32,929 bases of DNA from Candidatus Magasanikiibacteriota bacterium (GTDB lineage: Bacteria; Patescibacteriota; Patescibacteriia; Magasanikbacterales; 2-02-FULL-50-9b), in the NCBI GenBank assembly GCA_023246755.1, contig JAHFHU010000009.1, positions 1-32,929 of the forward strand, read 5' to 3'. Both the position numbers and the translations under genes were made by a program. Positions 1 to 32,929 of the stretch are shown piece by piece; position 1 is the first letter of the stretch, and the number at the start of each line of letters is the position of its first letter. The notes below the pieces were generated by a model, which saw only the letters and a list, made by a program, of their open reading frames with translations, did no database searches and was not told where the DNA came from.

Positions 1-1
1 A

Positions 2-70
2 GTAATCGGCCGCCCAGATAGATACTCGTCGCGCGGCGTTAAATCGCTGCGTACAAAATCCGGCTTATAG
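2..70 (+). CDS. C-terminus of an unidentified protein (partial)
   Basis: An open frame enters from the left edge and ends at TAG (68-70). It encodes about 22 residues rich in Arg, Lys and Ser, ending in RTKSGL. The stop lies 14 bases before an intrinsic terminator, which supports a real gene end. Too little is present to name a family. Confidence 0.4.
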   Translation, partial: VIGRPDRYSSRGVKSLRTKSGL

Positions 71-84
71 GTGTTGGTAGTAAA

Positions 85-120
85 AATCATCGCTCGCAAG
101 GGCGGTGATTTTGTTTTTTT
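85..120 (+). terminator. Intrinsic terminator of the upstream gene
   Basis: AAAATCATCGC and GGCGGTGATTTT form an 11-bp stem with one G-T wobble around a short loop, followed by GTTTTTTT. The stem-then-TGATTTT form recurs at other terminators in the window (15987, 18759). It ends the frame closing at 70. Confidence 0.75.
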
Positions 121-128
121 GATATACT
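120..128 (+). promoter_or_regulatory. Extended -10 promoter
   Basis: TGATATACT matches the extended -10 consensus TGnTATAAT with one mismatch, directly after the upstream terminator. No convincing -35 is visible. It lies 20 bases before the ATG at 149, which favours that start over the GTG at 71. Confidence 0.5.
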
Positions 129-148
129 GTCGTGACACACGAATCGGT

Positions 149-649
149 ATGCCTCCGTTTGACGGTCAACATGATTTTATCAGCGCGCACATCGACAACG
201 TTGAGGCCGAATTTTTAAGAAACCGTGCGACGCAGCCGCCTAAGTTGCACGAAGATACGGATGTTGTTTTTTTGAATAACATGCTGTCTGCTCATGAGCG
301 TCGACGCGCGCAAATAATTCAGCGCGCGAAATTAACGGACGCGGATTTGAAACACGGCGCGTATATTTTTTCGCTGCACACAAAAAAATTTGACGCCGAA
401 CGCGCGCTTCTCGCCCAGCATCAAAAAATGATGCACACGCGCAAAAATCATCAGACCGTCCATCCAGACGAATATTTAAAATTGCATGATCTTGAAGAAG
501 CGCATGAAGCTGCGCGGTGGGCGTTCGAAGCACAGCCGTTTCATGACGAGTTGCTGCAGATTTACGAATGCGATTATTACAAAAAATTATTTACCGAAAA
601 ATTAGGACACGCACATGAGCGGGCGCGGGTGCGTGCGGCGCTCCGCTAA
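149..649 (+). CDS. Hypothetical hydrophilic alpha-helical protein
   Basis: I do not recognise this 166-residue protein. It is strongly hydrophilic, rich in His, Lys, Arg and Glu, with long helical stretches (for example an AHERRRAQ segment and a LEEAHEAARWAFEA segment). It has no signal peptide or membrane segment, so it is probably cytoplasmic. The frame is open back to a GTG at 71, but that start would translate through the terminator hairpin. The ATG at 149 follows an extended -10 and is preferred. No Shine-Dalgarno site is evident. It converges on trpS with no intergenic base: its TAA ends at 649 and the trpS stop begins at 650. Confidence 0.6.
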   Translation: MPPFDGQHDFISAHIDNVEAEFLRNRATQPPKLHEDTDVVFLNNMLSAHERRRAQIIQRAKLTDADLKHGAYIFSLHTKKFDAERALLAQHQKMMHTRKNHQTVHPDEYLKLHDLEEAHEAARWAFEAQPFHDELLQIYECDYYKKLFTEKLGHAHERARVRAALR

Positions 650-1609
650 TTATCGCAGACCGGTTTTAATCCGCACTTCTTCCATTGTCTGTTGCGCGAT
701 TGCCCGTGCGCGCGCGCGACCCGTTTCAAGCACGGCCGCGACTTCTGCGTCCGAAATCTCTTCTTTGCGGTTGCGAAAATCAGCGAACGCGGCCGCAATT
801 AATTCTGCGAGCGTGTCTTTGAGCTCAACATTTTTGAGTGCGCCCGCGTCGAAATCTTTTTTGAGATGTGCGTAGGTGAGTGTCGATACATCAAATAATT
901 TTACGAGCTCCAATAAATTCTGGACACCTTGTTCATCAGTGACCGCCTTGCGAATTTTTGTGGCAATGATGTCGGGCGAATCTGCAACAAATACACACGA
1001 TTTGTCGCCGCCGCTTTTACTCATTTTTTTGTTTGACTCCGTAAGCGACATCACGCGCGGAACTTCGGTGAGCATTGCTTTTGGTTCGGGAAATGTTGTG
1101 CCGAATTTGTTGTTAAATTTTTTTGCAATCACGCGCGCGAGCTCAACGTGCTGCACCTGATCTTCACCAGCAGGAACGATCATACTTTTGTACATCAAAA
1201 TATCCGCAGCCATGAGCACGGGGTAGGTGAACAATCCGACGTTGACATTTTCGACGTGCTTTGCGGCTTTGTCTTTGAATTGCGTCATTTTTTCAAGCTC
1301 GCTCATCGGGGTCACGGTCAAAAAATTCCAACACAATTCGAGATGTTCCGGAATGTGCGACTGCACGAAGAGTGTCGATTTTTTTGGATCGATCCCGAGC
1401 GCAAGCAGATCGCGCACGAGATTTTTGATGAGCCGTTGTTTGGTTGCGGGTTCGTAGTCGATCGTCATCGAATGCCAGTCGGGGATGAAAAAAAAACGAT
1501 CATATTGCGCGTCATTTTGGAGGTCGACCCAATTTTTGACCGCACCCAAATAATTCCCAATGTGCATTTCGCCGGTTGGTTGGATTCCTGACACGATGAC
1601 TTTTTTCAT
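650..1609 (-). CDS. trpS: Tryptophanyl-tRNA synthetase
   Basis: Charges tRNA-Trp with tryptophan in the cytoplasm, as a class I synthetase. The 319-residue product starts MKKVIVSGIQPTGEMHIGNY, has the HIGH-type motif HIGN at 16-19, the GEDQ..H stretch near 158-164 and KMSKS at 205-209. The length is close to the usual roughly 330 residues. The frame continues upstream, but the conserved N-terminus fixes the start at 1609. A TATAAT lies only 10 bases before this ATG, so the mRNA is probably leaderless. Its promoter is interleaved with that of the divergent gene at 1755. Confidence 0.97.
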   Translation of the reverse strand: MKKVIVSGIQPTGEMHIGNYLGAVKNWVDLQNDAQYDRFFFIPDWHSMTIDYEPATKQRLIKNLVRDLLALGIDPKKSTLFVQSHIPEHLELCWNFLTVTPMSELEKMTQFKDKAAKHVENVNVGLFTYPVLMAADILMYKSMIVPAGEDQVQHVELARVIAKKFNNKFGTTFPEPKAMLTEVPRVMSLTESNKKMSKSGGDKSCVFVADSPDIIATKIRKAVTDEQGVQNLLELVKLFDVSTLTYAHLKKDFDAGALKNVELKDTLAELIAAAFADFRNRKEEISDAEVAAVLETGRARARAIAQQTMEEVRIKTGLR

Positions 1610-1619
1610 AGTGAGGCGC

Positions 1620-1649
1620 ATTATAGCCGACACTTGACAAAATAAGCAA
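1620..1649 (-). promoter_or_regulatory. trpS promoter
   Basis: On the minus strand a perfect TATAAT (1620-1625) lies 18 bases after a weak TTGCTT (1644-1649). Only 10 bases separate the -10 from the trpS ATG, which predicts transcription starting almost at the start codon. Confidence 0.6.
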
Positions 1650-1662
1650 AAAGTGGTATGCT
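1634..1662 (+). promoter_or_regulatory. Promoter of the Cys/Lys-rich gene
   Basis: TTGACA (1634-1639), 17-base spacer, TATGCT (1657-1662). It physically overlaps the divergent trpS promoter, so the two may compete. Confidence 0.75.
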
Positions 1663-1754
1663 GCTCGGTCCAGTTTTGAAAGAGCTTTCGAAACGAATGA
1701 CTGGTCACGCCACGGCAATTTCGCCGATGCGGTTTGCTCTTCACAAGGATTATC

Positions 1755-2483
1755 ATGAGTCAGATTCGCATGTGCTCGTTTTGTGTCGGCGGAAACGCCC
1801 GTCCCGTTCGTTATGCATTCAAGTTGGGCGCGCTCGAAATGGCGTTCAACATGGACCCGCGGCGGATCGGTCCGCAAGGCACTATGGCGCTGGCCATGTG
1901 CTCGGTTCACAAGGTCGAGATGGACGCTCTGTACGCATTCGAGTTCCCGCGGCGCAGCCACGACATGCCGACGTGCGAAATCGCTGACGTCATGTGGGCC
2001 GATTTTGGCCTCGATGACGAGGATGTCAATGCGATCATGGTTTCTCGCGAAGTTGTTGATGCGGCGTTCGCGCTGTTCAACAACCGGTTCGGCGGCAGGC
2101 AGATTCGGGGGAAGCTCGAAAGGCAGCGGCATGCCGAGTGCCAAGAGCTCGTTACGCGGAAGCTCGAGCTGAAGGCGCTCGCGGAGAAGTTCGAGGCGTC
2201 GCAAGCGACTGCACCAAAGTCGTCGGCCAACACACGGCACGTCGAGAGCAAGTCGACACCGAAGCCCGCGCAACAGAAGCCCGCCGCCGAAGCGTCGGCG
2301 CTCAAGCCGTCGCAGGAAAAGAAGCCGCCGGCTGACCGCAGCGCACCTAACTATGGTGCGTGCAAGGTCGAGCGCAAGGTGCGCGGTTCGAAAAAGCCGG
2401 ACCCGATGCACAAGGCACGCCGCGGCGCTGTCGTGCCCGGTGTCGGCAAGCACAGCAAGGCGGCGGCCACAAAAAAGAAGTGA
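1755..2483 (+). CDS. Hypothetical protein, possible N-terminal zinc site, basic C-terminal tail
   Basis: I do not recognise this 242-residue protein. The N-terminal part has C7-x2-C10 and C49-x2-H52, which could bind one zinc ion. The middle (about 95-150) is charged and helical. The last about 90 residues are low-complexity Lys/Ala/Pro/Ser ending in KKK, typical of a disordered nucleic-acid-binding tail. The ATG at 1755 is chosen because AAGGA (1745-1749) sits 5 bases upstream. An in-frame start 21 bases earlier has no ribosome site. It has its own promoter (1634) and terminator (2513), so it is a one-gene unit. It is GC-richer than its neighbours. Confidence 0.7.
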   Translation: MSQIRMCSFCVGGNARPVRYAFKLGALEMAFNMDPRRIGPQGTMALAMCSVHKVEMDALYAFEFPRRSHDMPTCEIADVMWADFGLDDEDVNAIMVSREVVDAAFALFNNRFGGRQIRGKLERQRHAECQELVTRKLELKALAEKFEASQATAPKSSANTRHVESKSTPKPAQQKPAAEASALKPSQEKKPPADRSAPNYGACKVERKVRGSKKPDPMHKARRGAVVPGVGKHSKAAATKKK

Positions 2484-2512
2484 GACTCGAGACGGAGCCT
2501 CACGCGCTGGCC

Positions 2513-2568
2513 AACGGCGCAAGTATGGGATCACACACCGTGTGACACCCAGCTTGCGCCGGTTTTAA
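2513..2568 (+). terminator. Long-hairpin terminator
   Basis: GGCGCAAG and CTTGCGCC arms enclose an inner TCACAC/GTGTGA hairpin and are followed by GGTTTTAATTT. It lies 30 bases after the stop at 2483. It separates that gene from the convergent DUF2283-like gene. Confidence 0.65.
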
Positions 2569-2569
2569 T

Positions 2570-2776
2570 TTATAGAATCGCTGATGGTTTCTTGCTTAGG
2601 CTGGTGTCCATGAAATTGAAAATTTTTCGCGCATTGAGAAGTGTGATGTAAACAGGTACACGATCCGGCGAGACCTCGATAATTAAATCGCCGTATACGA
2701 TCGAATCATCAATTGGTAATGAATTCAATTCCCACGAAAGCACGTCACCTTCAGGATCGTAGTTGATTTTTGACAT
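2570..2776 (-). CDS. DUF2283-like small protein
   Basis: The 68-residue product begins MSKINYDPEGDVLSWEL and continues with an IDDSIVYGDLIIEVSPD stretch. This fits the DUF2283 pattern (YDPExDxLYIxL, then a short segment, then a V.vDyd..G.vvgIEIL-type strand), although the C-terminal half is more divergent. Members are small, often accessory proteins of unknown function. A TTGACG-N17-ATAATA promoter lies upstream. There is no clear Shine-Dalgarno site. Confidence 0.7.
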   Translation of the reverse strand: MSKINYDPEGDVLSWELNSLPIDDSIVYGDLIIEVSPDRVPVYITLLNARKIFNFMDTSLSKKPSAIL

Positions 2777-2816
2777 AGAGCGTGATTACAAGCATGTAGT
2801 TGAACTCTTTTCTACA

Positions 2817-2845
2817 TATTATCCGCAATACGTGGCGCTCGTCAA
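2817..2845 (-). promoter_or_regulatory. Promoter of the DUF2283-like gene
   Basis: Minus strand: TTGACG (2840-2845), 17-base spacer, ATAATA (2817-2822). The -10 lies 40 bases before the start codon at 2776. Confidence 0.6.
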
Positions 2846-2880
2846 TGTTCGGAAGGGGCTGCGCAGGCGATTGGAATAGT

Positions 2881-3028
2881 TAAGAAAAATAAAACCTCCC
2901 CGAACGTGTCTCTCGGAGGCATTGCGGGCCGGTGTCGCGCATGGCGCGACGAGCAATGTCGAGAGAGAGCGGAATTTTCCGCTGGGAAAATTAACGCGTG
3001 CACGTATGGGGAGGTTTTATTTTTCTTA
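2881..3028 (+). repeat. Three-hairpin palindromic element, copy A (also RNase J terminator)
   Basis: The outermost arms (2881-2901 and 3008-3028) are a perfect 21-bp inverted repeat with an A/T-rich outer half. On the minus strand this ends in GGGGAGG then TTTTATTTTTCTT, a good terminator for RNase J, whose stop codon lies inside the outer arm. Inside are stem 1 (GCATTGC 2919-2925 with GCAATGT 2953-2959), hairpin 2 (TCGCGC 2935-2940 with GCGCGA 2944-2949) and hairpin 3 (AATTTTCC 2973-2980 with GGGAAAATT 2984-2992). The linker GGGCCGGTG between stem 1 and hairpin 2 is conserved in copy B and nearly so in copy C. Confidence 0.75.
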
Positions 3029-5092
3029 CACTTCGATAATCACCGGCAGCACCATCGGTCGGCGCTTGGTTTGCGCGAACAAAAATTGTCCGACGTCGTT
3101 GCGAATTTTATTTTTGATGAATTCATCGAACGCTTGTGATTTGTGGTCCGACGCTTCGAGAATTTTGTGGACGAGCATGCGCGTTTTGTCGATGATCTCT
3201 TTGTTTTCTTTGACGAAGATGAATCCGCGCGAGATGATGTCGGGACTGCCGATGAGTTCGCCGGTGCGCTCTTCGATCGTCGCGATGACAACGAGCATAC
3301 CGTCTTCCGACATTTGCATGCGATCGCGGAGCACAATTTCAGAAACATCGCCGACACCAAGTCCATCAACCATGACATAATCCGCGGGCACGCGCTCTTC
3401 GGTCAAGCGGCCACCATTCACATCGAACGACATGATCTGTCCGTTGTCTGCGAGGAAAATATTTTCTTTCGGAACGCCAACACCCGCTGCGATGCGGCCA
3501 TGCGCCGCAAGCATAAAACGATTGCCGTGAATCGGGACGAAGAATTTCGGTTTGGTGAGGCGCAACATCAATTTGAGGTCCTCTTGTTTTGCATGACCAC
3601 CCGCGTGCACATCCATGTTTGCATAATGCACGACGTGTGCGCCGTGACGCACGAGCGTGTCTTTGAGACGCTGCACGCTACGTTCGTTTCCGGGAACGAC
3701 GGATGATGAAAAAATTACGGTGTCACCTTCTTGCAGGTGCAAAAATTTGTGTTCACCCGTTGCGATGCGCATGAGCGCTGCGTTCTTTTCGCCTTGCGCA
3801 CCCGTGCACAAAATTACCAATTGTTCATCGCGATATTTTCCAAACTCTTCTTCGGTGATGATGGTTCCGGGTTTGAATTGGAGGTAACCAAGTTCGTGCG
3901 CGAGATCAACATTTTTTTGCATCGAGCGCCCTTGGATCAAAACGCGGCGTCCATATTTTTCGCAGAGCGCGAGAATAATTTGTACGCGCGTTAAGAGCGA
4001 TGAAAATGTGCCGATGATGAGACGTGACGGTGCTTTGCCGATGATGCGATCGAGTTCGTCGAAGACGACCTGTTCTGAAATTTGGTGCCCCGGAGTGTCT
4101 GCGCCGGTTGAATCCGACATGAGTGCGAGCACACCTTTTGAACCAAACATCGCGATGCGATTAAGGTCGGCCGGCTCTTCGTTGACCGGGGTGAAATCAA
4201 ATTTGAAATCGCCGGTTACGAGTACCGTGCCAAATGGGGTGTGGATCGCGGCGCCGAATGCGTCCGAGATTGTGTGGTTGATGTGGAATGGTTCGAAGAT
4301 GAAATTTTTTCCGAGATGAAATCGTTCGTCTGCGTGTTGCACGATCACCATGTTAAGTTTCGGAAGGTTGGGATATTCTTCGTGGCGCGCGCGAACAATA
4401 CCGGCGGTGAGAGGCGCGGTGTAGATTGGTGGGTTGCCGATTTTTGGCAACACATGTGAGATGGCGCCGACATGGTCTAAATGTCCATGCGTGATGACAA
4501 CGCCGCGAATATTTTTTTCGCGGCCTTTGAACGTTGAGATGTTCGGGATGATGTAATCGATGCCCGGCATGCCTTCTTCAGGGAATTGAAGACCGACGTC
4601 AACGATGATGATGTCATCGCCACATTCGAGCACGGTGCAGTTACGGCCGATTTCTTCAAGGCCGCCGAGTGCGTAAATTTTGAGTTTGAGATTTGAATCC
4701 GCAGTTGGAGTTACGAGCGGTTCAAACACGTCGGCCTCGCGTTGTGAGCGTTTGACATCGATTCCTTCCGTGTTAAAATTTGGCGCATATTTTGCGTTGT
4801 TGCTTGTATGCGCGTGATACGCTTGGCGTTGTGCAAGCGGTGGAATGCCGTTGGTGTGTGTAGGACGCGGCGTTGGTGCACCTGCTGGCGCGTTGTGTGC
4901 GTATGATCCGCCGCCGCTGCTGCGATGGGCGGGCGGGCGCGACGAATTATACGGAGGTCGTGATGACGACGGACCGTTGCTGTTGAATCGGCGACCTGTT
5001 GCGGGTGTTGTTGTAGGTCGTCGTTGTGGGCTGATTCCACGTCGAAGTGGAGGGGTTGGCATCGAAGGCGATGCGGTTACGGGGGTTGGCAT
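3026..5092 (-). CDS. rnj: Ribonuclease J with a long disordered N-terminus
   Basis: A metallo-beta-lactamase/beta-CASP RNase combining 5'-3' exo- and endonuclease activity in mRNA decay and rRNA maturation (family knowledge). The 688-residue product has the zinc motif HGHLDH at 202-207, a GDFKFD motif, the beta-CASP GRSMQKN segment, an HAGGHAKQEDLK segment (HVSGHA-like in relatives) and the C-terminal domain. The first about 115 residues are low-complexity Pro/Ser/Arg/Asn and add roughly 120 residues to the usual length. They may be an RNA- or partner-binding tail. No clear promoter is seen. A palindromic element (5103-5243) occupies the upstream region, and copy A lies at the 3' end. Confidence 0.95.
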   Translation of the reverse strand: MPTPVTASPSMPTPPLRRGISPQRRPTTTPATGRRFNSNGPSSSRPPYNSSRPPAHRSSGGGSYAHNAPAGAPTPRPTHTNGIPPLAQRQAYHAHTSNNAKYAPNFNTEGIDVKRSQREADVFEPLVTPTADSNLKLKIYALGGLEEIGRNCTVLECGDDIIIVDVGLQFPEEGMPGIDYIIPNISTFKGREKNIRGVVITHGHLDHVGAISHVLPKIGNPPIYTAPLTAGIVRARHEEYPNLPKLNMVIVQHADERFHLGKNFIFEPFHINHTISDAFGAAIHTPFGTVLVTGDFKFDFTPVNEEPADLNRIAMFGSKGVLALMSDSTGADTPGHQISEQVVFDELDRIIGKAPSRLIIGTFSSLLTRVQIILALCEKYGRRVLIQGRSMQKNVDLAHELGYLQFKPGTIITEEEFGKYRDEQLVILCTGAQGEKNAALMRIATGEHKFLHLQEGDTVIFSSSVVPGNERSVQRLKDTLVRHGAHVVHYANMDVHAGGHAKQEDLKLMLRLTKPKFFVPIHGNRFMLAAHGRIAAGVGVPKENIFLADNGQIMSFDVNGGRLTEERVPADYVMVDGLGVGDVSEIVLRDRMQMSEDGMLVVIATIEERTGELIGSPDIISRGFIFVKENKEIIDKTRMLVHKILEASDHKSQAFDEFIKNKIRNDVGQFLFAQTKRRPMVLPVIIEV

Positions 5093-5102
5093 AATTTTTT
5101 AG

Positions 5103-5243
5103 TAGCAGTTCATTGTTCGAGCGCACGTGTCGAAATCCCCTGCGAGGATTTCGCACTCTCTCTCGGTCTCGCTCGTTTTGCTTCGCAAAACTCCCTGCCC
5201 GCTCGACCTGCGAGAGACGCTCTCGCAATGACTGCTAACAGAT
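5103..5243. repeat. 140-bp imperfect palindrome, MITE/REP-like
   Basis: The outer arms TAGCAGTTCATTG and CAATGACTGCTA are near-perfect inverted repeats. Inside are GAAATCC/GGATTTC, a GTTTTGC/GCAAAAC hairpin and CTCTC/GAGAG arms, so nearly the whole segment folds on itself. The CATTGCGAG-type end resembles dispersed palindromic repeats seen in many bacteria. It lies in the RNase J 5' region. It is unrelated in sequence to copies A-C. Confidence 0.6.
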
Positions 5244-5345
5244 AAGTTTGCCAAGTTTGTGAGCAAAATTTTAATCAACAAACAAAATGAATCAATTTTT
5301 AAATATTTTTTTTAATGGTGGAAAGGTTTAACGGGGGTTCCCCAC
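5244..5345. other. AT-rich intergenic spacer
   Basis: About 100 bases between the palindrome and copy B. It is AT-rich with no convincing open frame. A good minus-strand promoter for RNase J was sought here and not found. Confidence 0.4.
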
Positions 5346-5485
5346 GTTGGAAAAAAACTTTTGAGAGAGACTGCGCAACCCGTCCGGGCCGGTGTCGCGC
5401 AACGCGCGACGAGGACGGGTGAGGAAGTCGAGTGTTTCCCGCTGGGGAAACATGAGATGGTCTCTCGAAAAAGATTTTTTCCAAC
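5346..5485 (+). repeat. Three-hairpin palindromic element, copy B (also tRNA-Leu terminator)
   Basis: The outer arms (about 5346-5371 and 5459-5485) pair over about 25 positions, starting GTTGGAAAAAAA and ending TTTTTTCCAAC. Stem 1 is CCCGTCC (5379-5385) with GGACGGG (5413-5419). Hairpin 2 is TCGCGC/GCGCGA (5395-5400, 5404-5409). Hairpin 3 is GTTTCCC/GGGGAAAC (5434-5440, 5444-5451). GGGCCGGTG and GAGGAAGTCGAG are the shared linkers. It begins two bases after the tRNA-Leu CCA end on the minus strand, so it would also terminate that transcript. Confidence 0.75.
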
Positions 5486-5487
5486 AG

Positions 5488-5573
5488 TGGTGCCGCGGGC
5501 GGGACTTGAACCCGCATACCCTTGCGAGCGCTGGCACCTGAAGCCAGTGTGTCTGCCATTTCACCACCGCGGC
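5488..5573 (-). tRNA. tRNA-Leu(CAG)
   Basis: Cloverleaf read on the minus strand: acceptor GCCGCGG/CCGCGGC, D arm with GGTGAAATGGCAGAC, anticodon stem CTGGC/GCCAG around loop TTCAGGT giving anticodon CAG, a long class II variable arm, and T loop TTCAAGT. The terminal CCA is encoded (5488-5490), unlike the tRNA-Ile in this window. It decodes CUG. Confidence 0.95.
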
Positions 5574-5604
5574 AGACGGGATGGAAGAAGAATCAAGAAA
5601 ACAA

Positions 5605-5634
5605 ATTATAGCACACCGATCACACGTCTGTCAA
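5605..5634 (-). promoter_or_regulatory. tRNA-Leu promoter
   Basis: Minus strand: perfect TTGACA (5629-5634), 18-base spacer, TGC plus perfect TATAAT (5605-5610). It is one of the strongest promoters here and lies 31 bases before the tRNA. Confidence 0.85.
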
Positions 5635-5648
5635 ACGCCGCGCAGATT

Positions 5649-7379
5649 TCATTTTTGAACACGTTTGGTGTTCAAAAACCAAGAAACAACGGTCGCGAAC
5701 CGATCGTTTGGGTCGCCAGAATTTGAAATCGTCACGCCAGACAGCTTATTTGCGATGTAATACTGATAAATCGGTTGGAAAAGAAACACCGCGGGGACAT
5801 CTGCAACGAGGCGCTGGTTGATTTTTTGCAAGAGCGCCGTGCGCGCGTCCGGACGATTTTCGACGCTCAACTGCTCAAGCCAGCCATCAACCTCTTTGAT
5901 CTGATAGCGAGCGTAATTTGCGCCTGATTCAGCGCTCGCCGTTGTGCTCCAAAACGGAATCGGGTTTGCGTTGAGACCGTAGTCTTGACCAAGTAGTAAT
6001 AAATCGTAGGAAAGAAGCGCGCCTGTTTTTGTTCCGGATCCGATGATTTGAGGGACGATTGTCACGCCAAAGGGCGCGAGCTGTTTTTTGATGTTTTCAG
6101 CAACTGCACCAAACGCGGGAAGCGCGGGAATACCGAGTGTGAAGGTGCTCGAGGTGGCCGCATTGTTGGCAGACAGATTTTTTTTGAACAGATCCGTGGC
6201 TTGCACGACATTAAGATCAGGCTCGGTTGAATTAGGACTGCTCAGCATTGATGAGGGGAATGGAGCGCGGGTCGCCACACCAATTCCTTTGAGATCTTGA
6301 GAAATGAGGTCCGAACGATTGAGGGCAAGCGCAAACGCGGTGCGCACATCTCGCTTTTTTAAATTGGCGTTGTGTGTCGGATTGAAAAACAGGCTGATAA
6401 TTATCGGCGGGGTGACGGTGAATTGTTGGACATCGCGTTTAACCAGCTCATCGGTTTGTACCGTGTCATGCACAAAAAGAGCGTCGACTTGACGTGTGCG
6501 AAACATGTCATACGCGGATGAATTATCTGGGGCGATACGAAAATTGAGTTCGTCGATAAAGGCGCGTTGCGGTTTAAAATTTTTGAACACGTCGAGATTG
6601 AAACTGTCAATGCCACCGTCACGATCAAAGGTTATGGAGCCGAACCGGAATGGCCCCGAGCCGACCGGTTTTAAATTTAAGTCGCTCATGATCATGCGAG
6701 CAGGATCAACGGCTGTCCATAGATTGTGCGGAATGATGCCGAGAGAGGTGAGCGTTTTTAATTCGGGAGTCGGTTGTTTTGTCGTGATGATCACCCGACC
6801 GGACGGATCTTTTGACGCAACGACGCGTGCGGCAAGCGCGCGCCACGGGCTTCCAACCGCCTTATTTTGCATCGCGGTAATGGTGAAAATTACGTCGTCC
6901 GATGTGATGGGGGTGCCATCGTGCCAAACGCGATCATCGAGGGTGATCGTTACCGATTTTGGATTTGAAAAATCACAGGTGCGCGCGAGCGTGGGGATGC
7001 CGCGATTGTATACGTCGCACAAGGGCAGAAAAAAAATATTTGACAGTGTGCGATCAGTATCCGTTACTGCAAAAAGCGGATTGATGTGACGCGGCGCGCC
7101 GACCAAAACTTCTTGAAGCGTTCCGCCTTCTGTTGGGGCCGCGACGGTATTCAGGAGGTGAATGCTGACAAAAATACCAACAAACGAAAGCAGCGCAACA
7201 AATCCGAGTGCGCCGATGAGATTTTTTTCCCATGTTTCCAAAAAAAGATCGATGTGTTGCAGTTGTGCAAGCGATGGAATTTTGGGTCGGGTGATTGACG
7301 GGGTAAGTGCTCGGCCGGGACGCTTCACCGAAGTTGTGAAATCCCGAATTCGCTCGCGAGCCTTCTCGAGAAGGCGCAT
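5649..7379 (-). CDS. Membrane-anchored peptide ABC transporter substrate-binding protein (SBP family 5)
   Basis: Probably captures oligopeptides outside the membrane for import (family inference). The 576-residue product has a charged cytoplasmic N-terminus, one membrane segment at about 53-75 and an extracellular family 5 domain. That domain shows DDRVWHDGTPITSDDVIFT, KPVGSGPFRF, and later RTAFALALNRSDLI, all characteristic of OppA/DppA-type proteins. It is anchored by an N-terminal helix rather than a lipobox. It follows secG by 10 bases in an apparent operon. No permease or ATPase genes are in the window. Confidence 0.9.
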   Translation of the reverse strand: MRLLEKARERIRDFTTSVKRPGRALTPSITRPKIPSLAQLQHIDLFLETWEKNLIGALGFVALLSFVGIFVSIHLLNTVAAPTEGGTLQEVLVGAPRHINPLFAVTDTDRTLSNIFFLPLCDVYNRGIPTLARTCDFSNPKSVTITLDDRVWHDGTPITSDDVIFTITAMQNKAVGSPWRALAARVVASKDPSGRVIITTKQPTPELKTLTSLGIIPHNLWTAVDPARMIMSDLNLKPVGSGPFRFGSITFDRDGGIDSFNLDVFKNFKPQRAFIDELNFRIAPDNSSAYDMFRTRQVDALFVHDTVQTDELVKRDVQQFTVTPPIIISLFFNPTHNANLKKRDVRTAFALALNRSDLISQDLKGIGVATRAPFPSSMLSSPNSTEPDLNVVQATDLFKKNLSANNAATSSTFTLGIPALPAFGAVAENIKKQLAPFGVTIVPQIIGSGTKTGALLSYDLLLLGQDYGLNANPIPFWSTTASAESGANYARYQIKEVDGWLEQLSVENRPDARTALLQKINQRLVADVPAVFLFQPIYQYYIANKLSGVTISNSGDPNDRFATVVSWFLNTKRVQK

Positions 7380-7389
7380 ACGACGTTGA

Positions 7390-7608
7390 TTATTGGATCA
7401 ACAAATTTGCCGCGGCTGTTGCAAAGAATAGAACCGCAAGCACAATTGTCGCGCGAAAAAGAATTTTGTCGACGCCACGTTTCGTTGAATAAACATTGCT
7501 TGAGCCGCCAAAAGCCGCGCCCAATCCAACACCCTTTTGTTGCAACAAAATTGAGGTGATCAAGAGAACTGATATGATGATTTGGACGATGTTTAAAGCA
7601 AATTGCAT
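7390..7608 (-). CDS. secG: Preprotein translocase subunit SecG
   Basis: Accessory subunit of the SecYEG channel. The 72-residue product has two hydrophobic helices (about 5-23 and 50-70) joined by the SecG-typical QQKGVGLGAAFGGSSNV loop. It is first in an operon with the substrate-binding protein. Only 8 bases separate its TATAGT -10 from the ATG, so translation is predicted to be leaderless. Confidence 0.95.
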   Translation of the reverse strand: MQFALNIVQIIISVLLITSILLQQKGVGLGAAFGGSSNVYSTKRGVDKILFRATIVLAVLFFATAAANLLIQ

Positions 7609-7616
7609 ATGGGGGG

Positions 7617-7646
7617 ACTATATCAGAATTATGGGTGGTGCGTCAA
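7617..7646 (-). promoter_or_regulatory. secG promoter
   Basis: Minus strand: TTGACG (7641-7646), 18-base spacer, TGA plus TATAGT (7617-7622), an extended -10. It lies 8 bases upstream of the secG start codon. Confidence 0.8.
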
Positions 7647-7665
7647 GACTCAACTAATACCTATT

Positions 7666-7773
7666 CGAGAGACCACCTCACATTTTCTCAGCAGAAAACG
7701 CTCGGCTTCCTCGGCGTTGCTCGCCGTGCTGTGCACGGCACTGGCCCGCAACGCCTGTGCAGTTTCTCTCTCG
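7666..7773 (-). repeat. Three-hairpin palindromic element, copy C
   Basis: Read on the minus strand it aligns with copy B almost without gaps, but its stems have different bases that still pair. Stem 1 is GGCGTTGC/GCAACGCC (7748-7755, 7713-7720). Hairpin 2 is CCGTGC/GCACGG (7733-7738, 7724-7729). Hairpin 3 is GTTTTC..GAAAAT (7682-7699). The outer stem is GAGAGA/TCTCTC. The A/T-rich terminator-like outer arms of A and B are missing. It lies between the divergent secG and DsbA-like genes. Confidence 0.75.
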
Positions 7774-7812
7774 TTTGGGGGAACGACACCAGATGTGAAT
7801 GTTGGGTGGGGG

Positions 7813-7878
7813 ATGTGTGGCTGATTCGCGAAACGCGTTGCGGGCCTCTCGCGTGAGAGCGAATTAGCCACACATCCG
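7813..7878. repeat. Long hairpin upstream of the DsbA-like gene
   Basis: Arms GGATGTGTGGCTGATTCGC and GCGAATTAGCCACACATCC pair over 19 positions with one G-T wobble, enclosing a CTCTC-GCGT-GAGAG hairpin preceded by TTGCGGGCC, which recalls the copies A-C linker. It ends 23 bases before the extended -10 of the next gene. There is no T-run, so it is not an ordinary terminator. Confidence 0.6.
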
Positions 7879-7901
7879 GCATCGGAAATTCATCTCCGGT
7901 G

Positions 7902-7910
7902 TGGTATACT
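7902..7910 (+). promoter_or_regulatory. Extended -10 promoter of the DsbA-like operon
   Basis: TGGTATACT, an extended -10 with one mismatch, lies 14 bases before the ATG at 7925. No clear -35. Confidence 0.55.
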
Positions 7911-7924
7911 TTAAAAACTTTCAT

Positions 7925-8668
7925 ATGTCTGACATCCTTATCGCTCCTTTGATTAAGTTGCCGTGGTACAAACGTACGTGGGGAATTATTATTTTAATTT
8001 TGCTCGGGCTCGGGATATTTTTTTTCACATGGTTTGGATATCAGGTTTACACAAGTCTTCAATTGATGCGGTCGGGCAAGCTCAAGCCAATCACCAATTT
8101 TGGGTCAGATTTTACAGAAACGGCAACGAAACTGAAAACAGCCGGTGGGGTGGTGACGGATATCGCTCCGAAAACATCTCCATCTCGCGGCGAGGAGGAT
8201 GCGCGGGTGACTGTTGTTGAGTTTGCGGATTTTCAGTGTCCGTATTCGCAAAAAGAATTTTCAATTATTCGTCCGCTCATGGAAACCATCGGCGGCGTCA
8301 AATTTGTGTATCGAAATTTTCCGTTGTCCGACATTCATCCGGATGCAATTCGTGCGTCTGAAGCGTCGCTGTGCGCGCAAGAGCAAGGAAAGTTTTGGGC
8401 ATTCCACGATCAAGTGTATGTTAATGCGGCGGGTCTTGCGGAAGATGCGCTTAAAACTTACGCGCGAAATATTGGGCTTGATGAGGAAAAATTTCGCGTT
8501 TGTTTGAAATCTGAAAAATATAAAGCCCAAGTTTTGAAGGATCTTCAAGATGGAATTGCGCTCGGCGTTCGTGGCACACCAACTTTTTTCATCAATGGGG
8601 TGAAATTTGAAGGCGCGATTCCGACCGATGCATGGAAAACGATTTTTGATCGCCTGAAATCATTTTAA
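7925..8668 (+). CDS. Membrane-anchored DsbA-like thioredoxin-fold protein with CPYS active site
   Basis: Probably handles disulfides in exported proteins. The 247-residue product has one N-terminal membrane segment (about 20-42) and a DsbA/DsbG-type domain (about 92-247) with FADFQCPYS at the active site, ACAxEQGKFWxxHD-like SLCAQEQGKFWAFHD, and the cis-Pro loop GTPTFFING (Pro219). The active site is C105-P-Y-S108, so the second cysteine of the usual CxxC is a serine. That would favour a monothiol or isomerase-like role over a classic oxidase. The next gene starts two bases after its stop and encodes a very Cys-rich exported protein, a likely substrate. Confidence 0.88.
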   Translation: MSDILIAPLIKLPWYKRTWGIIILILLGLGIFFFTWFGYQVYTSLQLMRSGKLKPITNFGSDFTETATKLKTAGGVVTDIAPKTSPSRGEEDARVTVVEFADFQCPYSQKEFSIIRPLMETIGGVKFVYRNFPLSDIHPDAIRASEASLCAQEQGKFWAFHDQVYVNAAGLAEDALKTYARNIGLDEEKFRVCLKSEKYKAQVLKDLQDGIALGVRGTPTFFINGVKFEGAIPTDAWKTIFDRLKSF

Positions 8669-8670
8669 CT

Positions 8671-11313
8671 ATGACGTTGTCGCGCGCTGCCGTAAAGTTC
8701 GCAATCGTTGGCGCGTGCGCGGTGACTTTTTTTTCCGCGCATGTTGTTGTGGCGGCGGAACAGTGTTGTGTGTATTCTGTTGATAAGGCGCAAAATCCTC
8801 CTGCATGGCTTGGGTCGGGCGGTCTCGGTGACTCCACATATTTTTTGAAAACTGCACCGGCGGATGGAACGTGCAGCGCTCCGAAGGACACGCCACAAGT
8901 TGCGTTGTACGCCAATTATTATGCGGAGGATCTCGTTGATGGAAAATGCGCGAACACGACCGAAGCGAAATATTTTAAGCAAGATCTTGCAAATATTCAA
9001 TGTTGTTTACTCACCGACGAAGCGGGTAAGGCGCTCGCGTGTGAAGACAAAGAAAAAACAGATACAACGAACAATTGTTTTGCGTTGCTCCAAAAAACGG
9101 GAAAATTAACGTCGAGCAAACTTCAAATTTTTAAAGGCACGGAACCTTGTTCAAAAATCGATAAATGTGTTGCGCTAAAAACGCCACCAACGGGCGCTGC
9201 GGCAACTGCTGCAGCCGCAAATGCAATTCCAAAAAGTGATCCACTTGCGAGCAACGGCGCAAACGGAAGGCCGGTGTGGACAAAAGATGAGTGTGAAGGA
9301 ATCAAAAATCAAAAAACAAGTGAGGCTGCATATCTTTGGATTCCGCCCAAATCTGACCCCAGCGCGCAAAAAGGTGATTTTTGTTTTGTTCGACAATTAC
9401 CAACCACCCTCCAAGTCAATATCGGGCAAATATCAGTTCTAAACGGGCTTCCACAATATATCAATGTAGTTTACAAATACGCCATCGGTTTTAGTGTCAT
9501 CGTGATGATTGTCGTGATCATGTTTTCAGGAATTCAGTGGATGATGTCGGGCGTTGCGAGTTCGATTAATGATTCGCGTGAACGAATTAAAAATGCATCG
9601 CTTGGACTGCTGTTGCTTTTTGGGGCGAACACAATTTTGTACACTATTAATCCGCAATTGTTAAATTTGAAATTGCCGCCGATGCACGCGGTGCGGCCGG
9701 ATGCGTTTGACGTCGTGAAAAAAGGAGATGAGGGGGTTCGGTGTGATCCGGGTGATGAAACTGCGTGTCAGGCAATGGGTGCGACATTTAAGTGTAAGCC
9801 GACCGGGTACTACGTTGGTAATAAATGCGAGAAACAAGCAAATGCGCTTATGGGCGTTGTGCTTGGTGGTGCGGCAATTGCAGTTGCAGGACCATTCATT
9901 TTGGGTGCAGGTACCGCGACGATTGCAGAGCAAGGTGCTGGACAAATTTTGAAAAAAGTCGCAACTAATGTTGCTGAAGAGGTTGCGACAAATGCGGTGA
10001 CGGGCAGTGGCACATCAGGATCGGACGCTGCATCGAGCGCAGCTAGTTCTGTTGGTGGTGTGCCGGGAAAAGTGATCGTGCAAGGTGTTGCGCTCGCGGT
10101 TGGCATGGCTGAAGCGTATGACATTTATGATGCGTTAACACCGACGCAAGGTCCCGCCAATGGCTATTGCAAACAAATCCTGCCCGAAAAACCAGATTTT
10201 TCTGTGTGTCAGTGGGATGGTGAGTGTCAAAGTGGCGCGTGTCTCATTACGAGCAGCGGTGCGTGTGGCGCGGGGAAATATGGTGTATGCGTGAGTGGAA
10301 AAATGAGTCAGATTTGTATCATTCCAAAATCGTATTCATTTGGGCTGATTGATGCGTTCTCAAATCAAGATGCGGTTGCAAAATATGGATGCAAAGGAAC
10401 GAAGTGTGTTGATAATGGGCGTGGCGCGTCAAAGGGTGGTATTGGGATGTGTTCGGATGGATCTCAAATCGGTTATGCATGCGATAGCAATACGCCATGC
10501 AAAAATTTATTGAACCCCTTGGAATGCATTAAAGGTTTTTGTCGTGAAAAAGGATATTTTAACTCACAGGGCGTTTTGCTCGATACGGATTTCATCTCAC
10601 ATCCGCGGTGCATGGTTGCAACGGATTGTTCGGACACGAATATTGGCGGCCTCGCTTCCTTTCAAAAAACTATTATCGCGGGTTGTCTTAAATATCCGTC
10701 GAAAGAACTCGGTTTGCCCGGGCGATTTTTGTTGCCACAACTTAATGCGGCGATTGATGAGCGTTATTATCGCGAGCTTTCAACGTATGGTTTTTGTACG
10801 ACCGACCGATCATATTTTCTCGAGTATGGTGATAAGACAGATGCGAGTAGCAATGTCTCCAAGGTGTGGTCGAATCGTTGTTTTGTAAATATGTATCCAT
10901 CGGGTGGTTTTGTCGCGCAAACAAAAGAGGTTTATGATTACCTTAAATCGCAGAGCGTTTTTCTGCCTGCGTGGTTCGACAAAGGATTTTCGGTTGGAAA
11001 AGTTGGGTGTCAGAAGGGGTCTGCGTGTCGGATAAAGTACAGCGATTTTGCAACAGACGGTGTTCAAAGTGATAAGTTTGTTTCAGTTAAAGGTTCGTGT
11101 TCGTATGAATCGCTCGCGGGTATAGTCAATAGTCCCTATGCAAATGTTTCCGTGCCAGAACCAAAAGAAGGAATCGCTTTGATTTCGAATGATCCAATCC
11201 AAACAAAATTAAAAATGATTTATGTAACAAGTGAGGATGAAAAATATAATAGCATCAAAATGCCCAATTTAATCGATTTACAGTATACATTCGCGGGTGC
11301 GCCGGGCAGCTAA
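8671..11313 (+). CDS. Large Cys-rich exported protein with a VirB2/TrbC-like membrane module
   Basis: The 880-residue product has a signal peptide (about 1-29), a Cys-rich extracytoplasmic segment, then two helices (about 268-292 and 309-327) with the pattern seen in CPR proteins resembling VirB2/TrbC pilins: YKYAIGFSVIVMIVVIMFSGIQW-type helix, a short SxxINDSRERIKNA linker, and LGLLLLFGANTILYTINP. A third hydrophobic Gly/Ala-rich helix follows (about 392-415), then about 450 residues with many CxxDxxC-like cysteine pairs. The function is unknown. A surface or envelope-spanning structural role is an inference. It is translationally coupled to the DsbA-like gene. Confidence 0.8.
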   Translation: MTLSRAAVKFAIVGACAVTFFSAHVVVAAEQCCVYSVDKAQNPPAWLGSGGLGDSTYFLKTAPADGTCSAPKDTPQVALYANYYAEDLVDGKCANTTEAKYFKQDLANIQCCLLTDEAGKALACEDKEKTDTTNNCFALLQKTGKLTSSKLQIFKGTEPCSKIDKCVALKTPPTGAAATAAAANAIPKSDPLASNGANGRPVWTKDECEGIKNQKTSEAAYLWIPPKSDPSAQKGDFCFVRQLPTTLQVNIGQISVLNGLPQYINVVYKYAIGFSVIVMIVVIMFSGIQWMMSGVASSINDSRERIKNASLGLLLLFGANTILYTINPQLLNLKLPPMHAVRPDAFDVVKKGDEGVRCDPGDETACQAMGATFKCKPTGYYVGNKCEKQANALMGVVLGGAAIAVAGPFILGAGTATIAEQGAGQILKKVATNVAEEVATNAVTGSGTSGSDAASSAASSVGGVPGKVIVQGVALAVGMAEAYDIYDALTPTQGPANGYCKQILPEKPDFSVCQWDGECQSGACLITSSGACGAGKYGVCVSGKMSQICIIPKSYSFGLIDAFSNQDAVAKYGCKGTKCVDNGRGASKGGIGMCSDGSQIGYACDSNTPCKNLLNPLECIKGFCREKGYFNSQGVLLDTDFISHPRCMVATDCSDTNIGGLASFQKTIIAGCLKYPSKELGLPGRFLLPQLNAAIDERYYRELSTYGFCTTDRSYFLEYGDKTDASSNVSKVWSNRCFVNMYPSGGFVAQTKEVYDYLKSQSVFLPAWFDKGFSVGKVGCQKGSACRIKYSDFATDGVQSDKFVSVKGSCSYESLAGIVNSPYANVSVPEPKEGIALISNDPIQTKLKMIYVTSEDEKYNSIKMPNLIDLQYTFAGAPGS

Positions 11314-11337
11314 ACAGTGGTTACGCCCCCCGGCCTC

Positions 11338-11366
11338 TTGATGATTCTTGACATACATGGTAGTAT
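11338..11366 (+). promoter_or_regulatory. uvrA operon promoter
   Basis: TTGATG (11338-11343), 17-base spacer, TGG plus TAGTAT (11361-11366), an extended -10. A second TTGACA at 11348 has no well-spaced -10. Confidence 0.6.
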
Positions 11367-11393
11367 GCAAAGCATCGTATTTTTGCATGCAAA
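11364..11393. promoter_or_regulatory. Possible operator: repeated ATGCAAA palindromes before uvrA
   Basis: A perfect 12-bp palindrome TTTGCATGCAAA (11382-11393) lies 2 bases before the uvrA ATG, and another ATGCAAA (11365-11371) overlaps the -10 end. The spacing places them in the 5' untranslated region. They could be a repressor site, for example for a damage-response regulator. No such regulator is in the window. Confidence 0.35.
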
Positions 11394-11395
11394 TT

Positions 11396-14296
11396 ATGTC
11401 CGAAAAAAATGAAAAATTAATCGTTCGAGGCGCGCGTGTTCATAATTTAAAAAATGTTTCGATCGAGATTCCAAAAAATTCTTTGACGGTGATTACCGGA
11501 CTCTCGGGTTCAGGAAAATCGTCGCTCGCATTCGACACGATTTACGCAGAAGGTCAGCGTCGGTATGCGGAAAGTTTGTCGAGTTATGCGCGTCAATTCA
11601 TGGGCATGCAAGATAAGCCCGATGTTGATGAAATCAAAGGACTTTCTCCAACGATTGCGATTGATCAAAAAACCGCGGCGCTTAATCCGCGTTCGACCGT
11701 TGGGACGGTTGCGGAAATTTACGACCACCTGCGTTTGTTGTTTGCGCGGATTGGTCGTCAACATTGTCCGGTGTGTGGTGGCGAGTCGCGCGAATTTTCG
11801 CGTGGGCAAATTGTTGAAGAGGTGCGCCGTCTTGCGCGCGACCGCGGCGAAATTTATATTTTGGCGACGGTTTACAAAGACGAGGCGATTACTGACTACG
11901 CGCTCGCAAGTGCTATGGAAAAAGCAGAGGTTGAAATGGCGCGTGTTGATGGAATGTTTGTGCGCAAATCCGAGGTACAGCATCTGAATTTATCGCCCGA
12001 TTTGTCGCACACCATCGAGCTTGTTGTCGGGCGCATCGAAGACGTTAAAAAAGCTGACGTGAGCGGATGCGTGACGAAGGCGCTTGAGTGGGGGAATGGA
12101 TTTTTGATTGTAACCGTGATGGATTCGGGTGAGGACATCGTGTATTCAACAGAACGGTTGTGTGCAAATTGTGGCACGCGGCTGCCATCGCTTGAACCCG
12201 GATTTTTTAGTTTTAATTCGCCGCACGGTGCGTGTTCGCGCTGTTCAGGTCTTGGCATCACGCTCGATGTTGACCCTGATTTGGTGATGCCGAATGATCG
12301 TTTGACGCTTGCCGAGGGCGCGATTCAGCCGTGGACGCGCATCACCGGCAACCAACAATATTATCAAAAATTATTGCTGGCAGTCGCGACGACACATAAT
12401 TTTTCAGTTGATACGCCCGTTGCTCAGTTAAAAAAACAAGCGCTCGATATTTTGTTATATGGCACGGGTCAGCAACAATATATGGTTGAGGATAAGCCGG
12501 TGGTTTTTGAGGGCGTTGTTGCAAATCTGACGCAACGTCACGCGGAAACAACATCGGATTATATTCGCAAAGAGATCGAAGGGTACATGCGCGAACGCGT
12601 GTGTCCGGTGTGTAGTGGTAATCGGTTGCGCAAGGAAGCGCTTGCGGTTACGATTCTCGGAAAAAATATCGCCGAGTACACCGCGTTTTCGATTGAAGAA
12701 TCGATTGAAGTTTTTCGTGCGTTGCAGAGCGATAAAAAAACTGATGCCGTCGTCACCGCCGCTACAAAAAAGAAATCGTCGTCAGCGGCATCATCAGTAT
12801 ATCCAAGCGGCGCGGAATTTTCCGAGCGCGAACGAATGATCAGCACGCCGATTCTCAAAGAGATTTTGAAGCGACTCGAGGATTTAACCAAAGTTGGTCT
12901 TGAATACATGACGATTGATCGTTCGATGAATACGTTGTCGGGCGGCGAGGCGCAGCGCGTGCGATTGTCAACGCAATTATCATCGGCGCTCACCGGCGTG
13001 ATTTATATTTTGGATGAGCCATCGATCGGTTTGCATCCGCAGGACACGCAAAAATTGATCGCAACTTTAAAATCACTGCGCGACATCGGCAATACGGTGA
13101 TCGTTGTTGAACACGACGAAACGATGATGGAGCACGCGGATTATGTAATTGATGTTGGGCCGGGCGCGGGGCGATATGGCGGAGAAATTATGGCAGCCGG
13201 CACGCTCAAAGAAGTTTTGAAATCAAAAGATTCGCTGACTGCACAATATCTTTCGGGCAAGCGTAAAATTGAGCCGCCGAAAAAAATGCACAAAGGTAAT
13301 GGCAAGTCGCTCGTTGTTAAGGGCGCAACTGCATTTAATTTGTGCAATGTTGATGTTGCGTTTCCGCTTGGAAAATTTGTGTGTGTGACAGGCGTGTCAG
13401 GGTCGGGAAAGTCAACGCTCGTGATCGATATTTTGGGCAAAGCGCTTGCGAAACATTTTTATCGGGCGAAAGATGAGCCGGCGGCACACAAAACAATTAC
13501 CGGTCTTGAGAATATCGACAAGGTGATTACAATTGATCAATCGCCCATCGGTCGCACGCCGCGTTCAAATCCAGCGACGTACACGAGTGTGTTCACCGCG
13601 ATTCGTGATCTTTATACGGAGCAGCCGGAAGCGAAGATGCGCGGGTATGACGCGGGAAAATTTTCGTTCAATGTAAAAGGTGGTGGACGATGCGAGGCGT
13701 GTAGTGGCGAGGGTTACGTTCGCATCCCGATGCAATTTTTGGCTGATGTGTATGTTGAGTGTGATGAGTGTCACGGCAAACGGTATAATGCAGAAGCGCT
13801 CGAGATTCATTATCGCGGAAAACATATCGCGGATGTGCTTGCGATGACCGTTGATGAGGCGCGACAATTTTTTCACGACATCGCCGCGATCGCGGACAAG
13901 TTGCAAATTCTGTATGACGTGGGGCTTGGATATTTGCAGCTTGGTCAACCCGCAACAACCTTGTCGGGCGGTGAGGCGCAGCGCGTGAAACTTGCGACCG
14001 AATTATCGCGTCGCGCAACGGGGAAAACGTTGTATATTTTGGATGAACCGACGACCGGTTTGCATTTCGAAGACATCAAGCGCTTGCTCGATGTTTTACA
14101 GCAACTCGTTGACAAAGGAAATTCATTGCTCGTTATCGAACACAATCTTGATGTGATTAAATGCGCGGATTGGGTGATTGACATGGGGCCGGGCGGGGGC
14201 AAACATGGGGGTATGGTTGTGGCGCACGGAACGCCAAAAGATGTTGCGAAAATTAAAGATAGCATCACCGGACAAAATCTTAAAAAATTATTATGA
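11396..14296 (+). CDS. uvrA: Excinuclease ABC subunit A
   Basis: Damage-recognition ATPase of nucleotide excision repair, working with UvrB. The 966-residue protein has two ABC modules: Walker A GLSGSGKS at 35-42 and GVSGSGKS in the second half, LSGGEAQRV signatures in both, zinc motifs CPVC..CxxC and [18 protein letters not shown], and C-terminal DEPTTGLH. The length is normal. The ATG at 11396 (MSEKNEK) is preferred over an upstream in-frame ATG because family members begin near here. Its TGA overlaps the next start as ATGA, so it is the first gene of a three-gene operon. Confidence 0.97.
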
Positions 14297-15012
14297 CACA
14301 GATTCTTGAGCCGGAAATTATCGAGCGCACCGAGGATTATGTTGTACTGGTGAAGCCAGCAGGGCTTCTCGTTCATCAGGCCGATTCGAGCCCGGATGAA
14401 AAAACGCTCGTCGACTGGCTCGTCAAAAAATTTCCGAAAATAAAATTGATTGGTGATGATCCGGAAGTGCGGCCGGGAATTGTGCATCGCCTCGATCGTG
14501 AGGCGAGCGGGCTCATGGTTGTTGCGCTCACGCAGCCGATGTTTGATCTGCTTAAAGAACAGTTTGCTGCACGCACGATTGAAAAAGAATATTTGGTAGT
14601 TGTGCATGGGAAAGTTGCGCGTGATTTTGGAGAAATTAATTTGCCGATTAGTCGGATGACGCGCGGCGGGCGCATGGCGGCGCATTCGGCGGGTTTCGAA
14701 GATGCGAGTGACGCGCGGACAGAATATTTTGTTGAGCGTCGATTCACGACAACGACATTGCTTCGCGTGCATATTCACACAGGTCGCACGCATCAAATTC
14801 GTGTGCACATGTTTGCGCTGCAACATCCGGTTGTGGGCGATCCGCTCTATCCGGTTAAAAAAACAGGTAAATCGTTTCCGTCAGCGCCGCGTCTTTGTTT
14901 GCATTCGGCGCGACTTGCTTTCACAGATTTGGCGGGCGCGCGCAAAAATTTTGTTATCCCGCTTGCGTCCGACATTGCGGAATATTTGAAAAATTTTAAA
15001 GCCGCCGTATGA
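14293..15012 (+). CDS. RluA/RluD-family pseudouridine synthase
   Basis: Isomerises uridine to pseudouridine in rRNA or tRNA. The 239-residue product has YVVLVKPAGLLVH, the catalytic HRLDREASGL motif (Asp68), KEYLVVVHG, and the RTHQIRVHM segment typical of the RluA/RluD group. It lacks the N-terminal S4 domain present in longer RluD proteins, so the target site cannot be assigned. It overlaps uvrA by 4 bases and gmk by 4 bases (ATGA at both ends), indicating translational coupling. Confidence 0.92.
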   Translation: MTQILEPEIIERTEDYVVLVKPAGLLVHQADSSPDEKTLVDWLVKKFPKIKLIGDDPEVRPGIVHRLDREASGLMVVALTQPMFDLLKEQFAARTIEKEYLVVVHGKVARDFGEINLPISRMTRGGRMAAHSAGFEDASDARTEYFVERRFTTTTLLRVHIHTGRTHQIRVHMFALQHPVVGDPLYPVKKTGKSFPSAPRLCLHSARLAFTDLAGARKNFVIPLASDIAEYLKNFKAAV

Positions 15013-15593
15013 GTGCGCCACACATTTTTATTTTGATGGGCCCATCGGGCGTTGGAAAAACGGTGATCGGTCACGCGTTGCTTCGCCGTTTTAAGCGTCT
15101 CAAAAAAATCATCACCTACACAACACGCACGGCGCGTCCGGGTGAAGTCGATCATGTCGATTATCATTTTGTGACGCCGGAAATTTTTGCGCGCAAAGTT
15201 ACGGCCAGCGATTTTATCGAGCACGCAGTTGTGCATGGCGATTCATATGGGAGTGCATGGGAAGATTTGGAGCAGCTGCAGCGACAGGGGATCTCCGTGC
15301 TTTTTATTATCGACATTCAGGGTGCAAAAATTTTGAAACGTAAACTTAAAAACGCGGTTACGATTTTTTTAATGCCGGATTCGATGGATTCTTTGCGTGC
15401 GCGCATCGAACGACGTCGTTCAAAAGAAACGTCTGAGCAAGTTGAGCGTCGGATGCAAACGGCGCGTCGGGAGATCGCACAAAAAGATTGGGCACGCCAT
15501 GTAGTGTTTAATAAACAAGGCGCGCGGCAGGTTGCGATTGCGGCGGTTGCGAAGCTGGTAAAAGGCTACATGTACCCGTTTGCGACTAAATAG
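15009..15593 (+). CDS. gmk: Guanylate kinase
   Basis: Phosphorylates GMP to GDP with ATP. The 194-residue product has the P-loop GPSGVGKT (11-18), TTRTARPGEVDHVDYHFV for GMP binding, HGDSYGS, the IDIQGA segment and the C-terminal RR.RR lid region. The length is typical. It is last in the uvrA operon. The following rplS has its own promoter. Confidence 0.93.
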   Translation: MSAPHIFILMGPSGVGKTVIGHALLRRFKRLKKIITYTTRTARPGEVDHVDYHFVTPEIFARKVTASDFIEHAVVHGDSYGSAWEDLEQLQRQGISVLFIIDIQGAKILKRKLKNAVTIFLMPDSMDSLRARIERRRSKETSEQVERRMQTARREIAQKDWARHVVFNKQGARQVAIAAVAKLVKGYMYPFATK

Positions 15594-15601
15594 CCCAAGA
15601 C

Positions 15602-15630
15602 TTGACGGCAACGGCTGTGTTTGATAAACT
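15602..15630 (+). promoter_or_regulatory. rplS promoter
   Basis: TTGACG (15602-15607), 17-base spacer, TGA plus TAAACT (15625-15630). Nine bases separate it from the ATG, which predicts a leaderless mRNA. Confidence 0.75.
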
Positions 15631-15639
15631 ATTCCCACT

Positions 15640-15957
15640 ATGGAACTTTACGCAGAAATCCGCCCAGGACAGGTCGTTCGCGTCCACCAGGCGATCAAAG
15701 AAACAACTCCAAAAGGTGAAATTAAAGAACGCGTTCAGGTGTTCGAAGGTTTGGTTTTGAAGCGCTCACATCGCAAAGAAGTTGGCGCGACCATTATCGT
15801 ATACAAAAAATCTGGTACGGTCGGTGTTGAAAAAATTTTTCCCGTCGCGTCACCAACGATTAAAAAAATTGAAATTGTTCGTGCACACCACGTCCGTCGT
15901 GCAGACATTTCATACGCAAAAACGACAACGCGTAAGATGAAAGAAAAGCGCGCATAA
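15640..15957 (+). CDS. rplS: Large ribosomal subunit protein bL19
   Basis: Ribosomal protein at the interface of the subunits. The 105-residue product has the L19 features RPGQVVRVHQ, ERVQVFEGLVLKR and VGVEKIFPVASPTIKKIEIVR, followed by a basic C-terminal tail. It is a single-gene unit with its own promoter and terminator. No Shine-Dalgarno site can fit in the predicted leader. Confidence 0.96.
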   Translation: MELYAEIRPGQVVRVHQAIKETTPKGEIKERVQVFEGLVLKRSHRKEVGATIIVYKKSGTVGVEKIFPVASPTIKKIEIVRAHHVRRADISYAKTTTRKMKEKRA

Positions 15958-15986
15958 ATTTTTGCAGAGTCAGAAATTTTCTAAAA

Positions 15987-16018
15987 ATACCCCGCACCAT
16001 GCGGGGTATTGATTTTTT
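15987..16018 (+). terminator. rplS terminator
   Basis: ATACCCCGC and GCGGGGTAT form a perfect 9-bp stem with a 5-base loop, followed by TGATTTTTT. Confidence 0.9.
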
Positions 16019-16037
16019 AAACCATGTGTGATATCGT
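16009..16037 (+). promoter_or_regulatory. Promoter of the histidine-phosphatase-like gene
   Basis: TTGATT (16009-16014, inside the rplS terminator tail), 17-base spacer, TGA plus TATCGT (16032-16037). Confidence 0.5.
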
Positions 16038-16074
16038 GTTTTTCTCCCACGAAATAACTGTGGTGGAGGTGGTC

Positions 16075-16626
16075 ATGAAAATTGGTGCGAATCAAAGGAA
16101 ACGGATTATTCTTGTACGAGAGGGTTGGCCGATAACTGCTCCACGGCGCAAAATTGACGCCGCATCAGAGGCGGCGCACCATGTTGCGCTGCAACTCCGC
16201 GGCGAGTTTCTGAGCTCGGGAATCTCGAGTCACATGCTCGTTCACACGTCGGTTCGCGAGGGTGCATGTGCTGTCGGGCGCGTGTACGCAAAGACGCTCG
16301 GGGCCCGCCACGTGATGGTAAGTTCGTTGCCAACAGCGCGTCGTGAAATGCCTGATGATTTCACGGCACACGTCCAACAGGTGCGAGCGCACATCACGAT
16401 GCATCTGCAGACGTGCGACACCTTTGTCGTCTGCATCGATCATCAGATGATCGCCATGCTGGTCACGGATTTTTCCCGCACGATGTCGGGTGACTGCATG
16501 CGCATGCCGGAGGTGTTAGATCCCGGCGAAGCGTGTGTTGTCGAGATGGACGGTTCATTCAAACTCGAATTGTATCGCCATCGATCAGTTGCGGAAACTG
16601 CTGCAGTCGAATGTGCGATGGCGTGA
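16075..16626 (+). CDS. Divergent histidine-phosphatase-like protein, catalytic His replaced
   Basis: The 183-residue product has a layout like SixA/phosphoglycerate-mutase-type phosphatases: KRIILVREG at the N-terminus where family members have LVRHG, an S-V-R-E-G-A helix start near 59-64, and VVCIDHQMIAML (His123) where relatives have VxHxPxIxxL, then LDPGEACVVEMDG. The nucleophilic His of RHG is Glu16, so the protein may be inactive or a binding pseudoenzyme. This assignment is a pattern judgement and could be wrong. The ATG at 16075 is chosen from the strong GGAGGTGG site just upstream. It is a one-gene unit. Confidence 0.5.
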   Translation: MKIGANQRKRIILVREGWPITAPRRKIDAASEAAHHVALQLRGEFLSSGISSHMLVHTSVREGACAVGRVYAKTLGARHVMVSSLPTARREMPDDFTAHVQQVRAHITMHLQTCDTFVVCIDHQMIAMLVTDFSRTMSGDCMRMPEVLDPGEACVVEMDGSFKLELYRHRSVAETAAVECAMA

Positions 16627-16699
16627 TACGTTCGACGGGCGACCGATCATGTCCGGCGCATCAATTTTCTTCGCGACGCGGGGAAGGTTGGTGCGCATT

Positions 16700-18172
16700 T
16701 TATTTTTTTGACGGTTCAATTTTTTTCAAAAACGCACGCGCTTGTAATTTTGTTTTAATTGCACCGGAAAGTTGCGCTTCTCGCACCGCGTTCAAGAGCT
16801 CGCCAATTTTTGGACCGGGCGATAATTTCAGTGCGGTCATAATTTCAGTTCCATCGATGATCGGTGGCGGAAGTTGCTGGCGGCCACCGCGCATTTTGAT
16901 GAGACGACGAATGCGCACGAGAACGTCATCGAGATGGCGTTTTTTATCTTTCGTGTTCGATGGAATTGTTGCCGAGCCATCGCCAAATAACATCGTTAAG
17001 AGTTCGCGGCCACGTTCAAGGTCGCGCAAAAAATATTTTTCAATCGTCGTCTCTTTCATTTCGCGCACGTCAGCCTGCACCGCGAGCAGGTGATGTTCAA
17101 CAAGCCAGACGAGCAATTCTGTGTCGATGTTGACACCCTCGACCGACGATAAGCGTAGACGTTCGGCGATGCGGCGGGCAACCTTCGCGCCTTCGGTGTC
17201 ATGGCCGGTGAAGCGGATGCGATCAACACCATCTTTTTTTGGAGTTTGAATCGTCAGTGGTTTTGCAACGTCGTGTAAAAGCGTTGCAACATATTGTGTG
17301 GGCGACGGTTTTTTTGGCGCACCAAAAATCGGCGGTAACTTTTTAAGAAATTTTTGATACGGCGCGCCGTGAAGATTTTTGAGCGCGAGCACGGTATGCT
17401 CCCACACATCACCTTCGTTGTGATAATTTTTTGGTTGCGGACATTTGTGCATTTTCAAAAGTTCGGGCGCCACAAATTTAAATGCACCTGTTGCGTTCCA
17501 CAAATCCATACAGCGCACCGGATTCGCAACGAGTGATTTGACGAGTTCGCGACCGATGAGTTCGTTCGGGACATGGCCTTCAACGAGTTTCGGCAAAAGT
17601 TTTTTAATCGCCGTTGCGGTTTTTGGTTCGATCGCAAAATTTAATTGACAGGCAAATCGGAGCGCGCGGAGCAGGCGTGTGTTATCTTCGGCAAAACGAT
17701 CAGCCGGTTTTCCAACCGCACGAATAATTTTAGCGCGAATGTCGGCGCGGCCGCCAAACGGATCCGTGATCGCACCCGTTGCCAAATTCAGTGCCATCGC
17801 ATTGATGGTGAAATCGCGGCGCCCCAGATCTGCTTCGATCGGCATTGCGTGATCAAAATGCACCGCAACATCCCGATAGGCGCCGGAGCCGCCGGCAATT
17901 TCGGTGCGGGGAAGCGCGATATCAATCTGTGGTGCGTTTTTATATCCGAATTTGATAACGCCAAAAGTTTTTCCAACGACGTCGACGGTGCCCTCGCGTT
18001 TCAAAAACGAAATTAATTTTGGCATCGGCACGCCGCGCACGACGAGGTCAATGTCTTTGCTCGGGCGGCGCAGCAGCACGTCACGAACCATCCCGCCAAC
18101 AAGAAAAATTTCCGCGTCAGGAAAGGATTTTTTGAGTGGTTTGAGCCATGGGAGGTTGAGGTTATGCTGCAT
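16700..18172 (-). CDS. cca: CCA tRNA nucleotidyltransferase / poly(A)-polymerase family with HD domain
   Basis: Adds or repairs the 3' CCA of tRNAs. The 490-residue product starts MQHNLNLPWLKPL. It has the nucleotidyltransferase signature FLVGGMVRDVLLRRPSKDIDLVV (about 23-45) with the DID metal motif, RRDFTINAMA, the FAEDNTRLLRALRFA helix, and an HD domain (LLHDVAKPL) in the C-terminal half. The nearby tRNA-Ile lacks an encoded CCA and would need such an enzyme. CCA- versus A-adding specificity cannot be told from sequence alone. A TACAAT lies 9 bases before the ATG, suggesting a leaderless mRNA. Confidence 0.92.
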   Translation of the reverse strand: MQHNLNLPWLKPLKKSFPDAEIFLVGGMVRDVLLRRPSKDIDLVVRGVPMPKLISFLKREGTVDVVGKTFGVIKFGYKNAPQIDIALPRTEIAGGSGAYRDVAVHFDHAMPIEADLGRRDFTINAMALNLATGAITDPFGGRADIRAKIIRAVGKPADRFAEDNTRLLRALRFACQLNFAIEPKTATAIKKLLPKLVEGHVPNELIGRELVKSLVANPVRCMDLWNATGAFKFVAPELLKMHKCPQPKNYHNEGDVWEHTVLALKNLHGAPYQKFLKKLPPIFGAPKKPSPTQYVATLLHDVAKPLTIQTPKKDGVDRIRFTGHDTEGAKVARRIAERLRLSSVEGVNIDTELLVWLVEHHLLAVQADVREMKETTIEKYFLRDLERGRELLTMLFGDGSATIPSNTKDKKRHLDDVLVRIRRLIKMRGGRQQLPPPIIDGTEIMTALKLSPGPKIGELLNAVREAQLSGAIKTKLQARAFLKKIEPSKK

Positions 18173-18181
18173 ATGCAGGGT

Positions 18182-18187
18182 ATTGTA
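18182..18187 (-). promoter_or_regulatory. -10 element of the CCA-adding enzyme gene
   Basis: Minus strand TACAAT, 9 bases upstream of the start codon. The -35 is weak. Confidence 0.5.
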
Positions 18188-18213
18188 GCGCGAACGGCTT
18201 CGAAAGTCGAGCG

Positions 18214-18242
18214 TTGACAGATTCCGTTTTTTGTGCAACAAT
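18214..18242 (+). promoter_or_regulatory. Promoter of the zinc-binding protein gene
   Basis: Perfect TTGACA (18214-18219), 17-base spacer, AACAAT (18237-18242). Divergent from the CCA-enzyme promoter. Confidence 0.7.
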
Positions 18243-18264
18243 TGCCGCTAACGGAGGTGGAATC

Positions 18265-18750
18265 ATGTCGCGCGTCACAAACAAACTCAAGCGGAATCGT
18301 GGGTGCAATCAGCTACCAGTCATGGAAAAAAACCAGGAGGTGTGCGTGCTTGCACAACAAAGTGGTAAGGTCATTGTCTATGGGTGTGGTCATCGGGCAC
18401 GCGAACACTATACCTGTTTGCTCGGCGGTGAGGTCTACGACAGCGACACATCAAAAAATACCGCTTTGTGTGGGGCATGTTTTTTGAAATGTATTCGCAG
18501 CGCAAGCGGTCAGTGTTCGCTCTGTGGAGGTGTAATACTACCGGGTGACCCGTTTGGTTACGACTATAAGATGAACGAGACACAAGAGCGGAAATTTCCG
18601 GCGAGCAGCTTCGTCTGTTGTCGAATCGGATGCTGTTCCACAGGGCATATGGCTGGTACGTGGACCGCCCGTCGTTTGATGATTGCACCAAAAGTTGTCA
18701 AACTGATTTTGCGGGGTGGTTCGACGATACATTGGGTGCGCCGAAAATAG
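18265..18750 (+). CDS. Hypothetical Cys-rich, probably zinc-binding protein
   Basis: I do not recognise the family. The 161-residue product has C41-x-H43, C69-x2-C72-x3-C76, C84-x2-C87, and two Cys pairs at 118-119 and 123-124, enough for two zinc sites of the treble-clef or ribbon kind. The ends are basic. There is no signal peptide, so it is probably cytoplasmic. The start is set by GGAGG (18253-18257), seven bases before the ATG. It has its own promoter and terminator. Confidence 0.65.
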   Translation: MSRVTNKLKRNRGCNQLPVMEKNQEVCVLAQQSGKVIVYGCGHRAREHYTCLLGGEVYDSDTSKNTALCGACFLKCIRSASGQCSLCGGVILPGDPFGYDYKMNETQERKFPASSFVCCRIGCCSTGHMAGTWTARRLMIAPKVVKLILRGGSTIHWVRRK

Positions 18751-18758
18751 ACGTGAAT

Positions 18759-18796
18759 CCCCGCACTAGCTAACATGGTGCGGGGTGATTTTTTTT
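18759..18796 (+). terminator. Terminator of the zinc-binding protein gene
   Basis: CCCCGCAC and GTGCGGGG form a perfect 8-bp stem with an 11-base loop, followed by TGATTTTTTTT. Confidence 0.9.
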
Positions 18797-18824
18797 GGTG
18801 CAAAACCGCCGATCGCTGTATACT
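18795..18824 (+). promoter_or_regulatory. NUDIX gene promoter
   Basis: TTGGTG (18795-18800), 18-base spacer, TATACT (18819-18824), overlapping the T-run of the preceding terminator. Confidence 0.5.
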
Positions 18825-18846
18825 TATTTTAAATAAAATTTGTCGT

Positions 18847-19401
18847 GTGAAAATAAAAGTTGGAAAAGATCGGCTCGTGTGGGAGGGAAAGTTTTCGCGT
18901 GTGTATGAGCGCGAATTTTTTGGCGTTGATGGGAAACCGGGTACGTGGGAAGTTTTTGCGCGCAAAACGCATGGGCCCGTTGCGATTGTGATTCCCGTAA
19001 CTGAGAAGGGTGACGTGATTTTTTTGAAACATTTTCGTGTGCCACGCGCGGGGTATGTTTTGGAAACCCCGGCAGGCCTCATGGATCGGCGCGGCGAAAA
19101 GTCGATCGCGCTCGCACGACGCGAGTTGCTCGAAGAAACGGGCTATGTCGCACGGCGGATAAAATTTGTGGGGAGCGGCGCAAATAATGGCGGATTGCAA
19201 AACGAAGATTATCATTTTTTTATCGCGACTGGTTGCGTCAAAAAATCCGAGCCTGCATATGAAGCCGCAGAAGACATCGAAGTGTTACTCGTGCCACTCG
19301 CGCGTGTTGAAAAATTTTTGTCTGCTCGGCGCAATTTTGCCGTCGCTGCGCCGCTGTTCGGTGTTCCATATTTTCTTCGTCGCGCCGGGCTTCTCAATTG
19401 A
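18847..19401 (+). CDS. NUDIX hydrolase, ADP-ribose-pyrophosphatase-like
   Basis: Hydrolyses a nucleoside diphosphate linked to another group; ADP-ribose is a guess from overall similarity. The 184-residue product has the Nudix box GLMDRRGE...RRELLEETGY, preceded by LETPAG as in ADP-ribose pyrophosphatases. One extra residue sits between the first Gly and first Glu compared with GX5E. The start is uncertain: GTG at 18847 is chosen because it is 22 bases after a TATACT and gives a normal N-terminus. The upstream frame crosses the terminator. The tRNA-Ile promoter overlaps its stop codon. Confidence 0.85.
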   Translation: MKIKVGKDRLVWEGKFSRVYEREFFGVDGKPGTWEVFARKTHGPVAIVIPVTEKGDVIFLKHFRVPRAGYVLETPAGLMDRRGEKSIALARRELLEETGYVARRIKFVGSGANNGGLQNEDYHFFIATGCVKKSEPAYEAAEDIEVLLVPLARVEKFLSARRNFAVAAPLFGVPYFLRRAGLLN

Positions 19402-19426
19402 AATTTTTATCGGTAAATGCTAGACT
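19398..19426 (+). promoter_or_regulatory. tRNA-Ile promoter
   Basis: TTGAAA (19398-19403, overlapping the NUDIX stop), 17-base spacer, TGC plus TAGACT (19421-19426). Confidence 0.7.
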
Positions 19427-19447
19427 GCTGACGCAGCGAATTTATAC

Positions 19448-19521
19448 GGGCCCGTAGCTTAGTTGGTTAAAGCACAGTGCTTATAACGCTGGGATCGAGG
19501 GTTCGAGTCCCTCCGGGCCTA
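19448..19521 (+). tRNA. tRNA-Ile(UAU)
   Basis: Acceptor GGGCCCG/CGGGCCT (G1-U72 wobble), D arm GCTT..AAGC, anticodon stem CAGTG/CGCTG with loop CTTATAA, giving anticodon TAT, and T arm GAGGG/CCCTC with TTCGAGT. It reads AUA directly. Most bacteria instead use a CAU-anticodon tRNA modified to lysidine by TilS. No CCA is encoded after the discriminator A at 19521. Confidence 0.93.
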
Positions 19522-19733
19522 TTTCAATGGATTTTGCAGCAAATTCAGCCAGTATTACAGCCAAAATTTCGTCGTTCAGTGTGAGGTTCGAGCAGAGGAC
19601 GCAGCGATGGTGCTCTTTTTTCGTTGTCGCTAGCGATGTGCGTAGGTTCGTTGCAGTTTAGCTCTTCCACGTGGAAGACTCGATCTGCCACGAGATTTGA
19701 AAGTGCTTTCAACAAGCGGTATCATTGGCCTAT
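19522..19733. other. Intergenic region with a 16-bp perfect palindrome
   Basis: There is no gene in these 212 bases. A perfect palindrome TCTTCCACGTGGAAGA occupies 19663-19678, about 55 bases before the lipoprotein start, and could be an operator. No strong promoter or terminator was identified. Confidence 0.45.
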
Positions 19734-20318
19734 ATGTCAACACTTCAGATTCGAATACTCTTGGCCAATGTCGGCCTCGTCTTGGTCGCATTGGCGACAT
19801 GGAGCGGCTGTAAGGAGGATCCTACAGTCGTTGCCCCACATGGCTCTGTGAGCAACTGGGACCATGGGGTCATTTCGGTTTTTAGGGACGAAATCGTCGA
19901 GCGACAAATGTCGAATCCTAATCAGCGGGTTCAGGCCGAAGTCGCACTGCATGCGGCAGAACCTTTTGATACCCTTCAAAAGATCTGTGCATCTGGGAAG
20001 ATCGAAATTCGCAGCGTGTTATTTCAATTCCGCAACGGCATCGCCGGTAGAGTAGATCTCCAGCCGCGAACGGGTGCAAATTGCGCCACAGAATTTCGGG
20101 ATTTGGCCGCAAAGTCCTACGTAGATGCAGACCAAGATCAGGAAGGCGAATCATCAGACATACTGAATGGTAGGTTTACTGTCTATGGCCTCTACGTCGA
20201 AGGTTTGCCGGTTGAGATTATGAACGTCTGGAACGCAATCGCCGCAGTGCGAGCAATTCGTCTGGGTGTAGACTGGATGATTCCGACATCAACGATGCCG
20301 ATTTCTAATCTCAGGTAG
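19734..20318 (+). CDS. Hypothetical lipoprotein
   Basis: The 194-residue product has a signal peptide with hydrophobic core (about 8-24) and a lipobox-like WSGC with Cys at about 29, followed by KEDP. This predicts a lipid-anchored extracytoplasmic protein. The mature part resembles nothing I know. It has few cysteines and a DADQDQEGESSD acidic stretch that could bind calcium (speculative). The ATG at 19734 is preferred over a TTG three codons earlier. No Shine-Dalgarno site is visible. Codon usage looks less AT-skewed than in the neighbouring core genes. Confidence 0.6.
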   Translation: MSTLQIRILLANVGLVLVALATWSGCKEDPTVVAPHGSVSNWDHGVISVFRDEIVERQMSNPNQRVQAEVALHAAEPFDTLQKICASGKIEIRSVLFQFRNGIAGRVDLQPRTGANCATEFRDLAAKSYVDADQDQEGESSDILNGRFTVYGLYVEGLPVEIMNVWNAIAAVRAIRLGVDWMIPTSTMPISNLR

Positions 20319-20362
20319 GGCGTTGTGGGGGTGAGGATGCGCTGTCTGTACACAAAAATAAT

Positions 20363-21505
20363 TTACCCTCGCATCTTTGCACGCAATACATTGGTCACGC
20401 GGGTCGTCGCGTCGCCGAGTGAATAATTTTCAAGGTCAGAATGCGCATGTTCAGCAGTGCCGATCGTTTTGGAAAATCCGCTGCTTAAAAAATCCGCACG
20501 ATATGGTTTTTGCGCATCAATCATGACGCGAATATTGTGAGAGTTTTCCGGTGTTTCGTAGACGAGCGCGAAAACTTTGGTGTTCGGCGCGGTGTGAATT
20601 ATTTCGCCAACTAAATCAGCCAAATCAGATTCGGTCGCGCCCGCACGAACAAAATCCTCACGCGTCAAAACACTCCACATGAGCGGTTGCTGCACATCAG
20701 TTTGCAGGTGAGCTAAAACCGCACCCCACAATTTGAGCGCTGCAACGGAACGTTGACGGTAGAGGTGGTGTACAATCAGTTCGCGATCGCCACCGAGTGC
20801 GATCAATGCGCTTGCTGTTTGCAGCGTGTGTGCACTGACCGCACGTGTTTTAAAACTTTGTGTCGCGGCGATCATTCCCGTCAAGAGTAGATTTGCAGTT
20901 GGCGCGGTGATGCTCACGTGCGTTGCAATAAAAAGTTCATAGACAATTTCGGAAACGCTGGTGCGGGTGATATCAACAACATTGACGTGACCAAACTGTT
21001 CGTTCGATGCCGCGCAATCAACATTAACGATCGGTGCCGAATTGAAGAGCGCTGTGTTTGCAGAATACGTTGCACCGAGTGACGAAAAATCTTGTGCACC
21101 AACAACGATGATGAGATCAAAACGGAATTGCGACGAGTGCAGCGCGATGCGTTCGGTGTTGATCACACCCGATTTTGGTGCAACGGTAATGACGACAGCG
21201 CCATCGATAATTTCGTGTCGGATATTTTCGAGTCCATCAGGGCCGAGCGGAACGGTGATGGTTATGTCATGTAATTGTCCAACGTGCGGTTTGATTTGTG
21301 CGATGTCAGGCAAAAATTTTAGTGCGTGCGGCGCTGAGAAATGATCAGAAACAACCGTTGCGGTTTTACCGATTTGCGCGACGTATGCGGCAATAGCCAA
21401 GCTCGCCACGATTTCATCATGACTTGGATTGGGGCGACACACGATAAGCGCGGATCGCGTCGTGCGTAACACCTGCTCAAATTGTGCGGCGATAGCTAGT
21501 GCCAT
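20363..21505 (-). CDS. DHH-family phosphoesterase-like protein with altered catalytic motifs
   Basis: The 380-residue product has the overall order of NrnA-type DHH/DHHA1 proteins (oligoribonuclease/pAp phosphatase): an N-terminal CRPNPSHDEIVASLAIAAYV where active members have PDgDaigSalAL, FDLIIVVGAQDFSSLG, and VNVDCAASNEQFGHVNVVD where active members have DHHxxNxxFG. The signature DHH is D163-C-A, and the first motif has lost its DxD, so metal binding is probably impaired. It may be a pseudoenzyme or an RNA-binding protein. The promoter is TTGACC-N17-TATGAT. Divergent from valS. Confidence 0.75.
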   Translation of the reverse strand: MALAIAAQFEQVLRTTRSALIVCRPNPSHDEIVASLAIAAYVAQIGKTATVVSDHFSAPHALKFLPDIAQIKPHVGQLHDITITVPLGPDGLENIRHEIIDGAVVITVAPKSGVINTERIALHSSQFRFDLIIVVGAQDFSSLGATYSANTALFNSAPIVNVDCAASNEQFGHVNVVDITRTSVSEIVYELFIATHVSITAPTANLLLTGMIAATQSFKTRAVSAHTLQTASALIALGGDRELIVHHLYRQRSVAALKLWGAVLAHLQTDVQQPLMWSVLTREDFVRAGATESDLADLVGEIIHTAPNTKVFALVYETPENSHNIRVMIDAQKPYRADFLSSGFSKTIGTAEHAHSDLENYSLGDATTRVTNVLRAKMRG

Positions 21506-21538
21506 TTTTCGCTAAAATTAGCCTCTAATTGATTCAAT

Positions 21539-21567
21539 ATCATACGATAAAATAGGTCGACGGTCAA
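21539..21567 (-). promoter_or_regulatory. Promoter of the DHH-like gene
   Basis: Minus strand: TTGACC (21562-21567), 17-base spacer, TATGAT (21539-21544), 33 bases before the start codon. Confidence 0.75.
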
Positions 21568-21665
21568 GGCTTTTTTTGTCTGATTATCACTTTACAAAAA
21601 ATTATGCTAATGTTAAGCACAAATAATGGTTTATACGAATGATTTTGTTTACCGGCTTGACAACA

Positions 21666-21694
21666 TTGCGCAGGTACGATTTTTTCGTTACTAT
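21666..21694 (+). promoter_or_regulatory. Tentative valS promoter
   Basis: TTGCGC (21666-21671), 17-base spacer, TACTAT (21689-21694), 21 bases before the chosen valS start. A better-looking TTGACA at 21657 has no matching -10. Confidence 0.3.
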
Positions 21695-21715
21695 TATCAA
21701 ACACATGATACCCGT

Positions 21716-24700
21716 ATGACCGAGATGCCCAAGGCTTACGAGCCACAACAATTTGAAGATGATTTATACGCGCGGTGGGAAAGTGCGGGTGCGTTTACGC
21801 CGGAAAATTTGCCGGATTTTCAAAATCGCGAACCGTATACGATCGTCGTGCCGCCGCCGAATGCAACAGCGACGCTGCATGTCGGTCACGCGTCAATGCT
21901 TGCGATTGAAGATGTTTTGATTCGGTATCATCGGATGAATGGTAAACGCGCGCTCTGGATTCCGGGCACGGATCACGCCGCACTCGCGACGCAAAACGTC
22001 GTTGAAAAAATGATTCAAAAGGAAGAGGGCGTGACGCGCCACGATTTGGGACGCGCGGAATTGGTGCGTCGGATCGAGGAGTTTGTTGAAAGCAAACGCG
22101 ATCGGATTAAATTGCAATTTCGAAAAATGGGTGCGTCGCTTGATTGGACACGTGAGGCGTTCACGCTTGACGCGCCGCGTTCGCTTGCGGTTCGAACGAT
22201 TTTTAAACGCATGTATGATGAAGGGGTGATTTATCGGGGTGACCGCGTGGTGAATTGGTGTCCGCGATGCGCTTCGACATTGTCGGACGACGAGTTAGAA
22301 ACAAAAACGCGAACGGCGTCACTGTATTATTTTAAATACGCGAAAGATTTTCCGATCACGATTGCGTCAACGCAGCCAGAAACAAAACTCGGTGACACGG
22401 CGGTCGCAGTGCATCCGCGCGATGAGCGTTATCAAAATTTGATTGGCGGGGTGTTGCAAGTTCCGTTTGGTGGGTCACGCGGCGTGGTGTTGCATCTGCG
22501 CGTGGTTGCGGATCACGGCGTTGAAAAAGATTTTGGAACGGGTGCGCTTGGTGTGACGCCGGCGCACAGCATGGTTGATTACGGCATGGCGATCGCACAT
22601 CAAATTCCGCTGGTGCAAATTATTGGCGAGGATGCGCGGATGCTTGAAACAGCGGGGCCAGATTACGCGGGCATGTCGGTTGCGGACGCGCGCACGAAGG
22701 TCGTTGCGTGGCTGCGCGCTGAAGGCCTGATCGAAAAAGAGGAGGAGACGGAACAAAATGTGCCGGTGTGTTCGCGGTGTGCGAGTGAAATTATTCCGTT
22801 GCCGAAGTTGCAGTGGTTTGTAAACGTCAACAAAAAATTTTCGTTTAAACATTCGCCGCGCGCGCCGCTTGCGGGAATTGAGGCGGGTTCGCTCGTGACG
22901 CTCAAAGAGACGATGCGGCATGTTGTTGAAACGCATCAGACCGCGATTATTCCGGAGCGTTTTGAAAAAATATATACGCACTGGGTTGATAATTTACGCG
23001 ATTGGTGTATCTCGCGACAGATTTGGTATGGTCATCGGATTCCGGTGTGGTATTGCGTTGCGCAAAAAACGGCGGAGTGTGGCGCACCGATTTGTTCCAT
23101 TGATGATCTGCTCATGTGTCCACATTGTAACGGCGCGGTTGATCAAGATCCCGATGTTTTGGATACATGGTTTTCAAGCGGGACGTGGACATTCACGACA
23201 CTCGGGTGGCCATATACGCGGGTGATTTTCGTGCGACATGGTGAGGCGTGGAGTAATGTGAACGGGGTGATGGATGCGGAAATTTTTGATGCGCAAAATG
23301 GATTGACGCCCGAAGGTGTGGCGCAGGCGCTTGTGTGTGCGGGGACATTGGTGCGCGAGGACGCGGCGATTATTTTGGCATCGCCGGTTTTGCGAACGAA
23401 AGAAACGGCGGAAATTTTGTCGGAAAAGTTGGGCCTTGAAATTCGATTCGATGAGCGGCTGCGCGAAATGGCGACGAGCGAGAATTTTAACGATCGTTCA
23501 GAGTCATTCATGCGGGACGCGCTTGAAGAATTTCAGGGGCGTACGGTTATTGTCGTGACGCATGCGGCGACGATTAGTTTGCTGAAAAATTATGGTGTAA
23601 GTTCGATGGAGACGACCGAGGCGTATCCGGCGCATGCGTGCGCGGTTGTTCGCGAGTTTGACGCGAGCGGTTCGCAGGTCGGGGATTTAAATGTGTATCA
23701 TCCGAACGCCGTGCTTGAAACGGGTTACGATATTTTGCCGAATTGGGTTGCGCGTATGATTTTGATGACAACGTATGCGCTCGGCGAAGTTCCGTTTCGC
23801 ACCGTGTATTTGCATGGGCTCGTGCGCGACGCAGAGGGGCGCAAGATGTCGAAGTCGCTTGGTAACGGGATCGATCCGCTCGATGTGATTCCAAAATATG
23901 GAACGGATGCGGTGCGTTTAGCGTTGCTGCTCGGGCAGTCGCCGGGAAATGATTTGCGCATGTCAGAAGAAAAAATTGCGGGCTTTCGGAATTTTACGAA
24001 TAAGTTGTGGAACGTTGCACGATTTATTTTGTCGTCGGGCGATTCATGTGTGGTCACCGCATCTGAAATTGATGAGTTGGAGCTCACCACGCTCGACAAA
24101 TGGTTGTTGTCGCGATTTGCCGATGTTGCTGCTGCGTTTAGTGGCGCGCTTGAGCGTCTTGAATTTTCGCGCGCCGGCGAATTGCTCCGTGATTTTACCT
24201 GGAACGAGTTGGCGGATTGGTATTTGGAGGGTGCGAAAGTTGAGGGTGGCAAAAGCGTGGTTTTGAACTATGTGTTGCAGAATTTGTTGAAGCTGTGGCA
24301 TCCATTTATGCCGTTTGTGACAGAGACGATTTGGCAGACGGCGTATGCGAAGGATGATAATGATTTTTTGATGGTTGCGCCATGGGTTGATTTTGGTGCG
24401 ATGACATTATATCCCGAGGCTGAGCATGAATTTGCACGTGCGCAACGGGTGATTGGTGCAATTCGTGCGCTTCGGGCGGACTACAAAGTTGCGGCGGGCG
24501 CGATCGTGCCGGTGACGATCGTGACAAAATTTAAACAGACACTGGCGTTGCAACAGCCGGTGATTGAAAAACTAGCGCGATGCGTGGTGTTGTTTGCGGA
24601 TACGGCGCCCGACGGTCAGCTCGCAACGGTCATTGAAGAGGGAACCATCACGATTCCGAAACCTGAAGCGGTTGGCGATTCACCCGACGAAAAAATCAAA

Positions 24701-24865
24701 CTCGAAGCCGAGCGCGATTCAGTTGCACATTATATCGAAAGTTTGCGTTCGAAATTGTCGAACGAAGAATTTGTTGGGCGTGCGCCGGCAAGCGTGATCG
24801 AAAAAGAGCGCGCGAAGTTAGCCGAGGCCGAGGAGCGGTTAGCGGCTATCGCAGAGCGACTCTAA
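21716..24865 (+). CDS. valS: Valyl-tRNA synthetase with an inserted histidine-phosphatase domain
   Basis: Charges tRNA-Val. The 1049-residue protein has HVGH at 55-58, an editing domain, the DWCISRQIWYGHRIPVWY segment, KMSKS at 710-714, the anticodon domain and the C-terminal coiled-coil arm. Between FTTLGWP (ends 499) and YHPNAVLETGYDI (from 661), which are nearly adjacent in ordinary ValS, lie about 160 extra residues forming a complete phosphoglycerate-mutase-type phosphatase: VIFVRHGEAWSN (R507, H508), SPVLRTKETAEIL (R560) and VIVVTHAATISLL (H616). All four catalytic residues are present and the frame is uninterrupted, so this is a domain insertion, not an intein or frameshift. The start at 21716 (MTEMPKAYEP) matches family N-termini. 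Confidence 0.97.
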   Translation: MTEMPKAYEPQQFEDDLYARWESAGAFTPENLPDFQNREPYTIVVPPPNATATLHVGHASMLAIEDVLIRYHRMNGKRALWIPGTDHAALATQNVVEKMIQKEEGVTRHDLGRAELVRRIEEFVESKRDRIKLQFRKMGASLDWTREAFTLDAPRSLAVRTIFKRMYDEGVIYRGDRVVNWCPRCASTLSDDELETKTRTASLYYFKYAKDFPITIASTQPETKLGDTAVAVHPRDERYQNLIGGVLQVPFGGSRGVVLHLRVVADHGVEKDFGTGALGVTPAHSMVDYGMAIAHQIPLVQIIGEDARMLETAGPDYAGMSVADARTKVVAWLRAEGLIEKEEETEQNVPVCSRCASEIIPLPKLQWFVNVNKKFSFKHSPRAPLAGIEAGSLVTLKETMRHVVETHQTAIIPERFEKIYTHWVDNLRDWCISRQIWYGHRIPVWYCVAQKTAECGAPICSIDDLLMCPHCNGAVDQDPDVLDTWFSSGTWTFTTLGWPYTRVIFVRHGEAWSNVNGVMDAEIFDAQNGLTPEGVAQALVCAGTLVREDAAIILASPVLRTKETAEILSEKLGLEIRFDERLREMATSENFNDRSESFMRDALEEFQGRTVIVVTHAATISLLKNYGVSSMETTEAYPAHACAVVREFDASGSQVGDLNVYHPNAVLETGYDILPNWVARMILMTTYALGEVPFRTVYLHGLVRDAEGRKMSKSLGNGIDPLDVIPKYGTDAVRLALLLGQSPGNDLRMSEEKIAGFRNFTNKLWNVARFILSSGDSCVVTASEIDELELTTLDKWLLSRFADVAAAFSGALERLEFSRAGELLRDFTWNELADWYLEGAKVEGGKSVVLNYVLQNLLKLWHPFMPFVTETIWQTAYAKDDNDFLMVAPWVDFGAMTLYPEAEHEFARAQRVIGAIRALRADYKVAAGAIVPVTIVTKFKQTLALQQPVIEKLARCVVLFADTAPDGQLATVIEEGTITIPKPEAVGDSPDEKIKLEAERDSVAHYIESLRSKLSNEEFVGRAPASVIEKERAKLAEAEERLAAIAERL
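23213..23695 (+). other. Inserted histidine-phosphatase domain within valS
   Basis: The extra segment inside the ValS catalytic region, about residues 500-660. It encodes an intact RHG motif, the SPxxRxxET motif, and the second catalytic His in VTHAAT. No splicing motifs are present at either end. Base composition resembles the rest of valS, suggesting an old insertion. Confidence 0.9.
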
Positions 24866-24875
24866 AATTGTCGGG

Positions 24876-25418
24876 CTAGACCGCGAACGGGGAGGTGTTG
24901 AGCATTGACACACATTCGCTGCGGCTTATAATTTTTTTGCGCTCCAGCGTCACGACGACGTCATCCGTGCGGCCATCGGATTTTTTGACGAGCCGCATAA
25001 CATCTTCGCGAACTTTTTCACACTCGACGCTTACGTGTGTTTTGAGATCTGTCGTGATTTCATCTTTGAGATCTTTTCCAAATTCAGCAAGTTTTTCATC
25101 AAGCTCATCATGCGTTACCGTCTCTGAAACGAGAAATGCTTGAGTTTCGATGATGTCGGCAGTGTTTCGTTCGAGATTTTCGACTTTGGTTGTCAGCGTT
25201 GTGAGTGATTTGATAACGTATTCCTCAAAAAGACTCGCGCCTTTGAGTGCGGCGATAACATGTTCTTCGAATGCGCTAGCACGTTTGAGCGCGGTGATAA
25301 CATGTTCTTCGAATGCGTTTGCATGTTTAAGTGAACTGATAACGTATGCTTCGAATGGTGTCGTTGGCTCGGGCGCCGCCGCTGGCTGAGTTGTGAGTTC
25401 TGCAAAATTTCCCCCCAT
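24876..25418 (-). CDS. Hypothetical coiled-coil protein with four 14-residue repeats
   Basis: About 180 residues (a TTG 12 bases upstream is an alternative start). After a Pro/Ala-rich N-terminus come four tandem 14-residue units of the form FEEHVIxALKxASx, then a long charged coiled coil (VENLERNTADIIE through KVREDVMRLVKK). It has no membrane segment. I do not recognise a family. The C-terminal half resembles the coiled coils of structural or tethering proteins. It is convergent with valS across 10 bases and has its own extended -10 promoter. Confidence 0.65.
   Translation of the reverse strand: MGGNFAELTTQPAAAPEPTTPFEAYVISSLKHANAFEEHVITALKRASAFEEHVIAALKGASLFEEYVIKSLTTLTTKVENLERNTADIIETQAFLVSETVTHDELDEKLAEFGKDLKDEITTDLKTHVSVECEKVREDVMRLVKKSDGRTDDVVVTLERKKIISRSECVSMLNTSPFAV
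25188..25355 (-). repeat. Four tandem 42-bp repeats
   Basis: Four in-frame 42-bp units encoding FEAYVISSLKHANA, FEEHVITALKRASA, FEEHVIAALKGASL and a diverged FEEYVIKSL unit. The middle two are nearly identical at DNA level, indicating recent duplication. Confidence 0.85.
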
Positions 25419-25455
25419 AGGATTTTTCAAAAAAATTACGATGACTGATGAGGCG

Positions 25456-25483
25456 AGTATAGCACCGGTATTTTTGTCGTCAA
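25456..25483 (-). promoter_or_regulatory. Promoter of the coiled-coil gene
   Basis: Minus strand: TTGACG (25478-25483), 16-base spacer, TGC plus TATACT (25456-25461), an extended -10. Confidence 0.75.
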
Positions 25484-25502
25484 GTGTGGAAAACCAGTGG
25501 AT

Positions 25503-25549
25503 AAAAAATGAGCCACCCGACCCGCATGTGTTGTGCGAGAGGGGTGGTT
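25503..25549 (-). terminator. Terminator of the two-gene operon
   Basis: Minus strand: AACCACCC and GGGTGGCT arms, then CATTTTTTAT. It lies 6 bases after the operon's last stop codon at 25555. Confidence 0.7.
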
Positions 25550-25554
25550 GTTGG

Positions 25555-26067
25555 CTAAACCGAGATTCCTACGAGCGTGTCAGCGATTAGTTTCATCGCC
25601 GCACGTTCGATGAGGTTGTTCATCGTCGCGCCCCACTGATGCCATTTGATCGGCAAAAATTCTGCGTGGTGGGTGAAATATCCACGCATGATGCGTGTAC
25701 ATTTTGTGGCGTTCTTCAGACTTTGGAAGTTCACGTACGTTGGCAGCCCTCCCATCCTACGAGCGATTGAAGGGTCAATCGTCTCAGGGAGTCGGCTCAC
25801 GGGCAACTCCCATTCGATGGACGCAATGTTCCACGCATAATTTTTGACAGCAACGCATACGCAGCGACCGCGCGGGCCGATCATGATGCGTTCAATTCCG
25901 TCTAACGGACTTTTGACAACGCGTGACTCCTGGCCTGCGAGCACGATTCGAACAGTTTCTTGTGTGGTAAATTGTCCGAATTCTTGGCAGGCTGTAAGCT
26001 CATAGAAAACCCAGATGTCGTCCGGATTAAGTTTGACACGCAAGAATTGTTCAAGATCTTTTTCCAT
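25555..26067 (-). CDS. Hypothetical protein, second gene of a two-gene operon
   Basis: I do not recognise this 170-residue protein. It is a soluble, mixed alpha/beta sequence starting MEKDLEQFLRVKLNPDDIWVFYEL, with a central RIMIGPRGRCVCVAVKNYAW stretch and a C-terminal helix. A GGAGG site lies 7 bases before the ATG. It starts 22 bases after the upstream gene ends, so the two are probably co-transcribed and may function together. Confidence 0.65.
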   Translation of the reverse strand: MEKDLEQFLRVKLNPDDIWVFYELTACQEFGQFTTQETVRIVLAGQESRVVKSPLDGIERIMIGPRGRCVCVAVKNYAWNIASIEWELPVSRLPETIDPSIARRMGGLPTYVNFQSLKNATKCTRIMRGYFTHHAEFLPIKWHQWGATMNNLIERAAMKLIADTLVGISV

Positions 26068-26089
26068 TAGAAACCTCCAAAGTGCACGG

Positions 26090-26443
26090 TTAGCGTTGTA
26101 ATACCCACAACACCATCAAATGAAGTTGTTTAATGTTTTCAGCATCGAACACACCGATTGGCGTGTTTATTTGCTCGTACTCACGGTGGTGACTTCGAGC
26201 TTCACCGATGTTGTGGATGTTGCCACCCAAAAATGTGTGCGACCAGATACCGCGATCGAGGTCGATTCTAACGCCGTATTTGTTGAGGTTTTGGCGTGTT
26301 GGGCGGACGAGCGCGACGCTGCATCCTGATCCATCAACCACCATCAGCACGAGGTGTTTTGAGCGGTACGGTTTTTTTAGGATCTGATAGTCTGCAACTG
26401 TTTTCCTCTGTTTTTCGATGTATGCATCCCAGACATTGCTCAT
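26090..26443 (-). CDS. Hypothetical protein, first gene of a two-gene operon
   Basis: I do not recognise this 117-residue soluble protein. It has a basic N-terminal helix, a KHLVLMVVDGSGCSVALVRPT beta-hairpin-like core and several His residues (SHHREYEQ). AGGAAG before the ATG is a good ribosome site. Its promoter is back-to-back with that of the MazF-like gene at 26589. Confidence 0.65.
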   Translation of the reverse strand: MSNVWDAYIEKQRKTVADYQILKKPYRSKHLVLMVVDGSGCSVALVRPTRQNLNKYGVRIDLDRGIWSHTFLGGNIHNIGEARSHHREYEQINTPIGVFDAENIKQLHLMVLWVLQR

Positions 26444-26474
26444 TTGATGCTTCCTGTGCGATTATCGCGTGCCT

Positions 26475-26504
26475 AGTGTGTCATGTGGATGGCTTGGTTG
26501 TCAA
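26475..26504 (-). promoter_or_regulatory. Promoter of the two-gene operon
   Basis: Minus strand: perfect TTGACA (26499-26504), 18-base spacer, TGA plus CACACT (26475-26480). The weak -10 hexamer is helped by the TGn extension. Confidence 0.5.
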
Positions 26505-26523
26505 TGGATGTGAGAGTTGGTGT

Positions 26524-26553
26524 TTGACAATTGGGCAACGAATGAATTAGTAT
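26524..26553 (+). promoter_or_regulatory. Promoter of MazF-like gene 1
   Basis: TTGACA (26524-26529), 18-base spacer, TAGTAT (26548-26553). Divergent from the operon promoter. Confidence 0.7.
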
Positions 26554-26588
26554 CAAACAAAATTTATAAACTTATCTTTAAGGAGGGT

Positions 26589-26990
26589 ATGTTTGGAATC
26601 ATTGCGCAGTTTAGAAATTGGTGCGGTCAGAAGGCTGAGTTGCATACAGGTACTGATGAGCCACTGATGTTTCGACAAGGAGAGATTTGGTGGTGCAGTA
26701 TCGGAATGAATGTGGGGAGCGAGCTATTTGGGAAAGGTGATCGATTTTTGCGTCCGGTTTTGGTACTCAAAAAATTTAGCAGAACCATGTTTCTTGGATT
26801 ACCACTAACGCTTCGTGAAAAACAAGGAAGTTGGTTTGTGGAAACTAATGTTGGCAGCGTACGTCGATGGGCGATACTAAGTCAGGCGCGCACGTATGAT
26901 TCTCGGCGATTTAACAATTGTGTTGGCGAGGTTGATCGCGAAACTCTCTCCCGGATTTTGTTGCAGTTTGTAAAATTAATTTCCTCTTAA
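26589..26990 (+). CDS. PemK/MazF-like endoribonuclease 1
   Basis: Probably a ribosome-independent mRNA interferase of the MazF/PemK fold. The 133-residue product has the PemK core FRQGEIWWCSIGMNVGSELFGKG, RPVLVLKK, FLGLPLT and a late ILSQARTYDSRR strand-helix. An unusual N-terminal helix of about 28 residues (FGIIAQFRNWCGQK) precedes it. A strong AAGGAGGG site sets the start. No small antitoxin gene lies upstream, the usual place in mazEF or pemIK. Instead a minus-strand small RNA unit ends at its stop codon. A paralogue lies at 27708. Confidence 0.85.
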   Translation: MFGIIAQFRNWCGQKAELHTGTDEPLMFRQGEIWWCSIGMNVGSELFGKGDRFLRPVLVLKKFSRTMFLGLPLTLREKQGSWFVETNVGSVRRWAILSQARTYDSRRFNNCVGEVDRETLSRILLQFVKLISS

Positions 26991-27044
26991 AAAAATCATC
27001 ACCCGCCCATTGCTGGGCGGGATCGCTGGGTAACCCCAAAGTAT
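26990..27044 (-). ncRNA. Predicted small antisense RNA 1
   Basis: On the minus strand a promoter (27051-27079) is followed by about 55 bases containing TTGGGGTTACCCAGCGAT, then a CCCGCCCA/TGGGCGGG hairpin closed by a GCAA tetraloop, then TGATGATTTTTTT. The terminator's T-run overlaps the stop codon of MazF-like gene 1. The + strand has no T-run here, so the terminator acts only on minus-strand transcription. Start and end are estimated from promoter and T-run. Confidence 0.6.
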
Positions 27045-27050
27045 GTTTGA

Positions 27051-27079
27051 ATGATAGCGCGGCTCGTTTTAGTTGTCAA
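27051..27079 (-). promoter_or_regulatory. Promoter of small RNA 1
   Basis: Minus strand: TTGACA (27074-27079), 17-base spacer, TATCAT (27051-27056). The -35 hexamer overlaps the -35 of the forward promoter at 27073. Confidence 0.7.
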
Positions 27080-27100
27080 ATTGTGTGGCGGTATGATAAT
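27073..27100 (+). promoter_or_regulatory. Promoter of the RelE/PBECR-like gene
   Basis: TTGTCA (27073-27078), 16-base spacer, GATAAT (27095-27100). It shares its -35 with the divergent small RNA 1 promoter. Confidence 0.7.
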
Positions 27101-27133
27101 TTCATGGCATTACAAACTATCGGGAGTAGTTTT

Positions 27134-27550
27134 ATGGAGGGATATAAAACAAAAGCAGGCAAAATCACGGGCATCACGTGGTCCGAGATTTCAAAAAAGG
27201 CGATGGTGCTGCATAAGCAGATCGCAGCAAGGACAAAGCGGCGGCCATATGTGCGCGCGGCGTACTTTGATAAACAGAAAATTTTTTTGGAATTGTATTG
27301 GCACCATCTGTACGAAAAACAAAATGTGCGCGATAAGGCGCGGCGCGTAAAATATTTTGCGTGCGCAATTGAATTGATTGAGCGGTCGCGGATGGAACCG
27401 ACGGTGAAAGAAAATCCAAACCGGCATGGGGAATTGCTGTATCGTTTTGTGGGGACAGCTGCGGGCGGCGAAGTGTTTATTGTGCAAATCAAAGAGGTGA
27501 AGCGTACGGGCGAAAAATGGTTGATGTCAGTGTTTCCAAAAAATGTGTAG
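27134..27550 (+). CDS. Probable RelE/PBECR-like nuclease-fold protein
   Basis: The 138-residue basic product has KTKRRPYVRAAYFDKQKIFLELYWHHL-like and ARRVKYFACAIELIERSR segments, a NPNRHGELLYRF motif and a C-terminal VFIVQIKEVKR..KWLMSVFP strand pair. This resembles a family common in CPR mobile regions, probably RelE- or PBECR-like RNases; the assignment is from memory of patterns. The ATG at 27134 is chosen because an earlier in-frame ATG (27104) precedes the predicted transcription start. The leader sequence CATTACAAACTATCGGGAG is shared with MazF-like gene 2. Confidence 0.65.
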   Translation: MEGYKTKAGKITGITWSEISKKAMVLHKQIAARTKRRPYVRAAYFDKQKIFLELYWHHLYEKQNVRDKARRVKYFACAIELIERSRMEPTVKENPNRHGELLYRFVGTAAGGEVFIVQIKEVKRTGEKWLMSVFPKNV

Positions 27551-27560
27551 CGGGTTGAGG

Positions 27561-27622
27561 AAAAAACAGAAAAAGGCTCCCGCCAAGTTGTGGTGTATAA
27601 ACCACGGAGGAAGTCTTTCTCT
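27561..27622 (-). ncRNA. Predicted small antisense RNA 3
   Basis: Minus-strand unit between the RelE/PBECR-like stop (27550) and the MazF-like gene 2 promoter. After the promoter (27629-27657) comes a roughly 60-base transcript folding into a long imperfect hairpin with a perfect GTGGT/ACCAC top, followed by TTTTTCTGTTTTTT. Its sequence differs from small RNAs 1 and 2, but the position and polarity are the same. Confidence 0.5.
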
Positions 27623-27628
27623 GAGTTT

Positions 27629-27657
27629 AGAGTAGCAGGAGCGAATTGGGCTGTCAA
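27629..27657 (-). promoter_or_regulatory. Promoter of small RNA 3
   Basis: Minus strand: perfect TTGACA (27652-27657), 17-base spacer, TGC plus TACTCT (27629-27634). Confidence 0.5.
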
Positions 27658-27678
27658 ATTGCGTGGTAGTGTGATAAG
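27651..27678 (+). promoter_or_regulatory. Promoter of MazF-like gene 2
   Basis: CTGTCA (27651-27656), 16-base spacer, GATAAG (27673-27678). It is a diverged duplicate of the promoter at 27073 and again shares its -35 with a minus-strand promoter. Confidence 0.6.
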
Positions 27679-27707
27679 GTCTGGCCATTACAAACTATCG
27701 GGAGGGT

Positions 27708-28109
27708 ATGTTTGAAGTTTTGGAACAATTTAGAATTTGGTGCGGACAGAAAATGCGGTTGCATACGGAAACGCGTTCGTCGCCGCTGTTTAAACAGGGC
27801 GAGGTGTGGTGGTGTGCAATCGGCATGAATGTTGGGCACGAAATGTATGGCAAGGGCGCGTATTTTACGCGGCCGGTTTTGGTGCTTAAAAAAATTAATA
27901 CGGAAATGTTTCTTGGACTACCGGTTACGTCAAAAATAAAAACAGGGGTGTGGTATGCACCTGTTTCGTTTCATGAGCGTGCACGCACCGCTGTTTTATC
28001 GCAGGCTCGCGTGTTTGATGCACGGCGGCTTTCTAAACGCATATGTGCGCTTCCGGAAAATGAGTTGTTGGATGTGCAGAAACGTTTTGTTCAGTTTTAT
28101 GGCTCCTAA
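27708..28109 (+). CDS. PemK/MazF-like endoribonuclease 2
   Basis: A paralogue of the gene at 26589, the same length (133 residues), with FRIWCGQKMRLHTET, FKQGEVWWCAIGMNVGHEMYGKG, RPVLVLKK, MFLGLPVT and VLSQARVFDARR. A GGGAGGG site precedes the ATG. As with gene 1 there is no adjacent protein antitoxin gene, and its stop codon overlaps the terminator of a minus-strand small RNA. Conserved core residues suggest an active RNase rather than a decayed copy. Confidence 0.85.
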   Translation: MFEVLEQFRIWCGQKMRLHTETRSSPLFKQGEVWWCAIGMNVGHEMYGKGAYFTRPVLVLKKINTEMFLGLPVTSKIKTGVWYAPVSFHERARTAVLSQARVFDARRLSKRICALPENELLDVQKRFVQFYGS

Positions 28110-28162
28110 AAATATTCATCCCACGTCTTGCGACGTGGGAATCGGTGGGTAACCCCAATAAT
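28108..28162 (-). ncRNA. Predicted small antisense RNA 2
   Basis: On the minus strand a consensus promoter (28169-28197) is followed by about 55 bases: TTGGGGTTACCCACCGAT as in small RNA 1, then CCCACGTC/GACGTGGG closed by a GCAA tetraloop, then ATGAATATTTTT. Five stem pairs differ from RNA 1 yet still pair. The T-run overlaps the stop codon of MazF-like gene 2. Confidence 0.65.
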
Positions 28163-28168
28163 GAACAA

Positions 28169-28197
28169 ACTATACCGCACTAGATTTCAGTTGTCAA
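28169..28197 (-). promoter_or_regulatory. Promoter of small RNA 2
   Basis: Minus strand: perfect TTGACA (28192-28197), 17-base spacer, TATAGT (28169-28174). The -35 overlaps that of the tyrS promoter. Confidence 0.75.
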
Positions 28198-28219
28198 ACG
28201 CCGGGTTTTCCGTTAAGAT
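28191..28219 (+). promoter_or_regulatory. tyrS promoter
   Basis: TTGTCA (28191-28196), 17-base spacer, TAAGAT (28214-28219). It supports the tyrS start at 28242 and excludes upstream in-frame ATGs. Confidence 0.7.
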
Positions 28220-28241
28220 GTCTGTAATTGAGCAGAATTTT

Positions 28242-29450
28242 ATGGCAAAAATTTCAACAGACAAGAAAAAAATTGCGGAATTATTGGACCGCGGCGTGGC
28301 CGAGGTGATTGTGCGCGAGGATTTGGAGAAAAAATTGGCGAGCGGGGAGCCGCTGCGCGTGAAGTTGGGCATTGACCCGACGTCGCCGAATTTGCATCTC
28401 GGGCGATCCATTCCGCTTTTGAAATTGCGCGATTTTCAGGAGCTCGGCCACAAAATTGTTTTTATCGTGGGCGATTTCACGGGCATTATCGGCGACACGT
28501 CGGACAAAGATGCAGAGCGGCCGATGCTGACCGAGGCGGCGATTGCGGCGAATTTGGAAACCTACGTGGCGCAGGCCGGAAAAATTATTGACCTGGACGC
28601 GGCCGAGATTCATTTTAATTCCACGTGGCTCGGGAAGCTCGGCTTCAAGGAAATTGGCGAGCTCGCGAACGTGTTTAGCGTCGCGGAATTTATCGCGCGC
28701 GAAAATATTGCCAAGCGGCTGGACGGCGGCCGGCGCGTGTCGCTGCGCGAGGTGCTGTACCCCTTGATGCAGGGCTACGATTCGGTGGCGATCAAGGCCG
28801 ACGTTGAGCTCGGCGGCACGGACCAGCGTTTTAATGTGCTCGCCGGCCGCACGATTTTGCCGCACTACGGTTTGGCCGCGCAGAATATCGTGCTGAATCC
28901 GCTGATTGCGGGTTTGGACGGGCGCAAAATGTCGTCGTCGTGGGGCAACACGATTAATTTGCTCGACGAGCCGGCGGATATGTACGGCAAGGTGATGTCG
29001 CTCATGGACGAGCTGGTTTTGGAATATTTTATGTGCGCAACGCGCGCGGGCGTGGGCGAAATTTTGGAAATGCGCGAATCATTGGCCGCCGGCGCAAACC
29101 CACGCGACGTCAAAATGCGTTTGGGCCGCGAGTTGGTTGCGATGTATTGGGGCGTGGACGCGGCTGCAGCTGCCGAGGAACATTTTCGCACCGTGCATCA
29201 GCAAGGCGGCGTGCCGGAGGATATGCCGGAGGTGAAAGTGTCGTGGATGCAGGCGCCGCTGGTGGATGTTTTGGTTGAGGTTGGTTTTTGTGCGAGTAAG
29301 GGCGACGCGCGCCGGCAGATTACGGAGGGTGGTGTCAAGGTTGATGGGGTTGTGGTGGAGGATGTTGGGGCGATGGTTGAAATGGATGGACGAGGCGACG
29401 GGGTTGTGGTGCAGAAGGGGAAGAGGTGGTGGGTGAGGATAACTTTATGA
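28242..29450 (+). CDS. tyrS: Tyrosyl-tRNA synthetase
   Basis: Charges tRNA-Tyr. The 402-residue product has KLGIDPTSPNLHLGRSIPLLKLRDFQ (HIGH-type HLGR), GDFTGIIGDTSDKD, the GGTDQRFN tyrosine-binding segment, KMSSSWGN as its KMSKS motif, and a C-terminal S4 RNA-binding domain. These indicate the TyrZ-like/type 2 group. The ATG at 28242 is chosen from the promoter position. The TGA overlaps the next start (ATGA), coupling it to an AT-rich membrane-protein gene. Its GC content is higher than that of the genes on either side. Confidence 0.96.
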   Translation: MAKISTDKKKIAELLDRGVAEVIVREDLEKKLASGEPLRVKLGIDPTSPNLHLGRSIPLLKLRDFQELGHKIVFIVGDFTGIIGDTSDKDAERPMLTEAAIAANLETYVAQAGKIIDLDAAEIHFNSTWLGKLGFKEIGELANVFSVAEFIARENIAKRLDGGRRVSLREVLYPLMQGYDSVAIKADVELGGTDQRFNVLAGRTILPHYGLAAQNIVLNPLIAGLDGRKMSSSWGNTINLLDEPADMYGKVMSLMDELVLEYFMCATRAGVGEILEMRESLAAGANPRDVKMRLGRELVAMYWGVDAAAAAEEHFRTVHQQGGVPEDMPEVKVSWMQAPLVDVLVEVGFCASKGDARRQITEGGVKVDGVVVEDVGAMVEMDGRGDGVVVQKGKRWWVRITL

Positions 29451-30037
29451 AAGACACACGACTTTTTGACAAACTAAAAGATATGTATTTTTTATTTATG
29501 GCATTTGTCAAAAATCCAGTTTCTATTTCTCTTATTATATTTATCGCTCTTGAATGGACGACATATTATGTGTTTCACACAAAGTTGAATGTTGATAAAG
29601 AGATAGTCGTAGGCAGCATGAGTGTGCTTTGTATTGTTTCTGGCTATTTTATAACGCACTATTTAGAATTAGATCGAAAATCGAAAGAGAAAAGATTTGA
29701 TCAGCATTATGAATTATTAAAAGCTTTGAGAGTATTTCTGTGCGAAACTGATTTAGAAGAAGCGGATAGAAAGGCTTTGGCTGAAAAGTTTCAACATGAA
29801 TATTATGGTTCAGCACTATTTATTTCTCAGAAAGCATTTAAAAAACTCAAAATTACTGCAGATTCGTATAATGAGTTTCAAAATACTAAGGGCAAATTAG
29901 CCGCAGACATACAGAAAGCGCAACTAAATTTTCAAAATGCGCAATCCAATTTTATTAATTCTTTGCGAACAGAATTCTTTCATGATCGTAATCTTGATTT
30001 TAGCGCTTATGATTTTCAATGGAAATTAAAAAAATGA
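29447..30037 (+). CDS. Hypothetical membrane protein with coiled-coil tail, coupled to tyrS
   Basis: The 196-residue product has two membrane helices (about 25-45 and 55-72) and a long cytoplasmic helical tail with a KAQLNFQNAQSNF coiled-coil segment. I do not recognise a family. It starts on the tyrS stop (ATGA) and overlaps the next gene in the same way, so all three are translationally coupled. The DNA is much AT-richer than tyrS, a sign of separate origin. Confidence 0.65.
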   Translation: MKDTRLFDKLKDMYFLFMAFVKNPVSISLIIFIALEWTTYYVFHTKLNVDKEIVVGSMSVLCIVSGYFITHYLELDRKSKEKRFDQHYELLKALRVFLCETDLEEADRKALAEKFQHEYYGSALFISQKAFKKLKITADSYNEFQNTKGKLAADIQKAQLNFQNAQSNFINSLRTEFFHDRNLDFSAYDFQWKLKK

Positions 30038-30675
30038 TTTTTTATATGAAAACTAGAAAAATATTTCTTCCTTTTAGTGGAGATGAAAAATTTCTTAAAG
30101 AAAAATGGTGGCATCGTTTTTTCACTGTGTTATTTGTTATTAGTTTACTCGTGGTGTTCTTGATTGGATCTATCATCTCTGTTGAGAGCGTTAAAGACAG
30201 TATTTCTAATACGACAATCAAAAATAATCTACGGAGCTTCACTCAGAATAGTAGTCCGTCAGTAACAAATACCGTCCCAGATTTTTTAGCTCAAGGCACA
30301 AAGTTTACTTGTTTAAAAAGTGGAATTTTTGATCAAATTTCTGTTTATGATCTTTCGAGTAAAGCTTTTTGCAATTTAAATATCTCAAATTTCGTAGATG
30401 AACTTGCTGAACAGTTTACTGGGGATGGTCGTCTCACACTAGAAGAAAGAAAAGTGGCGATTAAAGATGCTTTAAGCCGCGATAGAGAAAAACGTTATTG
30501 TGTTATACATAAAGATATAGATTGTGCTTCAGAGAATATTGTCGTGTATACACATAACATTTTGTTTTATGCGCAAGTTTTGAGTCGTACATTGGTCACG
30601 GTTTACGTTTTTTCTTTAATAGTGCAACTAATCTACTTTAAGGGGTTGATTTACATATTATATGGTAAAAAATAA
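30034..30675 (+). CDS. Hypothetical membrane protein
   Basis: The 213-residue product has a basic N-terminus with KWWHRFF, a membrane helix (about 32-52), an extracytoplasmic domain of about 130 residues with four cysteines, including C-VIHKDID-C, and a second helix near the C-terminus. I do not recognise it. The ATG at 30034 overlaps the previous stop as ATGA; an in-frame ATG 15 bases earlier is an alternative. It is AT-rich like its partner, and the pair may form one membrane complex. Confidence 0.6.
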   Translation: MIFYMKTRKIFLPFSGDEKFLKEKWWHRFFTVLFVISLLVVFLIGSIISVESVKDSISNTTIKNNLRSFTQNSSPSVTNTVPDFLAQGTKFTCLKSGIFDQISVYDLSSKAFCNLNISNFVDELAEQFTGDGRLTLEERKVAIKDALSRDREKRYCVIHKDIDCASENIVVYTHNILFYAQVLSRTLVTVYVFSLIVQLIYFKGLIYILYGKK

Positions 30676-30890
30676 CTATGAAATCGTTTTCATTCTCCCA
30701 TGATGTGAGTATGTTTAATTTCAAGGCTGATTCGAATTAATTTCAAAAATACTTCGTGGCCCAGTTTGTAATTCTTGCGGCTGCAAATTTTTCGGATGTT
30801 GTCGGATTACTCCAGTAGTCCTCCTCCATCCTCATAATTTTCGCGCGCAACAATGAGAAAACTGACTCAAAATTATTTTTGAAATGAGTT
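30676..30890. other. AT-rich intergenic stretch with a short minus-strand frame
   Basis: No convincing gene. On the minus strand an open stretch ending at 30743 could encode about 30 residues from an ATG at 30835 (MRMEEDYWSNPTTSEKF), or about 49 residues between stops. It reads like protein but has no promoter or ribosome site, so it may be a remnant. Confidence 0.25.
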
Positions 30891-31060
30891 CAGCTAAACG
30901 TCCCATCGCGGCAACGCGCCGATGCGCCTGCGGGCACCGTGTTCGCGCGCAGTTCATAGGCGGGTGCATGCACCACGGCGCCGCTCGAGTGCGCCACAGC
31001 ATCGCACCCCGCGCCCGTGAGCATCAGCGCGAGCCCGATGATCGCACACTGTGGACCAAC
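30890..31060 (-). pseudogene. Possible remnant of a DUF3761-like lipoprotein gene
   Basis: A GC-rich island between AT-rich DNA. One minus-strand frame reads IIGLALMLTGAGCDAV, like a lipoprotein signal with lipobox Cys, and ends ASARCRDGTFS before TGA. Small DUF3761 proteins have a CxDGTxSxS motif at the corresponding place. There is no proper start codon and the conserved C-terminal CSxHGGV part is missing. A 61-codon + strand frame (30884-31069) is judged a shadow. Confidence 0.3.
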
Positions 31061-31075
31061 TGTGCATAACCCCTC

Positions 31076-31104
31076 TTGACATTCGGTTTTCGTTCGGGTA
31101 GAGT
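31076..31104 (+). promoter_or_regulatory. Promoter of the zeta-toxin operon
   Basis: Perfect TTGACA (31076-31081), 17-base spacer, TAGAGT (31099-31104), 20 bases before the ATG. Confidence 0.7.
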
Positions 31105-31124
31105 ATATGCAAGCGACGTGAACT

Positions 31125-31841
31125 ATGAATCAACTAACCCCCGAAGAGCAAAAACTTTCTGATGAAGCAGTGCTGTTTATAAAACAGCACGTTCATGAAA
31201 TTATTGAGAAATTTGCCGGGCATATTTTGGTAGAGGAAAATTTTCCAACAACAATTTTTACCGCTGGTTCTCCGGGCGCTGGCAAAACTGAATTTGCGCA
31301 TCGTATGATTGAGGCATTTCAAAAAAATCGTGCCCATGTTTTGGCGCACATCGATGCAGATGCGATCAGAAGCATGTTGCCCAACTATACGGGTAGCAAC
31401 TCATACATTTTTCAAAAAGCCGTATCTGATGGGGTGAGTAAAATTTTTGATCATGTCATACGTGCAAGAAAAAGTTGTGTTTTGGATGGAACTTTTTCAC
31501 ACTACTCAATCGCGCGAACAAATATCGTTAGGTGTATTGCACACGATCGGATCGTTGCGATCGCATATTTATGTGAAGACCCAATTCGTGCATGGCAATT
31601 CACACAGGCACGTGAAAAAACAGAAGGCCGCCGAATTTTAAAAGACAAATTCATAGAGCAATTTTTTGCCGCACCCAATGTTGTAATGAAAATTAAAGAA
31701 GAATTTGGCGACAGGGTTAATCTTTGGAACGTAAAGAAGAACTACGAAACAAACGCGTATATTATTGATGCAGGTGTTGCCAAGATTGACGACTCTCTCA
31801 ATTTGCAATATAGTAAAGAACAATTAGAAGCCCTACTATGA
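31125..31841 (+). CDS. Zeta-toxin-like P-loop kinase
   Basis: Zeta toxins phosphorylate UDP-N-acetylglucosamine sugars and block wall synthesis (family knowledge). The 238-residue product has Walker A GSPGAGKT (48-55), HIDADAIRSMLPNY (75-88) as in zeta proteins' D-x-D-x-hR segment, a DGTFSHY motif, and a helical lid with arginines (REKTEGRR). The length matches the stand-alone zeta domain. Its TGA overlaps a 57-codon gene as ATGA. Unlike classic epsilon-zeta, the putative partner is downstream. Confidence 0.88.
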   Translation: MNQLTPEEQKLSDEAVLFIKQHVHEIIEKFAGHILVEENFPTTIFTAGSPGAGKTEFAHRMIEAFQKNRAHVLAHIDADAIRSMLPNYTGSNSYIFQKAVSDGVSKIFDHVIRARKSCVLDGTFSHYSIARTNIVRCIAHDRIVAIAYLCEDPIRAWQFTQAREKTEGRRILKDKFIEQFFAAPNVVMKIKEEFGDRVNLWNVKKNYETNAYIIDAGVAKIDDSLNLQYSKEQLEALL

Positions 31842-32011
31842 TTCAAAAAATTCTCGCCTTTTTTGGCTTTAAACAAAAAAAGCAGCCGAGCAGCATATAC
31901 GAATTCATGACCAACACCTCTAAAAAAGAAAAAGAGGAATTTTTAGGGCGTATCATTGAACAAGTCAACGAAGACCAGCGCAAAGTGATTGAAAAAGCAA
32001 AATTGTTATAA
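31838..32011 (+). CDS. Small gene overlapping the zeta-like toxin, candidate antitoxin
   Basis: A 57-residue frame starting on the zeta stop (ATGA) and ending at TAA 32011. The product is a charged helix-rich peptide with SIYEFMTNTSKKEKEEF and an EQVNEDQRKVIEKA helix. From memory, similar short proteins with an xxNEDQRxxxxK motif sit next to zeta-like kinases in other CPR genomes. An antitoxin role is inferred from this coupling. It is not related to epsilon in any way I can see. Confidence 0.65.
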   Translation: MIQKILAFFGFKQKKQPSSIYEFMTNTSKKEKEEFLGRIIEQVNEDQRKVIEKAKLL

Positions 32012-32043
32012 AAAACAACCCGCAGAGTATTACTCACGCGGGT
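32011..32043 (-). terminator. Terminator of the helical-protein gene
   Basis: Minus strand: ACCCGC and GCGGGT arms, then TGTTTTTT. It lies about 50 bases after the stop at 32094 and abuts the stop of the convergent 57-codon gene. Confidence 0.7.
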
Positions 32044-32093
32044 CGGTGAACGGTTGTGGTTGGTTGTTGCCGCCATTGCCATTGCAGAGGCTA

Positions 32094-32699
32094 TTATTCC
32101 TCGGTTGGCTCGGGCAACAGCGGTTGCTCCGCGATCATTGTGATCGCCCGAGCAAGGTCAAACCCGTAGTCATGAAGAAACGCAGAGTAGCGTGGTTGCA
32201 TGCGGGACAAACCCTTGAGCACCCTTTTTTGACCATCCGCTGTGTGGTTGCTCTCCACTAAAACCAGAATCAGAATGTTCGCCCGCGTCACATGCTGAAT
32301 AACCATGCGCTTCTGAACGACCAGCTCATCGTTATAAATCAGCTCTTGAATCGATGCGAAAGCTTTATTGAGCTTACCGAGGATCACGTTGGTCATGATC
32401 GTATGTCCAAGACTTGTACGCGTCCTTTCTTCGATTTTTTTGATCGCATTCGCAAGTGCGGCTTCGCACGAAGACGCTACGAGGTAAAAGCGCCCATCAT
32501 TCATGCCGTACAAAGCTTTGAGCACGCCTTTTTCTACCGCACATTGCTCCAAAACCCTAAGCAGCTGGTTCGCGCGCTCTGTGTGCTCAAGGAGTTCCTG
32601 CTGGTTGATTGCGGGAACCACCCGCGTGAACTTCTCGTGGAGTACTTGTAGGGAAGTTCTAAGAAGCTCGAGAACTTTTTCTTTAACGCTGTAAAACAT
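32094..32699 (-). CDS. Hypothetical alpha-helical protein
   Basis: I do not recognise this 201-residue protein. It is almost entirely amphipathic helix, soluble and without cysteine clusters, reading like a four-helix-bundle or repeat protein. It starts MFYSVKEKVLELLRTSLQVL. GGAGG lies 6 bases before the ATG. It has its own promoter (32744) and terminator (32011), so it is a one-gene unit. Confidence 0.65.
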   Translation of the reverse strand: MFYSVKEKVLELLRTSLQVLHEKFTRVVPAINQQELLEHTERANQLLRVLEQCAVEKGVLKALYGMNDGRFYLVASSCEAALANAIKKIEERTRTSLGHTIMTNVILGKLNKAFASIQELIYNDELVVQKRMVIQHVTRANILILVLVESNHTADGQKRVLKGLSRMQPRYSAFLHDYGFDLARAITMIAEQPLLPEPTEE

Positions 32700-32743
32700 T
32701 CGTTCCTCCGTCGTTGTTTGTTGGTTGTAGGGAAACTCGCCTA

Positions 32744-32772
32744 ATCGTAGGGCACAGCGACTTTTTTGTCAA
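32744..32772 (-). promoter_or_regulatory. Promoter of the helical-protein gene
   Basis: Minus strand: perfect TTGACA (32767-32772), 17-base spacer, TACGAT (32744-32749). Confidence 0.75.
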
Positions 32773-32803
32773 CACGAGTTGGTGTCGCTCAAACTCCCCA
32801 GCA

Positions 32804-32832
32804 TTGACATCTGCCGGCATACATGGTTATCT
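32804..32832 (+). promoter_or_regulatory. Promoter of the gene at the right edge
   Basis: TTGACA (32804-32809), 17-base spacer, TTATCT (32827-32832). Divergent from the promoter at 32744. Confidence 0.65.
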
Positions 32833-32870
32833 ATAGTCAGAGGATTCCACCTCTCTCAAGGAGAATTATC

Positions 32871-32929
32871 ATGCGGCTACCATATGTGGTGAATGGCGTG
32901 GGCGTTGTTTTGCGTTCCATCGAACTCGC
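32871..32929 (+). CDS. Start of an unidentified protein (partial)
   Basis: An AAGGAGA ribosome site precedes the ATG at 32871. The visible residues are MRLPYVVNGVGVVLRSIEL before the window ends. Too short to identify. The promoter, leader and ribosome site match the other one-gene units here. Confidence 0.6.
   Translation, partial: MRLPYVVNGVGVVLRSIEL

What the first reader, a model, noticed from the sequence alone, without database searches (positions are those of the whole stretch)
26990..28197. Three minus-strand small RNA units placed tail-to-tail against three toxin-like genes
After each of the genes at 26589, 27134 and 27708 there is a minus-strand TTGACA-N17 promoter, 50-60 bases, and a terminator whose T-run ends at or near the gene's stop codon. 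The + strand lacks T-runs there, so the terminators imply minus-strand transcription. The genes have no adjacent protein antitoxin. mRNA reading through would be fully complementary to the small RNA. This suggests antisense-RNA control of MazF- and RelE-like RNases, a possibly undescribed arrangement.
Basis: partly seen in the sequence, partly recalled or inferred. Interest (0 to 1): 0.85.

Follow-up and report, generated by a model that had tools for sequence, protein, structure and literature searches.

The report
Small RNA antidotes facing toxin genes
Tiny parasitic-type bacteria (Patescibacteria) carry two families of RNA-cutting toxin genes, and each gene is met tail to tail by its own small folded RNA with its own promoter and terminator; that RNA is most probably the toxin's antidote, a widespread arrangement for which I found no existing description.

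Summary
The three minus-strand units have promoters, structured RNAs and terminators. Homologues of the two PemK/MazF genes across Patescibacteria, and some outside it, have a matching convergent RNA ('RNA-A': 5'-ACAAAU, hairpin 1, CCGAG, hairpin 2, U-run). Homologues of the middle gene have a different one ('RNA-B'). Both RNAs covary, match no Rfam family, and when used as blind probes of whole genomes lead back to the same toxin families. No protein partner recurs upstream. The proposed antisense mechanism is not the best reading: the same RNA occurs upstream on the toxin's strand, or divergently, in some loci; stems change by compensatory substitution; RNA-B is sometimes duplicated in tandem; and RNAs persist next to broken toxins. 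This points to a trans-acting RNA antitoxin that binds the toxin, as in type III systems but with its own promoter and usually one unit. Binding, toxicity and transcription are untested. [quoted passage not shown] it may be a relative.

The parts
26589..26990 (+). Toxin gene A1, PemK/MazF-like, 133 aa
   Evidence: Pfam PF02452 E=1.5e-8; 48% identical to A2
27051..27079 (-). Promoter of RNA-A1: TTGACA-N17-TATCAT
26989..27046 (-). RNA-A1 (predicted transcript; start placed by distance from -10): leader, hairpin 1 (GGGGUUACCC), CGAU, GC hairpin with GCAA loop, T-run 26995-26989 on the stop codon
   Evidence: relatives
27134..27550 (+). Toxin gene B, 138 aa, no Pfam/NCBIfam/PADLOC family; predicted RNase with weak BECR/RelE-type fold resemblance
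27629..27657 (-). Promoter of RNA-B: TTGACA-N17-TACTCT
27567..27624 (-). RNA-B: long interrupted hairpin with inner GUGGU..ACCAC hairpin and T-run
   Evidence: model hit 62.8 bits; alignment A6
27708..28109 (+). Toxin gene A2, PemK/MazF-like, 133 aa
   Evidence: Pfam PF02452 E=1.4e-11; MazF fold
28169..28197 (-). Promoter of RNA-A2: TTGACA-N17-TATAGT
28108..28162 (-). RNA-A2 (predicted transcript): leader, hairpin 1 (GGGGUUACCC), CGAU, GC hairpin with GCAA loop, T-run 28112-28108 on the stop codon
27073..27100 (+). Candidate + strand promoter of gene B (TTGTCA-N16-GATAAT), sharing the -35 region with the RNA-A1 promoter
   Evidence: 53-nt repeat D1 shared with gene A2's upstream region

Best explanation
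Each locus is a two-part toxin-antitoxin unit: a + strand RNase-type toxin gene and, convergent at its 3' end, an autonomous gene for a 50-65 nt folded RNA with its own sigma-70 promoter and intrinsic terminator. The RNA is the antitoxin and acts in trans by binding the toxin protein, as type III antitoxins do. For the MazF-like toxins the conserved 5' ACA (ACA is the MazF recognition triplet) may sit in the active site as a substrate mimic; the two hairpins and the CCGAG linker would be the recognition surface. A strong separate promoter would keep the RNA in excess; if transcription stops, the RNA runs out and the toxin is freed. Shown here: the RNA genes, their structure, their phylum-wide linkage to two toxin families, absence of a recurrent protein partner, and survival of RNAs beside broken toxins. 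Inferred: transcription, toxicity, antitoxin action, direct binding and active-site mimicry.
For: Linkage: blind R1 scan of 381 genomes gave 30 RNA hits, 21 convergent with and 1 divergent from a PemK-like ORF, 2 of them training sequences. Blind R3 scan of 380 phylum genomes: the 18 best loci (>=36 bits) are 18/18 convergent, several being training sequences. RNA-B: 18 intact gene-B homologues found by protein search all carry it. Structure: covariation 0.451 vs 0.200 shuffled for RNA-A (0/500), 0.282 vs 0.209 for RNA-B (0/500), both well above slid controls. Trans action: the same RNA lies upstream on the toxin's strand (L020, L024-L027) or divergently (L086, L130, L196). Antitoxin-like asymmetry: of 30 RNA-B loci, 19 have intact gene B, 5 have remnants and 6 have none, while no intact gene B lacked RNA-B. 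Tandem RNA-B units in one transcript, with different paired stems, in G122, G188 and G344. No recurrent upstream ORF among 149 A and 35 B toxins. Predicted RNA 5' end: ACA begins 6 nt after -10 in 38 of 47. Toxin A keeps the MazF catalytic Arg and Thr (roles from PMC7354611).
Against: No expression, toxicity or binding data exist here. Most loci are convergent, which an antisense mechanism would also explain. The RNA is usually a single unit, unlike most type III antitoxins, and no pseudoknot was shown. The CCGAG invariance in A7 is by selection. Outside Patescibacteria the RNA model hardly matches, so homology there rests on layout and a shared leader plus first hairpin judged by eye.
Confidence: 0.7

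Rival explanations
1. Type I-like control: the RNA pairs with the toxin mRNA (read-through 3' end or another part) and blocks translation or triggers decay.
For: Convergent layout in most loci. CjrA, reported as an antisense RNA antitoxin of type I on the pVir plasmid of C. jejuni 81-176 (PMC10470494; PMC7826846); pVir also encodes a homologue of this PemK family. RNA complementarity to the last 70 nt of the toxin CDS exceeds shuffled pairings, as expected from physical overlap.
Against: Sense-strand upstream copies cannot be cis-antisense. Compensatory changes keep a fold, not a sequence. No cognate complementarity to the start region (P=0.43). The overlap with coding sequence is mostly just the U-run.
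Confidence: 0.15
2. The hairpins are only 3' terminators or mRNA-stability elements of the toxin genes, and the minus-strand promoters are by-products of neighbouring + strand promoters.
For: The TTGTCA of the next gene's + promoter reads TTGACA on the minus strand in this window.
Against: The T-run lies on the minus-strand side; promoter spacing to the RNA 5' end is fixed; promoters are enriched at toxin ends (107/155 vs 15/236 controls); RNAs occur without toxins and upstream in sense.
Confidence: 0.04
3. The RNA is a conserved regulatory RNA linked to these genes but not an antitoxin (for example a mobile structured element carried along with the toxin, or a sponge for other RNAs).
For: Orphan RNAs exist; one RNA-A copy sits by a REP-type transposase gene (L089).
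Against: Near one-to-one linkage with two unrelated toxin families, and no other partner found for the toxins.
Confidence: 0.1

Closest known systems
Type III toxin-antitoxin systems (ToxIN, CptIN, TenpIN; AbiQ)
   Same: RNase toxin of the MazF/Kid-like fold and a structured RNA antitoxin; a terminator separates the RNA from other transcription (PMC5086642). Upstream sense copies (L020, L024-L027) have the type III layout; RNA-B is sometimes tandem.
   Different: Usually convergent with its own promoter, usually one 50-65 nt unit, toxin is a recognisable PemK/MazF relative (PF02452), and the second toxin family is not MazF-like.
AbiF-RCd22 of Clostridioides difficile (PMC12373285)
   Same: Short ncRNA of two motifs acting in trans by direct binding of the toxin, described as similar to type III antitoxins.
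   Different: Upstream, co-transcribed with the toxin; toxin is Abi_2/AbiF, related to Cas13 ancestors; RNA unrelated.
CjrA on pVir of C. jejuni 81-176 (Shen et al. 2016, cited in PMC10470494 and PMC7826846)
   Same: RNA antitoxin on a plasmid that also carries a homologue of this PemK family (45% identity over 113 aa).
   Different: Classified as type I antisense. Whether its toxin is this PemK homologue was not established here; the plasmid was not fetched.
Type II MazEF / PemIK
   Same: Toxin fold and catalytic residues; NCBI labels the relatives 'type II toxin-antitoxin system PemK/MazF family toxin'.
   Different: No recurrent protein antitoxin upstream; extra N-terminal W..K helix and a longer loop before the RP motif.

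Membership tests
Type III toxin-antitoxin | Antitoxin is a structured RNA | tested here: met
   Covariation of RNA-A and RNA-B; that it is the antitoxin is inferred
Type III toxin-antitoxin | Toxin is an endoRNase of MazF/Kid-like fold | tested here: met
   Family A only: AlphaFold pLDDT 84.5, Foldseek MazF E=7.9e-7, profile match to MazF-RNA complex chain 4mdx. Family B: no significant fold match
Type III toxin-antitoxin | RNA lies upstream on the same strand, with a terminator between it and the toxin | tested here: not met
   Most loci convergent, including all three in the window; met only in L020, L024-L027
Type III toxin-antitoxin | Antitoxin made of tandem repeats | tested here: not met
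   Usually one unit; two units in one transcript in three RNA-B loci; two RNA-A copies in L103 and L109
Type III toxin-antitoxin | RNA binds, and is processed by, the toxin | not testable with these tools
   Needs biochemistry
Type I toxin-antitoxin | RNA is antisense to the toxin mRNA | tested here: inconclusive
   True by layout in most loci, false in upstream-sense and divergent ones; no start-region complementarity
Type I toxin-antitoxin | Toxin is a small hydrophobic membrane peptide | tested here: not met
   Soluble 133-138 aa proteins, MazF fold for family A
Type II MazEF/PemIK | Adjacent protein antitoxin gene | tested here: not met
   No recurring upstream ORF in 149 A and 35 B toxins; distant MazF loci that do have an upstream antitoxin-like ORF (e.g. 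L053, L067) lack the RNA
Rfam families | Match above gathering score | tested here: not met
   Window plus 25 loci: only tRNA, rRNA and RNase P

The most novel reading that the evidence does not exclude
A whole class of toxin-antitoxin modules built from an RNase toxin plus a convergent, independently transcribed, single-unit structured RNA antitoxin that binds the protein. It has arisen for at least two unrelated toxin families, is widespread in Patescibacteria, extends to other phyla, plasmids and phages, and has been misfiled as orphan or type II PemK toxins.
Probability: 0.6. Interest if true: 0.9.

Novelty: new variant of a known kind. Interest (0 to 1): 0.84.

Why it matters
It would give a missing partner to hundreds of 'orphan' PemK/MazF genes (344 relatives in one scan), show that RNA antitoxins need not be co-transcribed or repeated, and add two new RNA families that annotation pipelines miss. 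It also makes a testable bridge between type II MazF toxins and type III RNA-controlled ones, which share a fold.

Tried and rejected
Rejected: chance hairpins. Rejected: known Rfam RNA. Rejected: hidden protein antitoxin. Rejected as main mechanism: pairing with the toxin start region. Considered: known type III family by sequence; the toxins match PF02452 instead, and gene B matches nothing in Pfam, NCBIfam or PADLOC. Led nowhere: first MAFFT alignment of mixed RNA-A types was unusable; a generic terminator detector failed on RNA-B because its hairpin is interrupted (1 of 36); R3 barely recognises the Campylobacterota and alphaproteobacterial copies; viral contigs gave only two relatives; the structure search for gene B gave no significant match. 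Several weak RNA hits were judged chance (L092, L094, L095, L097, L295-L297 and the extra L041 hit).

Full report
What is in the window. Three + strand genes at 26589, 27134 and 27708 each face a minus-strand unit. The promoters are TTGACA-N17-TATCAT (27079-27051), TTGACA-N17-TACTCT (27657-27629) and TTGACA-N17-TATAGT (28197-28169). The first and third units share an 18-base block found nowhere else in the genome even with three mismatches, end in hairpins with different stems but the same GCAA loop, and place their T-run on the toxin's stop codon. The middle unit folds into a long interrupted hairpin. All three fold significantly better than shuffles. Genes 1 and 3 are PemK/MazF-like (PF02452); gene 2 has no known family.

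Relatives of the PemK genes. In the genus, 27 PemK-like matches in 4 of 5 genomes show, at nearly every 3' end, a minus-strand promoter, a short RNA and a terminator. The same holds across the order, the class and a scan of 85,462 species genomes that found 344 relatives, the best 80 mostly Patescibacteria. The consensus (RNA-A) is 5'-ACAAAU, hairpin 1, CCGAG, hairpin 2, U-run. In 38 of 47 aligned copies ACA starts 6 nt after the -10 box, which is the predicted +1, and hairpin 1 most often starts 6 nt later (30 of 47). Distant MazF genes with an upstream antitoxin-like ORF (L053, L054, L055, L067, L068, L135) show no such RNA; of these, L053, L054, L067 and L135 were also scanned with R3 without a hit.

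Relatives of gene B. Fourteen of 86 order genomes have it. All 18 intact copies found by protein search carry a different conserved convergent RNA (RNA-B), consensus AGAAAAAGGCUUUCGGCCGUGGUUUAUACACCACACUUAGCGGAAGGUCUUUUUU. Gene B is predicted with confidence (pLDDT 93.1) but its best structural matches, a CdiA toxin-immunity complex (6cp9, E=0.077) and HigB2 (E=0.57), are not significant, so 'RelE-like' is only a hint.

The RNAs are structured. RNA-A: covariation score 0.451 against 0.200 for shuffles and at most 0.24 for slid pairings (alignment A7 made by MAFFT without structure, sequences chosen for having CCGAG). An independent smaller set gave 0.413 vs 0.193. RNA-B: 94.2% of cells paired, 0.282 vs 0.209, slid at most 0.163. 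Neither matches Rfam.

Linkage tested from the RNA side. Model R1 over 381 class genomes gave 30 hits at E<=0.01; 21 are convergent with, and one divergent from, a PemK-like ORF. Model R3 over 380 phylum genomes: the best 18 loci are all convergent with a PemK-like ORF; several are training sequences. Model R2 over the class: 47 genomes; of 30 loci fetched 19 face an intact gene B, 5 a remnant, 6 none. Searching the PemK loci with R3 recovers an RNA in about 100 of 159 loci; most others carry variants visible by eye, and the window's own subtype is one that R3 scores poorly. A model-free test gives 91/155 toxins vs 3/234 control genes.

Why trans-acting rather than antisense. Five loci (L020, L024-L027) have the RNA upstream on the toxin's own strand, followed by a terminator, the layout of type III systems. 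Three (L086, L130, L196) have it upstream and divergent. In G122, G188 and G344 two RNA-B units with different but internally paired stems follow one promoter. RNAs survive beside frameshifted or eroded toxins (L065/L088, L028/L029, L247, L252, L254, L267, L271), which is what loss of a toxin under a retained antidote looks like. No cognate pairing with the toxin start region was found (P=0.43). No upstream ORF recurs, arguing against a protein antitoxin.

The PemK-like toxin. AlphaFold gives a MazF fold (pLDDT 84.5; Foldseek best 7.9e-7). The profile aligns with B. subtilis MazF, including the RP arginine and the threonine that correspond to the catalytic Arg25 and Thr48 of MazF (PMC7354611). 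Family-specific features are an N-terminal W..K helix and a longer loop before RP. ACA is the E. coli MazF recognition triplet (stated in PMC7826846), which makes the conserved 5' ACA of RNA-A suggestive; its position at the predicted +1 could also reflect promoter preference, so this is inference.

Outside Patescibacteria. Relatives occur in Rickettsiales, Campylobacterota and other MAGs and on plasmids of Campylobacter, Helicobacter and Nitratiruptor and in Campylobacter phages. Convergent hairpin pairs are visible there but the model does not score them. Two papers report CjrA, a 'type I' antisense RNA antitoxin from pVir of C. jejuni 81-176, and pVir carries a homologue of this toxin family. 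I did not fetch that plasmid. If CjrA is that gene's convergent RNA, the arrangement has one experimental precedent and my evidence would argue for reclassifying it.

Verdict. Conserved RNA genes wedded to two toxin families: about 0.95. RNA as antitoxin: about 0.85. Direct protein binding: about 0.7. Transcription and activity have not been measured by anyone for these loci, to my knowledge; the literature searches here cover open-licence papers only.

Noticed in passing
window 27074-27126 and 27652-27704: A 53-nt repeat (83% identical) carries the + strand promoters and a shared CATTACAAACTATCGGGAG leader upstream of two unrelated toxin genes (B and A2), suggesting shared toxin expression signals or duplication of a module.
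   Followed up: no
L258 (own genome contig C7, 4221-4278 minus): A strong RNA-B copy (68.6 bits) with no gene B beside it; partial GUGGUUUAUAnACCAC repeats nearby.
   Followed up: partly
L076 (own genome contig C8, 1754-1823 plus): A 41-bit RNA-A copy with a good promoter and no PemK gene: possible solitary antitoxin.
   Followed up: partly
L089:1501-1561: RNA-A copy convergent with a REP-associated (Y1-type, by eye) transposase gene instead of a toxin.
   Followed up: no
L015, L019, L006, L010, L012, L021, L028 upstream regions: Toxins of one subgroup share a GGAACC(C/T)..ATATATG-like leader just before the start codon, function unknown.
   Followed up: no
window 25555-26067 and 26090-26443, minus strand: Two genes next to the toxin cluster with no Pfam family.
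   Followed up: no
L282 and L284: Two PemK-like toxins in tandem, so arrays of these modules occur elsewhere too.
   Followed up: no
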